DNA of 64,000 bases, taken from positions 1 to 64,000 of the forward strand of contig PAAG01000014.1 of the NCBI GenBank assembly GCA_002698785.1. Direction: 5' to 3'. The translations under genes and the position numbers were made by a program. Position 1 is the stretch's first letter. Each line of letters opens with the position of its first letter. The DNA comes from Verrucomicrobiales bacterium. GTDB taxonomy: Bacteria > Verrucomicrobiota > Verrucomicrobiia > Verrucomicrobiales > DEV007. Below the pieces are notes generated by a model. The model searched no databases. It saw only the letters and a list, made by a program, of their open reading frames with translations, and was not told where the DNA came from. Positions 1 to 64,000 of the stretch are shown here, piece after piece.

Positions 1-1628
<1,628 letters not shown>

Positions 1629-1676
1629 TCAGCGAAACAGTGGCGAAAATCGGTCTTGGAATGAGATAAATTCATT

Positions 1677-1757
1677 GAGTGACTCCCTGCGGCAGCATTA
1701 CCTGCATCAGGTTCAAAGGGTCTTTCTCAGCGCATCAGGGCGCACCCCTGTCAGAGA
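1677..1757 (-). promoter_or_regulatory. TPP riboswitch (THI element) controlling thiC
   Basis: On the reverse strand the conserved THI-box blocks appear in order: GGGGTGC, CTGAGA, ACCCTTTGAACCTGAT, then GGTAATGC and GCAGGGA, closed by an outer stem around TCTCTGA and TCACTCA. This is the TPP-binding aptamer. It lies directly upstream of thiC in the correct orientation, so high thiamine pyrophosphate should shut thiC off. Downstream, AAGACCG (complement of 1652-1658) can pair with CGGTCTT (complement of 1599-1605). That may be part of the expression platform, but the loop is large and this point is inference. Confidence 0.95.
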
Positions 1758-1844
1758 CTATACCAGAGTAGCGGAAACCCCGTCTCCGTCAAGAAATTCA
1801 GGCTTTTTGCCGCGGCAACCCTCGGTTGGTGATTCAGAGTTGCT

Positions 1845-1873
1845 GAATATCAGATGTTGTCGGAAACTGACAA
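1845..1873 (-). promoter_or_regulatory. Possible promoter for the thiC riboswitch transcript
   Basis: On the reverse strand TTGTCA (1873-1868) is followed after 17 nt by ATATTC (1850-1845), a fair -35 and a weak -10. Transcription would start about 80 nt before the THI element. The position is sensible but the -10 match is only partial. Confidence 0.35.
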
Positions 1874-1921
1874 AGTGAACCCAAGAAAGTAAAGCTCTCG
1901 CTCGTTCACACATGAGTGCAC

Positions 1922-3043
1922 ATGAGGTTGCTCGATCGCTACATTGCCAAACAGGTCTTCATTTCCGCTACCTACGCGATAGTGGTGATCATTGTCGTAC
2001 TGATTCTTGGGAATGTCTTTAAGGAGATTCTGAGGGAGCTGGCTAAACGCCCGGACCTGAGCCTCGGCTTTGTTTTCAAATTTATTCTCCTGTTTATCCC
2101 GATTTCCTTAAGCCTCGCGATACCATTCTCCTTCCTTACTTCGATCCTTTTGACATTCGGGCGATTATCCGCAGATAGTGAGTTTGTTTCCATGCGAATG
2201 GCCGGTCTTTCCATGTGGCGCATTTGCTTCCCGGTGGGATTAGTCGCTCTCTTTTTCACCGGAGTCTGTGCCTGGGTGAACCTTTCGATCACACCGGCGG
2301 CGAAGCTTGAGATGGAGGGCATGAAAGACTCGTTTATTAACTTGGTAAAACGAGAGCCGATGATGGTCTTTCCTGACCGGCAGGTAATGGATACGATTCC
2401 GGAACGGCTGATCTTTGCGAAGAAAGAAGGCGGCAAACTGAAGGGAGTCCAGGTGGTGCAGATGCAGGAGGACGCCCCTTACATGGTAGCTATCGCAAAA
2501 GAAGCTGAAGTTTCGGTGAATCTGGATCCAAAGAATCCCGAAATGATTCTAAAGATGAACGACGTGAACCTGATGCTCAAAGGTCAAGAGGAAGAGTTCA
2601 TGGATCAAAGCCAGCCTGTCTTTATGGAAGAAGCCACTGCTGGCGTTCCCCTCGATGAGTTTGCCAAGGATGGGGAAGAAGTTCGCGATCAACCCGAAAA
2701 TATCAGTCTGAAAAGGCTGATTCGTAAGGTAGGCGATTCCTCACTTGAGAAAGAAATGCGTGCGACCTATCGCACAGAGCTCAGTATGAGGTTCGCCTTT
2801 TCCGTCTCATGTCTGACATTTGGACTGATCGGCGTTCCACTCGGCATTACTGCCCAAAGGCGTGAGAGCACGGCTGGCTTCGTTCTGAGCATGATTATTG
2901 CGGTGGTCTATTATGTGATGCTCACTTTCGCTCAAATGCAGCGGGAGAACGAGAGCATGTATCCGCATTTGCTGGTCTGGATCCCGAACATCCTCTTCCT
3001 GGGGCTGGGGCTTTTTCTATTCTGGAAGCTGAGTCGGAAGTAA
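1922..3043 (+). CDS. LptF/LptG-family LPS export permease
   Basis: This 373-residue inner-membrane protein belongs to the YjgP/YjgQ (LptF/LptG) family. These proteins form the membrane part of the LptB2FG ABC transporter that pulls LPS out of the inner membrane. The N-terminus RLLDRYIAKQVF and the first membrane segments, with the pair FSFLTSILLTFGRLSADSEF and VSMRMAGLSMWRI, are typical, as is ITPAAKLEMEGMK. A periplasmic beta-rich domain follows (about 115-270), then three C-terminal membrane helices. A GTG at 1916 is also in frame. The ATG at 1922 is preferred, though neither has a strong ribosome site. Only one such permease is visible here, so a partner must lie elsewhere. lptE and lptD are in the same window but in other transcription units. 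Confidence 0.93.
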   Translation: MRLLDRYIAKQVFISATYAIVVIIVVLILGNVFKEILRELAKRPDLSLGFVFKFILLFIPISLSLAIPFSFLTSILLTFGRLSADSEFVSMRMAGLSMWRICFPVGLVALFFTGVCAWVNLSITPAAKLEMEGMKDSFINLVKREPMMVFPDRQVMDTIPERLIFAKKEGGKLKGVQVVQMQEDAPYMVAIAKEAEVSVNLDPKNPEMILKMNDVNLMLKGQEEEFMDQSQPVFMEEATAGVPLDEFAKDGEEVRDQPENISLKRLIRKVGDSSLEKEMRATYRTELSMRFAFSVSCLTFGLIGVPLGITAQRRESTAGFVLSMIIAVVYYVMLTFAQMQRENESMYPHLLVWIPNILFLGLGLFLFWKLSRK

Positions 3044-3059
3044 TTCGGCAGCTGCCTTT

Positions 3060-4046
3060 TCAGACTTGCCTAAAGATACGAGACTCCGGGAGGTGCTTTC
3101 TCAACGCATCACATACCGTTTCGATCATCTCGGACTCCAGGTCTTTTGAGTATGTCACTTGACCACTGTGCGGAAGCATCTCTTGCAAGGCAAAGAGTGG
3201 ATCAGACGGGTAGAGCTTCACGATTCTCTCAAACATCGCTTTCGGGAAACGCATTGGACCGAGCGTGACAGAGTGAATTGCTGCAGGCTCGACCTTTGCA
3301 AACAACTCATCGATCATTTCCCGATAGAGTTTCTTGAAACCGGGCCACGGTACAAGCGGATCGAGGCGAAGTCCTACGGGCCATCCCTGTGCAGAGAGCT
3401 TTTCAAGTTTACTTAGCCTGACGGAGTAGCTTGGGGCGCCGTGTTCTATTTCGCGAGCAATTACATCGGGAGTTAGCGTGTAGGCGACGACAATGTTGCT
3501 GGCGGTTTCTTCACGCTCCAGAACTGAAGTGTTTGCACTCTTCGTTCGCAGCTCCAGAACAGCCTTGGGGCGCTTACTGAAAAACTGAAGGAACTCACCG
3601 GCAAACCCTGTGAGCGATTCCATGGCGAGCGAGTCACAATCGTATCCGGAAAAGAAACAGACCTGTTCACTGGAATCCGCCAGCACTGCATCGATGTCTT
3701 CTTTGAACTCTTCGAAATTTACGAAAAACACATAGTGCGCCGAACTGTACATTCCTTGAAGGAAGCAATAACGGCAATCATAAAGGCAATTCAGCATGTG
3801 GCTGAAATACATGTTTCTTCCAGGACCTATGCTATATCCGTCGGGGGCAGGCAAGACCCTGGCTCCGTGCTTCTGCGCGAGAATCAAAGCAGGTCGCTTT
3901 TTCTGCAGACGGAAGTTTTGCGAGCGGGGATTGAAAACCTCACTGTAGCGGCTGCATTCGATTACCGTGGATTTTGGATAGCGACCCAATATCTCAAGAA
4001 CACGAGGGTGCTCCCGAACACCCTCCTCCACGTAAATTGTATCCAT
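3060..4046 (-). CDS. Spore photoproduct lyase-like radical SAM protein
   Basis: A 328-residue protein of the SPL (SplB) family, close to the usual length of about 340. The radical SAM cluster motif is C87-X3-C91-X2-C94 (CLYDCRYC), followed by FLQGMY as in SPL. A further cysteine at about 137, in GYDCDSLAMESLT, sits where SPL enzymes carry the hydrogen-donor cysteine. The C-terminal half has RLDPLVPWPGF and SVTLGPMRFP, which match the family. SPL repairs the UV thymine dimer called spore photoproduct. In non-sporulating bacteria the substrate of such homologues is not established, so DNA-dimer repair is inference. It lies 12 nt downstream of the DUF4112 gene on the same strand, so the two may be co-transcribed. 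It converges on the LptF/G permease gene. Confidence 0.85.
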   Translation of the reverse strand: MDTIYVEEGVREHPRVLEILGRYPKSTVIECSRYSEVFNPRSQNFRLQKKRPALILAQKHGARVLPAPDGYSIGPGRNMYFSHMLNCLYDCRYCFLQGMYSSAHYVFFVNFEEFKEDIDAVLADSSEQVCFFSGYDCDSLAMESLTGFAGEFLQFFSKRPKAVLELRTKSANTSVLEREETASNIVVAYTLTPDVIAREIEHGAPSYSVRLSKLEKLSAQGWPVGLRLDPLVPWPGFKKLYREMIDELFAKVEPAAIHSVTLGPMRFPKAMFERIVKLYPSDPLFALQEMLPHSGQVTYSKDLESEMIETVCDALRKHLPESRIFRQV

Positions 4047-4058
4047 CCGTTGCGTATT

Positions 4059-4625
4059 CTAACGGGAAGAGCCAACCACTTCCTTCCAGAGCCAGGTCAG
4101 CACCAACGTGAACATGATCCAGGCGAGGACATTCATTATCAGAACGAATGCAATCACACCGACAACAAGCAGCAAGGGCCACCAACCTCCTCCCTCCTCA
4201 GTGCCATCATCAGAATCCAGATAGGTATCGAGGAGTTTGTAGTTTCTTGAGTTTGATTTGAACCAGAACGAAAACAAGTCCCCAATACCGGGTATCACTC
4301 CTAGCGTGGCATTCAACATCATGTTCCCCCCCATCTTGGCCAGCGTGCGGAGGGGGATACCCTTCTTCCCCGCCTCACCCAGGATAACGGCGCCAATGAG
4401 AGTGGCTACTGTTTCACCACCGTAGGGTAGCAAGCCTAATAAGGGATCGAGACCAAACCGGAATTTTGTCCCGGGAATCCGAATGCACTCATCCAACAAC
4501 CAGGAAACACGTTTCGAGGTTCCGGCTCGTGCCCGCAAGGAAGATACCCAGTCTTTCCCGGAAGAAAGCTCAGAACCCGATGTAGAATCGGGCCCTTTAG
4601 AACTAGACGATTGTTTCCCTGACAT
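4059..4625 (-). CDS. DUF4112 membrane protein
   Basis: A 188-residue protein whose middle part matches DUF4112: IPGTKFRFGLDPLLGLLPYGG, then a glycine-rich membrane segment, MGGNMMLNATLGVIPGIGDLF and a C-terminal hydrophobic helix (about 155-180). The N-terminal 50 residues are serine-rich and probably cytoplasmic and disordered. It is likely an inner-membrane protein with two to three membrane segments. Its biochemical role is unknown. It sits between a TMEM43-like gene (19 nt upstream) and the SPL-like gene (12 nt downstream), all on the minus strand, so a small operon is likely. Confidence 0.85.
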   Translation of the reverse strand: MSGKQSSSSKGPDSTSGSELSSGKDWVSSLRARAGTSKRVSWLLDECIRIPGTKFRFGLDPLLGLLPYGGETVATLIGAVILGEAGKKGIPLRTLAKMGGNMMLNATLGVIPGIGDLFSFWFKSNSRNYKLLDTYLDSDDGTEEGGGWWPLLLVVGVIAFVLIMNVLAWIMFTLVLTWLWKEVVGSSR

Positions 4626-4644
4626 TCAGTGAGAAAGAGCCTCC

Positions 4645-5844
4645 TCAGGCGAGAGGCGGAGGTGCATCATCCATCGGGGGAGGCGTAGAGGCAGGCATGG
4701 TAGGAACCTCGGGAGCCTTCCGTAGTTTGATGATTGCAAGAACGACAAGCCCGACCGTTACGACCAAGATTCCGATTCCCAGAATCGGACGATAAAAAAT
4801 CCAGGCAAACGCTACAGTGACTGTCCAGACAATACCTGCGAGGAGGAATCCAATGATACCAGTGCCTGCGGCGGCGATCTTCCCAAGGAAGGGGAGGACA
4901 CTGGCAAAGACCGAAATCGGCTTCAGAATAAGCCCAAAACCAACCAGAAGAAGAACAAAGCCAACGATCCGAATGCCCCAAGTCATGACTTTATTCGCTT
5001 CCTGGGCAGCCTGAAACATTTCAGCTGCGGGGACGATCCCACGAGAGAGAAGGTCCACGTTGCCGGTTTTCGCTTGGTAGGAAACGAAGGAGTTGCCTTT
5101 CTGCTGGGCAACTACACTGACAGGACCTGGCCGAATAATTCCGAAAGTGATTCTAACGTCACCCAGATTGGGAACATTCGGGTCGTTTCCAATGTAGACT
5201 GAGCCATTGCTTACTTTGGCTTTTTCTTTCACTGCCGCAGAGGCTTTGTCCAGAGATGCAATTGGAAGTGTCTCCGTGCCGGAAATCTTCGAAATCAGAA
5301 ATTTAGGAAGTGAGAACGCCCCGACAGTTACTCCATTTGCCAGGAATGATGCTGACTCGAATGGCATGGTTTTGGGATTCTGCGGTGCACTGGGATCTTT
5401 GAAGCTTGAGGAATCCACCAGTGATCCTCTCCACTCTTTGGAGTAGGAATAAGTCTTTACGGTCTCGGTGCCTCCGCCCACCTTGTTTTTGGTCTCAGAC
5501 TTTACGTTCTCGACCCACTGATACATTTCGACGGTCCTTTGGAGCTTGATGGCATCTTCTGACACTCCGAACTCGGCGTCACTGACAGGGCCAGAAGTCT
5601 TCGCGTCTCCGGAGATATGGACCAATTTACCTTCCATGGCAGGGTCCACTTTGGCGGAGCTCACTTCGACCACTGCACCAGCGCCTTCTTTCAGGGCTTT
5701 GTAGCGCTTGACGGCACGTCCTTCACCCCAGAAAAGTAGCGCCACGGTACCCGCGACTAGAATAAACCCAAAGAATACTCCACCAATGGAACCTTTGGCC
5801 CGACTGCCGAAACCCTGACGAGTCACCTCAACAAATTGGCTCAT
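4645..5844 (-). CDS. TMEM43 family membrane protein
   Basis: A protein of about 399 residues with the TMEM43/LUMA architecture. A single membrane helix lies near the N-terminus (about 20-40, GGVFFGFILVAGTVALLFWG). A long soluble domain follows, containing DAEFGVSEDAIKLQRTVEMYQWVE and YSYSKEWRG. Three or four C-terminal membrane helices (about 270-370) and a proline-rich tail end the protein. The ATG at 5844 (MSQFVEVTRQGF) is preferred. An in-frame upstream ATG at 5952 would add an unlikely cysteine-containing extension and overlap the previous gene. Bacterial members have no settled function; the animal protein is a nuclear-envelope and ER membrane organiser. It heads the TMEM43-DUF4112-SPL-like gene group. 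Confidence 0.85.
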   Translation of the reverse strand: MSQFVEVTRQGFGSRAKGSIGGVFFGFILVAGTVALLFWGEGRAVKRYKALKEGAGAVVEVSSAKVDPAMEGKLVHISGDAKTSGPVSDAEFGVSEDAIKLQRTVEMYQWVENVKSETKNKVGGGTETVKTYSYSKEWRGSLVDSSSFKDPSAPQNPKTMPFESASFLANGVTVGAFSLPKFLISKISGTETLPIASLDKASAAVKEKAKVSNGSVYIGNDPNVPNLGDVRITFGIIRPGPVSVVAQQKGNSFVSYQAKTGNVDLLSRGIVPAAEMFQAAQEANKVMTWGIRIVGFVLLLVGFGLILKPISVFASVLPFLGKIAAAGTGIIGFLLAGIVWTVTVAFAWIFYRPILGIGILVVTVGLVVLAIIKLRKAPEVPTMPASTPPPMDDAPPPLA

Positions 5845-5944
5845 GCCATTTTCTACCAAACAAGTGCACTTCGCGCAACTTGCAATCAGGTGAACTCTTT
5901 GCCAATCACCCGGATTATTCGGAAAAAGACCGGATAGGTCCGCC

Positions 5945-7153
5945 TCATTCAATTAGCAGTCCAGCAAAACGGACGGGGAAAGGCTTGTCCGCTTTGATGG
6001 AGAAACAGAAATCGTTGTAGTCGTAGTCGACTCCAAACACAGACTGATCCAAGGCAAAAGCATCCTCGACTCCCACCTCTATATTCAGATTGTTACCGCT
6101 GTTGCCAAAGCTCTTGAACTTCGCTCGTGCACTGGACTTTCCTTCGAAAGACGCTCCGGGGGAAATTCGTTGAATCGTGTCTCCATTGCTGGTGTTTACG
6201 GAATAGCCGGAACCGCCGGCGAAGACAAAAGAGCCGTCGGCCTTCTTCAGGCGTCCGATAGTAAAAACAGCAAGACCAATCTCGGTAACGCTGTCGGTGT
6301 CTATAACCACTTCTACACTGGTCGTATTCCCTGAGCCACCATCGCTGTCTCCTAATTTTTGAGCCTGTCCGTTGACTATGATGTGGGCAGTGTTGAGAGC
6401 CCATGCAGAACCGGAGTTTTGGGTGAAAGTTATTTTGACCTTCTTCAAACTCTCTTCGGGTTCCTCGTCTGGCTCTTCGACAGGGGGCTCAGTCACTGGT
6501 GGCGTCACGGGAGGGACAGTTGGCGGTGGAATTCCGGGATCATCTACTTTGACGACTGCAATATCTGTCGGCCCCTGCGCTTCCGGAACAGTGGCTTCAG
6601 TGTAGTCCCAGATCCATCCAGATTCTTTTGAATAGCTGACTGCCGAGTTCTTCCTCTCTTCTACTTCGGGTTCTCCCTCAGTACCATTAACGCGATGGTC
6701 GAACTCGCCCACTTGTTCACTTCCGTCTCCTGTCGCAGAAACAAATTTCATTTGTGATGAATCCCACTTTGCTCCGAAACGTTGTTCTCCTTCATTGAAA
6801 AGGACGAAACTGAGATCAGAAGCAACAACCGATCCATTGGCCGCCCCTACGAATATTCTGGAAGCCTCATCACTGCGCACCGTCTTCAATTTTTCGATGA
6901 CTACTTGTGGATCGTCGATCCCATCGAGAGAACCGCCGTTCGATAGGTAGACGGAGATTGCTCGATTAACGGTGGCGATATCTCGATCAATCTTCGAGTC
7001 AGAAACGTCATTTTCTAACTTTCCAAACCCCAGAATCGCTACGGTTGCAACGATACCCAGCACTCCAACTACGACGAGCACCTCGACGATGGAAAAGCCG
7101 GAATTGAAATGCTTGCGAACCGAGAAGGCCCGACGTTTGGAAAGCCTAGCCAT
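5945..7153 (-). CDS. Type IV prepilin-like protein with proline-rich hinge and C-terminal beta domain
   Basis: About 402 residues. A class III signal ends in G19-F20-SIVE, with the glutamate at mature position 5, followed by the hydrophobic helix VLVVVGVLGIVATVAILGF. This is the type IV pilin/pseudopilin N-terminus processed by PilD. The pilin-like part runs to about residue 190. A proline-rich linker (about 205-235, PPPTVPPVTPPVTEPP) then joins a beta-rich domain ending in DYDYNDFCFSI, which loosely recalls DUF4114-type domains. The ATG at 7153 is chosen because a start at 7201 would be TTG and would put 16 extra residues before the signal. At about 400 residues it is far longer than ordinary pseudopilins, so it may be a minor pilin or tip adhesin. 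No pilus assembly gene is nearby. Confidence 0.8.
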   Translation of the reverse strand: MARLSKRRAFSVRKHFNSGFSIVEVLVVVGVLGIVATVAILGFGKLENDVSDSKIDRDIATVNRAISVYLSNGGSLDGIDDPQVVIEKLKTVRSDEASRIFVGAANGSVVASDLSFVLFNEGEQRFGAKWDSSQMKFVSATGDGSEQVGEFDHRVNGTEGEPEVEERKNSAVSYSKESGWIWDYTEATVPEAQGPTDIAVVKVDDPGIPPPTVPPVTPPVTEPPVEEPDEEPEESLKKVKITFTQNSGSAWALNTAHIIVNGQAQKLGDSDGGSGNTTSVEVVIDTDSVTEIGLAVFTIGRLKKADGSFVFAGGSGYSVNTSNGDTIQRISPGASFEGKSSARAKFKSFGNSGNNLNIEVGVEDAFALDQSVFGVDYDYNDFCFSIKADKPFPVRFAGLLIE

Positions 7154-7306
7154 AGAAAGGAAATAGCCAAACTTAACATAATTACCATAAATTAGCAACA
7201 AGATCGATTGCTGCCAGGTGCGACTAGCTGAAATCTATCCTCCAAGAGGCAGACTTCGCTCAGAAAAAGGTTCGATGTGCTCGAAATCCTCGAAGGATGA
7301 GGACAA

Positions 7307-8974
7307 TTACGCCATGGCGGTCGTCTTGATGTCCATCAACATTTGGGCATTCGAAGGATATCGCTCAAGGCAACGAAGGAGCCATTCCATTGCATCAACT
7401 GGCTTGTAACCGCTGAGACCTCGCCGGATGACATAGATCTTCTCAAGCACGTGAGGAGGCAGAAGTAATTCTTCTCGTCGTGTGCCTGATTTGTGAATAT
7501 CTACAGCAGGGTAGATATAGTTCTGCGAGATCTGACGGTCCAGAACGAGCTCCATATTCCCAGTTCCCTTAAATTCTTGCAAGATTGCTTCGTCAGCTTT
7601 GCTGTTCGTCTGAACGAGAGCGGTCGCAATGATTGTGAGGGAACCTGCCTCACGAGTGTTCCTTGCGGCCGCAAAAATACGACGAGGCACCTCAAGTGCA
7701 CCAACAATGAGTCCACCGCTCGCAGTACCGCGCTTTCCACCTCTCATCTGACTGTTGAAGGCCCGTGCAAGCCGCGTGATCGAATCCATGAGGATTACCA
7801 CATGTTCACCAGCCTCGACCAGTCTCTTGGCACGTTCAATGGCTAACAATGCGATTCTTGTGTGATCTTTCCCGTCGGAGTCGTTCGAACTTGAGAAAAC
7901 TTCAAGGTCAGGGAAAGAACGCTCAAAATCTGTCACTTCCTCCGGACGTTCGTCAACGAGAAGCACCATGACATGCATCTCATCTTCGTAATTCTCTTGG
8001 AGCCCTTCGGCGATGTGATGAAGCAATGTCGTTTTGCCAGTCCTTGGTGGGGCTACGATCAATCCTCGCTGACCTCGTCCGATCGGTGCAACCAGGTCGA
8101 TAACTCGAGTCGTCATCCTTGTCGGCTCTGTTTCCAGAGTAAGCTTCTTGTCAGGGTTGATTGCAGTCAACTCTTCAAAGTAGGGGAGGCGAGTGTATTC
8201 TTCGGGCTCGCGGTTGTTGATCGAAACGAGTTCAACAAGCTGCGGACCTCGGATACCTTGTTTCGAAATGCACTTCACCCAGAGTCCATCCCTGAGACCA
8301 TAGACGCGAACAACTTCCGGAGTGATGAATACATCTTTCGGAGACTGCTGGTAATTTCTCTTCCTTTCACGGAGAAATCCGAATCCCTTGGGCGAAATTT
8401 CGACAATTCCCTCTGCTTCGACTGGAGGAGCCGCTTCGAGAGCTGCTGCTTCGCGAGCTCTTTCTTTTTCCTTTCGCTCTAGATAGCGCTGTTTACGGCT
8501 CTTTTGTGGTGGTTTCTTCTCTCCTTGAGACTCACCGTCGTTGCCTGACTTCTGCGCCTCGCCACCTGATGCCTTCTCATTGTCTTTTACGCCATCCTGA
8601 TTTGAGTCTGTCTTGGCCTGCGCCGTCTGCTTTCTGGAAGAATTCTTTTTCTTGGCTCTAGGGGGACGGGAAGAATTGCGTTTTTCTGAACCTGCCTCAT
8701 CCGACTGCTCTTTTGGCTTTCGACCAGACCGGGATCCACGCCCTCGTGGAGACTCCTTCTTGTCATTTTTCTGGGACTTGTCAGGGGCCTCGACTTCGCC
8801 TGTTGTTTCTTTCTGCTTCGAACCTTTCGACCTCTTTTTCACAGGCTCAGAATTATCGTCAACTTTTGCGACTTCTTCGGCAAGAAACTCTGCATATGCA
8901 TCAGCACCTTCGACGGACACATTGTCCTCTTTAGCGACTGCATCGGTCTCTTCAGAAGTTTTCGAATTACTCAT
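7307..8974 (-). CDS. rho: Transcription termination factor Rho with long disordered N-terminal extension
   Basis: Rho is the hexameric RNA-dependent ATPase that ends transcription. The 555 residues split into a charged, low-complexity extension (1 to about 187, rich in K, R, E, S and G) and a complete Rho core. The core has the RNA-binding OB fold (GIVEISPKGFGFLR onward), Walker A APPRTGKT at about 308-315, Walker B VVILMDSITRLARA, the Q-loop stretch NSQMRGGKRGTASGG and the R-loop FKGTGNMEL. E. coli Rho has 419 residues, so the extension accounts for the extra length. The upstream 590 bp carry no gene, leaving room for a long leader. Rho leaders are often autoregulatory, but no specific element is identified here. 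Confidence 0.97.
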   Translation of the reverse strand: MSNSKTSEETDAVAKEDNVSVEGADAYAEFLAEEVAKVDDNSEPVKKRSKGSKQKETTGEVEAPDKSQKNDKKESPRGRGSRSGRKPKEQSDEAGSEKRNSSRPPRAKKKNSSRKQTAQAKTDSNQDGVKDNEKASGGEAQKSGNDGESQGEKKPPQKSRKQRYLERKEKERAREAAALEAAPPVEAEGIVEISPKGFGFLRERKRNYQQSPKDVFITPEVVRVYGLRDGLWVKCISKQGIRGPQLVELVSINNREPEEYTRLPYFEELTAINPDKKLTLETEPTRMTTRVIDLVAPIGRGQRGLIVAPPRTGKTTLLHHIAEGLQENYEDEMHVMVLLVDERPEEVTDFERSFPDLEVFSSSNDSDGKDHTRIALLAIERAKRLVEAGEHVVILMDSITRLARAFNSQMRGGKRGTASGGLIVGALEVPRRIFAAARNTREAGSLTIIATALVQTNSKADEAILQEFKGTGNMELVLDRQISQNYIYPAVDIHKSGTRREELLLPPHVLEKIYVIRRGLSGYKPVDAMEWLLRCLERYPSNAQMLMDIKTTAMA

Positions 8975-9566
8975 GGGAGATTAAAATGGGGAGGGGCGAA
9001 GGACGAAATTGCCGTGATGGAAAGAACCTGATAAAGGTCGTCGTGTATTCCTCGGAAAACAGCTGTCCCGGTATTGCTTTTTCTAAATTGGTTGATTGTC
9101 AGGGCCATTCTGCGTTGAACTGGCAGCGGGGCTTTAAAACTTGTCTAAGAACTCCAATCTACGGAGTTCGTCTGGTTTTTCTCAAAGAATTTTGCGTTTC
9201 CTGAATGTTAAGACATCTAAGTGACCAAGACAGAACGTCTCAGCGCAGCCCCGATATCGAAACTGATTGTCCCTTAATCTGGGTCAATGGATACTCGCGC
9301 TCGAAAGGGGTGAGGAAGGGTTACACGAGTTCCCGAACGAACAAAAGGTCAGGGACCACAAAACTTGGACTTCGATCCTGCGGCGCGCAAGTGAAAAATG
9401 CGTTTGGTAGTCTTCATCGAGCGACTGGTGGGATTTTCACAAAAAAATTCGGCTGTCAGCCCCAGGTCAGAGCCACTTTTGAAGAGGCAAACGCGTAACA
9501 AACTTGCCCTCATGCCCGATCAAGAGGTTTTAAAAAAAGAGTAAATATTGCAATTAAAAGACTTAT
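8975..9566. other. Non-coding interval between rho and panB
   Basis: About 590 bp upstream of rho and downstream of panB, both on the minus strand. Two open frames on the plus strand lack coding character, and no tRNA-like T-loop is seen. The sequence just before rho is C-rich on the transcribed strand, as expected for a Rho-sensitive leader, but that is only suggestive. Confidence 0.5.
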
Positions 9567-10328
9567 CTACAGGCGCTTGCGAACCTCTTCGGTGTATCTC
9601 TTGATCGCATTCCCCGTTACTTCTGCGACGTTGCCATATACCTTGGCAAAAGGAGGGACAAACCACGGATAACCTCCAACCACATCGTGCAACACGCGGA
9701 TTTGGCCATCACAATCGCTTCCGGCACCAATGCCAATTGTCGGTATTTTGCTCGACCGCGTAATCTCCGTGGCGACATCTGGAACGACGCTCTCAAGCAC
9801 GATAGCGAACACACCAGCTTCTTCCAGGCCAACTGCAGCCTCTTTCAGTGCAGAAGCTTCTACATCAGTCTTGCCTTTCTTCTTGTAGCCACCTTCTTCT
9901 CGAACGCGCTGCGGCAGCATTCCCAGGTGCCCGCAAACGGGAATACCTTCGGCCACAATCGCCCTGATTTTCTCCAACTGGCGCATCCCTCCTTCAAGCT
10001 TTACCGCGTCTGCACCGGCATCTGCCAAGACCAGGGAGCTTTTCACTGCCTGCTCCGGACTGTCATAAGTATTGATTGGCAAATCAGCCACCAAGACTGC
10101 GCTGGTGACCCCGCGGCGGACCATGGTGGTGTGGTAGGCGATCTGTTCAAGAGTCACTGAAGTAGTATCTTCGCAACCTGCCACAACCATGCCGAGTGAG
10201 TCGCCGACAAGTATGAGACCAATTCCTGCCTCATCGCACAAGCGTGCTGATGGGTAATCATAGGCAGTGATCGCAGTGACCGGGGTATCGAGGCGATCGA
10301 GGATTCGCTGTGCAGTAGGGTGGGGCAT
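9567..10328 (-). CDS. panB: 3-methyl-2-oxobutanoate hydroxymethyltransferase
   Basis: PanB makes ketopantoate from alpha-ketoisovalerate and methylene-tetrahydrofolate, the first committed step to pantothenate and CoA in the cytoplasm. With the ATG at 10328 the protein has about 253 residues, close to the family norm. The metal ligands are visible: D43 in LVGDSLG, D82 in VADLPI and E112 in KLEGG. The catalytic glutamate is E179 in VLESV. Other hallmarks are AYDYPSARL, VCGHLGMLPQ and IGIGAGSDCDGQ. The start at 10328 follows AGAAGAAAGA, whereas the longer frame needs a TTG at 10370. No panC is adjacent. The gene has a strong-looking promoter about 75 nt upstream. Confidence 0.95.
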   Translation of the reverse strand: MPHPTAQRILDRLDTPVTAITAYDYPSARLCDEAGIGLILVGDSLGMVVAGCEDTTSVTLEQIAYHTTMVRRGVTSAVLVADLPINTYDSPEQAVKSSLVLADAGADAVKLEGGMRQLEKIRAIVAEGIPVCGHLGMLPQRVREEGGYKKKGKTDVEASALKEAAVGLEEAGVFAIVLESVVPDVATEITRSSKIPTIGIGAGSDCDGQIRVLHDVVGGYPWFVPPFAKVYGNVAEVTGNAIKRYTEEVRKRL

Positions 10329-10407
10329 TCTTTCTTCTAGTCCGTCTTTACTGAGAGGATCGTGATGCAAGCACCTTACAGTCTCAACGGGATTTCATGC
10401 CTTATTT

Positions 10408-10436
10408 ATTATAATTCAATTGACTAATTATGACAA
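10408..10436 (-). promoter_or_regulatory. Predicted sigma-70 type promoter for panB
   Basis: On the reverse strand TTGTCA (10436-10431) and a perfect TATAAT (10413-10408) are separated by 17 nt. This gives a start near 10401 and a leader of about 70 nt before the panB ATG. It is the best promoter match noticed in the window. Confidence 0.6.
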
Positions 10437-10539
10437 TTATAGGAATATTGTAACTAACACGAAACAATTCGAGTCTTCGCCGCTTCGACAACAAACACAG
10501 GCATGGTGGGAACTCGGCCACATTCCAACACGAGCAGAC

Positions 10540-10788
10540 ATGTCTTTCGCCGCTTCCAGCGTTGTAACGCGTACCATTTTCATTTTGGAACTCTCTGAGA
10601 ATTCCCGACCATCGACCGACACTGGATGGTCACTTCAGCAGCGCTACGATGAAGCGCAACGCTCCAGAATACAAATGCCAACTCCGCGAAGACATATCCG
10701 AAAGCCGCAACCTTCAGACCGAATTATTGTTCCAATGCAGGCACCGGAAGACGCTCCGCCGAGCAACTACAAGGATTCAGGCAAATAA
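10540..10788 (+). CDS. Possible small protein, unknown
   Basis: An 82-codon frame from ATG 10540 to TAA 10788, in the gap between panB and rsmI. It is hydrophilic, basic and proline-rich toward its C-terminus (MPTPRRHIRKPQPS, then PMQAPEDAPPSNYKDSGK). Codon choice looks unforced and stop-free, and a good plus-strand terminator follows 43 nt later, which argues for a plus-strand transcript here. Against it, there is no convincing ribosome site and no recognised family. An extension upstream to a TTG at 10420 is also open. It could instead be part of a small RNA. Confidence 0.35.
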   Translation: MSFAASSVVTRTIFILELSENSRPSTDTGWSLQQRYDEAQRSRIQMPTPRRHIRKPQPSDRIIVPMQAPEDAPPSNYKDSGK

Positions 10789-10830
10789 ATGAATTTTGTC
10801 CGTTCAGGACATTGGTGAAGAGATGGATAT

Positions 10831-10863
10831 TGGGGCGGGGCCGAATGGCTCCGCCTCATTTTT
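10831..10863 (+). terminator. Intrinsic terminator reading on the plus strand
   Basis: TGGGGCGGGGCC (10831-10842) pairs with GGCTCCGCCTCA (10847-10858) over 12 positions with two G-U pairs and a GAAT loop. TTTTTG follows. On the reverse strand no T-run follows the stem, so it points away from rsmI, whose stop codon it overlaps. It implies a short plus-strand transcript from the panB-rsmI gap. Confidence 0.75.
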
Positions 10864-11581
10864 GTTCTTTCGAAGGACGGGCGGATTTCCTTCCTCTCCC
10901 TTGAATGATCAGGGTGATTTCTCCTTTTACCTGGCGATCCCCAAATTCCTCTAAAAGCTCCTGAGGAATTCCTCGATGAAAGGTTTCGAACTTTTTGGTC
11001 AATTCACGAGCAACGCAGACTTTCCGTTCAGGATCCAGCTCCTTGATGAGCCCCAGTGTCTTTACTATCCGGTGAGGGGACTCGAAAAATACGGAGGACT
11101 CTTTGCGAGAGAGCGCATCCTCGATTTCCCGCGTCTTCTTGCCGGACTTTACGGGTAGAAAGCCGCCGAAATAGAATGCATCGGTAGGGAGCCCGGACCC
11201 CGCCAGACCAGTAACTACGGCACATGGACCAGGAATCACTTCAATTCGAACACCTGCTTCCACCGAAGCATTCACGAGTCGGTAGCCTGGGTCAGAAATC
11301 GTAGGCATACCAGCGTCAGAGAGAAACACGACGGTCTCTCCAGATTGCGCCCGCTCGATGAGAGCTGAAGATCGGCGATCTTCGTTGTGATCATGGAGGG
11401 CGACCAATTCCTTATCTGCTATATCAAGATGCGAGAGCAATTTGCGTGAGTGGCGAGTGTCTTCGCATGCGATCACATCAGCTGCCTTAAGGCACTGAAC
11501 TGCTCGAAAGGTAATATCTCCCAGATTCCCGATTGGGGTGCCCACGAGCTGTATGCACCCTTCGTTTCGCGGAGTCGTCAC
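10856..11581 (-). CDS. rsmI: 16S rRNA 2'-O-ribose methyltransferase RsmI
   Basis: RsmI methylates the ribose of C1402 in 16S rRNA using SAM. The 241 residues show the tetrapyrrole-methylase fold motifs of the family: LVGTPIGNLGDIT at the N-terminus, ACEDTRHSRKLL, LVALHDHNE, FLSDAGMPTISDPGYRLV, VIPGPCAVVTGLAGSGLPTDAFYFGGFLP, FESPHRIV and VARELTKKFETFHRG. Length is slightly below the E. coli enzyme (286), with a short basic tail. It lies 39 nt downstream of lptE on the same strand and is probably the last gene of that unit. Confidence 0.96.
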   Translation of the reverse strand: MTTPRNEGCIQLVGTPIGNLGDITFRAVQCLKAADVIACEDTRHSRKLLSHLDIADKELVALHDHNEDRRSSALIERAQSGETVVFLSDAGMPTISDPGYRLVNASVEAGVRIEVIPGPCAVVTGLAGSGLPTDAFYFGGFLPVKSGKKTREIEDALSRKESSVFFESPHRIVKTLGLIKELDPERKVCVARELTKKFETFHRGIPQELLEEFGDRQVKGEITLIIQGRGRKSARPSKEQK

Positions 11582-11620
11582 GTGGCAGACGATGTTGTGA
11601 AATGAAGGCGGGCGATTTGA

Positions 11621-12223
11621 TTACCAGCCATTTGCCAATTGAGACACCAATTGATCAGCCATGTCTTCTGCCGCAACCGCCAGAGCACTGCGCTCACCAA
11701 CTTGATAGCTGGCATCCACGAACTGAATCGTTTCTCCAATGATTCGGCCCTGACGAGCCTCAATAACTTCGTCAGCGTCAGAAGAGCCGTATTTTCCTGT
11801 TCCGCGAGACTTGGGAACGGTATTCTCGATTCTTCGACCTGTGTTGGGGTCCTCGAGGTGGAAATCAATAAAAAGATACAATTTAAGCTCCTGAGACTGA
11901 AGGGTATCTGTGCGAACCGCGCGCAGTTGGCGCTTTCTCACTTCCCGAATTTCTCCGACCAAGACCGCATCGGCGTTCTTGCGAGTGGTCACTTTGTAGG
12001 TGCCATCTGCCTGCATTTCTTTGAGAACCGCATTCGTTACGAGACTAGAAAGGCGAGGCTCAAGAGTTTGATTCACAAACGGAGGCACGTGGATGTTGTT
12101 AATGCCCTCGTAAGAAGCAGGTTTTACATCTCCCAACTGATATCCGGCACATCCTGCAAGCGCGAGGAGAGAACCAAGCATGCAGATGCCATAGCGGGCC
12201 ATGGGGAAAACAAAGCGCATCAT
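11621..12223 (-). CDS. lptE: LPS-assembly lipoprotein LptE-like
   Basis: A 200-residue lipoprotein. A signal peptide ends in the lipobox LALAGC, with cysteine at about 25, so it should be anchored in the outer membrane. The mature sequence GYQLG...INNIHVPPFVNQTLEPRLSSLVTNAVLKEM and the strand pattern DAVLVGEIREV match the LptE/RlpB-type fold. LptE plugs the LptD barrel and helps insert LPS. A cognate lptD candidate is at 61101-63389. The start could be either of two adjacent ATGs, or the ATG at 12202, all before the signal helix. An intrinsic terminator separates it from the upstream BamD-like gene, so it has its own promoter or relies on read-through. Confidence 0.85.
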   Translation of the reverse strand: MMRFVFPMARYGICMLGSLLALAGCAGYQLGDVKPASYEGINNIHVPPFVNQTLEPRLSSLVTNAVLKEMQADGTYKVTTRKNADAVLVGEIREVRKRQLRAVRTDTLQSQELKLYLFIDFHLEDPNTGRRIENTVPKSRGTGKYGSSDADEVIEARQGRIIGETIQFVDASYQVGERSALAVAAEDMADQLVSQLANGW

Positions 12224-12311
12224 TCCAAGGTGTGGGGCATGGCAAATTGCGTCTCAATACCTAAACGTCAGCAACCTGCAGAGCCACGTCTCGAACCGTA
12301 TGCCTGAATAG

Positions 12312-12343
12312 CAAAAACACAAGCGAGAAGACAGCTCAGCTTG
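12312..12343 (-). terminator. Terminator after the BamD-like gene
   Basis: On the reverse strand CAAGC-T-GAG (12343-12335) pairs with CTCGCTTG (12327-12320), one bulged base, loop of seven, followed by TGTTTTTGC. It sits 11 nt past the stop of the TPR gene. The plus-strand side also has TTGTTTTC, so weak bidirectional use is possible. Confidence 0.6.
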
Positions 12344-12353
12344 TTTTCCCGCC

Positions 12354-13433
12354 TTACGATTCTTCAGCGGCAGGAAGGGGGACCACATCGTCCCCAGACG
12401 TCCTCATTTCTACCTTGTCTTTCTTCAGCGGATTGGGACCAAACAATCCAGCCCGGCTTTCCACCGATTCGCTGGCAGAATCGAGTGCGTTCAAGCGCTC
12501 CTGGGCCTTGGAAGCCCACGGAGTGTTGGGATTTTTCACGACCTCACGATAGTAAAGGCGTGCCGACACTGGCTTACCGCTTTTCTCGTAAAACATGCCA
12601 GTGTCATACATTTTCTTCATCGAACGCTCCTCAATATCATCGAGGTTACTCTTAATCTCCATGGCACGCTCATCTTCTGGGTTTTGACTCACGAAATCCA
12701 ATCCAGCTTCCACCTGAGCGCGGTCCTGATTCGGGCTGTTCGAATTTTCTGCTTTTACTCCTCGTAGCTTGAAAATCTCGTATTGAGCTTCTGTTGCAAA
12801 TTTCGTCCCTACGTAGGTGTCTACAACCGTCTGGAATGAAGAAATCGCTTTGTCCTGTTCGCCTTGCTCAGTGTGCACGTAGCCGATGTTCAGAAGCGAC
12901 CGTGGCGCAAATTCCGTATGCGGAGCGGATTCGCTGATCGATGTGAACATTTCGATCAACTTGGACGGCTGGATAGCCGCACCGATTCCAAACAATCCCT
13001 TGCGATCCGAATTCCGAAGCTTGTCTGCGATACTGAACTGACGCTGCAAAACTTCGCTAAACCCGGGGTAATTCGGGTAATTGGAAATCAGCTCTTCGTA
13101 TTCCTCAAACGCTTTACGGCCTTCGCCCTCAGCTTCAAGCATCCGCCCGTAGCCGAATTTTGCTTCTGCAGCAGCAGTGGTCCGCGGATAGGAACGGGCA
13201 ACAGACTTGTAGGTATCGCGAGCCTGGCGTCGTTTTCCAGCTGATTCGTAATTCTTCGCTTTCTGCAGCAGAGCGTCCGCAGAGCTTTCCTGGTTTGTGA
13301 GCTGCTCAGCATTCAACACACGTTTTTCTTCGCCGCGGTTCAAGACCTTGTCGAAAATTGAAGCGTGGAGGGTTGGAGCCAAGCCGGCTCCAACGAGGAA
13401 AGATCCTATCAGGAGTGGGCAAATTCGTGTCAT
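12354..13433 (-). CDS. BamD-like exported TPR protein
   Basis: A 359-residue protein with a signal peptide (LLIGSFLVGAGLAPTLHA) but no lipobox cysteine. After a short linker come TPR units of the BamD/YbgF type: ALLQKAKNYESAGKRRQARDTYKSVARSYPRTTAAAEAKFGYGRMLEAEGEGRKAFEEYEELI is split over two repeats near residues 55-118, with more repeats around 180-215 and 270-315. Proteins like this act in outer-membrane barrel assembly or as Tol-Pal-associated periplasmic scaffolds. Lack of the lipid anchor distinguishes it from classical BamD, so the assembly role is inference. The C-terminus is low complexity. It has its own terminator and faces the accessory island on its 5' side. Confidence 0.75.
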   Translation of the reverse strand: MTRICPLLIGSFLVGAGLAPTLHASIFDKVLNRGEEKRVLNAEQLTNQESSADALLQKAKNYESAGKRRQARDTYKSVARSYPRTTAAAEAKFGYGRMLEAEGEGRKAFEEYEELISNYPNYPGFSEVLQRQFSIADKLRNSDRKGLFGIGAAIQPSKLIEMFTSISESAPHTEFAPRSLLNIGYVHTEQGEQDKAISSFQTVVDTYVGTKFATEAQYEIFKLRGVKAENSNSPNQDRAQVEAGLDFVSQNPEDERAMEIKSNLDDIEERSMKKMYDTGMFYEKSGKPVSARLYYREVVKNPNTPWASKAQERLNALDSASESVESRAGLFGPNPLKKDKVEMRTSGDDVVPLPAAEES

Positions 13434-13952
13434 CGTAAAAAGTGGGGTTTTGCTTGGTTGGGAGGATTCAACGTATTCATGTGCAGCCAGCGTTCAAATC
13501 CGAATTCCCGGTGAGAATATTCTGACCGGGATTTTGTTAAGTTTTTGAAATGAAAAAAATGGAGGTGGGTAAAATGTTGGAGTTCCTAAACTGCCGGGAT
13601 TTCCAAAGATTCCATGTGGAACGTTTCAAGGTGCGAAACACTGGCTGGTAGAATCAGATGAGATCCTGAATGCTGGAGAAAACTCTGTGATCTCCAACTG
13701 TTGTAAATAACCAACAACGTCTGCGCACCAGAGATTCTTAGACCGAGCTTTCAGGAATAATGGCTCAAAATCTGTGCAGCTCATAAACCCAGGCCCAAAT
13801 CCCTTGGCACACCGGGCCCTATGCATAACTTCCAACAATATATTCGGTTGGTATGGAAATTATCAATTCCTCCTAAGGGAATATTCGCAGGGGAGAGAAC
13901 CCGCACTGCAATGGGCCATAATTAAAAATCCCGAATTTCTTATAAGATCGCA
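13434..13952. other. Intergenic start of the accessory island
   Basis: About 520 bp, AT-rich near 13820-13950. It contains repeat copy A and, on the reverse strand from about 13838 to 13626, an open stretch of about 70 codons. The predicted peptide (PLFLKARSKNLW, ADVVGYLQQLEI) looks like a gene remnant, not a working gene. No promoter or RNA gene is recognised. Confidence 0.5.
13825..13899. repeat. Island direct repeat, copy A
   Basis: Begins ATAACTTCCAACAATATATT and ends TTCGCAGGGGAGAGAA. By eye it is about 80 percent identical to copy B over about 75 bp, in the same orientation. It lies 53 nt past the stop of the 13953 gene. CCAAC and GTTGG within it form an inverted pair, and outer arms GGCCCTATGC (13816-13825) and GCAATGGGCC nearly pair. 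Confidence 0.8.
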
Positions 13953-14438
13953 TTAATCGTCCTCAACATAAATTATTGAGCCGAGGTCATCATCACTCGA
14001 CCAAGTATCCGGAATCCACTCGGTCGGATTACGCATGCATTCTACAAAGCCGTCATAATCCTCTCGCTCAACAACCATCACCTCGAAGACATCTTCGATC
14101 CAATCCCTGCAATACGTATCATCATGAAAGAAGCCCGCCGGGTATCCATGAATTGCTTCCTGTTCTACGGTATTATCAGAAGGAATCCCAATGAGATCTA
14201 AAGCAATATCGAGCAACGACTCGTTTCCGAGGGTGTGTCTGTCCAGCTCAACGCCAGCATCAGAAAACCGGCGAAATTCTAAACGTGATGTTCGAGCCAG
14301 CCTGAGCAAGTACTTCACCAGATCGAATAGACCACGTGCAGGATCCTCGCGTGCCAAGCTTCCCATCCAAGAAGGGTCTTTAGGATGTGGAATGTTTTTT
14401 CCATTAAACAAATTGCTGTGATGAAGCCTAAGCGTCAA
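13953..14438 (-). CDS. Unknown acidic protein (island cargo)
   Basis: Up to 161 codons. The frame opens with TTG at 14438 (a TTG at about 14411 or an ATG at WMGSLARE are alternatives), with no good ribosome site. Visible features are a helical part (FDLVKYLLRLARTSRLEF, about 38-55) and a very acidic C-terminal half (EDVFEVMVVEREDYDGFVE, then SSDDDLGSIIYVEDD). It has no signal peptide or membrane segment. Small acidic cytoplasmic proteins of this type are common as immunity proteins or cassette cargo, but no family is recognised and no toxin lies beside it. Repeat copy A follows its 3' end. Confidence 0.6.
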   Translation of the reverse strand: MTLRLHHSNLFNGKNIPHPKDPSWMGSLAREDPARGLFDLVKYLLRLARTSRLEFRRFSDAGVELDRHTLGNESLLDIALDLIGIPSDNTVEQEAIHGYPAGFFHDDTYCRDWIEDVFEVMVVEREDYDGFVECMRNPTEWIPDTWSSDDDLGSIIYVEDD

Positions 14439-14507
14439 AAAGAAGCGGAATCCTCAAGCCATCTTTAGAAAGTTACCCCAATGGACACTGTCGCGATATC
14501 ATTCTAT

Positions 14508-15005
14508 TCAGAGTTCCAAATCATCAAATGACTTTTTGAGCTTTGCCTGCCGCTGCGCCTCAAGCTTCTGCTCTTCCAAACTCTTCTTCGCTCTCTCCTC
14601 AACCTGATTACGAGCATATTCAAAGACATCTTCTCTGCCGCTAGAATAACTCTCGTTTGCGCTTATTATTGCTTCCTTCGCGGAATCGAAAACCCTCTTG
14701 ATGTCCTCTTGATTCACCGTAACAAGCAAGTCGGAACCTCTAAAATCGACCACATCCAGTTCATAGCCAAAAGAATCATGAAATAATGCCCTCCATACAG
14801 GGTCAGTTACGCTGTTAAGTTTAAAACGATACTCTACCGTTTTATCCTCTCTCTCTGAATATCCATCCTTCGCAGTGATGACAATTGGCGGTCGTTGCAT
14901 AACTGCATTGGACCGCCTCATGTTGGAAAGGGAATAAATTACTCCGTCATCTATCGTCAGTTGGATATACGGTTCGTCTTTTAAAAGGGTTTCGAGAGCA
15001 GTCAT
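14508..15005 (-). CDS. Unknown protein with C-terminal coiled coil (island cargo)
   Basis: A 165-residue protein from ATG 15005. The N-terminal two thirds look like a compact alpha/beta domain (PYIQLTIDDGVIYSLSNM, PPIVITAKDGYSE, GYELDVVDFRGSDLLVTVN). The last 50 residues are a charged helix or coiled coil (RNQVEERAKKSLEEQKLEA, RQAKLKKSFDDLEL). There is no signal peptide. No family is recognised. It lies between an attC-like site (5' side) and the 13953 gene (70 bp on the 3' side), all on one strand. Confidence 0.65.
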   Translation of the reverse strand: MTALETLLKDEPYIQLTIDDGVIYSLSNMRRSNAVMQRPPIVITAKDGYSEREDKTVEYRFKLNSVTDPVWRALFHDSFGYELDVVDFRGSDLLVTVNQEDIKRVFDSAKEAIISANESYSSGREDVFEYARNQVEERAKKSLEEQKLEAQRQAKLKKSFDDLEL

Positions 15006-15078
15006 TGAGTTGGAACGAATTGAGAAACTTTAGTTTTCAGAACACAGATACCTCGAATACCTGACCGAAGCAATCTCC

Positions 15079-15195
15079 AGCCAACGGTTAAAGTGGGCCA
15101 GTCACTACGTAACGTCGACTCTGATTTTATTGTTTGATACTTTCCGCTTCTGACTCGAGCGCGACAGCAGGTTGGCCCACGCCGCCTTGTTGGGT
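15079..15195. repeat. attC-like integron recombination site
   Basis: The plus strand reads AGCCAAC, 7 nt, GTGGGCCA, about 72 nt, TGGCCCAC, 8 nt, GTTGGGT. The 8-bp inner arms are perfect complements, the outer 7-mers differ at one position, and the spacers between them do not pair. This is the R''-L''-L'-R' plan of attC sites, with GTTGGGT fitting GTTRRRY; the reverse strand gives ACCCAAC, fitting RYYYAAC. The 117-bp size is in the attC range. No integrase gene is present in the window. Confidence 0.6.
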
Positions 15196-15219
15196 ACGTC
15201 TTGTTCTGCCGTTTTGGTT

Positions 15220-15468
15220 TTATTGATCGCTGTCCCAAGCTGGAATCCGAATACAATTATTTTCTAGTCCGGATATCTTCTTTAGAATTTCTGGAGGATT
15301 GCCATTTGAGAACCGAATGACAAGATTGTAAACCAGTCCATCACTACTTTCATTGGTGTCGACATCGTAGGAGAGTTCACAAATTTCATCGTAGGTAATC
15401 CCTAGTTCCTCAGCGAGTCTTCTATCCCAATCTTCCTGCTGATTTTCTTCGAGTTGTCTATTGCTCAT
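15220..15468 (-). CDS. Small unknown acidic protein (island cargo)
   Basis: An 82-residue protein from ATG 15468 to TAA 15220. It has a helical acidic N-terminus (EENQQEDWDRRLAEELGI), then TYDEICELSYDVDTNESSDGLVYNLVIRF, a strand pair typical of small two-layer alpha/beta proteins, and a short tail. No signal or membrane segment is present. Its look (short, acidic, solitary, ending just 25 bp before an attC-like site) is typical of integron cassette genes, whose functions are mostly unknown. No named family is claimed. Confidence 0.65.
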   Translation of the reverse strand: MSNRQLEENQQEDWDRRLAEELGITYDEICELSYDVDTNESSDGLVYNLVIRFSNGNPPEILKKISGLENNCIRIPAWDSDQ

Positions 15469-15886
15469 AATCTGTTTCTAGTATCCTGATAAGGCCCCAT
15501 TTTGCATCGGAGCCACCTGCAACGGGGTCACTCCCAGATTCACTTTCTCAGACGACGTACGAACTGGGCTACCAACGTAGCCGTGGAAGGCACACAGGAA
15601 ACAAGAAATATCGAAACTAGCGATTAGACGGCGAATTATCTCATTTTTTCAGAACAGTATTGATCAGCGATTTTCGAAGCAAGTTCGCTGCATCACCTTG
15701 CTTTCCAGAATCGAGTTTACCGACCAGGGGAGTTCAGCGTCAGGCCGATTGCACTGAAACTGTCGGTCCCAACCCGCGTTATTTAAGACATCTTAATAAC
15801 TTCACACAATATATGTGGCTGGTATGAAAATTATCACTCCCTCCTAGAGGATTATCCGCAGGGGAGAGAATCGAAATTGAGCTGGC
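15469..15886. other. Intergenic interval with repeat copy B and hairpins
   Basis: About 420 bp without a supported gene. It holds a perfect 6-bp hairpin GGCTAC-CAAC-GTAGCC (15567-15582), a near-perfect hairpin GTTATTTAAGA-CA-TCTTAATAAC (15778-15800, one bulge) that runs into repeat copy B, and an inverted pair ACCGAC/GTCGGT. No RNA family or promoter is recognised. Confidence 0.55.
15796..15870. repeat. Island direct repeat, copy B
   Basis: Begins ATAACTTCACACAATATATG and ends ATCCGCAGGGGAGAGAA. Same orientation as copy A and the clearest full copy. It lies 16 nt past the stop of the downstream SEFIR-type gene. On the reverse strand it carries CTAGGAGG, a perfect Shine-Dalgarno-like core. 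Confidence 0.8.
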
Positions 15887-16648
15887 CTAAAGTGATATAA
15901 TACCACGATCATATAAATATTGTTCTCCGGAATCCGTAACCGAAACAGTCCTAATTTGACCAGCGCCGTTGTAATTCGGAAAAAGGAGCCCCTCGTCAAA
16001 TGCTACTCTCAAATATCTCTCAAACGTAAATTTGTGGAACTTAGTAACGGTTAAAAGGTCAATATAACTGACGTATTCATTAGCTGATTTTTCCAGCATT
16101 TTAGCGACCGCGACCATAATTGAATGCACACCGTCTGCAGCTCTATCAGGCCGGGAATGCTGGAGGGGACGAAATGGATCCTTACCAATTTCTGGTTTTT
16201 CATAGAGCGGTGCATCAAGAAGCGTCCGAAGCAGTTCATCGAGAGCGAATTCCATTTCAGAGTCTTCCGAAAAATCAACGTAGAGCTTAGATTTCAAAAA
16301 GGTAGGCGTCGCTGGTTCTCCCTTTTCCCGAATAATTGGAATCACTCTATTGTCCGAAATCGACGTCAAAGATGCCGCACTCATAATCATCTTCTCGTAG
16401 CCGACACCTCCAGTCCCTGCGTTTGCTTTCTGCACATAGTTTCTGGTGCAAACCATGACCGCAAAATCACAGCTGGCGAGATTCGTCTCCATGAAGTGCC
16501 CCAAGTCGTCACCTGGTCTCAAGTCCCATTGGTCAAGAATTGCATCTACACCGCGATTTCGAAGCGTGGTCGCAAAGTCCAGCACCCAACATTTATGTTC
16601 CGCTGAGTCATGGGAATAGGAAACAAATACACGAGGCGGTTCAATCAT
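15887..16648 (-). CDS. SEFIR/TIR-type domain protein, copy 2
   Basis: About 253 residues from ATG 16648. The N-terminal domain (about 5-150) is a SEFIR/TIR-type fold: RVFVSYSHDSAEHK, RGVDAILDQWDLRPGDDL, CDFAVMVCTRNYVQKAN, GGVGYEKMIMSAAS with glutamate at 85, and LYVDFS. The remainder (about 165-253) looks like a small helical domain. SEFIR/TIR domains in bacteria are often NAD-cleaving effectors of antiphage systems or mediate assembly. Activity here is inference. It is a tandem duplicate of the gene at 16738. The first 160 residues are nearly collinear, while the C-terminal 80 residues diverge strongly. Similar leader sequence before both starts shows that the duplication included the 5' region. 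Repeat copy B follows its 3' end. Confidence 0.8.
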   Translation of the reverse strand: MIEPPRVFVSYSHDSAEHKCWVLDFATTLRNRGVDAILDQWDLRPGDDLGHFMETNLASCDFAVMVCTRNYVQKANAGTGGVGYEKMIMSAASLTSISDNRVIPIIREKGEPATPTFLKSKLYVDFSEDSEMEFALDELLRTLLDAPLYEKPEIGKDPFRPLQHSRPDRAADGVHSIMVAVAKMLEKSANEYVSYIDLLTVTKFHKFTFERYLRVAFDEGLLFPNYNGAGQIRTVSVTDSGEQYLYDRGIISL

Positions 16649-16701
16649 CTGGATCGAACATATTAGAGCAAAAATAAAAAGCCAACCTCGATACAATTTT
16701 T

Positions 16702-16728
16702 AAAGGAACATCCGCAGGGGCGAGAATC
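16702..16728. repeat. Island direct repeat, partial copy D
   Basis: AAAGGAACATCCGCAGGGG followed by CGAGAATC matches the right-hand part of copies A and B. It lies 9 nt past the stop of SEFIR-type copy 1. The left-hand part is missing or too diverged to see. Confidence 0.65.
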
Positions 16729-16737
16729 TTTCATGCG

Positions 16738-17505
16738 TCAAAGGGGGGGGATGCGCCCAATAATTTCATCATTCAAAAGATAGTCCCTCCCCGCCAATGT
16801 TAATCTAATTTCACCGTTATTGTGTACTAAAAGGCCTTTCTCCAAAGCCGCGAGGAAAAACGTCTCCGTCGTGATGGGATGGGCAGTCGACGCGCCAATC
16901 AAACCTTCTCGATCAATATAATCGACATTCTGCAACCGAAGGGCGTTCTCATAAGCGACGGAGAAAGCCCTCATTATTAACCGAATTCCATCTGACGCCC
17001 TGTCAGGATGAGCCTCACCGAGCGCACGAAACGGATTTGAACCAATCTTTGGCTTCTCATATAGAGGTGCATTGAGAAGAGTTCGTATCAGTTCGTCTAA
17101 AGCATACTCTTCGTTGATCTCTGGCGAAAAATCGATGTAGAGCCTCGTTCCCAGAAATGTTGGTGTCAATGGCTCACCTTTCTGTCGAATAATCGGAATC
17201 ACCTTACTATCGGATATCGATTCCAAAGACGCTGCACTCATGATCATCTTTTCATATCCAACGCCGCCAGTTCCAGCATTTGCTTTCTGAACGTAGTTTG
17301 GAGTGCAAACCATAATCGCAAAATCGCAGCCCACGAGATTTGTCTCCATGAAGTGACCCAAATCTTTGCCAGGTTTCAAATCCCACTGGTCAAGAACAGC
17401 GTCGACTCCACGATGCCGAAGCGTGGTCGCCAAGTTGAGCACCCAACCTTTATGCTCTGCAGAGTCGTGAGAATAAGAGACAAATACGCGAGGTGGAACA
17501 GCCAT
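16738..17505 (-). CDS. SEFIR/TIR-type domain protein, copy 1
   Basis: About 255 residues from ATG 17505 (MAVPPRVFVSYSHDS). The SEFIR/TIR-type domain spans about 5-150 with RGVDAVLDQWDLKPGKDL, CDFAIMVCTPNYVQKAN, GVGYEKMIM (glutamate 85) and LYIDFSPE. A conserved hinge follows (YEKPKIGSNPFRALGEAHPDRASDG), then a C-terminal domain of about 80 residues unlike that of copy 2 except for the pattern of a GLL turn and a terminal G-YLL stretch. A longer frame to 17565 exists, but homology with copy 2 and the ATG position favour the shorter form. There is no signal or membrane segment, so the protein is cytoplasmic. It is probably a defence or signalling effector by family, unproven. No Thoeris- or CBASS-type partner gene is adjacent. 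Confidence 0.8.
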   Translation of the reverse strand: MAVPPRVFVSYSHDSAEHKGWVLNLATTLRHRGVDAVLDQWDLKPGKDLGHFMETNLVGCDFAIMVCTPNYVQKANAGTGGVGYEKMIMSAASLESISDSKVIPIIRQKGEPLTPTFLGTRLYIDFSPEINEEYALDELIRTLLNAPLYEKPKIGSNPFRALGEAHPDRASDGIRLIMRAFSVAYENALRLQNVDYIDREGLIGASTAHPITTETFFLAALEKGLLVHNNGEIRLTLAGRDYLLNDEIIGRIPPL

Positions 17506-17563
17506 CTTGAGCCAACATATTGGAGTCTCAACAAAAAGCCAATCTTCACATGCTTCACAGAAC

Positions 17564-17594
17564 AACCCTTACATATTTGTTAAATATCAGGGTT
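17564..17594. repeat. Long inverted repeat upstream of SEFIR-type copy 1
   Basis: AACCCT-TAC-ATATTT-GTT-AAATAT-C-AGGGTT: outer arms AACCCT/AGGGTT and inner arms ATATTT/AAATAT are perfect. It lies about 60 nt before the SEFIR copy 1 start and 5 nt from repeat copy C. It could be an operator, a leader hairpin or part of the repeat unit. Confidence 0.6.
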
Positions 17595-18109
17595 CTCCGA
17601 TAACTTCCGACAATATATGTAATGTGAAATTTAGAATACCCTTGTTCTGGCGGGGGTTCCCCTCGCTTTGAGATGCCTGAGAGGTGTCGCTCTTTTATTG
17701 TGTGCGGGCACATCGAAGTTCTGTCGTGAGTTGATTCTTGTGATGGTTTCCAGATGCTGCCTTTCGCGTTCCTACCAGATTTTGTCGAGAGCTTCTCGAC
17801 GAACGTGCGTTCGACGAAATTGCTCGGTCATGTCTAACGGCGTCTTCTGATCTTCACGGCGCATCGATCACTCCCACGAACACGGCCGGAGTTGTTTTCG
17901 TCGCGTTGTGCTTCGTGAGTATGTTGTGTAGAGGAAAATTCGAAAGCTGTTCATCCGTGAGTGGTTTTTCCATTCATTTGAATCTGAGAGGTCTTACGGC
18001 CCGAGTGTTTGTTTCTCTGCTGGACCAGTATTCCAATTTCGCTTGCGGAGGTATGTTCGCCGCCCCTATTGCTGGGAGTCGGTCACGTAGTTTCTATCTA
18101 GCCATCCAG
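17595..18109. other. Structured non-coding interval between SEFIR gene and DUF2726 gene
   Basis: About 515 bp without a convincing gene; short open frames on the plus strand look random. Hairpins seen: GCGGGGG-TT-CCCC-T-CGC (17651-17667), GTCGAGA-GCT-TCTCGAC (17784-17800), and an alternative CGACGAACG/CGTTCGACG (17797-17816) sharing bases with the previous one. A plus-strand terminator follows at 18110. It may be a decayed cassette or a structured leader or small RNA. Confidence 0.5.
17600..17625. repeat. Island direct repeat, diverged copy C
   Basis: ATAACTTCCGACAATATATG followed by TAATGTG matches the left part of copies A and B in the same orientation. The right-hand part is not clearly present. 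It marks the 5' side of SEFIR-type copy 1. Confidence 0.6.
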
Positions 18110-18135
18110 GCGTGGTAGCCGAGGATGGCTTTTTT
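18110..18135 (+). terminator. Intrinsic terminator immediately before the DUF2726 start codon
   Basis: AGCCATCC (18110-18117) pairs perfectly with GGATGGCT (18123-18130) around a 5-nt loop, followed by TTTTTATATG. The T-run ends 2-3 nt before the ATG at 18138. It either ends an upstream plus-strand RNA or acts as an attenuator in the leader of the next gene. Confidence 0.7.
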
Positions 18136-18137
18136 AT

Positions 18138-18599
18138 ATGCCGGATGTTCTTACAGCTCTTTCCGAGAAATTTAAGGAGAATGCTCTCTGGATAATTCTT
18201 CTCGTATTCGGTATTCAGTTTATCACATTGCTCTTCAAGAAGCGATCTCGTCAAGGTTCTGGACGGTATGTTTCCCGTGAACGATTCATGACTGATCGTG
18301 AGCAAGAATTCTTCCTGACTCTCAATGAGGTCATCCGAGCCCCTTTTCGGGTTTTTGCGCAAGTTCGGATCGCTGACGTGATCTCTGTCTCCGGTAACGA
18401 TATTTCAGCATTCAATCGGATCTCTTCGAAGCATGTCGATTTTGTCATTGTCGACAAGTCATTCGCAGTCGTGTGCTGCATTGAACTTGATGATAAATCT
18501 CATGATTCAAAAAAGCGTCGAGAGCGGGATAAGTTTGTCGATTCTGCCTTCCGTCAAGCCAAAGTTCCTTTAATTCGGTTTCGTAACAACCTATCATAA
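18138..18599 (+). CDS. DUF2726 protein with N-terminal membrane helix
   Basis: A 153-residue protein. One membrane helix lies near the N-terminus (about 17-33, ALWIILLVFGIQFITLLF), then a DUF2726 domain. The domain has REQEFFLTLNEVI at its start, FAQVRIADVIS, SKHVDFVIVD and CIELDDKSHDSKKRRERDKFVDSAF. The pattern of D (in HVDF) and E-x-D (IELDD) fits the restriction-endonuclease-like (PD-(D/E)XK) fold to which this domain is generally related, so nuclease activity is possible but not shown. The ATG at 18138 lies right behind a terminator and has no ribosome site. An in-frame ATG at about 18288 would remove the helix. It is the only plus-strand gene of the island. Confidence 0.75.
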   Translation: MPDVLTALSEKFKENALWIILLVFGIQFITLLFKKRSRQGSGRYVSRERFMTDREQEFFLTLNEVIRAPFRVFAQVRIADVISVSGNDISAFNRISSKHVDFVIVDKSFAVVCCIELDDKSHDSKKRRERDKFVDSAFRQAKVPLIRFRNNLS

Positions 18600-19109
18600 C
18601 CCACTATAATTCAGACAATTACGCCATATGTTACGATTTAGTTTGAATGGTAATCGGCAAGAAGCTGGTTTTTTATTCTTTTCTCGTGATTTGTGCCCAG
18701 ATCCGCTACGTTTCTTGTGGTGTCGGAAGTATTTGTTGGCTCGGGCGGTCCAGCCTCAGAGAGGCCAGCTACAGGTCCGAACTTTGTTAAGTTCGGCTAA
18801 GGGTGGTTCGGGGGTGTAGGATTTTCTCGAGGACGGCCTCCACAATTCCTTACCGATCGCCTTTCGAAATGTGCTTCTCCATATTCCTGAACGGATATCT
18901 GCTCTGTCACCGCTGAATCAATTGCACTCACAGCGTCGCAATGGCCGGGCCGAACCCGCCATTGACGCCCCGGTGGAATTCTCCCATTATTTGATCGGAA
19001 TTTGACTGATCGTCGTGTTATGACTGATTTTCTCAGAAACCCCATTCCTGATTCCGCGAAGGAACAGTCGATTTTCTGGAAAAGACCGAATTGAATTTGC
19101 TCCCGTTTT
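18600..19109. other. Intergenic interval with hairpins
   Basis: About 510 bp. It contains GCCTC-AGA-GAGGC near 18753 and a perfect 8-bp hairpin CCGAACTT-TGTT-AAGTTCGG (18777-18796). A reverse-strand open frame (about 18797-19123) has no coding character. A T-run at about 18669 may end the DUF2726 transcript. No gene, tRNA or known RNA is recognised. Confidence 0.5.
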
Positions 19110-22100
19110 ATGAACCACCACATGCTTGTTTCCTTTTGTTTTCGAAAACGTAGTTCCGCTACGCTTTTTGGAGCGCTTCTTTTGTCATTGGTCGCGAGCC
19201 ATTCCGTTACCGCCGAGGAAGTAGAGTTGCTTACCTCTGAGCCTTTGCTGGAGTCAAAAAATAATCCTGCAGTCGAGACCCTGTTCGAATCTCTGAAGCC
19301 TGAAAAGACGGGAATCGATCATGTTTCTCCTATTATCGAAGATCATCCGCTGGCGCGAGCTTACCATTCTTCTTCTGCGTGCGCGGCTGTGGCCGTTGGC
19401 GACCTGGATCTGAATGGTCTCCCTGATGTGTTCGCCGGGAACGGTCCTCTTGAGAATGGCCTCTACCTGCAGGAGTCCCCTTTTCAGTTTACAAATGTGA
19501 CGAAGGAGACAGAAACGGGCGGCGGAGAGTCGTGGGCCGTGGGGATATCCATGGTCGATATCGACAACGACCGCGACTTGGATATTTACGTCTGCAATTA
19601 CGACTCTCCGAATCAACTCTTTATCAATCTGACGATCGATGGAGGAAAGAAAACGGATGGTCCGCTGCGATTCAAAGAGCGTGCCGCTGAATTCGGGCTG
19701 GATGTGAACGATGGCTCTGTCGTTCCTGCCTTCGCTGATTTCGACTGCGATGGCGACCTCGATCTCTACATTCTGACTCACCAGGTCTATCGCGACGGCG
19801 GGCGTCCTTCCGGTCCGATCCGCATTATTGAAGAAGGAGGAGTTTTCAAAGTGTCCGAGGAGTGGCAGCGCTGGTATGAGGTCGACCAGTACAAGCGCGG
19901 AGATAATGGTGAGTTCCTGTATACTGAGGCAGGTCGCCCTGACTACTTTTTCCGGAACGATGGCGACGGCAAGTTTGTTGAAATCACCGAGGAAGCTGGC
20001 ATCACGAAAGAGCGTCACTGGGGAAACTCTGCCACGTGGTGGGACTACAACTACGATGGCTGGCCTGATCTCTATGTGGGCAACGACTTCCGGAGCCCGG
20101 ACTTCCTCTATCGTAATAATGGCGATGGCACATTCTCGGAAGTGACAGAGAAGCACGTGCGTCACACAACCTGGTTCTCCATGGGTGCGGTGCAGTCGGA
20201 TCTAAACAACGATGGCTACATCGATTTCCTGCTCGCTGACATGATGCCCAAGACGCACTACATGCAGATGGCTTCCATGGCCTCGATGGCGGATCGACAG
20301 GATAACCTTGAACACGTGGATGGTGCGCAGCAGATCATGCACAACACGATGCATATCAACACAGGCACAAACCAGTTTCTCGAGGGTGCCTGGATGGCTG
20401 GCGTCGCCCAGACGGAATGGACATGGGCGATTCGCAGTGCTGACTTCGACAACGACGGCCTGCCGGACTTGTTTTTCTGTAATGGCATCCCCCGCCAGTT
20501 CAACCACTCCGATTTGCCGGAGATCACTCACTCAAGCCTTGTCGGTAAAACTCACTGGGATCACTACAAGGGCACTCCGGTCCGGCGGGAACAGAATCTC
20601 GCCTACAAGAACAAGGGTGACTTTGAGTTTGATGATGTTTCCAAGGAATGGGGCCTCGATCACATGGGAATGTCTTACGGCGCTTCACTCAGCGATCTGG
20701 ATGGCGATGGCAAGCTTGAGCTTTTGACCTCCAATCTGGACGATCCGCTCAGCGTCTATCACAACCAGGGCGATTCCGGCAATCGGATTGTAATCGACCT
20801 CGTCGGCACACGAAGCAATTCGTACGGGATTGGCACACTGGTCACCATTGAGACCGAAGATGGTGTTCGCCAGAGTCGCCAGCTATTCCCCTACGGCGGG
20901 TTTCTCGATGCCGATGAGCCCATTGTCCATTTTGGATTGGGTGACAATTCTTCTATCTCGAAAATGACTCTGGAATGGCCAAGCGGTGAATTTCAGCAGT
21001 TTGCGAATCTCGAAGTCAATCGACGCTACAAAATCACTGAACCGGATACGGGAGCCAAGAAATCGCCTCCTGTGACCGATCGCGAGGTGGAGTCCACCTG
21101 GTTTGAAGAATCCCCCAGCCTGAAAGGATTTGGGCATAAGGAGTTGCCTTTTGACGACTATGATCGTCAGCCCCTTCTCCCATTTAAAATGTCCCAGCTT
21201 GGTCCTGGACAGGCTTGGGGAGATATTGACGGAGATGGTGATCCTGACTTTTTTCTCGCTGGCGCAGCCGGCCAGCCCGCACAGGTTTTTCGCAATAATA
21301 CCAGTCCGGGATCTGAGGACGTGTTGCTGACTCCTGAGCCACAGTATGTTCTGGAGGAGGATGCGCACTTCGAAGACATGGGTGGGTTGTTCTTCGACAT
21401 TGATGCAGACGGAGATCTCGACCTCTATGTCGCGAGTGGCGGTGTGGAGTGTCAACCCGGGTCAGATGTGTTGAAGGATCGCATCTACCTGAACAATGGT
21501 AAGGGAAGTTTTTCTCGCGCTCCGGAAGGAACCCTGCCTGACGCGATGAATAGCAGCGGGACCATTTCCGCTGCTGATTTCGACCGAGACGGCGATCTTG
21601 ATCTCTTTGTCGGGTCCCGTTCCATCCCCGGACTCTACCCTCTCACTCCCGTGAGTTCCCTGTATCGAAACGAAGGAGGGAAATTGATCGACGTGACCAA
21701 GGAGATTGCGCCAGGACTCGTCGAGCCGGGTATGGTAACCAGTTCGTTGTGGACAGACGTCAACAATGACGGATGGATCGACCTGATGCTCACGACCGAG
21801 TGGGGACCGATACGACTTTTTGTGAACCACGAAGGTACGTTTAATGAAGAGACTGAGGCTGCGGGGCTATCAGGCTCGGGCATTGCTGCTCTGGGCTGGT
21901 GGTATGGAATCGCCGGTGGGGATATCGATAACGATGGTGACATGGATTATGTCGCTACGAATATGGGGCGTAATTCTACCTATAATGCTCGCCTCGATTC
22001 TCCTGAGCTAATTTTTTTCGGGGATTTCGACGATTCAGGCAAATCTCATATCGTAGAGGCCAGGTTCCTCGAAGAAAACGGGGAGAAGATCTGTTATCCT

Positions 22101-22910
22101 CGTCGTGGCTTTATGACATCGAGCGGTGCCATGCCATATATCGCGGACAAGCTGCAGACGTTCGACAACTACGCACGGCTGCCCCTGTCAGGGATCTACG
22201 ACATAGAGAAGCTCCAAGATTCCAAGCAGTTCGTTGCAAACAATATGGATTGCACCCTCCTTCGAAATGATGGCACTGGGAAGTTTGAATTCATCTCCCT
22301 GCCTCACCTTGCACAGACGTCTCCGGGATTCGGAGTCGTGCTTCGTGATATTGATCTTGATGGCCTGACTGATTGCTATTTTGTGCAGAACCACTTTCAT
22401 ATCACTCTGGAACAAGGTCGTCTCGATGGTGGATTGAGCACCCTGCTCAAAGGCACAGGGGATGCTGACGAACCATTCCAGTTTATCTGGCCTCACGAGA
22501 GTGGACTGGTGGTGCCGGGCGATGCCAAGAGCCTGGCTGCAGTTGACGTCAATCTCGATGGCTGGGAAGACTTCGTTGTCGGAGTGAATGACGAAGATCC
22601 GAAGATTTTCGTAAATACCCTTGCAGAAAAATCCGCCAATCACCCCTTTCGGGTCCGATTGTCCGGACTGCCCGGTAACAAATCTGCGGTTGGCTCGCAA
22701 GTAACGGTCAACGCGGGAGATTTGGCACCACAGACCGGAGAAGTAGTCGCCGGAGGAAGCTACCTTTCTCAGTCCAGTTCGGATCTCATTTTCGCAATCC
22801 CGAAAGATTCTGAAACGCCGATTACTGTCACGGTTCGCTGGCCTGACGGCAAGACCAGTAAATCGGAGGCGGAGTCTGACGCCCAGTTTCTGGAAATAAA
22901 CAGAGACTAA
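19110..22910 (+). CDS. Giant exported FG-GAP/VCBS-repeat protein with two UnbV (ASPIC) domains
   Basis: A 1266-residue protein with an N-terminal signal sequence (ATLFGALLLSLVASHSVTA). Many FG-GAP/VCBS calcium-binding motifs are visible, such as DLDLNGLPDVF, DIDNDRDLDIYVCNYD, DFDCDGDLDLYIL, DLDGDGKLELL, DIDGDGDPDFF, DFDRDGDLDLFVG and DLDGLTDCYF, predicting integrin-like beta-propellers. Each half ends in an UnbV/ASPIC-type domain (about 558-650 and 1178-1260, VGSQVTV and TVRWPDGK in the second). The family resembles CRTAC1-like proteins. It is probably exported and calcium-binding, and may bind glycans or proteins; the exact role is unknown. Its TAA overlaps an ATG of the following di-haem peroxidase frame, so the two are probably co-expressed. 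Confidence 0.9.
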   Translation: MNHHMLVSFCFRKRSSATLFGALLLSLVASHSVTAEEVELLTSEPLLESKNNPAVETLFESLKPEKTGIDHVSPIIEDHPLARAYHSSSACAAVAVGDLDLNGLPDVFAGNGPLENGLYLQESPFQFTNVTKETETGGGESWAVGISMVDIDNDRDLDIYVCNYDSPNQLFINLTIDGGKKTDGPLRFKERAAEFGLDVNDGSVVPAFADFDCDGDLDLYILTHQVYRDGGRPSGPIRIIEEGGVFKVSEEWQRWYEVDQYKRGDNGEFLYTEAGRPDYFFRNDGDGKFVEITEEAGITKERHWGNSATWWDYNYDGWPDLYVGNDFRSPDFLYRNNGDGTFSEVTEKHVRHTTWFSMGAVQSDLNNDGYIDFLLADMMPKTHYMQMASMASMADRQDNLEHVDGAQQIMHNTMHINTGTNQFLEGAWMAGVAQTEWTWAIRSADFDNDGLPDLFFCNGIPRQFNHSDLPEITHSSLVGKTHWDHYKGTPVRREQNLAYKNKGDFEFDDVSKEWGLDHMGMSYGASLSDLDGDGKLELLTSNLDDPLSVYHNQGDSGNRIVIDLVGTRSNSYGIGTLVTIETEDGVRQSRQLFPYGGFLDADEPIVHFGLGDNSSISKMTLEWPSGEFQQFANLEVNRRYKITEPDTGAKKSPPVTDREVESTWFEESPSLKGFGHKELPFDDYDRQPLLPFKMSQLGPGQAWGDIDGDGDPDFFLAGAAGQPAQVFRNNTSPGSEDVLLTPEPQYVLEEDAHFEDMGGLFFDIDADGDLDLYVASGGVECQPGSDVLKDRIYLNNGKGSFSRAPEGTLPDAMNSSGTISAADFDRDGDLDLFVGSRSIPGLYPLTPVSSLYRNEGGKLIDVTKEIAPGLVEPGMVTSSLWTDVNNDGWIDLMLTTEWGPIRLFVNHEGTFNEETEAAGLSGSGIAALGWWYGIAGGDIDNDGDMDYVATNMGRNSTYNARLDSPELIFFGDFDDSGKSHIVEARFLEENGEKICYPRRGFMTSSGAMPYIADKLQTFDNYARLPLSGIYDIEKLQDSKQFVANNMDCTLLRNDGTGKFEFISLPHLAQTSPGFGVVLRDIDLDGLTDCYFVQNHFHITLEQGRLDGGLSTLLKGTGDADEPFQFIWPHESGLVVPGDAKSLAAVDVNLDGWEDFVVGVNDEDPKIFVNTLAEKSANHPFRVRLSGLPGNKSAVGSQVTVNAGDLAPQTGEVVAGGSYLSQSSSDLIFAIPKDSETPITVTVRWPDGKTSKSEAESDAQFLEINRD

Positions 22911-22990
22911 TGCCGTTCGGAGGGTTTCGTGATTTATTGACGGAATCTTGCTCTTTTGGCATTATTTTGAATTCGCCGACAAAACATTCC

Positions 22991-24457
22991 ATGAAAGTCC
23001 CAATGAAAGAAAAGATTACCTTATTTTTGGTTCTCATTTCCAGCCTGTGCATTTCCCGCGCAGCAGACCCGGCAAGTGTCGAGGCCCTTCGCGAGATCCT
23101 CGCGGAACATGATGTGAAGCCTCTCGATCCCAAGCCCGAAGTCTCTCCAGATAAGATCAAATTAGGCCAGGCGCTTTTCTTTGATCCTCTGATCGGCGGT
23201 AATCAGGATGTCTCCTGCGCTACCTGCCACCACCCACTCAAATCAACCACAGACGGACGTTCTCGCTCTGTGGGAACGCGAGCCTACGTGAACATGGGAC
23301 GCCGGATGCCTGAGGGATTGCGCCTCGTGGAGGTCGAAGGTCGTGACCCGGTAATGATGGGTTTCAACATGAACAGTGCGGCCCACCCTTTTACTCCGCG
23401 CAACGCTCCAGATGCGTTTAACCGCGGTGATTCTGAGTGGCACACGATGTTCTGGGACAGCCGAGCATTCAAGAGAGAGGACGGTCGGTTTGTCGTGAAC
23501 CAGATGCGGCTGACAAAAACTCCGGGCTACTACCAAGTCGTGATGCCTGAGGAGATTGAAAACGTTCTTGCGGCGCAAGCGATGATGCCTGTCACCTCTG
23601 ACGCAGAGATGAGGGGCACGAAAGGCGAAACCGGAATCACCGGCGCACACAACGAGGTTGGTGCAGTCCTGAAGATGAACGAGGAAGAGATCTGGGCCAA
23701 ATTGATGGTTCGCCTCCTCGCTATTGATGAATATCGCGAGATGTTTCAGGCAGCATATCCCGACAAGAAGTTGGAGGACCTCCACTTTGCTCACGCAGCG
23801 AATGCCATCGCCGCGTTCGAGATAGATGCATTTACTTTCCACGACAGTCCGTTCGACCGGTTCCTAGCTGGTGATGACACTGCTTTGAACGAGCAAGAGT
23901 TGCGCGGTGCACATCTCTTTTACGGCAAGGCAAACTGTGCCTCTTGCCATACCGGGAAATTGCTGACCGACCAGAAACCACACAATATTGGCGTTGTTCC
24001 GATTGGCCCGGGACCACAAGCCTCTGAGGATTACGATTTCGGAGTGACTCACCGTAGTGACTTTGGCCTGGAAGATCGATTTGCCTTCCGCACACCTCCC
24101 CTTCGAAATGTCGAGCTAACTGGTCCCTATATGCACAACGGGGCCTACACGACATTGGAAGGTGCCGTCCGCCATCAGCTCAACCCGGCGCAAGAGCTCG
24201 AGAATTACGACACGAGCCAACTGGAACCCGAGTTTCGGGGTGCAGTGCACACGGACAAAGAGGTTATCAAAATGGTCAAAAAGACCATGCCGGAAGAGCT
24301 TAAGCTGCCAAAACACTATTCCGATCAGGAAGTAGAGGACCTAGTGGTTTTCCTCAAGTCACTGACCAGTCCCAGTTCTCGTGATTTGTCATCGGCTATC
24401 CCGGAATCTGTTCCGAGCGGTCTGGAAATGGTTCTTCCTTTCCCTCAAGACGACTGA
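22991..24457 (+). CDS. MauG/CcpA-type di-haem cytochrome c peroxidase
   Basis: About 488 residues with a signal peptide (ITLFLVLISSLCISRA) and two c-haem motifs, CATCH at about 76 and CASCH at about 316. These mark the bacterial cytochrome c peroxidase/MauG family, which reduces peroxide or oxidises protein side chains in the periplasm. Family motifs include LGQALFFDPLIGG, FWDSRA, AIAAFE, FRTPPLRNVELTGPYMHNGAY and VVFLKSLT. A frame upstream to an ATG at 22910 overlaps the stop of the FG-GAP gene, but the signal peptide places the real start at 22991 or 23003. It is longer than the second peroxidase at 26093 because of inserts after the first haem. The tight link to the FG-GAP gene suggests a joint role outside the cytoplasm. 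Confidence 0.92.
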   Translation: MKVPMKEKITLFLVLISSLCISRAADPASVEALREILAEHDVKPLDPKPEVSPDKIKLGQALFFDPLIGGNQDVSCATCHHPLKSTTDGRSRSVGTRAYVNMGRRMPEGLRLVEVEGRDPVMMGFNMNSAAHPFTPRNAPDAFNRGDSEWHTMFWDSRAFKREDGRFVVNQMRLTKTPGYYQVVMPEEIENVLAAQAMMPVTSDAEMRGTKGETGITGAHNEVGAVLKMNEEEIWAKLMVRLLAIDEYREMFQAAYPDKKLEDLHFAHAANAIAAFEIDAFTFHDSPFDRFLAGDDTALNEQELRGAHLFYGKANCASCHTGKLLTDQKPHNIGVVPIGPGPQASEDYDFGVTHRSDFGLEDRFAFRTPPLRNVELTGPYMHNGAYTTLEGAVRHQLNPAQELENYDTSQLEPEFRGAVHTDKEVIKMVKKTMPEELKLPKHYSDQEVEDLVVFLKSLTSPSSRDLSSAIPESVPSGLEMVLPFPQDD

Positions 24458-24615
24458 TTCCGACCCGACAGATCCTTCTTTTTTCCTACGGTCAGCGAGT
24501 GATCTGGTCCGCTCCAATTTTCGCTGGCCTATCTGAATCTTCAGCGTACAATACACGTTCGCCGTCCAGCCGATGCTCCCACTGGCGAGTTGAGCACGGC
24601 TCTTGGAGAACCTGA

Positions 24616-26034
24616 ATGACGACATCGATTTTTCTGCCAATCCTGGCTGACCTTACCAGTGCAGTGCCTACCGCAGCTGTGTCTGACGCACCCGTTCGAT
24701 TGTTGGCGATATTCGTTCTTCTGCTGATCAATGCGGTGTTTGTAGCGATCGAATTTGCGATCATCAAAGTGCATGTTGCCCAGCTGGAAGAAGCTGTGGA
24801 AGAAAAGAAGAAAGGAGCGGAGTCCACGCTGCGGTTGATGGATAAGTCGAACTCTTATCTTACTGCGTGCCAGGTTGTTATCAGTTTTGTTACTCTGTTA
24901 CTTGGTGCTCTCGGCGAGCCATTTTTCACTCAATTGCTCACGACACCTCTTGTCGGAATGGGGCTGTCCGAAGAAGCAGTTCGTCCGATTTCCTTTTTCC
25001 TCGGCATTATCATTCTCACAGCCATACATGCTCTCGTGGGCGAGCAAATCCCGCGGACGCTCGGCACTCGGAGACCGGTTGAGACATCAATTGCAGGCAG
25101 GTATCCTCTGCGAGTCATTCGGATTCTTGCCATTGGTCCGGTCTGGCTGATTGGAACGATTTCCGAATTAGTTCTCAAATATATCTTTCGTATCGAAAAT
25201 GGAGATGCGCAGCAACAGGGCGCGACTGCTGACGAACTTCGTCTCATGGTGGAAGAGACAGGACGTGCCCTCGAGGTGACCGAGACCGAACAGGAGATTC
25301 TACGCAACGCTCTAGAATTGAATGAACTGTGTGTGCGGGACATCCTGACGCCGCGGAACGAGGTGGTTGTTCTCGATATTCACCGCACTTTCAAAGAGAA
25401 TCTGGATGTGGCGCTCGAATCGAAGCACACTCGTTTTCCCCTAGTGGATGGTCACCTCGATAAGACGTTGGGGCTGATACACATAAAAGACCTTCTCCGG
25501 GAAATGCAGAGAGAGTCGATGAATCTTTTCGCTGCCAAGCGGGATTTGATGCGTGTGTCGGAGCTACTCCCTCTCGATGAGATGCTGAAACTCTTTCTCT
25601 CAAGGCGGGCCCATATCGCTCTCGTAGTTGATGAATTTGGCGGATCGGTCGGACTCGTCATGCTGGACGATGTTCTTGATCAGGTGGTGGGAGAGATCCA
25701 CGACGAGTTTGATGATGAGGAAGAGCTTGGGTTTCGGAGGCTCAACGATACGGAATTTGTCGTAGAAGGATGGCTTCCCCTGCACGAATTGAGTGATGAA
25801 GTCGGAGACCTAGACTTGGAAGACCCGAATGTGAGCACAGTTGGTGGCTACATCATCAGCCAATTAGGCCGTATCCCCGAGCCTGGTGAAACGACAGAAG
25901 TCGAAGGATACGAAGCCAAGATCGTCAGCGCCGACGAACGGACAGTGCAGCAAATCCATTTCACGCAGATCGAAGAGGAAGAGTCTGAGCTGGCCGATAA
26001 CCTACCTGACGAAGAAGAAAGAAAAGCAGGGTAA
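24616..26034 (+). CDS. CNNM/CorC-family membrane protein with CBS pair
   Basis: 472 residues. The N-terminal CNNM (DUF21) domain has three to four membrane helices (LLAIFVLLLINAVFVAIEFA, the SNSYLTACQVVISFVTLLLGALGEPF motif split across residues 79-105, ILTAIHALVGEQIPRTLG). It is followed by two CBS domains (about 235-360, VRDILTPRNEVVVLDI and ALVVDEFGGSVGLVMLDDVLDQVVGEI). A C-terminal CorC/HlyC domain (about 370-450, VEGWLPLHELSDEVG, VGGYIISQLGRIPEPGE) completes it. Such proteins are linked to magnesium or cobalt efflux or sodium-coupled export. The older hemolysin label is not meaningful. A bidirectional-looking terminator follows two bases after the stop. Confidence 0.92.
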   Translation: MTTSIFLPILADLTSAVPTAAVSDAPVRLLAIFVLLLINAVFVAIEFAIIKVHVAQLEEAVEEKKKGAESTLRLMDKSNSYLTACQVVISFVTLLLGALGEPFFTQLLTTPLVGMGLSEEAVRPISFFLGIIILTAIHALVGEQIPRTLGTRRPVETSIAGRYPLRVIRILAIGPVWLIGTISELVLKYIFRIENGDAQQQGATADELRLMVEETGRALEVTETEQEILRNALELNELCVRDILTPRNEVVVLDIHRTFKENLDVALESKHTRFPLVDGHLDKTLGLIHIKDLLREMQRESMNLFAAKRDLMRVSELLPLDEMLKLFLSRRAHIALVVDEFGGSVGLVMLDDVLDQVVGEIHDEFDDEEELGFRRLNDTEFVVEGWLPLHELSDEVGDLDLEDPNVSTVGGYIISQLGRIPEPGETTEVEGYEAKIVSADERTVQQIHFTQIEEEESELADNLPDEEERKAG

Positions 26035-26036
26035 AA

Positions 26037-26066
26037 AAAGAGCCGCCCTACCCCGGACGGCTCTTT
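26037..26066 (+). terminator. Terminator between convergent CorC-like and peroxidase genes
   Basis: AAAGAGCCG (26037-26045) pairs perfectly with CGGCTCTTT (26058-26066) around a 12-nt loop. A-rich and T-rich flanks allow use from both strands, matching the convergent genes on either side. Confidence 0.85.
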
Positions 26067-26092
26067 CAAAACTGTGCTGTGACGCCTGTGAT

Positions 26093-27130
26093 CTATTGAC
26101 CAGCCACTGTTTTCGGCTTGGGCGTGTTGGGTCCATCTTCCGGAAGCTCCGGAATCTTGATGTATTCTTCATCGACTTCCCCTGTCAGCGCTCCCAGGAA
26201 AGTGACGATCTTCGAGGTTTCCTCATCTGATAGAATCCTGCCCAGTTGGTATTCGGCCATCTTGGATACCATTTCTTCGAGTGTCTCAATGGAACCATCG
26301 TGGAGGTATGGACCAGTCTCCGTAATATTCCGTAGACTCGGAACTTTGAAGAAATACATGTCAGTTTCTACATTTGTCGCCTCATAGCGGCCTTTGTCTT
26401 CCGTGGGCCACTCTTTGACCAGCCCGAGCTTCTGGAACATCTGTCCCCCCACTGCGGCTCCGTTGTGACATGTGGCACATCCAGAAGTTAGGAACAAGTT
26501 CAGGCCCTCCTTTTCAGGATCTGTTAGTGCTGAATCATCACCATTCAGGTAATCATCGAAGCGCCCAGGGGTAAGAAGGTTTCTCTCAAATGCACCGATC
26601 GCTTTGCCCATGTTTACAAAGGTGAGTGGCTCCTCTTCCTCAGGGAATGCTTCGGCAAAGAGTTCGACGTATCCCGGGATTGAGTTGAGGACTTTCAACA
26701 CATAGTCCGGATCGGGCATGCCCATTTCAATAGGATTGGTAACTGGACCAACGGCTTGTTCTTCCACATCCTTTGCTCGACCGTCCCAAAACTGGGCGAT
26801 GTGAAGAGCTGCATTGAAGACAGTTGGTGCCGAGCGTCCACCTTCCTGTCCGTGAATTCCCTGTGAAACATTTCGGCCGTCGTCACCAAAACTGGCGAGA
26901 TCGTGGCATGTGTTACAAGACACACTCCGATCCATCGAAAGACGAGTGTCGTAATAGAGCATGCGACCAAGTTCGATCTTCGCCTCGGTCATGGGGTTCT
27001 CCGGATTTTCTGGCGCTTCACCTAAGGGCGCAAATAAAGCGAGCATCGCCTTATTCACTTCGACCTCAGATCTGAGTTGGAATTGAAGCGCAAAAAGAAG
27101 CACTGTAAAGGTGGTAGTAAATATCTTCAT
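26093..27130 (-). CDS. CcpA-type di-haem cytochrome c peroxidase
   Basis: About 345 residues from ATG 27130 with a signal peptide (IFTTTFTVLLFALQFQLRS). Two c-haem sites are present, CNTCH (about 72-76) and CATCH (about 215). Other family motifs are LGRMLYYDTRLSMDRSVSC, FGDDGRNVSQG, FWDGRA, IGAFERNLLTPGRFD, FKVPSLRNITETGPYLHDGS and IVTFLGALTG. It is a compact, classical bacterial cytochrome c peroxidase of the periplasm, which reduces hydrogen peroxide with electrons from c-type cytochromes. The mature tail is proline-rich. An in-frame upstream start (27169) is less likely. It converges with the CorC-like gene and is separate from the longer peroxidase at 22991. Confidence 0.94.
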   Translation of the reverse strand: MKIFTTTFTVLLFALQFQLRSEVEVNKAMLALFAPLGEAPENPENPMTEAKIELGRMLYYDTRLSMDRSVSCNTCHDLASFGDDGRNVSQGIHGQEGGRSAPTVFNAALHIAQFWDGRAKDVEEQAVGPVTNPIEMGMPDPDYVLKVLNSIPGYVELFAEAFPEEEEPLTFVNMGKAIGAFERNLLTPGRFDDYLNGDDSALTDPEKEGLNLFLTSGCATCHNGAAVGGQMFQKLGLVKEWPTEDKGRYEATNVETDMYFFKVPSLRNITETGPYLHDGSIETLEEMVSKMAEYQLGRILSDEETSKIVTFLGALTGEVDEEYIKIPELPEDGPNTPKPKTVAGQ

Positions 27131-27283
27131 AACGATACAACGATTAATTACGACGGATAGACTCGGCACGATCCCAAGGCAAGCCAGATTTCTGCCAAAA
27201 ACGTCGAATGGTGTAACGAGATTGCGTTAGCATCCGTCTCACTGTGGAGAATGGATCACGTGTTAGAAACCAGGAGCGTTGTG

Positions 27284-28420
27284 ATGTCAGAACCTCCCCC
27301 TATTCCGCGACCATCCTGGCGCATTCGAGCAACTCATGGCCTGTCAGTTGTTTTCGATACAGTATTCGGGTTTCTCTCTCTGGTTGCTGTTCTCGCGATA
27401 GTTTCTGCTATCCCCCTTTTGAATTTGCTCAGCCTTGGATACTTGCTGGAAGCATCGGCCAGGGTCACTCGTTCAGGAAGAGTGCGCGATGGTTTCATTG
27501 GACTATTCTGGTTTTCGTCTCTTGGAAAAGCGGTATTTGGTATCTGGCTTTGGACCTTGCCAATCCGCTTATTGCACAGCTACTGGGTCGACTCTGAGCT
27601 AGTAGAGGCGGGTAATGAAAAGGCTGTGCAACTGAAGATCGTGCTGATTGTGGCGATCGTTTTTATATCCCTACATCTCATTTGGGCTTTGATTCGAGGA
27701 GGAAAGCTGCGCCACTTTTTCTGGCCCGCTCCTGTTCGATTCTTCAAGTGGTTGGCAGGAGAGAACAAATGGGGACCGGTAGTCAAGAGGCTGCGAGGGA
27801 GCTTTAAAAACCTTCAGCCTCTACATTATGCAAAACTCGGAGGGCTTGGCTTTGCCGGGGCGGCAATCTGGCTGGCGCTTCCGGTGACGATGCTAATGGT
27901 GGCGTCGAGTGCTGGGCAGAACGGGATTTCTCTAATTGGTTCCTTCATGGGGAGCGTCTTGCTGGGGATGGTGGTTCTCTATCTACCTTTCCTGCAAACG
28001 CAGTTTGCGATAACCGGTCGCTTTCGGGATTTCTTTTCTGTTCATGAGATTCGGAGGCTTTTCGCCAAAGCTCCACTCGCTTTCTGGTTAGCGCTGTTTA
28101 TCACTCTACTTTTTGCGATCCCACTCTATCTGTTGAAAATCGAGTTAACGCCCAAGGAGGTGGCGTGGTTGCCGAATGTAGTTTTCGTGCTGTTCATCTA
28201 TCCCGCACGCCTCCTGATCGGCTGGGCGATATCCAGGGCGAATCGGCGAGATCTGCCGCGCATCTGGGTTTCTCGCTGGATGTCTCGCCTTGCTGCGGTT
28301 CCCGTGGTGGCAGCCTACGTCTTTATTGTCTGGCTGACTCAATTCTTGAGCTGGCACGGCACCTATAGCCTGATGGAGCAGCATGCATTTCTCGTTCCTG
28401 CACCTCTTCTCGGACTGTAG
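27284..28420 (+). CDS. Polytopic membrane protein, DUF4013-like
   Basis: About 378 residues. The ATG at 27284 has AGGAG seven bases upstream, so it is preferred over the in-frame ATG at 27251. After a proline-rich N-terminus comes VFDTVFGFLSLVAVLAIVSAIPLLNLLSLGYLLEASARVTRSGR over residues 22-66, a pattern of DUF4013-type proteins. At least six hydrophobic segments follow, for example around 115-135, 190-210, 220-245, 275-300, 310-335 and 345-365. There are no catalytic motifs. The function is unknown, and the family label is offered with moderate confidence. Confidence 0.75.
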   Translation: MSEPPPIPRPSWRIRATHGLSVVFDTVFGFLSLVAVLAIVSAIPLLNLLSLGYLLEASARVTRSGRVRDGFIGLFWFSSLGKAVFGIWLWTLPIRLLHSYWVDSELVEAGNEKAVQLKIVLIVAIVFISLHLIWALIRGGKLRHFFWPAPVRFFKWLAGENKWGPVVKRLRGSFKNLQPLHYAKLGGLGFAGAAIWLALPVTMLMVASSAGQNGISLIGSFMGSVLLGMVVLYLPFLQTQFAITGRFRDFFSVHEIRRLFAKAPLAFWLALFITLLFAIPLYLLKIELTPKEVAWLPNVVFVLFIYPARLLIGWAISRANRRDLPRIWVSRWMSRLAAVPVVAAYVFIVWLTQFLSWHGTYSLMEQHAFLVPAPLLGL

Positions 28421-28444
28421 AATAAGGGGATACTATCTCTGGAA

Positions 28445-28669
28445 TCAGTCCAGGATCTGAATTTGTTTGAGCCTGGAGCCGGCACCAATGCGAATGACGA
28501 TTTGTCTCTTCGCTACGCCAAATTTTTTCGCCACCAAGGCGATCAGTTCGCGATTTGCTTTTCCATCCACAGGCGGCGATTTCAATCGTGCCACCCAGTT
28601 GCCGTCCTCACCCTGAGTCAGGCTGGATTCTCGTGCATTGGGTTTGACCTTTACCTCAATGCGTTTCAT
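28445..28669 (-). CDS. DUF167 (YggU-like) small protein
   Basis: A 74-residue protein that fits DUF167 along its full length: RIEVKVKPNARESSL at the start, LKSPPVDGKANRELIALVAKKFGVAKRQIVI and GAGSRLKQIQI at the end. The fold is a small alpha/beta domain of unknown function, widespread in bacteria and archaea. It begins 6 nt after the NagB-LmbE gene on the same strand and is probably translated from the same message. Confidence 0.93.
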   Translation of the reverse strand: MKRIEVKVKPNARESSLTQGEDGNWVARLKSPPVDGKANRELIALVAKKFGVAKRQIVIRIGAGSRLKQIQILD

Positions 28670-28675
28670 CGGAGC

Positions 28676-30604
28676 TTACGGATTCCATCGGCGAAATGCC
28701 TCAATAGCCTCATATTCAGCCATTCCCAAACTGTCGTACAAAGCGGCAATCATCTGATTCCTGGCGGAAGTATTAAACACCTCGTCGCTAGTCGACATGA
28801 ACTTGCGGGTTGCTTCCACTTTTTCTTCCAACTGATCAGGACTCATTGGCACTGCCATTTCAATCTCATGGGCTTCAATGTCACCATCACGCCCGCCATA
28901 GAGCCATACGTGACAACGCGAGTTCCATGGTTCGTCCCCTAATGATCTCCAAGCGTTCGAGAAAGCACGGAAACTGAGTGCCTGAATCGAACTGGGGTCA
29001 CTGGATGCACCTGTTGCGAAAACGATATCGGGCTGAAAACTGCGTAATACGTCAGCTACCAACTCATCGTCCTCGGTCCCAAGGACAAAACGACGGTATC
29101 GCCCTTTCTCGTAGAAAGGCAAATCAAGGAACTGTGTGTCTTCATTATCAAGTCGACAGACGGTAGCTGCATCTCTTGCTTCCCCCCGAACGATCAGCCC
29201 CTTCAGCTTTCTAACCATCTCAGGATCAATGCCGAATTCACCTTTTTCCTCCAGCGCTGATAGAATCGATTCTGCGTATTCCCTTTGATTCTCCCAGCCC
29301 GAAACATGTGTTGCTTCAGCCATTTCCAGGAGAACTCGGGCGAAATTCAAGGAAGCAACGTCGGAGACTCGCAAGTTGCCTGATGTCTGGAAGACCAATT
29401 GAACCGTGTGCCCCTGCTCTTTCAAGCGATCCAGTGTTCCTCCCATTCCGATGAAAGCATCCGCAGGCTCGGGGCTGAATACGAGAACACGCTTTGGAAA
29501 GGGTTCCGCTCGCTCGGGGCGGTTGGTGTCGTCGGCTCCCGGTTTGCCGCCAGGCCAGCCAGTGATCGTGTGCTGGACTCGATTGAAGATATCGATATTC
29601 ACCTCGTAAGCAGCCTCGGAGGTTGAAGCGAGCAGCTCCCCTGTCCCCGACTCGTTGTAATCTTCGTCGATCAGCTTCAATATTGGCTTCTCCAATTTTT
29701 GGGAAAGCCAGACCACTGCACGCTTTTTCATCTGGCCATCCCAGGCGACTGGTCCAACGAGCCATGGGTAGCGGAATCGAGTCAGGTGTCCGGCAGCAGC
29801 TTCATCGACCAGAAAGACTGCGTGCTCATGTCCTTGGAGGAAACTCGCTGACACCTGATCGATTCGTGGCCCCTCTACAGCCTGCTGGACTATTTCGGAT
29901 TTGCTGGCGCCCCAGGCCATCAGGACAAGACTCTTTGCCTTCAAAATGGTGCCTACCCCCATTGTGATGGCGGACCGAGGCACATTTGTGAGCCCCATGA
30001 AGTCTGCCGCGGCATCCTGTCGGGTTACTCTATCAAGAGTAATCATGCGGGTCCGCGAGTCTTCCGATGAACCGGGTTCATTGAAACCAATGTGACCGGT
30101 CCTACCGATACCCAGAATTTGCATATCCAACCCGCCTACTTCGTCGATCTTGCGCTCATATTCGAGACAGTGGTCGTAGACTTCCTCCATTGGGACCGTG
30201 CCATCAGGAATATTGATCTGATCGGCAGGGATATCCACATGATCGAAAAGCTGGTCCCGCATGAATCGAAAGTAACTCTCTGGGTGGTCTGGAGAGAGAC
30301 CGTAGTATTCATCGAGGTTGAAAGTGATGACATTGGAGAAGCTCAGTCCTTCTTCCTGATGAAGCCTGATCAACTCTCGGTAAAACAGCACAGGAGTAGA
30401 CCCCGTGGCGAGTCCCAGCACGAATGGCTTCCCTTCTTTTTGCCTTTCTTGAATCAGCTCGGCAACCTCGCCGGCCAACTGTGCGCTCGCGGAAGCGGAA
30501 TCGCTATGAATAAGAGTCTTTACCTTTTCAAATCGTTCCTGCTGAGACTGCAGAGACGAGTCGAAGGGAGCAAGGATGCGTACGGGGGAACCAGTTTCGC
30601 TCAT
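28676..30604 (-). CDS. nagB: Glucosamine-6-phosphate deaminase fused to a degenerate LmbE/PIG-L domain
   Basis: 642 residues in two parts. Residues about 20-285 are NagB, which turns glucosamine-6-phosphate into fructose-6-phosphate and ammonia: GLATGSTPVLFYREL, FNLDEYYGLSPDHPESY (97-113), GHIGFNEPGS (170-179), SRTRMITLDRVTRQDAA. At the E. coli Asp141 position this protein has threonine (GIGRTGH), a form I recall from other two-domain members. Residues about 370-630 are a PIG-L/LmbE-type deacetylase domain, but the metal motif HPDD is changed to EPAD in FSPEPADAF (376-384), so the zinc site is probably lost. The C-terminal HEIEMAVPMSP is retained. The gene is divergent from a sulfatase and followed by DUF167. 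Amino-sugar catabolism is the likely role. Confidence 0.92.
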   Translation of the reverse strand: MSETGSPVRILAPFDSSLQSQQERFEKVKTLIHSDSASASAQLAGEVAELIQERQKEGKPFVLGLATGSTPVLFYRELIRLHQEEGLSFSNVITFNLDEYYGLSPDHPESYFRFMRDQLFDHVDIPADQINIPDGTVPMEEVYDHCLEYERKIDEVGGLDMQILGIGRTGHIGFNEPGSSEDSRTRMITLDRVTRQDAAADFMGLTNVPRSAITMGVGTILKAKSLVLMAWGASKSEIVQQAVEGPRIDQVSASFLQGHEHAVFLVDEAAAGHLTRFRYPWLVGPVAWDGQMKKRAVVWLSQKLEKPILKLIDEDYNESGTGELLASTSEAAYEVNIDIFNRVQHTITGWPGGKPGADDTNRPERAEPFPKRVLVFSPEPADAFIGMGGTLDRLKEQGHTVQLVFQTSGNLRVSDVASLNFARVLLEMAEATHVSGWENQREYAESILSALEEKGEFGIDPEMVRKLKGLIVRGEARDAATVCRLDNEDTQFLDLPFYEKGRYRRFVLGTEDDELVADVLRSFQPDIVFATGASSDPSSIQALSFRAFSNAWRSLGDEPWNSRCHVWLYGGRDGDIEAHEIEMAVPMSPDQLEEKVEATRKFMSTSDEVFNTSARNQMIAALYDSLGMAEYEAIEAFRRWNP

Positions 30605-30723
30605 GTGGTGCCGGTATGCTGAAGGCGATCTTGCACTATGTCAATCGGCCCGATTCGGCCGGACGCAATTTCGCGCCGGAGATCTCCTTTACCAAAGCCA
30701 ATTTCTTGTCGAGACTCCACCTG

Positions 30724-32118
30724 ATGATTTCCTGTAAACAATCCCTGTTCGTTTTGCTGGCACTACTTCTGCCAGTGGTATCCCACTCAGCTGAGGCGAA
30801 GCCAAACTTCGTCGTGATATTCTGCGATGATTTAGGTTATGGCGATCTTTCCTGCTTTGGGCATCCGTCGATCAAAACGCCCAACCTGGATGCCATGGCA
30901 GCGGAGGGACAGAAATGGACCAATTTCTACGTTGCTGCCTGCGTGTGCACTCCCAGTCGGGCAGGCCTGATGACAGGACGGCTCCCCATTCGCAACGGAA
31001 TGTGCTCGGATCAGAGAAGAGTTTTGTTCCCTGATTCGTCTGGTGGCCTTCCCCCCTCTGAAATCACGATTTCATCTGCCCTAAAAGGACTCGGATACAA
31101 GACTGCTGCTGTTGGCAAGTGGCACCTCGGGCACCTGCCCCAGTACCTGCCCACAAGCCACGGGTTCGACAGCTATTTTGGCATCCCTTACAGCAACGAT
31201 ATGTCGAAGGAGGGAAAGACGAGCCATTTCGATCTTGCCGAAGCCGAAGACTACTCCGCATACAAAGTCCCTATCCTTAGAGATGAGGAGGTGGTCGAGC
31301 AGCCAGCCGATCAGCGCACAATCACGAAACGCTTTACTGAAGAGGCAGTGCGAAAAATCGAAGAGTTCGGAGACGAACCTTTTTTCATTTATCTCGCGCA
31401 CAACCTTCCTCACATCCCCCTCTTTCGTTCCGAGAAATTCAAAGGTCAGTCATCGAACGGGATCTATGGCGATGTCATTGAAGAGATAGACTGGTCAGTA
31501 GGAGAGATTCGCAAGGCACTGAAAGCTACCGGCGTTGAGGAAAACACTCTCGTTGTGTTCACATCTGACAATGGACCCTGGCTGAAGTTTAAAACACACG
31601 GTGGAACCGCTGGCATGCTGCGTGATGGCAAAGGATCGACTTGGGAAGGTGGGATGCGAGAACCTACAATCGTGGCCTGGCCCGGCACGATTGCTCCCGG
31701 CATCGTTCATGAGATGGGATCCACTCTCGATCTACTTCCCACTTTCGTATCTCTCGCAGGAGGAGAACTTCCCGACGACCGTGTCTTCGATGGCGTTGAC
31801 CTTTCTGATATCGTTCAAGGTAAGACGTCCACATCGCCCAGAGAAACGATGTTCTACTATCACGGAGAGCAGCTCTATGCCGTTCGAAAAGGAGAGTTCA
31901 AAGCCCATTTCAAAACAAAGACGAGCTATGTCGGGCAAAACAAGCCCGAGGTATTTGACCCACCGCTGCTTTTTCACCTTGGCCACGACCCAGGAGAACA
32001 ATGGAATGTGCAGGCAGAATATCCCGAAATTGCAGAGGAATTGACTAAACTAGCAGAGGAACACACTTCTGGTGTGGAAAGGGTTCCGAGCCAACTCGTC
32101 GGGAGGATTGGCGAATGA
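30724..32118 (+). CDS. Exported formylglycine-type sulfatase
   Basis: About 464 residues from ATG 30724, with a signal peptide (SLFVLLALLLPVVSHSAEA). The sulfatase fold begins KPNFVVIFCDDLGYGDLSCFG, with the metal-binding DD at about 35-36. The key motif C75-T-P-S-R, followed by AGLMTGR, is the cysteine-type site that must be matured to formylglycine. GKWHLGHLPQYLPTSHGFD and FTSDNGPW with the distal metal ligands D and N are also present. Such enzymes release sulfate from sulfated glycans or small esters in the periplasm or outside the cell. An earlier in-frame start (30616) is unlikely because it would bury the signal peptide. It is divergent from the nagB fusion, a hint of joint use of sulfated amino-sugar polymers. 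Confidence 0.94.
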   Translation: MISCKQSLFVLLALLLPVVSHSAEAKPNFVVIFCDDLGYGDLSCFGHPSIKTPNLDAMAAEGQKWTNFYVAACVCTPSRAGLMTGRLPIRNGMCSDQRRVLFPDSSGGLPPSEITISSALKGLGYKTAAVGKWHLGHLPQYLPTSHGFDSYFGIPYSNDMSKEGKTSHFDLAEAEDYSAYKVPILRDEEVVEQPADQRTITKRFTEEAVRKIEEFGDEPFFIYLAHNLPHIPLFRSEKFKGQSSNGIYGDVIEEIDWSVGEIRKALKATGVEENTLVVFTSDNGPWLKFKTHGGTAGMLRDGKGSTWEGGMREPTIVAWPGTIAPGIVHEMGSTLDLLPTFVSLAGGELPDDRVFDGVDLSDIVQGKTSTSPRETMFYYHGEQLYAVRKGEFKAHFKTKTSYVGQNKPEVFDPPLLFHLGHDPGEQWNVQAEYPEIAEELTKLAEEHTSGVERVPSQLVGRIGE

Positions 32119-32141
32119 GGCAAGAGGCCTCCGGTTAGTGC

Positions 32142-32789
32142 ATGAACTCTCTAGGTCATGATCCAGCTCCAGAGAATGGACCCAAGTCGCCCAATGAATG
32201 GGGAGTGCTGATCATAATCTCGTTTTTCTTTTTTCTGCTAATATGTTTGGAGTTGTTTCGAGATTTTACGATCTACAAGCTCAGTGTTCCGTTCTTCGTA
32301 GCTTCGTGGGTGATCCTTCTCGTAATCCATGAGCTGGGTCACGCACTGGCAGCGAGATTTCTTGGATGGGGAGTTTCGCTGATCAGTATCGGAACCGGGC
32401 GGATCCTTGCGAAAGTTGAGATAGCGGATATGCCGATTGAGTTTAGAACGATCCCCCTGTCAGGGTTTGTTATGCCGGAGGTCCGTGATCTGACCGCACC
32501 AAGACTGAAACAGTTCATAATTTACTCGGCAGGTCCAGGAATCGAAATACTGCTAGTCTGTTTGATCGCGGTCGTCTTTGGCCCCTCGACTCTCCTTCAA
32601 AAGACACCCGATGTAGGACTCGTAGCGCTACAGAGCTTTTGCGTCGCAGCATTGACGGGAGCTATAATCAATTTGATTCCGCTTCCTCATAGCACATCCA
32701 GCGGGACAGGCTGGTCTGATGGCCTGGGAATGCTTTTGTCCTGGACGATACCTGACGAGGTGTTTCGCCAGAGATTGAAGCCGTCCTAG
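32142..32789 (+). CDS. M50-family membrane metalloprotease-like protein
   Basis: A 215-residue membrane protein. HELGHALAARF at about 63-73 lies within a hydrophobic helix and matches the zinc motif of site-2 protease (M50) relatives. The second motif region, INLIPLPHSTSSGTGWSDGLGML near the C-terminus (about 180-203), resembles the N-P-x(n)-D-G pattern that supplies the third zinc ligand. Four to five membrane helices are visible. No PDZ domain is present, so it belongs to the short class. The substrate is unknown. It starts 23 nt after the sulfatase stop, so the two may form an operon. Confidence 0.82.
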   Translation: MNSLGHDPAPENGPKSPNEWGVLIIISFFFFLLICLELFRDFTIYKLSVPFFVASWVILLVIHELGHALAARFLGWGVSLISIGTGRILAKVEIADMPIEFRTIPLSGFVMPEVRDLTAPRLKQFIIYSAGPGIEILLVCLIAVVFGPSTLLQKTPDVGLVALQSFCVAALTGAIINLIPLPHSTSSGTGWSDGLGMLLSWTIPDEVFRQRLKPS

Positions 32790-32796
32790 TGGGGTG

Positions 32797-35412
32797 TTAG
32801 CCCCGACCGAATATTCGTCCGACCTGTTCTCCGACCCCGAGCACATTCTCCCAGCGCCTCACGATCAAATCGATCAGAAACAGGCCCAGGAAACAACTCA
32901 GTAGCCAAGGCCATAGCTCAACATACTGTGAGACATTCGTACCGGAAAGCTCAAGAGCCTCCTCCGCAGATGAGAGGTAGGAACCACCCGTTATTTCACA
33001 AGCCTGTTTCAATAATTCCTCGTCTACCCTTCCTGTCGCGACCTCGCTGGAAGGATTGTGGACATAGCCAGCCGAGACTAGTTGGGAGCCTGACCGAGCC
33101 CTGACAAGATACACCCCAGAGAATTCCGGTCGAAACGAAGCCTCATACCAGCCGGGTCCCTCTTGCTCAAGAGAAACGGTGGAAATTGTCTCCATTCCAG
33201 ATCCGAGCGAATTCGCAGGAACATGAAATATATCCGCTTCTACTGCAGCACCGTCTCTTCGATTACCTGCATCCTCTGAGAGGTCGACGGCAATTTTGAC
33301 TTCCTCCCCTTCCTCTTCCAACCGTAAGTCCATGTTGAGACCTTGCGGTGCTCGTGCCGTCTCACGCAAGACTTGAGCCCACATCTGGCTGTATCCCGGC
33401 CAATCTGCCACCCACAGAGCCGCCCATCTCGACTTACAATCCGAAGTAAATGCTGTCACCTTTCCTAATCCAAACCGCCAGTGCGCCAACAGTGGGTCTC
33501 CCGTGTCAGTAACGAGTGGAACTTGTGAAGTAGCTTTGCGATTTGTTTTCACATACCCGAGCAAGGGCGGAGCAAACCCATCTTCCCAATCACGAAGCAT
33601 GGGATGATTCTCGACGAGTTGAGGCTCGAAGGCATCTTCCCGGATCATCCTGCCCGTGTGAGTCATGGTATCCTGGGTAAAGATCCGCACAATAGACGTC
33701 GGGTCCATGGTGACGTAACTCTGTCCGCCTCCAGCTGCTGCTATCGCCTGCAGCAACCCGACCTGCGCTCCAGATCCCACCGCAACTGTAGAGATCGTGA
33801 TTCCCTCTGCATGGCACTGCGATGCGAGTGCTTGATACCCCTGACCGGATGTCTGTCCATCTGTCAGGACAATCATATGTTTGATTTTCGCCTTCACCTT
33901 GCTGAGTTCGTCTCGAGCCATTGCCATTCCCGGATAGACGTTGGTTCCCCCTCCTGAAGCCAGTAGCGAAATCTGGTTCGCGATCGCACTGGTCGAGGTG
34001 ACCCGGGTCATCGGCACAACTTCGTGCACTTGTGAGTCGAAGGCATAGACTCCAATAAAGTCTTTTGAAGAAAGAAGCTCCGCAGTCGCGATAGCGGCAG
34101 ATTTACAAATCTCGATCTTTTGTCCCGCCATCGAACCCGACCTGTCGACTACCAGAGCCAGAGCAGAAGACTGAGATTCTTCCTGGTCCGGCGCTTTCAA
34201 CTTCACTGGCAAAACATCTTCGATCGGAGTTCGGTAGTATCCCCCTACGCCAAACGAATTCATCCCGCCAATCATGACAAAGCCACCTCCCAGCTTTTCA
34301 ACATAGTCCCGAATGGCTGTCATTCGTTGTTCTCCAATCCGATGAGCCGGTATATCCGACAAGACGATACCGTCGTATCCTGCCAGTTCCTGCAGCGACT
34401 CAGGAAGACCTTCCGGGCTACGAACGTCGAGTCGAATTCCTTCGCGAGACATAGCGTCTACAAGGTAGTGGGACTCCCCCTCTTCACCCTCAACATAAAG
34501 AAGCAGTGGCTTTCCTCGAACATCGACAATACTCAGAGCTTCGTTGTTCTCGGGAATGGAATCGCGTCCTTCGAAGCCCTCTACTACGACTCGGTAGTTG
34601 TAGATGTTTCTTTTCTCCGGAAAGCGTTTGAAGCGGTGTGTAGAAGGAACTCCGGGCTCAATCTCGATATTCTTCGATTCCACCTCAACTCCGTTTTCAA
34701 AAAGCCGCAACAGCCCGGGACCTCCGAGCGAACCTTCGACGGTGGCCTCTAACTCAAGGCTGGCGCCTTCATTCAATCGTGACTGTGAGGACGTCAATTT
34801 CGTCACGCGCACGTCCGGCTGAATTTCTCCTGACACACCGACTGCGTGAATCTTGATTCCCAGAACCGCAGCTTCGTTGGCCGAGTCGACAAGGGAACCT
34901 TCTGTTTCGACACCATCGCCCACGAGAACGACGTGCCGAGAACTACCGCTGGGGAACAATCCTTTTGCGAGACGAATGGCTTTTTCAAAATTAGAGGAAG
35001 CACCAATCTGTTCCATGATGCTTGTACCTGATTCTTCATCTCCCCGGAATTCGGCGCGCGAAGGGTTCTGAATCAACTTGGCTTCTGAACCTGCTGCAAC
35101 AATCCCTGAAACAGTGCCCGCCGGAAGCCCGCGCTGAATCTCTTCGACAGCCTCATACCCAGCGGCGATTCCTGCATCGCTCTGGCTTCGACTATGGTCC
35201 ACAACAAAAATCACAGACTGCTCGCGAGACGTGAGCAATCTGGCGGGAGAAGCAATTGCCAGCAATGCAAGAACGATCAGGAGCGAACGCAGGACGAGGA
35301 GAACTCGTCGCCGCCCCTGGCTCATCGGATGAGTCGACCGAGCATCAAACCAGAACAGCAATGCAAGTGCTGGTAAGACTAGAAGAAGAATCTTTGGGTA
35401 TAACCAATCCAT
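32797..35412 (-). CDS. Membrane-anchored VWA / GATase-1-like protein, last gene of MoxR operon
   Basis: 871 residues. Two N-terminal membrane helices (about 5-25 and 38-60) precede a degenerate VWA segment (VIFVVDHSRSQSDAG). A Rossmann-like stretch resembling class I glutamine amidotransferases but lacking a visible catalytic cysteine follows (GYDGIVLSDIPAHRIGEQ, GGGFVMIGGMNSFGVGGYY). Next comes a full VWA domain with the MIDAS DRSGSMAGQKIE and ASGGGTNVYPGMAMA. A beta-rich part and a C-terminal helix (about 835-855, LWPWLLSCFLGLFLIDLIV) end the protein. The topology suggests a large periplasmic body held at both ends. It follows the BatA-like gene by 9 nt. The homologues I recall in PVC bacteria are annotated only as VWA or GATase-like proteins, so the function is unknown. 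Confidence 0.87.
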   Translation of the reverse strand: MDWLYPKILLLVLPALALLFWFDARSTHPMSQGRRRVLLVLRSLLIVLALLAIASPARLLTSREQSVIFVVDHSRSQSDAGIAAGYEAVEEIQRGLPAGTVSGIVAAGSEAKLIQNPSRAEFRGDEESGTSIMEQIGASSNFEKAIRLAKGLFPSGSSRHVVLVGDGVETEGSLVDSANEAAVLGIKIHAVGVSGEIQPDVRVTKLTSSQSRLNEGASLELEATVEGSLGGPGLLRLFENGVEVESKNIEIEPGVPSTHRFKRFPEKRNIYNYRVVVEGFEGRDSIPENNEALSIVDVRGKPLLLYVEGEEGESHYLVDAMSREGIRLDVRSPEGLPESLQELAGYDGIVLSDIPAHRIGEQRMTAIRDYVEKLGGGFVMIGGMNSFGVGGYYRTPIEDVLPVKLKAPDQEESQSSALALVVDRSGSMAGQKIEICKSAAIATAELLSSKDFIGVYAFDSQVHEVVPMTRVTSTSAIANQISLLASGGGTNVYPGMAMARDELSKVKAKIKHMIVLTDGQTSGQGYQALASQCHAEGITISTVAVGSGAQVGLLQAIAAAGGGQSYVTMDPTSIVRIFTQDTMTHTGRMIREDAFEPQLVENHPMLRDWEDGFAPPLLGYVKTNRKATSQVPLVTDTGDPLLAHWRFGLGKVTAFTSDCKSRWAALWVADWPGYSQMWAQVLRETARAPQGLNMDLRLEEEGEEVKIAVDLSEDAGNRRDGAAVEADIFHVPANSLGSGMETISTVSLEQEGPGWYEASFRPEFSGVYLVRARSGSQLVSAGYVHNPSSEVATGRVDEELLKQACEITGGSYLSSAEEALELSGTNVSQYVELWPWLLSCFLGLFLIDLIVRRWENVLGVGEQVGRIFGRG

Positions 35413-35421
35413 TCAACCAAA

Positions 35422-37284
35422 TCAATAGACCGAGTGCCGGTGAAACAGCCAACTTTCGAGCAGAAGAATAACAATCGCGAAACCAAGGAGCCAATTGTTG
35501 AGGCCACCAGCAATTCCTCGTTTCACAGAGAAATAGTCAGAGTCATTTGAGCGCATTTCCGGTTGTGCAGGGATATCGCTCTCGACTGAAGACAGAATAT
35601 GTGAGGCGCCCTTTTGTCCGGTATCCGTTTCCCACATGCCGATACGATCCAGCTCTACAATCTTGCTTTTGAGCGGGTATCTCTGTTTCTTCAATTGTCT
35701 GTTCTCTGTTGCCATCCATGTCAGTGATTCCCCATCAACATGAGCAAGATCTCCCGTAGAGTAGAGTTGGACTCGGTTGACATCCGTTAGCTCATCAACA
35801 CACCAGAGAAGCGCATTTCCCATCAGAATCGGAAAGGAAGACGTCAAAGGTAGATTCTCAGATAAACCCGGAGAAAAACCCAATACCACGAGTCGCTGAC
35901 CATTCACTTCTCCCGCTGCCAGCACGGGTTCGCTTCCAGCTATCCAAAGCGGCTCCAGCGAATCTGTCACCTGAAAGACAGATGTCTGTGTCAGGGAAAC
36001 CCGCCCACTGCTCACTCGAAATAATACTGGGTGCTCCTCGTTGCCTACGCGCACTGCATCATACGGAATTGGTGAACTAAGTTGCCGAGCCAAAACAGGA
36101 CCTGAACTTGCAGGAGGGTTTATCACAATAACGGGAATGTCTTCCGGCCATTCCTCTGGCACCCAGCCGTCAAAGATCACTGCATCGACTTCTTCCCGCA
36201 GAGGCCACGCATCAGGACCGCCCTTCAACAACTCTAACGAACCAGCCTCCTGAATGGATGATAGCGCGAAGCGTGTGTAAGGATCTTCCGTCTCATCTTT
36301 CCGAATCCACGCGGCAAGAATCGGTTGAACGTCTGGTAACGGGATGGACACAACGTTATCGAGCGCAAAGTCATCGTTCTCCGAATTTAACTCCAGACAA
36401 AGGATCTGATCCCTGGCACCGTTGATTCGAAATGTGAAACTGATTCGCTCTCCGGGTTTCAAATCCAGCTCACGAAACTGGCTCGGAATCCCCCCTACAC
36501 TGACATTGAGTTTTGCGGTGACGGGCTCAAAAGCAGCATGATTGAGAGCAACCTGGACGAATGCATCGTAGCGAGAATATTCCAAGGGAACCGGCCGGAT
36601 TTGAAAAGAAGTGATCCCCGGATTGCATACCTCAGGAAGGGCAAGGTTCAATTCTCTCACCGAGACGTTTTCTGGTAAGCGAAAAGAATCGGCCAAGGCG
36701 TGGTCCGAGACGTGCCAGATTTCAGTAGGAGGCTCCAAACCAGCGAGAATCCTCGCGGTTTCCACAGCAGAATCAGTCTTATCCGCCATCGGGCGTACTG
36801 CGACATCATCCAAGCGGGAAATGAGTTCCCTCCGTTTCAGAGTTCGCGGCTGCAGGACTTCCGGTCGAACATCGTATGCAACCAAAGAGATCCCAATCTC
36901 TTCCGGGATTTGTTTCAGTCTTTCTTTGAGGATTCGTTTCGCTGCATCAATCCTTGATTCCCCCTCTTCATCGTCGACCTCCATGGAGGCAGATCGATCT
37001 AGCAGAATCACGACTGTGTTGAATTGGCTTCCTTCATCCTGCTTTACGATGATGCGGGACAACACAAAGACTGCCAGAAACAGAATCAATATCGTTAACA
37101 CGAAGGACAACCATTTCTTCAGGCGCCTGAGCCAGGCAGACTCCTGATGCTCTCTCGCAAGAGACTTGAAAAAAACCAAGGTCGAGACGTGGACCTTCTT
37201 TGATTTCCGCCGAAATAAATACAGAACCAACGGCACGAAGCCGAGGAGTAGAAGCCAGAGGAGTTGGGGATTAAGAAACTGCAT
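35422..37284 (-). CDS. BatA-like membrane protein with VWA domain
   Basis: About 620 residues from ATG 37284 (MQFLNPQLLWLLLLG). A GTG at 37296 overlaps the DUF58 stop by four bases and is an alternative start. The N-terminus is the BatA family domain: two membrane helices (LLWLLLLGFVPLVLYLF and WLSFVLTILILFLAVFVL) around a short basic loop (VHVSTLVFFKSL). A VWA-like domain follows with the MIDAS start DRSASMEVDDEEGESR. The remainder is a periplasmic beta-rich region, then a C-terminal membrane helix (about 600-615). BatA/BatB proteins accompany MoxR ATPases and DUF58 in many bacteria, where they have been linked to oxygen or envelope stress tolerance. The role here is inference from that context. 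Confidence 0.88.
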   Translation of the reverse strand: MQFLNPQLLWLLLLGFVPLVLYLFRRKSKKVHVSTLVFFKSLAREHQESAWLRRLKKWLSFVLTILILFLAVFVLSRIIVKQDEGSQFNTVVILLDRSASMEVDDEEGESRIDAAKRILKERLKQIPEEIGISLVAYDVRPEVLQPRTLKRRELISRLDDVAVRPMADKTDSAVETARILAGLEPPTEIWHVSDHALADSFRLPENVSVRELNLALPEVCNPGITSFQIRPVPLEYSRYDAFVQVALNHAAFEPVTAKLNVSVGGIPSQFRELDLKPGERISFTFRINGARDQILCLELNSENDDFALDNVVSIPLPDVQPILAAWIRKDETEDPYTRFALSSIQEAGSLELLKGGPDAWPLREEVDAVIFDGWVPEEWPEDIPVIVINPPASSGPVLARQLSSPIPYDAVRVGNEEHPVLFRVSSGRVSLTQTSVFQVTDSLEPLWIAGSEPVLAAGEVNGQRLVVLGFSPGLSENLPLTSSFPILMGNALLWCVDELTDVNRVQLYSTGDLAHVDGESLTWMATENRQLKKQRYPLKSKIVELDRIGMWETDTGQKGASHILSSVESDIPAQPEMRSNDSDYFSVKRGIAGGLNNWLLGFAIVILLLESWLFHRHSVY

Positions 37285-37292
37285 GGACGAAT

Positions 37293-38213
37293 TCACGAGT
37301 TCCCCGAAGACAGGGCGGAACCCCTCGAAAGCAGTTCAAGAAACATTTCATCGAACGGATAATCCGTTCTCCATCGTTGGTAATCAATTTGCCTCGACTG
37401 ACATGCCTGTTCAATATCCGTCAGAAAAAGTTTGTATCGCTCCTCGTAGCGTTTGCGGTCCCTTGGAGTAAACCACAGTCGCCTGTGTTCCTGAGTCTCC
37501 ACATCAAGCAATTCTATTTCTCCTTCGACATCGGGCTTTTCCTCCCAAGGGTGGTAGACTTGGATAAAGTGCACTTCGCCCGGCCAGGCGCTTGCGTGCC
37601 GGATGGCTTCACGCGCCTCGTCAACATCGCGACCATAGAGGTCCGAAATGACGAATATGATCCCATAACGTCGTCGATTGGGATTGAACTCTTGAAAACA
37701 CGTTTCCAGATCGGTGAGCCCACCGTACTCAAGCCCGCTCGCGAAATCGATAACTCTTTGAAGACTTCCCTGACCTTTCAGAGGCGGTGGAGGATCGTCT
37801 ACTTTCTCACTTGCCGAATACAAACTGACCCTATGGTGGCCTACCAAGCCCATATAGGCGAGTGCAACAGCGATCTTTAGGCTGGTTGATCTTTTCTCCG
37901 GAAACGGCTCTATCATTGACGCACTAGTGTCTACAATGATGTGAACATGAAACTCCTGGATCTCCTCGTATAACCGAATAAAAAGCCTGTCCAGCCGGGC
38001 ATACAATCTCCAATCGATTGCCCGGTAATCGTCCCTTGGTGTGTAGTGCCGAAAGTCTTTGAACTCTCGCGTAAATCCAGTTGAAGGTGTATTCTGAATC
38101 CCTTTCCGGCGTAGTTGTTTTCTCTTTCGAAGTCGAAGAAACAATGCGCGCAATCGATCAAGAAACTCCGCATCGAAAAGCTCGTCATTTTGAATTGTGT
38201 CAGGGCCCGGCAT
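37293..38213 (-). CDS. DUF58 domain protein
   Basis: 306 residues, cytoplasmic, without a signal. The DUF58 core is clear: GFTREFKDFRHYTPRDDYRAIDWRLYARLDRLFIRLYEE is spread over residues 47-85, followed by a VWA-like fold beginning HIIVDTSASMIEPFPEKRS (metal-site DxSxS present). DUF58 proteins work with MoxR-type AAA+ ATPases. Here moxR lies one gene upstream and a BatA-like gene overlaps its stop codon. It starts 16 nt after the TPR-propeller gene. The overlap suggests translational coupling with batA. Confidence 0.93.
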   Translation of the reverse strand: MPGPDTIQNDELFDAEFLDRLRALFLRLRKRKQLRRKGIQNTPSTGFTREFKDFRHYTPRDDYRAIDWRLYARLDRLFIRLYEEIQEFHVHIIVDTSASMIEPFPEKRSTSLKIAVALAYMGLVGHHRVSLYSASEKVDDPPPPLKGQGSLQRVIDFASGLEYGGLTDLETCFQEFNPNRRRYGIIFVISDLYGRDVDEAREAIRHASAWPGEVHFIQVYHPWEEKPDVEGEIELLDVETQEHRRLWFTPRDRKRYEERYKLFLTDIEQACQSRQIDYQRWRTDYPFDEMFLELLSRGSALSSGNS

Positions 38214-38228
38214 TGATTCGGTGAAAAA

Positions 38229-41200
38229 TTACTTTGACTGAGTCTTTGAAGGGGTACCAGCCTCCTTGGAAGCGCCTACGCACACGATGCAATTTCGCCC
38301 AAACGATGTGAGATACCGATTACCCACGACTCGATCTTCGACCGGAAACAGGTAGCCTGGTTTATTACCAGTATGGTTGATCACCCAACCCTGCCATACT
38401 GCTGTCCCCACGAACTCCTGCCCCTGAGTAAGACCTTCATCGAGATAGTCGACCAAACTCTCGGGCCAAACACTTGTCCCGAGTATGGTCCCGGTGAGAG
38501 CGTTCAACACTACCAGCCCCCCTCGCCCACGAACGATAATCTGGTTTCCCGCGACGGATGAGTGAACTTGCTGAGGATTCCCGAGCTTTGCCAATGATAT
38601 ACGCGATACCCGTTCCCGGAAGAAGTCCCCGTGGACGAGGTAACTCCCGTCCATGCTCCAGACATGGTTTCCGAATGCGCCGACCAATATACCCGATATC
38701 GGAAGCTCGCTCGAAGCAATTGGTAGGTTTGTAGAAATCTTCCGAATGCTGGAGTCACCCATCAACCACAGGTTATCATCCGATAACACAGCCTGTGCAG
38801 TGGAACTGCTACCTACTCGGTGGCCTGCCCAAAAGACGGCTGGCCCGACCATGCTGGTCGTTTCATTGAACGCCCCTTCGGCAATCAATTTGCGGTCTGC
38901 TTTCGGCGAAAAATAATCTAACAATTGTCTCGTGTCGACAAGAGACTCGCTGCCTGCGCCGTCCTGCCAGCCATTGGTCTGAACTTCATCGGAAGAATCA
39001 AGATCGACAACATCAATCTCCGATTCGCCTTTCGCCTCTCTCAAAACAATGGGGAAAGATATCTCTGGAATATCTCCGAAAGACCAAACCGGTTCACCAC
39101 TTTCGACAAGGTAAACTCCTGGATCGAAACCGTAAGCGAAGACCAGACCGTCCGAGAGTGAAACTCCGGTATTCAATGGTGAAATACCACTTTCAATGCT
39201 CTCGACACTTTGATCGTCTCTTCTCCAGAGAATTTTTCCTGTTTCATTATCAAAGCAGGACAGGATTTGCGCATCGATATCGAGCACCACGGAGAATTTC
39301 TCATTCGCCTCCAGGTGAATATTTTGCAGGGAAGAGGAAGTGAGTCTATCTCCAGGCAAGTCCCCCACCCATAGTATGTCGCCATCTGCCACGGAAAAAG
39401 CGACCAGTTCCCTATCCCTAATGAGAAAAGCGCGCCCGCCAGCAACCGAAAAGCCGGCGCCGGCTCTCCCCGCTTCATGAACAGATAGGTTTTCCCCGAG
39501 AAACGGAGTCGCAAATCCTCGGTCTTCGAATAGCTGGGCAGCATCGCCACTTCCGCCAATCGTTTTCGATCGAAACTGCTCTCGCCAGACGAGCTTTCCT
39601 GTATCCAGATCGATGGAGTAAACGGTGCCATTCGTATCAAGCGCCACTACGTAATTTTCTGATTCGTGAAAGGAAGAGAGTTCAGCTCCGGGTGACACCT
39701 CGAATGCCCAATTCATCTCAACCCCGGAGAGTAGAAACGAAGCATCTTTCGCAGGTTCACCAGCTTCCGTATTATTGGAAAAGTTACGGAGCAACGAAGG
39801 AGCCGCAGAAACGGATAAACGAAGTCCATCAGGAAAGTGCACATCCTCAAGTTTCTGCCGCGAGGCTATGGCTCGAAAACGATCAAGAGCACTCGCTGCT
39901 TCTTCAATACGGCTCAAAGAACTCAGAACATAAGCTCGGCACCATTCTGTCCAGAGGTGGGTCAATGGTGCATTCGCTTCTCTCTCAACGGATGCAAGCA
40001 TCGGGAGCACTTCTTCCAAATTTGTAGTAGATCGTTCGGAGAGTAGCTGCGCGATAGACCTCCAGTAGGAGGCTACAAGATGGTCCAAAAGAGATTCACG
40101 TGAGAGATTGCGAAACTTCATCCCTGCATCCCCGTTGCGCAGGGCACGAATCACCGACCTAAAGGCTTTCTCTTCTCCCATGGCCGCGAGGAGCGACAGG
40201 CGTTTTTCCCAACTGAATACATCTTCGGGTGCCAGTTGATTAATCACAGAAAGCGCCTCTTCAGCTTTCTGAAAAAACTCAAACTCGATCAGAATAGGGA
40301 CGACATCGCTCAACAGTTTCACGGACGAGATCTGTTGATAGTCCACGGCGTTCAACAGCTGCCCTGCGAGATCCAGGCGTTGCCCCTTGTAGTAGAGAAT
40401 CACACGAGTGAGTTGATAGTTTGCTGCGTTCTCTGCGTCCTCTCTCTCAAGAATCTTGAGTTGCTCTTCGATCTCTCCCTCATTTCCACTCTGTCCGGCA
40501 AGAAGACCAACGAGAAACTTTCGAAGCCTCACTTTCAAGAGTGGGTCCAGCCCCGACTGTCGAAGTCGTTCGCGAACCTCTTGCTCAATCCGTCCGGTCT
40601 GCATTGCCCTCTTTCCGGCTTCCCCAAGAAGAAGGAATTTCTCAATCTTATCGTCGGACCAACTATTGTCGGAAAACGTGAAACGGTTCTGTTCTTCATC
40701 GAAGAAACGAGGCAGCGTTTCGAACCTTTCATTTGCGGTAACGGCGGTATCCAGCCATGCCTTGTAACGAGCGGTCGTATCCGCTGCTTCCCGGAGCCGG
40801 GCGATTTGACGTTCTCCGCCACTTCGATCACCCAAGGTACCAAGCACTTTGATCAGCAACAATCCGAGGTCGAAGTTGGAAGGCGCTTTTGCGATTGCAC
40901 TGACAAGAATGTCGCGAGCGGGAACCGGGTATCCCCTCGATATCAGAAATTCTGCAAGATCGATCACTTCCTCTACCGCAGCTTCCTGAATATCGAGTTG
41001 AGAAACCAAGTCTGGAACTGAGTCTCCGTTATCGGTAGCTAGGTAAATCTCCAGGAGTTCACCTGCTACATCGAGACGGCTCGGGAAATTCCTGACATAC
41101 CGTTCAAGGTATTTTCCTGCCGCCTCAATTCGATCGATGGAACGCAAAAACCGCTGAAGTTCCATGATCTTTTCCGATGCCTCTTCAGGCTGAAGACCTG

Positions 41201-42383
41201 CCACGACTGTCCTGAATTCTTGATCAGCATCTGCATCGTTTCCCAATGCATAGTCGGCTTTCACCAACTTGAAGCGCAGATCACTACGTTCCGGTTCTTC
41301 CTCCAATCGCCTTTCGAGGAAGGATTTCGTAGCCGGGTAGTCACCGAGGGATTCCAATAACTCTGTCGCACGGGCCTCAACTCTCGCAGACTTTGGGAGA
41401 ACGTCCGCGCTCGTGACTAATACTTTTACCGCCTCGGTATGTTTTTCTGCCGCGACTAAAACCTCAGCATAGTCCAATACACGCCCCTCATCCTCTGGCT
41501 TTTCCTCGTAGTCCTTTCGGAAACGATCTAAGAGTTCCTTTCGTTGTCTCGCGCTCGCAACCACAGAGACACGCAGGCTCATCAGCTCCCGCCTTCTCCA
41601 ATGATCCGGTGCCAACTTCGAAAGCAGAGCATCGAGAATTCGGCCAGCCTCTGCATGATTTCCCGTTTCTGAAAGTGACGTCGCGAGTAGCAAATCAGCC
41701 TCTACGGCATCTTCGGCCCCCAATCCCGCTGCTTTTGCTCGATTGAGTGCTTCTGCACTACGCTTCCAGAACTGGTACCGCTGTGCTAATCGAGCTAGTT
41801 CAAGGAGCGACTCGGCCGTCAGGCTCTCACTCGAAAGTATCGCTTCCAGTTGAGTCTCTGCAATCGCACGAGTCTCTTCGTTGTCTGATAGTTGAAGTAG
41901 ATCGTCGAGCCACTTCCTTTTTCTAGCTAGATTCGATTCGAGCTGGATCGCATGAGCGAGTGCTTCGGTAGCACGAGGGTCTCCCTTTTCCTCGAGAAAA
42001 CGGAAATAGAGATACTGGAGGGGGGCTGACTCAGGCAACAACTGCACCGCAGAAGAAACCAATTCATCTGCACCCTCTCGGTCGACTTTCTTTAAGATTC
42101 GAATCAGAGTCGCCTTTGCACCCGCATCCTGAGGGTACTGTTCTATGTGGCTACGATAGGTGCCAATTAATTCGTCAACTCGCTCCGCTCCCACATACAT
42201 CCTGACCAATGCATCGAGGGGCGCATCAATCAGTGGGTCATAGTGAAGGGCAGTACGATATTGCAGTGACAACTTATCGAACTCTTCCGGCGTGAGTGCT
42301 TTTTGTGCATGCGTAATAGCCCCGGCCGCTTGCAAAAAGACAAGCGCAATCAGTACAGTCAGAACTCTGTGGGGGCGTTTCAC
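38229..42383 (-). CDS. Very large exported TPR protein with C-terminal PQQ-type beta-propeller
   Basis: 1384 residues with an N-terminal signal peptide (VLTVLIALVFLQAAGAITHA). Roughly residues 30-840 are helical TPR-like repeats, for example ALVRMYVGAERVDELIGTY, LLEIYLATDNGDSVPDLV and AEFLISRGYPVPARDILV. The C-terminal part (about 890-1380) is a PQQ-type propeller with blades such as VVALDTNGTVYSIDLDTGKL followed by VWREQF, and ETGKILWRRDDQSV. The fusion of a long TPR solenoid and a propeller suggests a periplasmic scaffold. It sits between moxR (24 nt upstream) and DUF58 (15 nt downstream), so it is an operon-specific partner of the MoxR machine. No enzymatic motif is visible. Confidence 0.83.
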   Translation of the reverse strand: MKRPHRVLTVLIALVFLQAAGAITHAQKALTPEEFDKLSLQYRTALHYDPLIDAPLDALVRMYVGAERVDELIGTYRSHIEQYPQDAGAKATLIRILKKVDREGADELVSSAVQLLPESAPLQYLYFRFLEEKGDPRATEALAHAIQLESNLARKRKWLDDLLQLSDNEETRAIAETQLEAILSSESLTAESLLELARLAQRYQFWKRSAEALNRAKAAGLGAEDAVEADLLLATSLSETGNHAEAGRILDALLSKLAPDHWRRRELMSLRVSVVASARQRKELLDRFRKDYEEKPEDEGRVLDYAEVLVAAEKHTEAVKVLVTSADVLPKSARVEARATELLESLGDYPATKSFLERRLEEEPERSDLRFKLVKADYALGNDADADQEFRTVVAGLQPEEASEKIMELQRFLRSIDRIEAAGKYLERYVRNFPSRLDVAGELLEIYLATDNGDSVPDLVSQLDIQEAAVEEVIDLAEFLISRGYPVPARDILVSAIAKAPSNFDLGLLLIKVLGTLGDRSGGERQIARLREAADTTARYKAWLDTAVTANERFETLPRFFDEEQNRFTFSDNSWSDDKIEKFLLLGEAGKRAMQTGRIEQEVRERLRQSGLDPLLKVRLRKFLVGLLAGQSGNEGEIEEQLKILEREDAENAANYQLTRVILYYKGQRLDLAGQLLNAVDYQQISSVKLLSDVVPILIEFEFFQKAEEALSVINQLAPEDVFSWEKRLSLLAAMGEEKAFRSVIRALRNGDAGMKFRNLSRESLLDHLVASYWRSIAQLLSERSTTNLEEVLPMLASVEREANAPLTHLWTEWCRAYVLSSLSRIEEAASALDRFRAIASRQKLEDVHFPDGLRLSVSAAPSLLRNFSNNTEAGEPAKDASFLLSGVEMNWAFEVSPGAELSSFHESENYVVALDTNGTVYSIDLDTGKLVWREQFRSKTIGGSGDAAQLFEDRGFATPFLGENLSVHEAGRAGAGFSVAGGRAFLIRDRELVAFSVADGDILWVGDLPGDRLTSSSLQNIHLEANEKFSVVLDIDAQILSCFDNETGKILWRRDDQSVESIESGISPLNTGVSLSDGLVFAYGFDPGVYLVESGEPVWSFGDIPEISFPIVLREAKGESEIDVVDLDSSDEVQTNGWQDGAGSESLVDTRQLLDYFSPKADRKLIAEGAFNETTSMVGPAVFWAGHRVGSSSTAQAVLSDDNLWLMGDSSIRKISTNLPIASSELPISGILVGAFGNHVWSMDGSYLVHGDFFRERVSRISLAKLGNPQQVHSSVAGNQIIVRGRGGLVVLNALTGTILGTSVWPESLVDYLDEGLTQGQEFVGTAVWQGWVINHTGNKPGYLFPVEDRVVGNRYLTSFGRNCIVCVGASKEAGTPSKTQSK

Positions 42384-42407
42384 GAAATAGATCCAAACAA
42401 TCTTGTT

Positions 42408-43412
42408 TTACACTGCGACTTCAGTGGAAACCGAATCAATGACTTCCTCGACCAATGAATCGATGTCTCTCGACTCTGCTTCCCCTTGGAAATTCAAGAT
42501 AACTCTGTGACGCAGCGAAGGGAGAGCGATACGGCGCACATCTTCCACGGAAACCGCAGTTCTACCATCGAGCGCGCAGATGACACGCGCCCCGCGGATC
42601 AAAGCCTGCATGCCTCGCGGACTAGCGCCGTAACTTACATACCGATCTACCGACTCAAGATGATCTGCATTTTCCGGATGAGTTCCCAAAACGATATGTG
42701 CCGCATACTCGGTCACATGATCAGCAACCGGAACAGAAGCCAACACTCGCTGGAACTCCATCAATTCCTCTGCATTGATCACCTGCTCCAGTTCCGGGGC
42801 ATCGAACCCCGAAGTCCTCCGGGATATCTCCACCAAGGTTGCTTTGTCAGGGAACGGAACCCTTAGCTTGAAGAGAAAGCGATCAGCCTGTGCCTCGGGA
42901 AGTGGGTAGGTTCCTTCCATTTCCATAGGGTTCTGCGTGGCCATCACGAAGAAGGGAACGGGTAGCTTCAATGTCTCACCACCGGCGGTAACGGCACCCT
43001 CCTGCATCACCTCAAGCAGAGCCGCTTGTGTCTTAGGGGTCGCTCTATTCACCTCATCAACAAGAACCAGATTGGCAAACACCGGCCCTCGCTCGAAATG
43101 CATCACACGGCGCCCCTCTTCATTCTCGTTCACAATGTGCGTTCCCAGAATGTCTGCCGGCATAAGGTCGGGAGTGCATTGGATCCGACCAGGAGTCAGC
43201 CCCATGACCTTAGACAGAGTCTGGACCAGGAATGTTTTCCCTAGTCCGGGAACACCTTCCAGAAGGATATGTCCGCGAGAAAACACGGCAACGAGAACAT
43301 CGGTAAGCAGTTCATCATACCCTACGATTGCCTTTTGAATCTCTTTCTTCAGGGCTGTAAATCTGGTTTGGAATCTCTCCAGATCGGCTGCAATATCGTT
43401 GCTGTCTGTCAT
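42408..43412 (-). CDS. MoxR-family AAA+ ATPase
   Basis: 334 residues. Walker A GVPGLGKT at about 53-60, preceded by HILLE; Walker B LVLVDEVNRATPKTQAALLEVMQE; sensor 1 FFVMATQNPMEMEGTYPLPEAQADRF; and the MoxR C-terminal lid RYVSYGASPRGMQALIRGARV with DVRRIALPSLRHRV. MoxR proteins are chaperone-like ATPases that act on VWA partner proteins, commonly encoded next door with DUF58 genes, as here. It is cytoplasmic. It is the energy-using component expected for the surrounding operon. Confidence 0.96.
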   Translation of the reverse strand: MTDSNDIAADLERFQTRFTALKKEIQKAIVGYDELLTDVLVAVFSRGHILLEGVPGLGKTFLVQTLSKVMGLTPGRIQCTPDLMPADILGTHIVNENEEGRRVMHFERGPVFANLVLVDEVNRATPKTQAALLEVMQEGAVTAGGETLKLPVPFFVMATQNPMEMEGTYPLPEAQADRFLFKLRVPFPDKATLVEISRRTSGFDAPELEQVINAEELMEFQRVLASVPVADHVTEYAAHIVLGTHPENADHLESVDRYVSYGASPRGMQALIRGARVICALDGRTAVSVEDVRRIALPSLRHRVILNFQGEAESRDIDSLVEEVIDSVSTEVAV

Positions 43413-43452
43413 AAATAGGTGGTAAATGTCACGCTAACCTCGCGGCAAAATC

Positions 43453-45405
43453 TTATTGGGACTCTGACTTCTCAAATTCTTCTCGAATTGCTGAAAAGTA
43501 ACGAATCACATGCTGTCGACGAGATCGGGGCAGCGATTTCTCATTTAGAGCCTGCTCCTCGGCTGCGAGGAAATCGGTAACAATGTCTTTTCTGGAACGG
43601 CTTGCTGCTTCCTTCCGGGCCTGACCTTCGACCGCCTTCATTGTCGATTCCCCGTTGTCGTTGATCTGAGCAACCACTTTCGCATCTTCCGATGCTTTGA
43701 GTGCATCTGTCTCACGGTCGACCATCTCTGCTGTGCCTGTTCCGGCTTGATTGCCTCCCGAACCGGAAATAGGACTCGCCCCACCTGCCATGTTCATACC
43801 GGACCCGGGGGCCGATTCGCCGTCGCTTTCGCCTGGAACGGGAGCGCTCAGCATGCCTCCTTCGCCGTCCCCGTCCCGGCTCTCATTACCCATGGCCATC
43901 CCCTGCCCCTCACCACCTTCTTTGGGTGGCGTTTCGCCTGGGACAGGAGCGCTCAACATTTGACCGGAGCCCTGTCCCTGATCTTCTCCGCCTTTCTGTC
44001 CGGAACCGGGGACGGGCGCAGGTTGCTCGATTGGCTGGGTATTTGGCGCTGACGCCATGGGATTGCTTCCTTGTTGATTCGGTTGCTGCGAATATTGCGG
44101 AGCAGTCATGTTCTGCAGATCATTTGCAAGAGGATCCCCATCAATTGACTGCAGTCCCTGCCCTTCACCGGCACGTGAACCGTCCTGTTCATTCGCCGCA
44201 ATTTTCTCCATTTTCTGTAGTTGGCTTCCACCGATTTCGCTCCCGGCATCTCTCAACTTGTTAGCAAGATTCTCCAACTTTTCACTAGCTTCCTCCCTTT
44301 TCACGACCAGTTGAAAATGCTTAGCCAACTCTTCGAATTCGCGAGCCGCAGTCTTGGGCTGTTCGTCGAGCATTTTCCGTTCAGCATTACCAACTCTCTC
44401 TCCTACCGGCTTAGTGTGGTCATCTTCAGTAGAGGCGGCCATGATCTCCTCAAATGCCTGAGTCATCCGTGTTTGTATTTCGCGGCTGATTTCATTTCCC
44501 TTCAAAAGATCTCGAAGGGCAAAAGCTTGTTCTGCCGCAAATTCTGCGTCTTTATCGCGGACTGCAAAAGCCAAGTCTGCCGTGTCTGGATGAGTCTCCA
44601 TCTCCTCCAACATCGCTTCGGAGGCCCACTCGTTCGACGCCAATCCCAGCTTGTCTGCCAACTCTTCCGCAGCTTTTGCGCGAGCCTCCAGGGCCTCCAG
44701 CATCTCGCCGGCAGTAAGACCTTCTGCATCCGCAAGATCGGAGGCGACTTCATCAACCTGAACACGAAGGTCTTCCAGTTCCTTCTTTTCCTCATCAGAC
44801 AATGAATCGAGATCCGCAACTTTATCAGACTCTCTGTTTAACTCATCTGCCTGAAGTGCCGCAGCATCCTGCATTTCTTCCGTGAGCGCCAAATCCTGAG
44901 GGTTTGGAGGAAAACGGAATAAAGACGTGAGAGAAAACGCCAGTGCGAGGCCGGGCACCAACCACGTCCATTTGACGCTGGGAAGCGGCAGCCCCTTGGG
45001 AAAGTCTTTTACTGCCACAGGAAGAAGTTCGTCAGATTTCCGGATATGCAGCATTTCCCCTTCTTCAGGAGAGGCTTTTTGAAGAAAACTGAAGGCCGAT
45101 GAGAAACGATCTTTCCACCCTCCAACTCGATCCAGAATAAGCAGAGCACGCTCGTTGGCGGGCCGGTGAAAAAGGCTATAGATAGCGACTCCTACAGCCC
45201 AAATGCAAAGTAGACTTGCTACGACGATCCACTCATTTTCCTGCCAGCCAGCAAGTCTGCGAAGGATCAAAACCAGCAAAATGAGTGCGATCCCACTCCA
45301 GAGGTGCGTCCGCTGAAAACCTCTTAAGAGAGACTTTAGCACTACCCTCCTTCGAACTGCCGCAATGGCGGCTTCGTAGGCTGATTTCTGTGTATGCGTA
45401 TCCAA
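43453..45405 (-). CDS. Membrane-anchored coiled-coil protein (DUF4175-like)
   Basis: 650 residues. Two N-terminal membrane helices (about 35-50 and 58-80) and a third near 145-165 (TWLVPGLALAFSLTSLF) anchor a long charged helical region (about 180-400, KKELEDLRVQVDEVASDLADAEGLT and the like). A glycine/proline-rich low-complexity stretch (about 415-560) follows and contains a duplicated unit, MLSAPVPGE. A basic C-terminal helix ends the protein. Proteins of this layout occur beside MoxR/DUF58/BatA genes in PVC and other bacteria and are sometimes labelled DUF4175; I am moderately sure of that label. It is 40 nt upstream of moxR. The role is probably structural at the inner membrane. Confidence 0.72.
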   Translation of the reverse strand: MDTHTQKSAYEAAIAAVRRRVVLKSLLRGFQRTHLWSGIALILLVLILRRLAGWQENEWIVVASLLCIWAVGVAIYSLFHRPANERALLILDRVGGWKDRFSSAFSFLQKASPEEGEMLHIRKSDELLPVAVKDFPKGLPLPSVKWTWLVPGLALAFSLTSLFRFPPNPQDLALTEEMQDAAALQADELNRESDKVADLDSLSDEEKKELEDLRVQVDEVASDLADAEGLTAGEMLEALEARAKAAEELADKLGLASNEWASEAMLEEMETHPDTADLAFAVRDKDAEFAAEQAFALRDLLKGNEISREIQTRMTQAFEEIMAASTEDDHTKPVGERVGNAERKMLDEQPKTAAREFEELAKHFQLVVKREEASEKLENLANKLRDAGSEIGGSQLQKMEKIAANEQDGSRAGEGQGLQSIDGDPLANDLQNMTAPQYSQQPNQQGSNPMASAPNTQPIEQPAPVPGSGQKGGEDQGQGSGQMLSAPVPGETPPKEGGEGQGMAMGNESRDGDGEGGMLSAPVPGESDGESAPGSGMNMAGGASPISGSGGNQAGTGTAEMVDRETDALKASEDAKVVAQINDNGESTMKAVEGQARKEAASRSRKDIVTDFLAAEEQALNEKSLPRSRRQHVIRYFSAIREEFEKSESQ

Positions 45406-45476
45406 ACTAAAACTGATTCTACTTTTTGCCGTTCAAATTGCCGCAGAGTAACTCCAGGAACCGGGACGCTATCCCA

Positions 45477-47522
45477 TCAGTTCAATCCGGCAAGCACGCG
45501 CTCCAGTCTTCGCGAGACTTCCGGATCCGTCGAGGCGGAAAGCTCACGTTGCAGAAAAGGAACAGCAAGGTAACCAAATGCGCCCAATTCTTTCGTAGCC
45601 TGTTCGCGGACCGGCCAGCTATCCGCCCCCAGCTTCTCGACCAGATCGCGAATTGCTGAACTGATGTCTGGAGAAAGATCCGGTGATGGAGCCTCAACTC
45701 TCTCAATATCCTGAATCGGAATCGTCCAGGATTCGCCCTCTACATTGAAGGATATCGTATCGAGGTTCAGATAGCCAGTAATCTCGCCACCATCCCATTT
45801 TTCGATTCGGAACAAAGGGGAATGAATAGGAAGGCCGCCCGAAGAAAAACTTGTCCCCTCTAGGCGCTCGATCACACGAATGTCAGAAGAAGCTGTATGC
45901 AGCACCTTTTCTTCTGTGACGACAGGTAAAGTTGTGTTTCCAATCTGTCCGATCAAGGACTGCTCCCCCCGGAGGAAAACAGTTGCCTTATCCACAGCTT
46001 TTGGCATCTCTTCCAGCGATCTGGGTGAATTTGTCAGGCTCTTCAGCTCCATCGGTTGAAATGTATAGACTCCGAAATCCGTAAGTGTGACTTTCAATTC
46101 ATCTTGGGCCGGGTAGATCACACATTGGATGCCGTTCTTAGCTTCCATACGATATGCCAACGACATCTCTGGAGTCGCATACAGCTTCAGCAATTGCTTG
46201 ATCGGGACCGACAAACTTCCCCAGGGAGTTCTCCCTGTGATTGACACTTCTTCCGCGCCGGCTTCGACTCGCAATCGGTCACCTCGATACGTTTCAACGA
46301 CTAGGTCCCCGTTTTCCAGTTCGAAGGCATCCTGCTCTGACGTAGCTAAAACGAGCCTGTCGAGTTCCTCTATTCGAAGTTCTGAGCGCTCTCCTCCTAT
46401 CTGAGAAAATGAAAGATCATTCAACGTCAATTTTCCCGAAATTACCTGGCCATCACGCAAATAAATACGTGCGGTATTTTCTTCGACTCCGTTCATCCCC
46501 TCAATCGCAGCGATTCGAGCTAGAGGGAAATCGGCATCTCCGTATTCGCTTTCCAACGAAACAGACTCTCCGGTAACATCTCCAATCAGTCGGGAATCTT
46601 TGCCGATTGCCAAAACATCTTTTGAGCCCCTTTCCACTCCGAGTTCAATAAGAGGTGCCTTGAGATCCATTCCATCCCTGCTCGAAGACACTTCCAGGTT
46701 ATTGACAACTGTTTCGTTCCAACGGCTATCAAAGCCCTCTCCGTTTTCACTGAAGGAGAGAGGACGAAAAAGCGACAACAACGTTCGGCGGTCGAAAACT
46801 TGAGGAATCACCACCTGAGAAACAATGTGGACAACCGATCTGGTTTCTCCCGGCGGAATCTCCAGTGGATACCGAAACGTGAGTCCATAACGATTCTGCG
46901 CAGCGATAGTGGGTTTCACCACAGGTCCAGGCGCCGCCAAAGTGAATAAGAAAGCCTTGGTAGATTGAGAAGAACCTGGAGTGACAATGATGCCACTCTC
47001 GGGCTCTTGAAGTATTACCGGCTCGGTTCGTCCTCGGTTGGAAATAAAGGTTTTGTAATTCCCTGAAAAGTTCGAAACCAGCGAAACATTGATGACCACT
47101 CTCTCCGGTGATGCGTTGTAAAACAATTCCACATATCGCAGGCCACCAGTGCCAGGGATCAGGCGAATACGTCTTTGCACCTGCAATCCAGGAAGTGATT
47201 CTATCGGTTTGCCGTTCAGGATGAATTCCTTCCCATCTGCGGTCATGGAAGGCTGGAAACTCGCGAAGGCCTCGTCGTTAACCTCAAGAGCAAGGCCGCT
47301 GTTTACCATCGTGCTTCCGATCCTGCCAATAGTACCGTTCGATTCGATATTCCACGAATTCCCTGCGGCATCCGTACGTATTCCAAGTGCCGCCGGAAGA
47401 AGTGTTTGTTCCGCCCCTTCCGTCTGCGCCGACGCCTTGGAGAAACACAAAACCGTGACAGAAACCGCCACGAAGACAGCCACGAAAAATTGCGAAAACG
47501 ACTTTTGCAGTAAAAACAGCAT
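45477..47522 (-). CDS. Large exported protein, paralogue 2, with HEAT-like C-terminus
   Basis: 681 residues with a signal sequence (FFVAVFVAVSVTVLCFSKASA). It shares order and motifs with its neighbour at 47522: a beta-rich N-terminal half containing LRYVELFYN and PGETRSVVHIVSQVV, then small Sm-like strands of the form IYLRDGQVISGKLTLNDLSF and a second similar unit (IEKWDGGEITGYLNLDTISF). A HEAT-like pair at the end is unique to this copy (DSWPVREQATKELGAFGYLA, VPFLQRELSASTDPEVSRRL). Its ATG shares one base with the TGA of the upstream paralogue (TGATG), indicating translational coupling. The function is unknown. It is 71 nt upstream of the coiled-coil membrane gene and belongs to the MoxR operon by layout. 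Confidence 0.8.
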   Translation of the reverse strand: MLFLLQKSFSQFFVAVFVAVSVTVLCFSKASAQTEGAEQTLLPAALGIRTDAAGNSWNIESNGTIGRIGSTMVNSGLALEVNDEAFASFQPSMTADGKEFILNGKPIESLPGLQVQRRIRLIPGTGGLRYVELFYNASPERVVINVSLVSNFSGNYKTFISNRGRTEPVILQEPESGIIVTPGSSQSTKAFLFTLAAPGPVVKPTIAAQNRYGLTFRYPLEIPPGETRSVVHIVSQVVIPQVFDRRTLLSLFRPLSFSENGEGFDSRWNETVVNNLEVSSSRDGMDLKAPLIELGVERGSKDVLAIGKDSRLIGDVTGESVSLESEYGDADFPLARIAAIEGMNGVEENTARIYLRDGQVISGKLTLNDLSFSQIGGERSELRIEELDRLVLATSEQDAFELENGDLVVETYRGDRLRVEAGAEEVSITGRTPWGSLSVPIKQLLKLYATPEMSLAYRMEAKNGIQCVIYPAQDELKVTLTDFGVYTFQPMELKSLTNSPRSLEEMPKAVDKATVFLRGEQSLIGQIGNTTLPVVTEEKVLHTASSDIRVIERLEGTSFSSGGLPIHSPLFRIEKWDGGEITGYLNLDTISFNVEGESWTIPIQDIERVEAPSPDLSPDISSAIRDLVEKLGADSWPVREQATKELGAFGYLAVPFLQRELSASTDPEVSRRLERVLAGLN

Positions 47523-49444
47523 CAGGGGGAGCTATTGGGAATACGATAGGATTGAAGAGTGGCGATAGGAATTTTCAACGCTCCGTAGCTGTGGTCGAGA
47601 GAAACGAAAGGTGAAGTGATAGTTCCCCTGAGGCGATCCTTGTTAACCAACTCTACTTCAAAATCAGGTTCGGTATTCTCCGGTAGCGAGTGCACGCGCG
47701 TTAAGGACGCAATCTGATTCGTATCCAGAGCGATCTTTGTTCCTTCGACAGAAAGTGAGAGCGATTTCTCCTCCAACTTTCCTGACAAGAGATTATTTCC
47801 AGATAAAAGAACCGATGCTCCGGAATCGACATCCTCCGGAATTTCAGCGAAATCGATCCACGCTCCCCCAAACTCGGAGAGCTTACGTTTCAGCGCGCCT
47901 GCGCGCCAAATACGGATAACTGCCGACATGTTCAGATCCATATTTTCGCCTAAGGCAGAGACAAGCCTGGTAGGCCCTGTTGATGAAAATACGTCTAGCA
48001 AGCTGCCATCTTTGGTCAGAACACGGTGAGCGGGAAAAGGGGTAGACGAATAATGGACTTCTTCGATTTCAGAGAAAGGGATCGCTTGATCTCCCCATGG
48101 GGAAGTGACAATCCAAACGGTTTTTGCCGGTGCTGAAACCGCAATTACTTCTTCGTTCAGCGTCTCTACAAAATGAGTGGCGTCACCCGGAGGGTCACCA
48201 TCCTGTGGTGATGCGGAAAGCAGTAATAGGTTGATCTCCGAAAACTCCAATAGGTCGGCGGTGTCACTCCCGCCGGTCTTTGCTGTAATCCCCTTCTCTG
48301 CAAATTCGCCCGTCAGGACTTGCCCGTCCCGGAGAAACAGCAGCGGTTTTCGCCCCGACCCAGCGCTCCCCTGTATCGCAGCTATCGATGAAACGGGGAT
48401 CGAAACATCGCCCACGGTCGGCGATGTCAGGTCTATGTTTACACTGCGATCAACCTCACATGCAAGTTGGTTGGCGTTGCTGATCCAGAGTATATCTTCG
48501 CCTCGTCGGTGTAGCCCAACAGAATTTACAATCGAATTTAAAGAAAACAGGTTCCTCAAATTCGGTGATACCCCACTTGTCGGAAAAGAATCTGCAGGAA
48601 AATTGACAACCTTGTCGAAAGCCTCCGTGCTCACGCGCGGAACAACCAGTTTCGAGCGCTGGTAGAATGGTGTAAAAGAATTTCCTGCTTCCTCCAGATC
48701 CGTCAGATTTCGCTGCAATATCCAGTACAAAACCGAACGGCTTTCGCCCGGCTTTAAGATGAGATCCTGTGAAAAACTCAACTCTCTGGAGTTCGATGAT
48801 GCACTTAAATCAGGTCGATTGCTCCTCTCCCCACCTAGAATGAAAAGGGTATCGTGCCGCCCCTCGGACTGACTGAAATGCACGACCATCCCGTAGTCGT
48901 CTTTACTCAGTTCCAAGGCAGGTTGCGTATTTAGAAGCTCGCCACCGGAACCATGTAGGCTTTGCCAGGGAAACGGGAAAGTACTTCTCCATTGGAGCGA
49001 AATAGTCTGAGTGACTGTCCCGGTATTCTGGAACGTGTCGAAGATTCTTACGGCAGAGCGCTCGATATCAAACCATATGCTTCGATTAATCTGGTAGTTT
49101 TCCCTTTGTTCTTCGAACTCCACTTCTATGGGTTCCCCTTCTTCTCCCGGCTCACGAACGAATGCCACTCCCGGCGAAAACTGCTCACCAGCAGCGATTA
49201 GATTCAATCCAGACTGTAGATATTGTGTCTCACCAGAGGTAATGGCGCCAGTTCCTGCTGCCTGCCAGAAGAATCCGTCTTGATCCTGAACCTGAAACAA
49301 TCGTGAGGGAATTTCTTCAAGTTTCGTCGGATCTTGCGTTCCACTGCCGGACTCCTGCCCGTTAAGAAACGGAGCCATCCCAGCTCCGACACAAATTGCC
49401 AGAAATATTCGAAATTTTAATAAAGTCTGGCAATAGTCTATCAC
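47522..49444 (-). CDS. Large exported protein, paralogue 1, first gene of MoxR operon
   Basis: 640 residues from a GTG at 49444; no ATG or strong ribosome site is nearby. A signal sequence (FRIFLAICVGAGMAPFLNG) is present. It has the same architecture as the next gene: a beta-rich N-terminal half (SIWFDIERSAVRIFDTFQNT, PGESRSVLYWILQRNLTDLE), then LFLRDGQVLTGEFAEKGITA and later repeats of the same kind (GNNLLSGKLEEKSLSLSVE; NKDRLRGTITSPF at the end). It lacks the HEAT-like tail. The DGQ-x-x-G units resemble small Sm-like barrels, but no named family is claimed. It is divergent from the Fe-S gene pair, so the operon promoter should lie in 49445-49561. Confidence 0.8.
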   Translation of the reverse strand: MIDYCQTLLKFRIFLAICVGAGMAPFLNGQESGSGTQDPTKLEEIPSRLFQVQDQDGFFWQAAGTGAITSGETQYLQSGLNLIAAGEQFSPGVAFVREPGEEGEPIEVEFEEQRENYQINRSIWFDIERSAVRIFDTFQNTGTVTQTISLQWRSTFPFPWQSLHGSGGELLNTQPALELSKDDYGMVVHFSQSEGRHDTLFILGGERSNRPDLSASSNSRELSFSQDLILKPGESRSVLYWILQRNLTDLEEAGNSFTPFYQRSKLVVPRVSTEAFDKVVNFPADSFPTSGVSPNLRNLFSLNSIVNSVGLHRRGEDILWISNANQLACEVDRSVNIDLTSPTVGDVSIPVSSIAAIQGSAGSGRKPLLFLRDGQVLTGEFAEKGITAKTGGSDTADLLEFSEINLLLLSASPQDGDPPGDATHFVETLNEEVIAVSAPAKTVWIVTSPWGDQAIPFSEIEEVHYSSTPFPAHRVLTKDGSLLDVFSSTGPTRLVSALGENMDLNMSAVIRIWRAGALKRKLSEFGGAWIDFAEIPEDVDSGASVLLSGNNLLSGKLEEKSLSLSVEGTKIALDTNQIASLTRVHSLPENTEPDFEVELVNKDRLRGTITSPFVSLDHSYGALKIPIATLQSYRIPNSSP

Positions 49445-49561
49445 GATCAGTAAAGGTAACGTTTCTGGTCGAGTTGGAAACCCAAAATTCTTTTATTCAG
49501 TAAAGGAAGTATCCGTTTTCGCGCCCCGCTCCCAGATAATTTGCGATTGAATCATGACCGG

Positions 49562-49948
49562 ATGGATTCGAGGTTAGGCCCTCCCCTTTTGACGCTCTTG
49601 AAAGATACTCCTCACAAAATTCTGTATTGCCGCTGTGCCTTCGCTCAAGTTGTGCCCGCGGAAACAAAGAATTCCGTCCTAGAAGGACTCTGCGAATCAG
49701 AGTCGAACTTTGAATGCGTAACAGATTTGTGCGAAATGGCCGCCCGGAAAGATCCGCGGTTAACCGACCTCCTCGAAGGCGAACAGCCTGTGAGTGTTGT
49801 GGCATGCTATCCTCGCGCAGTTCGGTGGCTCTTTCATCAGGCGGGGGTCAAAGTTCCCGAAGAATCGTCGGGCAAACTAAAAGTGTGTAATATGCGGTCC
49901 TCAAGTGCATCGGAGATTCTTGAGGAGCTTTTATCCGATGAAGACTGA
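49562..49948 (+). CDS. Small cysteine-containing protein resembling the HdrA N-terminal region
   Basis: About 128 residues from ATG 49562. Cysteines sit in ILYCRCAFAQVVP (about 21-23), LCESESNFECVTDLCEMA and VVACYPRAVRWLFHQAGV. The order CxC, then DLC, then a VVAC-PR stretch followed by an aromatic and AGV recalls the N-terminal region of HdrA-type heterodisulfide reductase subunits, which bind an Fe-S cluster. This is a resemblance, not a firm family call. The last 11 bases overlap the start of the ferredoxin-like gene, so the two proteins are made together and probably interact. No Hdr, hydrogenase or flavin subunit is nearby. Confidence 0.65.
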   Translation: MDSRLGPPLLTLLKDTPHKILYCRCAFAQVVPAETKNSVLEGLCESESNFECVTDLCEMAARKDPRLTDLLEGEQPVSVVACYPRAVRWLFHQAGVKVPEESSGKLKVCNMRSSSASEILEELLSDED

Positions 49949-50810
49949 CCTTTCCCCCATTCACGTAATTCTTTTCGAAGGCGAAGGAGCAGACCGTTTT
50001 TCTCCTTCCGAAAGGGTGGAATTGACCTCCTCGCTCCTCGACCGTGGCTACTCCGTTCAGCGCATTTCCGAGCAGGGCGGCGGATCTACACAGCTGGCGA
50101 ATGACAAATACGCAGTCCTTGTTCTCGGGCGATTTCACGACGAGAATCTGGAGATCGCGGATGCGAGCGGAAAACTCGATATCTCAACCTGCAATGCCAG
50201 CGACCGAAGCGTTGCAGAGCTGCTCGAATCTGTCGAAACGACTCGTGCCACTCTCGATGCGGGAATGAATCAGCCGGGACAGACTGGAGCGTGGAAACCG
50301 TGGTTTCCTGTAATCGACTACGATCGCTGTACAAACTGCATGCAGTGTCTCAGCTTCTGCCTTTTCGACGTGTATGGTGTCGATGATGAGAAGCAGATCC
50401 AGGTGCAAAACAATGACAACTGCAAGACGAATTGCCCTGCCTGTTCTCGTGTCTGCCCGGAAGTTGCTATCATGTTCCCGAAATACGGTAGCGGCCCCAT
50501 CAACGGTGAGCCCGTAAACCGAAAAGATGTGGAGCGGGAAAGCATGAAAGTCGATATCACTTCCCTTCTTGGGGGCGACATCTACTCCAGCCTGCGTACT
50601 CGCAGTGAAAAAGCGAAATCGCGCTTTTCGAAAGAGCGGAGTCCAGACAAAGCGCTTAATGAAAGAAAGCGCTGCATGGTTAAGCTACAGCAATCTGGTA
50701 TTATTCCACCCGAGGTGCTTGCAGAGTTGGACCTTGATTCACTACCTTCTCCCGAAGCAATACAGCAGAAGGCGAAAGAGCTTGCCGCCCTACAGTCAAA
50801 TCAGGAATAA
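49938..50810 (+). CDS. Ferredoxin-like protein with two [4Fe-4S] cluster motifs
   Basis: About 290 residues from ATG 49938, which overlaps the previous stop by 11 bases. The first 110 residues form an alpha/beta domain without cysteine clusters (IHVILFEGEGADRFSPSERVE, YAVLVLGRF). Then come two cluster motifs: CTNCMQCLSFC at about 133-143, and a variant CKTNCPACSRVCP at about 165-177 with an extra residue between the first two cysteines. The C-terminal 90 residues are helical and basic. It is likely a cytoplasmic electron carrier. With the HdrA-like partner it forms a compact redox module whose electron donor and acceptor are unknown. Confidence 0.82.
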   Translation: MKTDLSPIHVILFEGEGADRFSPSERVELTSSLLDRGYSVQRISEQGGGSTQLANDKYAVLVLGRFHDENLEIADASGKLDISTCNASDRSVAELLESVETTRATLDAGMNQPGQTGAWKPWFPVIDYDRCTNCMQCLSFCLFDVYGVDDEKQIQVQNNDNCKTNCPACSRVCPEVAIMFPKYGSGPINGEPVNRKDVERESMKVDITSLLGGDIYSSLRTRSEKAKSRFSKERSPDKALNERKRCMVKLQQSGIIPPEVLAELDLDSLPSPEAIQQKAKELAALQSNQE

Positions 50811-50818
50811 ATCGTTGA

Positions 50819-51586
50819 TTATTCGACGATCGATTTGATCTGCATTCGTGTGCTGGACTCGATCACGTTGTCATTCTTTGGCGAGACTGACTCGATCCTC
50901 ATCTCGTCAATCATCCAAACATCCTTAAACTTTTTCCCATGGAGCACTTCGAACCGACGGATCAATCGTCCCTGGCGGTTCCAACCATTCATCTTGAGCA
51001 TCCCCCCAGTCTGCTTATCGATCCAGACGTCTACGGTCGAATATGCTCCTCGACCGTCCGGGTTTAAGACACGGACATTCCAGCATTCGCGCTGCTTGAT
51101 CTTTTCCATTCCCACGAGTTTCGCATTCGGCCAATAGAGAAATCTCATAGACAGATCGTCGTAAGTTACGTCTGTGCCGCGGACCTTTTCGTCATATTTG
51201 GAAGGATCGACCGCCTTCAGCTCTCCCCCATTAACTCCCTCATACAGGGCAAAATTCCCGTTACGCGTATCCAAAAGAATCACTTGGGCAGGATCGTCAA
51301 AAATAAACCGTATCGACTGAGGCTTGAGAGACATCAGGAAAGGGACCTTCTTCGTGATCCCCATCCTGAGAAGACCGGTGAAATCCTGATTATACAGTGT
51401 GTAGGAATGGCGCACCAACTTCAGCACTTCGTCAGCTGTCAGTTGATCGACGGACTTGTTCAAAAATCCAGGGGCACTTCCAGAAGGCGGAGCTTCTCCT
51501 GTCTCTTCTTGTGCGTTCAGGCCTGTCATGAGGCCGCCAGTCAGTGTGAGAAATGCTGCCGAAATCCGGAGAGAAAATAACTTCAT
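50819..51586 (-). CDS. LolA-like outer-membrane lipoprotein-sorting protein
   Basis: About 255 residues from ATG 51586 with a signal peptide (LFSLRISAAFLTLTGGLMTGLNA). The mature part is beta-rich and matches the LolA/LolB-like fold seen in exported lipoprotein-sorting proteins: FTGLLRMGITKKVPFLMSL, IRFIFDDPAQVILLD, DVTYDDLSMRFLYWPNAKLVGMEKIKQRECWNVRVL spread over 140-175, and WIDKQTGGMLKMNGWN. Members bind lipid chains in a hydrophobic cavity. Its exact cargo is not known, and it is not the canonical LolA. It is convergent with the ferredoxin-like gene (8 bp apart) and divergent from the thioesterase gene. Confidence 0.8.
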   Translation of the reverse strand: MKLFSLRISAAFLTLTGGLMTGLNAQEETGEAPPSGSAPGFLNKSVDQLTADEVLKLVRHSYTLYNQDFTGLLRMGITKKVPFLMSLKPQSIRFIFDDPAQVILLDTRNGNFALYEGVNGGELKAVDPSKYDEKVRGTDVTYDDLSMRFLYWPNAKLVGMEKIKQRECWNVRVLNPDGRGAYSTVDVWIDKQTGGMLKMNGWNRQGRLIRRFEVLHGKKFKDVWMIDEMRIESVSPKNDNVIESSTRMQIKSIVE

Positions 51587-51731
51587 AAAACGGGTGTTGG
51601 AATGGGAGTAACGGTCTTTGTCACCATACATGCAATTTCGTTCAAGGGAACAATCCTTAAACGAAATCAAAGTAAATCATCGAAATAATTTTCAGGACGC
51701 AAACCACCAGAATTCTGTCAAAGTTTCCACC

Positions 51732-52070
51732 ATGCAGAATCACCGACTGGTACTTCCCGAACACTTGAATCAATTTGGATTCCTTTTCGGCGGGTATCTT
51801 TTGAAATGGGTAGATGAGTTGGCGTGGATGGCGGCGAGCCTGGAGCATCCGGGTTGTCTGTTTGTTACCGTCGGGATGAAAGAAGTTTCCTTTCACAAAA
51901 GCGTCAATGGTGGTTCCATTCTGCGATTCGAGTCAAAAAAGGTACGACAAGGCACAACTTCAGTTACTTATGAGGTAATAGTCCTTCGCGACTCTACAGA
52001 AATCTTTTCCACTGAGGTAACATTGGTACACGTGGATTCTTCGGGACAGAAACAGCCAGTCCCTTCTTGA
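51732..52070 (+). CDS. Hotdog-fold acyl-CoA thioesterase (YciA-like)
   Basis: 112 residues from ATG 51732 (MQNHRLVLPEHLNQFGFLFGG). The short hotdog domain carries N-x-F-G-x-L-F-GG, then WVDELAWMAASLE, the acidic/helical motif of the acyl-CoA hydrolase family (YciA, BACH). Strands VTVGMKEVSFHKSV and GSILRFESKKVRQGTTSVTYEVIV follow. It should hydrolyse acyl-CoA to free acid and CoA in the cytoplasm; chain-length preference cannot be read here. A longer frame to 51618 lacks homology. It is probably a single-gene unit. Confidence 0.87.
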   Translation: MQNHRLVLPEHLNQFGFLFGGYLLKWVDELAWMAASLEHPGCLFVTVGMKEVSFHKSVNGGSILRFESKKVRQGTTSVTYEVIVLRDSTEIFSTEVTLVHVDSSGQKQPVPS

Positions 52071-52198
52071 AAGGCCCACGCCCCTGACAGTGCGGCAGAG
52101 GTCCGCGGAAAAGGCGAATCGAACCTTGCGGCAAGCAGTGGTTGATCCAGAGGAACGAATGTGAGATACCTTCTGCCCCCGAAAGGCAGTATTTCAGT

Positions 52199-53134
52199 AT
52201 GAGCGAAACAAAAAAAGTCGCCGTCATCGGCTCTCTCAATATCGATTACTTCACGAGAGTCGAGACTTTGCCTAGCCCAGGAGAGACGGTGGCCTCAAGT
52301 CGCCTTGAGCTCTTTCATGGTGGGAAAGGAGCGAATCAGGCCATTTCGGCGTGCCGTCAGGAAGCTCACGTCTATCTCTTCGGCATGTTAGGGAGCGACG
52401 AGCAGGGAAACATCTACCGGAATGAATTAGAAGCAGAAGGGATCGACGTGACGTATTTGCAGGAGGCAGGCAACCAGTCAGGCGCTGCCTTCATCACAGT
52501 TGATCACAAAGGTGAAAATATGATTGTGACGGCTGCGGGTGCAAATGCGCGCCTATCCGTCGAGGACATACGAAAAGGCACCAAGGCGATTGAGTCCTGC
52601 GGAGCCATTCTGGGACAGTTCGAAGTGCCACACCCTCCGTTGGTCGAGGCGGCACGCATCGCAAATCGTGCGGAAATCCCAGTTGTGATTAACCCCTCGC
52701 CATTCTCGAGCGTCTTTCCATGGCAGGAGATTCGTACCGATTTCCTAATCGTGAACGAAATCGAAGCGGGAGAGGTTCTTGAATTCCGCCCAGAGGAGGA
52801 GGAAAATTCGATGATACGTCAACGTCTCCACGAACTCAGGATTGAAACCCTGATTGTCACACGAGGTGGAGACGATACATTGGTTTACTCCAGAACGGAG
52901 GAGCCTTTCTCTGTGCCAACCATCCCCGTTCTCCCCATAGACACTGTAGGTGCAGGTGACGCGTTCGCCGGGTGTTTTGCCGCACGTCTGGCGTTCGGAG
53001 ATTCTCTTCGGGATGCAATTCAAGCAGCAAACTGTGCGGGAGCCCTAACCACGCTTGGACCAGGAGCACAATCCCCGATCCCGGACCGTGCAAAAGTCGA
53101 CCAGCACGTGGAATATTTGAGCCAAGAGTCATAA
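52199..53134 (+). CDS. rbsK: PfkB-family sugar kinase, ribokinase-like
   Basis: 311 residues from ATG 52199. The PfkB family signature 1 region HGGKGANQAISACR and GSLNIDYFTRVETLPSPGETV are typical of ribokinase. The catalytic stretch DTVGAGDAFAGCFAARLAFG carries the GAGD motif with the base aspartate. Substrate-lid features such as ITVDHKGENMIVTAAGAN are present. It phosphorylates ribose or a related sugar with ATP. No ribose transporter is nearby, so substrate identity is by family only. It is followed after 13 nt by the PQQ-propeller gene. Confidence 0.9.
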   Translation: MSETKKVAVIGSLNIDYFTRVETLPSPGETVASSRLELFHGGKGANQAISACRQEAHVYLFGMLGSDEQGNIYRNELEAEGIDVTYLQEAGNQSGAAFITVDHKGENMIVTAAGANARLSVEDIRKGTKAIESCGAILGQFEVPHPPLVEAARIANRAEIPVVINPSPFSSVFPWQEIRTDFLIVNEIEAGEVLEFRPEEEENSMIRQRLHELRIETLIVTRGGDDTLVYSRTEEPFSVPTIPVLPIDTVGAGDAFAGCFAARLAFGDSLRDAIQAANCAGALTTLGPGAQSPIPDRAKVDQHVEYLSQES

Positions 53135-53147
53135 CCCTTCGTCGTCG

Positions 53148-54485
53148 ATGAGAAAAACACTTTGCTCCCTTTCACTTCTGTTGCTTTCGACCCTTCCCCT
53201 ATCCGCGAATATCTGGCCGGAATTTCGAGGGCCTAGTGGAGACGGGATCGCACAAGCCGAAAACCTCCCTTCCGAGTTCGGCCCGGAAAAGAACCTTGTC
53301 TGGAAAACGGCACTCCCAGGTCGAGGATGGTCGTCCCCAGTTTACGATGGCGAATTTCTATGGCTCACAACTGCAAAAGAGATTTTTCCTTCCGAAGAGG
53401 AGAGGCTTCGCATCCTTGAATCCGCCGGAGAAGAGGCCAAAACGTTCAAGGTCCGCCAAGTTGCGACGCGCATAGAACTTTCCATTCTAAAAGTAGATTT
53501 CGAATCCGGAAAGATTGAAAAGGAGATAGCCCTCGAATCTGTCGAGAATCCACAGACGATTCACACGTTAAACAGCTTTGCTTCTCCGACTCCCTGCTTG
53601 AAAGGCAAGCGGCTCTTTGCTCACTTCGGCACATTCGGGACTTATTGTATCGACACCGAAAAAAACGAGGTCGCATGGAAAAAGAGAATAGAACTCGAAC
53701 ACGGAGTTGGACCGGGGAGTTCTCCCGTTGTCTATGACGACCTCCTCATACTGATTTGCGACGGTGTTGATCGGCAATTTGTCACCGCGCTGAACATTGA
53801 TTCGGGAGAGACCGTCTGGACTACCGAACGCCCCGAGATGCGGGCTGAAAAAGGCGACCAGAAAAAGTCATACAACACTCCCTTGATTATCCGCAACGAG
53901 GGAGGAAAGGGCTCGGACCAATTGATCTGCATGGGTGCCCAGTGGATGGTGAGCTACGATCCTCTCACTGGGAAAGAGATTTGGAAATTTGATCACGGCA
54001 GCGGATTCTCGGTGGTTCCACGGCCTGTTTACAGCGAGAAACACCAACTTCTTTATTTCTCAACGGGTTTCGGTAAGCCCGAACTCGTAGCTATGCACAT
54101 AGACCGAACCGGCGACGTCACCGAAGGGGATGCTGTCGAATGGCGCGAGACAAAGCGGATACCCGCAAAGCCCTCGCCTCTATTAGTAGGCGATGAGCTT
54201 TACGTGATCTCGGACGGCGGCATCGCCACCTGCTTCAACGCAGCCAATGGAGAAGTCTATTGGAATGAAAGAATCGACGGAAATTATTCTGCATCCCCTC
54301 TCTTGGCAGACGGGAAAATCTTTTTCGCGAGCCAGGAAGGCAATATTACCGTCGTTGCCCCAGGCAAGGATTATTCAATGATTGCGAAGAACTCGCTCGA
54401 TGAGTCCATCATGGCATCCCCCATTGCGCTGGGCGAATCTCTGATACTTCGCTCGGAGTCAGCGATTTATCGGTTTTCAAAATAG
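53148..54485 (+). CDS. Exported PQQ-type beta-propeller protein
   Basis: 445 residues with a signal peptide (LCSLSLLLLSTLPLSANI). The mature part starts WPEFRGPSGDGIA, the common opening of PVC PQQ-propeller proteins, followed by LVWKTALPGRGWSSPVYDG. Blades with W-docking motifs include KNEVAWKKRIE, SGETVWTTERP, TGKEIWKFDHG, NGEVYWNERIDG and a final GNITVVAPGK. It has no dehydrogenase residues, so it is probably a BamB-like scaffold or binding protein. It shares a likely transcript with the ribokinase. A weak hairpin terminator overlaps its stop codon. Confidence 0.87.
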   Translation: MRKTLCSLSLLLLSTLPLSANIWPEFRGPSGDGIAQAENLPSEFGPEKNLVWKTALPGRGWSSPVYDGEFLWLTTAKEIFPSEEERLRILESAGEEAKTFKVRQVATRIELSILKVDFESGKIEKEIALESVENPQTIHTLNSFASPTPCLKGKRLFAHFGTFGTYCIDTEKNEVAWKKRIELEHGVGPGSSPVVYDDLLILICDGVDRQFVTALNIDSGETVWTTERPEMRAEKGDQKKSYNTPLIIRNEGGKGSDQLICMGAQWMVSYDPLTGKEIWKFDHGSGFSVVPRPVYSEKHQLLYFSTGFGKPELVAMHIDRTGDVTEGDAVEWRETKRIPAKPSPLLVGDELYVISDGGIATCFNAANGEVYWNERIDGNYSASPLLADGKIFFASQEGNITVVAPGKDYSMIAKNSLDESIMASPIALGESLILRSESAIYRFSK

Positions 54486-54500
54486 CGCCTGAGGCGTTTT
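54486..54500 (+). terminator. Weak hairpin terminator
   Basis: CGCC-TGA-GGCG followed by TTTT, directly at the stop of the PQQ-propeller gene. The stem is only four G-C pairs, so efficiency may be low. Confidence 0.4.
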
Positions 54501-54603
54501 GGAAGCCCGCATTCTCACGCAATTTTTTTTAAAGTAATCGTGACAAATTTCACGGTTCCCGATATTCACTATTGGAAAACTCCCAAAATTCGCATCCAAT
54601 CCT

Positions 54604-56673
54604 ATGAATATCACTCAGTTCATTCGCACGTTGCTCATCCCGGCGCTGTGTGTCTCCTTCGCTGTCTCCTCCGCTCATGCGCGGACTTGGACCAGCACGG
54701 AAGGAAAGACCATGCAGGCGCTTTTCCTTGGGATTGAAGGCAATAACTACAAGTTCAAACTGGCAAACGGCAACGAAATCGTTGTTCCGAAAGATCGCTT
54801 TATCAAGGCGGATCAGGAAGCAGCTGAACGCCTGAACGAAATTGGCGACGATACATACACAAAAGCTTCCGCACGGAAGATCGATACTCTTCTCGCTCAA
54901 AATCTGAAAGAGAACGGCTTCACGTCATTTAACGATCCGCTCCCAGACGATCTATTCGTTCGCCGGGTTTATCTAGACATTATTGGTCGCATTCCTACCC
55001 GTGAAGAGTTTCTTCGCTTCGCAGAAAGCGCTCGCCCAGATAAGCGTGAAGCTCTCATCGACGAGTTGCTCACCTCTCCAGGGTATGCCTCCAACATGTT
55101 CAACTACTTCGCGGACATGTATCGTCTCCACGCCAGCGATTTCAACAATGGCGTCCGCATGGAGCCCTACATTCAGTGGTGGAAAGAACAGTTGGAGAAC
55201 AATGTTCACTACAATGACATCATCACTACGATGATGACAGCCAAAGGTAATGTAGGGCAGAACCCTGCATCAGGTTTCATCCTCCGGGACACCGGTATGG
55301 AATTCGACGCTTTTGCCAACTTTGGACAGGTAATGCTCGGAATCGACATTTCCTGCGCCCAGTGTCACGACCATCCCTTTGATGAGTGGACTCAGGGTGA
55401 TTTCTACGACATGGCTGCTTTCTTCGGAAACACCCAACGCTCCATCGGATATGGTGGCGGTTCCATGATGAGCGGCTCGGCTCGCGAGATGCCTAATTCT
55501 CCCGAAGGCTGGTATACGAATTTCATGAAATGGGCGGAAGATGAAAAAGGTATTCGTCCGCGAGACCAGAACAGCAATCAGTTCCGCTTTTTCATGCGCG
55601 CTCTCGGCTGGAATGTAGCGGATAATGAAAAGCTCGAGACCTATCTGCCGCACGATTTCCGTGGAAGTGGCGGTAAGCCAAACGAAGTGGCAGACCCAGG
55701 CGTCATTCTCGGACCAGCGGCCAAGACTGGCGGCAAGACTCGCCGCGAAGCTCTCGCCGAATGGCTCGTGTCTCCAGACAACCCGAGATTCGCTCTTGTT
55801 ATCGCAAACCGTATGTGGAGCCGGGCCTTTGGACGTCCTCTCGTAGGTCCTGTTACTGATTTCAGCGACGATATGATCCGCGGTGCATCTCAGCCGGAAG
55901 TCTTGAAATTCGTGACCAGCGAAATGAAGCGAGTCGACTACGACCTGCGCGAATTCATGCGAATTCTTTACAACACCCGCGCTTATCAGTCGATCTCGAC
56001 CGCTGAAGAGCCAGCGTGGGCAGATGCCTATTACTTCCAAGGGCCAATTCTCCGTCGTATGCGCGCTGAGCAGGCATGGGACTCCATGATGGTTCTCGCA
56101 AACGGGCCGGAAATTGACGAGAAAAAAGGCCGTGACGGATCTTTCTACAAAGCTGTCCTCAATATCGACTTCAATTCAGTCGACAACGAAGAGGTTTGGA
56201 AACACTACGAGATGTGGAACAGCAACCGCGGAGATCGCATGGGCGCAGCGATGGTGACCGAAAGCTCCGGCAGCGATTACACCCCTGTCGTGATGAACGA
56301 CACGGATCTTCGCGCTTCCGAGCTCGCGCAGCCAGCTCCAGCCGCTTCCATGCTCGACACCTTTGGTCAGTCTGACCGTCGGATCACTGACGACCACAAC
56401 TACGACGGCTCCGTGCCGCAGGTGCTCGCTCTGATGAACGGCCCTGTAACCGAGCGCCTCACCGGTCTGTCCTCCAAAGTAATAGACGACCTTGAGGAAC
56501 TCGATGGTCCGGATGACAAGGTCCGGGGAGTTTTCTTCACTCTTCTCAATCGTTTCCCCTCCTCTGACGAATTGCAACTCGGAGTCAGCATGATCGAAGA
56601 TCACGGAGACGAAGGGATCAGCGACCTGGCTTGGGCGCTAATGAACAGCCCGGAGTTTCTCTTCATTCAATAA
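54604..56673 (+). CDS. DUF1549/DUF1553 protein with N-terminal SHD1-like domain
   Basis: 689 residues with a signal peptide (LLIPALCVSFAVSSAHA). Residues about 27-70 (RTWTSTEGKTMQALFLG, YKFKLANGNEIVVPKDRF) resemble the SLA1-type SHD1 domain. The DUF1549 domain follows (FVRRVYLDIIGRIPTREEFLRF, RDTGMEFDAFANFGQVMLGIDISCAQCHDHPFDEWTQGDFY split at about 225-265), then DUF1553 (RREALAEWLVSPDNPRFALVIANRMWSRAFGRPLVGPVTDF, also long). CAQCH is part of the normal DUF1549 pattern and need not bind haem. These proteins are a PVC hallmark, often with sulfatases, and their reaction is unknown. The paired DUF1501 gene begins 37 nt downstream. Confidence 0.92.
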   Translation: MNITQFIRTLLIPALCVSFAVSSAHARTWTSTEGKTMQALFLGIEGNNYKFKLANGNEIVVPKDRFIKADQEAAERLNEIGDDTYTKASARKIDTLLAQNLKENGFTSFNDPLPDDLFVRRVYLDIIGRIPTREEFLRFAESARPDKREALIDELLTSPGYASNMFNYFADMYRLHASDFNNGVRMEPYIQWWKEQLENNVHYNDIITTMMTAKGNVGQNPASGFILRDTGMEFDAFANFGQVMLGIDISCAQCHDHPFDEWTQGDFYDMAAFFGNTQRSIGYGGGSMMSGSAREMPNSPEGWYTNFMKWAEDEKGIRPRDQNSNQFRFFMRALGWNVADNEKLETYLPHDFRGSGGKPNEVADPGVILGPAAKTGGKTRREALAEWLVSPDNPRFALVIANRMWSRAFGRPLVGPVTDFSDDMIRGASQPEVLKFVTSEMKRVDYDLREFMRILYNTRAYQSISTAEEPAWADAYYFQGPILRRMRAEQAWDSMMVLANGPEIDEKKGRDGSFYKAVLNIDFNSVDNEEVWKHYEMWNSNRGDRMGAAMVTESSGSDYTPVVMNDTDLRASELAQPAPAASMLDTFGQSDRRITDDHNYDGSVPQVLALMNGPVTERLTGLSSKVIDDLEELDGPDDKVRGVFFTLLNRFPSSDELQLGVSMIEDHGDEGISDLAWALMNSPEFLFIQ

Positions 56674-56710
56674 TTCCTCCCCACAACAAAAAACAAAAAC
56701 CTTTTCAGTC

Positions 56711-57973
56711 ATGAACCATATTGCTGAACTCGCAGGCAAAGACCCACTGAGCCGCCGGTATTTCATGGAAATGTCGGCCAAGATGACATTGGGCGTGGGA
56801 CTCTCTGTTCCATTTCTGCCAAAAAACTTCAAGGCGCAGGACGGAGCTAAAGCTCAAAACCTGATCTACATCTACCTCTCTGGAGGTATGACACACCTCG
56901 ACACCTTTGATGCAAAGAAAGGTGGCGTAATGGGAGACACCGAATTGATCGACACCAAGGTCGACAACATGAAATTTGGCATGCACATGGAGAAGCTCGC
57001 CAAACAGGCTGACAAGCTTGCTGTGATCAACTCCATGACGTCCACACAGGGCGCACACGAACAGGGCCAGTACATCATGCGTACTGGCTACGAAAAGCGC
57101 GCCACGATCGTTCACCCGACGATTGGCCCATGGGCAGAAACCCTGCTTGGAAAACGCGGGGATATTCTCCCCGACAGTGTTGTCATTGGCCAGGGCACCT
57201 CGAACGCAGGCTTTATGGATCCGTCCAAGAGTCCGCTTCCAATTGCGGATCCCTCCGGCGGAGTTCCCAACACTCAACTGATTGTTGAAGGAGAGCGTTT
57301 TGATCGCCGTATGGAAATGGCCCAGAAGCTCGGTCAGAAATTCACTGAGAAATTCAAATATATGGGCCCCGAGTCCTACGTTGAATACTACAATCAGGCG
57401 AATCGTTTGTTGAAGAGTGACGAACTGTCTGCTTTCGACATTTCCGGTGAGTCAAATTCCGGTGACTACGGGTCCGGTCGACTTGGCCAGGGTTGCCTTC
57501 TCGCACGCAAGCTTGTGGAAAACGGTGTCCGTGTCGTGGAAGTCATTTCTGGTGGTTGGGATATGCACGTCGATGTTTCTGGCTCCACTGCATCCAAGCT
57601 TCCTGAACTGGATACAGCAGTATCAGCACTCCTGAAAGATCTTGAGGACCGCGGGCTGCTCGACTCCACCCTGGTGGCTATCGGAACTGAGTTCGGCCGT
57701 ACCCCGGACATCAATATGAACGCGGGTCGCGACCACTATCCTGCGGCTTACTCCTGCGTTCTTGCGGGTGGCGGCATCAAGGGCGGAACGGTTCACGGAG
57801 AGACCGACGGTAGCGGCAAGAAGGTCAAGAGCGACCCAATGAAGCCCGAAGATTTCCTTGCGACAATCGGACATGGAATGGGGCTTAATTTGGAGGAGAC
57901 GGTCTACTCTCCTACTCAGCGTCCATTCACCTTTGCGGACAAAGGAGTTCCAGCGACCAAGTTGTTCGGTTGA
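56711..57973 (+). CDS. DUF1501 protein with Tat-type signal
   Basis: 420 residues. The N-terminus has SRRYFMEMSAK followed by a hydrophobic stretch, a twin-arginine export signal. The DUF1501 body (alkaline-phosphatase-like superfamily) shows LIYIYLSGGMTHLDTFDAK, STQGAHEQGQYIMRTG, HPTIGPWAE, ISGGWDMHVDV, STLVAIGTEFGRTPDIN and GRDHYPAAYSCVLAGGGIKGG. Several histidines and aspartates could bind metal. It is exported folded and is presumably a partner of the DUF1549/DUF1553 protein, with which it is nearly always paired. The reaction is unknown. A strong terminator follows. Confidence 0.93.
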   Translation: MNHIAELAGKDPLSRRYFMEMSAKMTLGVGLSVPFLPKNFKAQDGAKAQNLIYIYLSGGMTHLDTFDAKKGGVMGDTELIDTKVDNMKFGMHMEKLAKQADKLAVINSMTSTQGAHEQGQYIMRTGYEKRATIVHPTIGPWAETLLGKRGDILPDSVVIGQGTSNAGFMDPSKSPLPIADPSGGVPNTQLIVEGERFDRRMEMAQKLGQKFTEKFKYMGPESYVEYYNQANRLLKSDELSAFDISGESNSGDYGSGRLGQGCLLARKLVENGVRVVEVISGGWDMHVDVSGSTASKLPELDTAVSALLKDLEDRGLLDSTLVAIGTEFGRTPDINMNAGRDHYPAAYSCVLAGGGIKGGTVHGETDGSGKKVKSDPMKPEDFLATIGHGMGLNLEETVYSPTQRPFTFADKGVPATKLFG

Positions 57974-58002
57974 TTTTCCGAAAGTTGGTTTTCTTTTTCA
58001 GA

Positions 58003-58031
58003 AACGCCGGGCAGCTACTGTCCGGCGTTTT
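58003..58031 (+). terminator. Strong terminator between DUF1501 gene and mnmE
   Basis: AACGCCGGGCAG pairs with CTGTCCGGCGTT (58018-58029) through a 3-nt loop, 12 pairs including one G-U, then TTTT. It ends the plus-strand DUF1549-DUF1501 unit. Since the genes converge, mnmE transcription also meets the stem, though its T-run is short on that strand. Confidence 0.88.
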
Positions 58032-58036
58032 GCTTT

Positions 58037-59383
58037 CTACTTTCCAATACAGAAACTGCTGAAAATCTCGCCAAGAATTTCTTCCACGTCGGTTTTTCCA
58101 ATCACTTCTCCGATAGCTCCGAGAGCCTCACGAAGATCCATCGCCACAAATTCTGGCGATTCACCTGCTTTCAGATTTTCGGCTGCATTATGCAGATACT
58201 CGCCCGCTTTCCTGAGGCAATGTTGGTGCCGGGTATTGATAGCAGTGAGACTCGCAGTGTTGACTGCTCCGGACTCTACCAGGTTCTGATACAAAACCTC
58301 GCCGATGGCATCTGCACTGTCTTTTGTCAGGCAGGAGATTTCGATGCCTTCTTCCCCTTCCCAGTCGGGGTGAGTCGGCAAGTCTGACTTATTGAGTAGT
58401 CGTAAGACTCTCGCACCATCAGGTAAATCGATTCTCTTCGCGACCTCGCCGGATGCGCTCGAATCGATCACGAACAATACCAACTCAGCTCTCTCTAACT
58501 GGACTCGACTTCTTTCGATCCCTTCGCGTTCGACGTCTCCCTCTCCCTCGTGAATACCCGCTGTATCGATTAATCGAACGGGTATACCCTTCAAATTGAT
58601 CACCTCTTCGATCGTGTCCCGCGTAGTTCCTGCTGTTGGATTGACAATGGCACGGTCGAACCCCAAAAGGAGATTCAATAGACTGGACTTTCCGGCGTTG
58701 GGAGCGCCGCAGATGACGGTTCGCAGCCCCTCACGCAAAATTCGGCCCTGATTTGCCGTGGCGAGAAGCCCAGACACCATTCCGATCACTTCATTAAGTC
58801 TGCTCGACAGCTGGTCCACCGTATCTGGATCAATATCCTCATCGGGGAAATCAATGTGTGCTTCTACATGAGCAAGCACCGTGATGAGTTTCTCTCGTAT
58901 CAGCCCCAACTCAGTCCCAAGTCGCCCATCCAGTTGCTCGCGAGCGGCTTTTACCGCCAGATCGCTCTGCGCCGAAATCAGATCCATGATAGCTTCTGCC
59001 TGTGTAAGATCGAGTTTCCCATGAAAGAATGCCCTTTGAGAAAACTCACCAGGAGCAGCAGAATCAGCCCCCGCGGCGAGAACCGTGGAAAGAACATCCC
59101 GTGTCACCAACACACCTCCGTGGCAGGCAATCTCCACGACGTCTTCCCCGGTAAAGCTGTTTGGCGCGGCAAACCAAGTCAGTAAGACGTCATCCACAAT
59201 CTGATCTTCACGATCAATTATCTTTCCATAGTATTGCTTTCTGGCCTCCCATTTCACGGCGGGAATACCTTGGAAGCACTCGGCACAGATTGCCTTGGCA
59301 TCTGGCCCGCTCACACGGATCAAGGCGACCGCACCCACTCCTGGTGGCGAAGCAATGGCAGCGATGTTGGAATTCTGCGTCAC
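58037..59383 (-). CDS. mnmE: tRNA modification GTPase MnmE
   Basis: About 448 residues from GTG 59383 (MTQNSNIAAIASPPGVGAV). MnmE and MnmG install the 5-carboxymethylaminomethyl group on wobble uridine. The N-terminal folate-binding domain is intact (PGVGAVALIRVSGPDA, EDVVEIACHGGVLV, PGEFSQRAFFHGKLDLTQAEA). The G domain inside the helical domain has GAPNAGKSSLLN, the TTRDTIEE switch, DTAG and NKSD. The protein ends FCIGK, with the conserved cysteine. A longer frame from a TTG at 59422 is less likely. It is divergent from radC, with 95 bp between the starts. No mnmG is adjacent. Confidence 0.97.
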   Translation of the reverse strand: MTQNSNIAAIASPPGVGAVALIRVSGPDAKAICAECFQGIPAVKWEARKQYYGKIIDREDQIVDDVLLTWFAAPNSFTGEDVVEIACHGGVLVTRDVLSTVLAAGADSAAPGEFSQRAFFHGKLDLTQAEAIMDLISAQSDLAVKAAREQLDGRLGTELGLIREKLITVLAHVEAHIDFPDEDIDPDTVDQLSSRLNEVIGMVSGLLATANQGRILREGLRTVICGAPNAGKSSLLNLLLGFDRAIVNPTAGTTRDTIEEVINLKGIPVRLIDTAGIHEGEGDVEREGIERSRVQLERAELVLFVIDSSASGEVAKRIDLPDGARVLRLLNKSDLPTHPDWEGEEGIEISCLTKDSADAIGEVLYQNLVESGAVNTASLTAINTRHQHCLRKAGEYLHNAAENLKAGESPEFVAMDLREALGAIGEVIGKTDVEEILGEIFSSFCIGK

Positions 59384-59478
59384 AATAAATGTCGAATGTG
59401 CAGGGTATTCCAATCCCCGCAACTGCGAAAAGGTTTTGCGCCCGAACGTACATCAGCGCAGGATGTTGATGCTGAACC

Positions 59479-60168
59479 ATGTTGATTCGAGATTTACCTG
59501 AAGACGAGCGACCTCGCGAAAAAATAGCCGAACAGGGAGCAACGTCTCTCAGCGACGCGGAAATCCTCGCTGTTTTTTTCGGAACAGGCCGGAGAGGCCT
59601 CAGCGCCATCGACCTCGGACGCGAAATGATCCGACAGTTTGGCTCTTTACGAAATCTGTCCAGAGCATCGGTAGAAGAATTGACGGCCATCGACGGCATC
59701 GGACCTGCGAAAGCAGCCCAGCTTGCCGCTGTATTCGAATTCGGTCGACGCCTGGCCCGCGAACCCTACCGGGAAACGCCCATCACTTGCCCGGAAGACG
59801 TGTATGAACTCCTCGGCCCGGAAATGCAGAGCCTCTCTCAAGAGTCCGTCCGTGCAGTCCTCCTGAATCACCGAAAACGTCTCATCCACATGGTGGAAAT
59901 TTTCCGGGGAACAGGAAATGAGTCTTTCGCCAACCCGTCGGAGATTTTGAGGAAAGCGATCAGTCACGCTGCACACTCACTGATTCTAGTCCACAACCAT
60001 CCTTCCGGTGACCCCTCGCCAAGTCGTGCAGATCGCGACGTAACTTCCCGAATGAAAACTGCTTGCGAGGCAATTGGTATTGAGTTTACCGATCACATCA
60101 TCATTGGTTGTCACTCCGAAAACAATCTGGAGCCCTACTTCAGTTTTCGCGAAGCAGGCCTCATCTGA
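59479..60168 (+). CDS. radC: RadC-family JAB1/MPN+ protein
   Basis: 229 residues. The N-terminal helical half has RPREKIAEQGATSLSDAEILAV and a helix-hairpin-helix IDGIGPAKAAQLAAVFEFGRR. The C-terminal JAB/MPN domain has the metal motif H172-N-H174-PSGDPSPSRAD, and glutamate in MVEIFRGTGNES. RadC was once linked to DNA repair, but its true role is unsettled; a metal-dependent hydrolase activity is expected. It is followed after 11 nt by lpxA. Confidence 0.95.
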   Translation: MLIRDLPEDERPREKIAEQGATSLSDAEILAVFFGTGRRGLSAIDLGREMIRQFGSLRNLSRASVEELTAIDGIGPAKAAQLAAVFEFGRRLAREPYRETPITCPEDVYELLGPEMQSLSQESVRAVLLNHRKRLIHMVEIFRGTGNESFANPSEILRKAISHAAHSLILVHNHPSGDPSPSRADRDVTSRMKTACEAIGIEFTDHIIIGCHSENNLEPYFSFREAGLI

Positions 60169-60179
60169 TCCTTTATCTC

Positions 60180-60974
60180 ATGTCGATTCATCCTTCTGCT
60201 GTCATTGCTGATTCCGCACAAATCGGAGAAAATGTCTCCGTTGGTCCTTTCGTGGTCATCGAAGAGGAAGTCATAATTGGAGATGGCTGCGTTCTTGATG
60301 CTGCCGCCCAGTTGCGAAGGGGCACAACTTTGGGCTCAGAGAACCACATTGGCTCAGGTGCCATCATAGGCGCGGACCCTCAGGTAATCGGGTTCGACAG
60401 CAATATCAATGGAGGCGTAAAAATCGGCAATAAGAACGTTCTGCGTGAGTATGTTACAATTCACAGAAGCACATCCGACGGGGAGTTTACAGTTCTCGGA
60501 AGCAGCAACTATCTCATGACCGGCACCCACTTCGGTCACGATTGCATTGTTGGAGATAACAACACGATGGCAAACAACGTGTTACTCGCAGGACACGTCC
60601 TTATGGGGAACAACTGTTTTGTCGGAGGGGCGTCTGTATTTCACCAGTTCGTTCGTGTCGCTGACTATGTGATGGTCCAGGGACTATCTGGATTCTCACT
60701 CGATTTGCCCCCCTACGTGATGGCAGCGGGGGTGAATTACGTGGCAGGCATCAATTCGGTCGGGCTCCGGCGTGCTGGATTCGATGGAAATGCACGCAAG
60801 GAAATCAAAGAGGCCTTCAGGATGGTTTATCGCAGCGGAAAGGGCTTGAAAGAAGCTCTCGAGGAGGCTGGCAATCGCGAATGGACCAATGAAGCAGGCG
60901 CTTTCTTTGATTTTCTCCACCAAAAGTCGAAAAAGGGCTTTTGCATTCGAATGGAGAAAGCAAAAGCAGATTAA
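60180..60974 (+). CDS. lpxA: UDP-N-acetylglucosamine acyltransferase LpxA
   Basis: LpxA carries out the first step of lipid A synthesis, moving a 3-hydroxyacyl chain from ACP to UDP-GlcNAc. 264 residues from ATG 60180, near the E. coli length of 262. Left-handed beta-helix hexapeptides are clear (IHPSAVIADSAQIGENVSVGP, then further turns). The catalytic histidine lies in GHDCIVGDN, with AGHVLMGNN and HQFVRVADYVMVQGLSGF, and the C-terminal helical part has GINSVGLRRAGF. By alignment the residue matching E. coli Gly173 is glycine, which would favour a C14-type chain; this is inference. A longer frame (60108) would overlap radC and lacks homology. Confidence 0.95.
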   Translation: MSIHPSAVIADSAQIGENVSVGPFVVIEEEVIIGDGCVLDAAAQLRRGTTLGSENHIGSGAIIGADPQVIGFDSNINGGVKIGNKNVLREYVTIHRSTSDGEFTVLGSSNYLMTGTHFGHDCIVGDNNTMANNVLLAGHVLMGNNCFVGGASVFHQFVRVADYVMVQGLSGFSLDLPPYVMAAGVNYVAGINSVGLRRAGFDGNARKEIKEAFRMVYRSGKGLKEALEEAGNREWTNEAGAFFDFLHQKSKKGFCIRMEKAKAD

Positions 60975-61100
60975 TTCAGCCTTCTTAATTTATTCACCTA
61001 AAAACTGAAGATTTCGTTGGTGTTTTGGGTAGATCTGCGTAAATGAGAGTTGGTGAAATGGCAATTTTGGAGCCATATTTAGTCATTGTTCTGATCCGCT

Positions 61101-63389
61101 TTGATCCGAAAGAGAAACAGTTCTGATATCCTTGTTTTCAGATGGTTGCATTTTACCGCAACCATCTGCTTTCTGACGAGTATTTTTTACCTCTGTCCGA
61201 CACAGGTTTTCGCGCAGCTCGGCCCCTCTAGCATGAGCTCTGTCGCCAACGAAAACACGCTCAATCTCGACATCCAAAGCGACTTCTCCGATTACGACCA
61301 GAATCTCGGTATCGCCAAGGCTTACGGAGATGTGATCGTGAAATATGGAGATGTTACGATCAAAGCCGATCAGGTTGAGTTTCACCAGTCTTCAGGAAAG
61401 ATCTTTGCCCGCGACAATGTTCGCGTGTTTCGGGACGGGCAGGTAGTAGATGCAGAGGAAATCATCTACAACACTCGAACCGGTGAGATGACCACCAGCC
61501 AGTTCGAAAGCGCTCTGGAACCGATTTTTTACACTTCTGACAACATCGTGCGCCCGGAAGAAGGTGAAGAGGGCCCCATTATTCTCTACGACTCAACGTT
61601 CACGACGCACGACTCTTCAGATCCAAATTTCCTCGTAAAAGTCAAGAAACTGGAAGTTTATCCAGATGACAAAATCATCATGCACGGTGCACGTGTCCGC
61701 ATGGGGAAAATTCCGGTCTTTTACTTCCCCTACTACGTCCAGCCAATGGACGATGAGTTGGGATACTACTTCACCCCTGGATGGAACACCGCATGGGGCG
61801 GTTTCTGGCTGAACCAATATGGGTTCATGGTTGGTGAAGATCTCCTGGCAAAAGCTCACCTGGACTATCGCTCCGAACGTGGATTAGCCGGTGGTGTCGA
61901 ATTTAAGCCTAAGAAGTTCGAAGACAACGACAACATCGGGAGCCTGAACCTCTACTACGCCAACGACGATAACCCTCAGATTCGCTTCAACGGTGGAAAG
62001 CGGAAAACTGGCGTCACTTCCAGCCGTTATCGAGTCAATCTGCAGCACCGAGTCTACTTCCCTGGGTCGGACGACGAGACCTTTTATCTCGATTTCGATC
62101 TGAACAAGCTCAGTGACGCATACATTTACGAAGACTTTTTCCCCGCTGAATATCGGATCGACCCCCGCCCCGATAACTTGATCAATCTGACCAAGCTGTT
62201 CGATCGCGGAGAAATCTCTCTAACCGGTCGCTTTCAGTTGAATGAGTTCTTCCAGACAGACACGCGCTCTCCTGAATTAGCTATCGACATCATACGCACT
62301 CCGATTGGCGAAACGGGCTTTTATTACGATGGGCTCACCAGCTACGGCGTAATCGACGAAGAACTCTCCCGCGAGGACACTCTCGCTGGTCTGATCGAGC
62401 CAAGCGGATACAATCGCTTCCACACCTACCACGAATTTCTCTTTCCCACCCAGTTGAACGGCATTCTGAATGTCGTCCCCCGAGCCGGTGTCGGTTACAC
62501 CAATTATTCGGATTTCGACATGCCTGGTTTGAATACCTTCGAGAGCTCGATTTTCCACACCGGAGTCGATCTTTCATTCAAGATGTCGAAGCGTTCTCCC
62601 AATATTGTGAATCGCGCTCTAGGTCTGAACGGAATTTTGCATGTCGTGCAGCCCTACTTGAATTACTCCTTTGTCAGCACGGACGAAATCAACGGACGCT
62701 TCACTCCGATCGATCGCCTCACTCCATCCACCCGTCTTCGCCCGATCGACATGCCTCTCTTCACCTCGATCGACGATATCAACAATTGGCAGATCGTCAG
62801 GGCAGGTGTTCACAACCGCTGGTTGACCAAGAGAAACGGACAGAGCTATGAATGGCTCTCTGTTAACAACTATTTCGATGCCTACATTCAGGATCCCGAA
62901 TATGGACGGGACTTTTCCAACTTCTTCACCGACGTCGAGTGGCGACCACTCCCCTGGCTTTCAGCAAACACCACCGCACAGGTCCCACTGCTGGACGACA
63001 CGCTTGAATTCTCAGAACTCACCACCTCCGTCAGCTTTATGCCAACGGATTGGTTCGAATTTGGTGTAGGACACTACTATCTGAACGACCACCCGTTCTT
63101 CCGAGATTCCGACCTCTACTCTCTTACGACCTACACTCGCCTCAGCGATCAATGGGGATTCAGCACGGCTCACCGATTTGAAGCAGACGACCAGACACTC
63201 GAGTATCAGCAATACTCTATTCACCGCGATCTACCGAGTTGGACCCTCAGTGTAGGCGGTATCGTTCGTGACAATCGTCGCGGTGACAATGAATACGGAG
63301 TTCTCCTCAGCCTGACTCTGAAGGCATTTCCGAAGGTTAGCCTACCAGTCGACTTCCAGCCAGGAAGCCTTGGATTCGAAGACGAGTAG
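61101..63389 (+). CDS. lptD: LPS-assembly outer-membrane protein LptD (OstA-type)
   Basis: 762 residues. A signal anchor segment (FTATICFLTSIFYLCPTQVFA) is followed by an OstA/LptA-like jellyroll (about 60-140, AKAYGDVIVKYGDVTIKAD, QVEFHQSSGKIFARDNV, EIIYNTRTGEM). The large C-terminal beta-barrel (about 200-762) has KIPVFYFPYYVQPM, YYFTPGWNTAWGGFWLNQYG and alternating aromatic strands, ending LSLTLKAFPKVSLPVDF. LptD accepts LPS from LptA and places it at the cell surface with LptE. The frame opens with TTG at 61101; no ATG precedes the signal segment, so the start is uncertain. It is 126 nt after lpxA, in keeping with an LPS gene group. Confidence 0.9.
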   Translation: MIRKRNSSDILVFRWLHFTATICFLTSIFYLCPTQVFAQLGPSSMSSVANENTLNLDIQSDFSDYDQNLGIAKAYGDVIVKYGDVTIKADQVEFHQSSGKIFARDNVRVFRDGQVVDAEEIIYNTRTGEMTTSQFESALEPIFYTSDNIVRPEEGEEGPIILYDSTFTTHDSSDPNFLVKVKKLEVYPDDKIIMHGARVRMGKIPVFYFPYYVQPMDDELGYYFTPGWNTAWGGFWLNQYGFMVGEDLLAKAHLDYRSERGLAGGVEFKPKKFEDNDNIGSLNLYYANDDNPQIRFNGGKRKTGVTSSRYRVNLQHRVYFPGSDDETFYLDFDLNKLSDAYIYEDFFPAEYRIDPRPDNLINLTKLFDRGEISLTGRFQLNEFFQTDTRSPELAIDIIRTPIGETGFYYDGLTSYGVIDEELSREDTLAGLIEPSGYNRFHTYHEFLFPTQLNGILNVVPRAGVGYTNYSDFDMPGLNTFESSIFHTGVDLSFKMSKRSPNIVNRALGLNGILHVVQPYLNYSFVSTDEINGRFTPIDRLTPSTRLRPIDMPLFTSIDDINNWQIVRAGVHNRWLTKRNGQSYEWLSVNNYFDAYIQDPEYGRDFSNFFTDVEWRPLPWLSANTTAQVPLLDDTLEFSELTTSVSFMPTDWFEFGVGHYYLNDHPFFRDSDLYSLTTYTRLSDQWGFSTAHRFEADDQTLEYQQYSIHRDLPSWTLSVGGIVRDNRRGDNEYGVLLSLTLKAFPKVSLPVDFQPGSLGFEDE

Positions 63390-63468
63390 GACTTGGGTTG
63401 GAAGAGCCGACTGAACCTAGGAGTAGGTTGATCCTGCTACTTTTCCTTTTCTAGACTTCGAAAGCGAT

Positions 63469-63993
63469 TCACTCTTCGCTTCGCCTATTTGAATGGCTCC
63501 CGACTTGCTGAGCCAATTTTGATCCAGTAACGCGCACTGCCGCTACCCCTTTTACAGCCAGTTTCGAAACATTCTCGGTTAAAGATTTGGCATTTCTCTT
63601 TACCTGTTTAAGGCGAGGCGAAGATTTTGCACGGTTCTTTTTTCGAGGATTTGAGCGTGCCCATGTATCACTGGTGTCTTCAGACGAAGAGTAAATGGGC
63701 GGTGGAAGAGGAATCCCAGGTGCAGGAACTTGACCAGAAGAACCACAGTCCTCTTTAGATCCTTGAACTCCGCCATGCTCCGCTGGTGTCGAGTCTTGAA
63801 TAGGTGTTGCTCTCTTCTCCATAGGGACTTTTGCCGAATCCTCTCGATGGGATTCGCGAACAACAGGTTCTCTAGCAACCCGGGAGGAGGCCTCCCCGGT
63901 CTCGTCGAATCCAGTTGCGTTCAGCACCTCTGCACGGGCTCTCTCCTCCGCCTCCATGATTGCTCTCACATGAGAACGCTCATCCGTGTTCAC
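63469..63993 (-). CDS. Unknown low-complexity protein, 5' end possibly outside window
   Basis: At least 174 codons. The first in-window start is GTG 63993, but the frame stays open to base 64000, so the true start may lie beyond the edge. The sequence is hydrophilic: an acidic N-terminal helix (MEAEERARAEVLNATGFDET), a disordered serine/proline-rich middle (PGIPLPPPIYSSSEDTSD) and a strongly basic C-terminus (RSNPRKKNRAKSSPRLKQVK, then LTENVSKLAVKGVAAVRVTG). There is no membrane segment or known domain. The basic tail could bind nucleic acid, but this is a guess. Confidence 0.55.
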   Translation of the reverse strand: MNTDERSHVRAIMEAEERARAEVLNATGFDETGEASSRVAREPVVRESHREDSAKVPMEKRATPIQDSTPAEHGGVQGSKEDCGSSGQVPAPGIPLPPPIYSSSEDTSDTWARSNPRKKNRAKSSPRLKQVKRNAKSLTENVSKLAVKGVAAVRVTGSKLAQQVGSHSNRRSEE

Positions 63994-64000
63994 ATAATTC

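Follow-up and report, generated by a model that had tools for sequence, protein, structure and literature searches.

Solitary attC sites are often omitted from annotation as likely false positives. A single attC with an integrase neither near it nor found in the genome has been termed a SALIN (PMC12690207), clusters of at least two attC sites without intI are known as CALIN (PMC9024848), and a complete integron has intI beside an attC array. Elements of the IMEX type are found at dif; the attachment sites of TLCphi and GGI keep the XerC side and the centre of dif, and their XerD side has diverged (PMC5357621). Xer-flanked resistance modules have been described mainly in Acinetobacter (PMC7399989). 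Cassettes have also been reported to enter attG sites away from any integron (work cited in PMC12444791 and PMC11023631); the report for E. coli is cited in PMC12444791.

The locus described here lies in a 64-kb stretch of a draft genome (the window, to which all coordinates refer unless a contig is named). As in a SALIN, it has one attC, with an integrase neither near it nor found in the genome, and a cassette-type gene lies just upstream of the attC; unlike a SALIN, the site is nested in an insertion bounded by Xer/dif sequences. It shares with CALIN an attC without intI, and clusters of that kind occur on other contigs of the host genome, but there is one attC here rather than two or more; an intI beside an attC array, as in a complete integron, was not found in the draft genome. 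Like IMEX elements of the TLCphi or GGI type, the insertion sits at the chromosomal dif, has dif-like ends in which the XerC arm and centre are conserved and the XerD arm has diverged, keeps a complete dif at one edge, yielded no recombinase gene, and is absent in relatives, and the host has XerC-like and XerD-like genes; it differs in that its modules are tiny (1.8-2.0 kb) and without phage, replication, or conjugation genes, and in having an attC and a repeated common end behind its genes. The Acinetobacter modules are likewise small sets of genes with Xer sites at their ends, but the sites here are direct-oriented and at the chromosomal dif. Two island genes, putatively of the bSEFIR defense type, score about 250 bits against its model (PADLOC PDLC03957), although they cover only part of the 412-position profile.

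The sequence-only reading had described an attC-like inverted repeat with outer boxes AGCCAAC (15079-15085) and GTTGGGT (15189-15195), perfect 8-bp inner arms within 117 bp, and a small gene on either side, all of which we confirmed in the sequence. Its R''-L''-L'-R' layout also stood, read on the minus strand, but its spacers of 7 and 8 nt did not: allowing for two G-T pairs and one extrahelical C shortens both to 5 nt, and in this corrected register the site has the usual attC layout, with 10 L pairs and the extrahelical C after pair 2. The site and its neighbors are made up as follows, with the basis of each assignment in parentheses.

15079..15195, minus strand: attC site, 117 nt (covariance model R1, described below)
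15189..15195, minus strand: R'' box ACCCAAC, with adjoining spacer AAGGC at 15184-15188 (box counts in native sites and relaxed search)
15173..15183, minus strand: L'' arm GG(C)GTGGGCCA, the C extrahelical (relaxed architecture search)
15091..15100, minus strand: L' arm TGGCCCACTT, with spacer TAACC at 15086-15090 (relaxed architecture search)
15079..15085, minus strand: R' box GTTGGCT (compared with 108 related sites)
15220..15468, minus strand: 82-aa open reading frame, cassette gene ahead of the attC (position and strand)
14508..15005, minus strand: 165-aa open reading frame, next gene beyond the attC (open reading frame list)
15767..15773, minus strand: candidate upstream cassette edge GTTGGGA (our reading of the letters)

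The outer boxes ACCCAAC/GTTGGCT are paired at six of seven positions and contain the invariant AAC...GTT; native attC sites have between zero and five R''/R' mismatches, with a mode of two. The L arms lie in a register one position away from the commonest, and the AACAAGGCG and GAGTC stretches of native sites are kept. One outer base off consensus had earlier been counted as a doubt about the site; that doubt falls away, since a C occupies R' position 6 in 32 of 108 related sites, which makes GTTGGCT ordinary for the clade, and only 10 of the 108 R' boxes fit the consensus GTTRRRY.

Native attC sites were first recognized in two arrays from the genus, where they stood out as direct repeats. 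A covariance model, R1, was built from 28 aligned attC sites (genus, family, and order) drawn from a relaxed search of the regions beside relatives' integron integrases, with 15079-15195 left out. A strict GTTRRRY/RYYYAAC scan of integron loci had yielded few matches because this clade uses other outer boxes, and Rfam had no match at 15079-15195. The 28 native sites covary strongly: 90.4% of their R/L helix cells are paired, compared with 29-45% in slid-partner controls, and 88 cells changed on both sides, compared with 6-20 for slid partners. In the 64-kb window, 15195-15079 was the sole significant R1 match (31.5 bits, E value of 4.9e-6; runner-up, 10.6 bits); the site was returned at an E value of 5.3e-4 genome-wide and, when the island was searched with filters off, of 4.4e-7. 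R1 also recovers many sites in relatives' arrays, the best of which reach 90-107 bits, so that 31.5 bits is a modest score. The nearest native attC is 62% identical over the full length of the site, with an alignment score of 95, and 30 shuffles scored at most 60.5. By itself, the architecture criterion is weak, with 8 candidates in the window versus about 2 in shuffles, and folding energy, which was no better than that of shuffles, was rejected as evidence for attC or for module ends. By its sequence, then, 15079-15195 on the minus strand is a genuine integron attC.

The covariance model orients the attC on the strand of both adjacent genes, and its R'' box starts 24 nt downstream of the stop of the same-strand gene at 15220-15468; the two belong together as one integron gene cassette. 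The 82-aa protein matches the C-terminal portion of plasmid hypothetical proteins of about 300 aa, with about 48% identity across 61 aa; a pattern search of genome contigs and viral contigs found no relative, and its structure model (pLDDT 65, middling) had no PDB match at an E value of <0.001. The 165-aa protein had no Pfam, PADLOC, or NCBIfam match and no relative in 74 other family genomes, and its structure model is poor (pLDDT 49). As a weak guess, GTTGGGA at 15767-15773 could be the second edge, which would give a cassette of about 690 bp; about 0.25 matches of this type are expected by chance.

The window holds no intI, as the sequence-only reading had stated, and this extends to the whole draft genome, where nothing exceeds the TIGR02249 cut-off (top match, 81 bits; cut-off, 265) and the two best matches are XerD-like and XerC-like proteins. 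The assembly is 95.9% complete with 4.97% contamination in 60 contigs, and an intI could be absent from the assembly rather than from the genome. Because no integron integrase was found in the genome, the cassette is stranded, immobile unless an integrase is supplied. An attC covariance search of the genome, which had been proposed as the check on the site, gave at an E value of <0.01 not only the match at 15079-15195 but 12 further attC sites (13 in all), most of them in clusters, on five other contigs.

C24, 40462-46811: other attC sites, no intI detected
C5, 38741-40629: other attC sites, no intI detected
C50, 23572-24604: other attC sites, no intI detected
C22, 227094-227769: other attC sites, no intI detected
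C49, 28439-28564: other attC sites, no intI detected

For C50 (780 kb) and C22 (408 kb), whose clusters are well inside the contig, a contig end does not explain the missing integrase. An integron integrase above the TIGR02249 cut-off is present in 107 of 387 phylum genomes and 36 of 75 family genomes, and in the genus an intI match at an E value of 1e-40 or better was obtained for 22 of the other 33 genomes. Within the genus, attC sites occur in 30 of 34 genomes, with up to 99 per draft genome, and several have attC without an intI match.

The stretch around the cassette is bounded by dif and dif-like sequences, which we observed as one complete site and two partial copies.

13828..15798: module A, 1,971 bp, with the common end, 161-aa and 165-aa genes, the attC, and the 82-aa gene (repeats D2-D4)
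13825..13901, plus strand: module end, a dif-like core and about 50 bp ending CGCAGGGGAGAGAA
13828..13855, plus strand: dif-like left junction ACTTCCAACAA TATATT CGGTTGGTATG, XerD arm diverged, at the native dif position
13953..14438, minus strand: 161-aa open reading frame (open reading frame list), no family match in the libraries searched
15799..17602: module B, 1,804 bp, with two bSEFIR-type genes (repeats and dif-like ends)
15799..15826, plus strand: dif-like internal junction ACTTCACACAA TATATG TGGCTGGTATG, XerD arm diverged
15887..16648, minus strand: bSEFIR-type gene 1, SEFIR/TIR domain (PADLOC bSEFIR, 251 bits; Pfam TIR_2 and SEFIR)
16738..17505, minus strand: bSEFIR-type gene 2, paralogue of gene 1 (PADLOC bSEFIR, 245 bits)
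17603..17630, plus strand: complete dif ACTTCCGACAA TATATG TAATGTGAAAT, occurring once in the genome

The full 28-mer of dif is unique in the genome, and three direct copies of its XerC half within 64 kb arose in 0 of 100 shuffles. The copies at 13828 and 15799 keep the XerC arm and centre, with 2 mismatches in 17, and with their diverged XerD arms are candidate Xer sites; the host recombinases, XerD-like on C24 and XerC-like on C41, both score just under the equivalog cut-offs. Of 20 relatives, 19 have a single dif, located to the same side of the TPR orthologue (none was seen in the other, L135); it is a 28-bp intergenic sequence which we take to resemble B. subtilis dif. In 18 of these 19 relatives, the palindrome TTCCATGTGGAA precedes dif by 86-296 bp, and in the window it stands at 13607-13618, 218 bp ahead of the 13828 copy; the native dif was therefore at 13828, and about 3.8 kb has been inserted. 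The palindrome might perhaps serve the terminus as a site for protein binding; the window's GC skew was too weak to confirm a terminus at 17.6 kb. The genes flanking the island, TPR (12354-13433) and FG-GAP (19110-22910), are adjacent in five relatives with no such genes between them, the modules are absent in the 19 relatives with one dif at the same place, and the island has a G+C content of 0.45-0.46 compared with about 0.51. To the right of dif, outside the modules, there is a DUF2726 gene (18138-18599, plus strand), which is not in the relatives' short intergenic regions. Elsewhere in the window, a TPP riboswitch was recognized at 1667-1759 on the minus strand (Rfam RF00059, 73.3 bits).

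The module end, about 75 bp of which is shared, is repeated behind the island's minus-strand genes: it recurs at 15796-15872 and, in a form lacking its dif core, at 16701-16728; module B may therefore be, and probably is, two fused units. Neither the 74 other family genomes nor the viral contigs contained the module end, and its pattern had six matches across all genome contigs, in unrelated organisms and at about the chance expectation; across the family genomes, genome contigs, and viral contigs searched, the module was seen in this one genome only. The motif TNCGCAGGGGNGAGAANC on contig C22 has one mismatch and lies within apparent coding sequence, and was taken as chance. Repeats D2-D4 were considered as further attC sites and rejected using R1 with filters off. 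Since 19 of the 20 relatives have one dif and none of the modules, the island resembles a tandem of Xer-inserted modules of the IMEX type at dif.

Both genes of module B are of predicted anti-phage type. They have 76% identity over a 300-nt stretch, and their matches to the PADLOC model are partial (38-245 and 35-213 of 412 positions). Neither has an attC after it. Among all the loci compared, one in another genome of the phylum holds a clear bSEFIR relative of about 49% identity, which (L067, 4826-5566, minus strand) has an attC-like end before it and an 83-nt site, GCATAAC...GTTATGC, after its stop, and lies with an integron integrase within one 20-kb region that also holds several transposase-like genes; a bSEFIR-type gene thus occurs as a cassette in the phylum.

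Taken with the position of the attC, we consider it likely that an attC cassette was placed by an integron integrase inside a 3.8-kb dif insertion built by Xer recombination. We infer an order of events in which circular modules would have integrated at dif through the host XerC and XerD, leaving the complete dif on the right and giving head-to-tail modules with dif-like Xer ends. An integron integrase, in the present or an earlier host, would have inserted the attC cassette in module A, where a secondary, attG-like site may have served as target; acting on the folded bottom strand, the enzyme would have moved the cassette as a circle.

It is possible, though rather unlikely, that an integrase instead put the cassette straight into the island or chromosome at an attG site and that it arrived independently of the dif copies. 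Non-integron insertion at attG has been published (cited in PMC12444791 and PMC11023631), and the one-base R''/R' difference is as expected if the target supplied R', but there is no empty target, as no relative has module A without the cassette. Insertion at attG is also compatible with a cassette delivered into the Xer-built island and may be one of its steps.

We think it improbable that an integron array once stood here and lost its intI and all its attC sites but this one, with the dif-like copies arising from later rearrangements. Such a history would fit the several other attC clusters without detected intI in the genome, the intI in other genomes within the genus (22 of 33), and the attC-flanked bSEFIR relative elsewhere in the phylum, as the island genes could be old cassettes. 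However, even a filters-off search of the island gave no second attC, the ends that recur behind its genes resemble dif rather than attC, the insertion starts at the relatives' dif position, and relatives have no integron at the corresponding place. The earlier suggestion that the site belongs to an integrase-less cluster or its remains is unsupported on the same grounds, the lack of a second island attC and island boundaries that are dif-like.

We give little credence to the idea that the three dif-like copies stem from a dif region duplicated in place rather than from Xer integration. The modules do have the 75-bp end in common and two of the genes are paralogous, but exactly the XerC arm and centre are kept, the XerD arm is replaced by module-specific sequence, and lower-G+C genes of unknown origin lie between the copies. 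It is very hard to credit that the inverted repeat is an intergenic hairpin formed by chance or something resembling a terminator: its folding energy is not above that of shuffles and the architecture alone arises by chance at low rates, but this reading is largely refuted by the R1 match at 4.9e-6 and the 62% full-length identity to a native attC, which shuffles fall far below, together with the conserved AACAAGGCG and GAGTC stretches.

With the cassette read as lying inside an Xer-built insertion, the locus offers a solitary attC supported by a clade-specific model in a genome without a detected integrase. It is a doubtful but conceivable further step to regard the dif locus as a cassette array of its own, in which single-gene modules, each with the same end of about 75 bp behind its gene, would be stacked by the host XerC and XerD and one would hold a true integron cassette; the stacking of modules at dif by Xer might then, tentatively, be likened to the stacking of cassettes at attI by IntI. 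If that were so, gene cassettes would pass between integron and Xer systems. An attC within an Xer/dif stack that also holds bSEFIR-type genes suggests that the two separate recombination systems can trade small cassettes, which makes dif in these bacteria a defined place to look for more.
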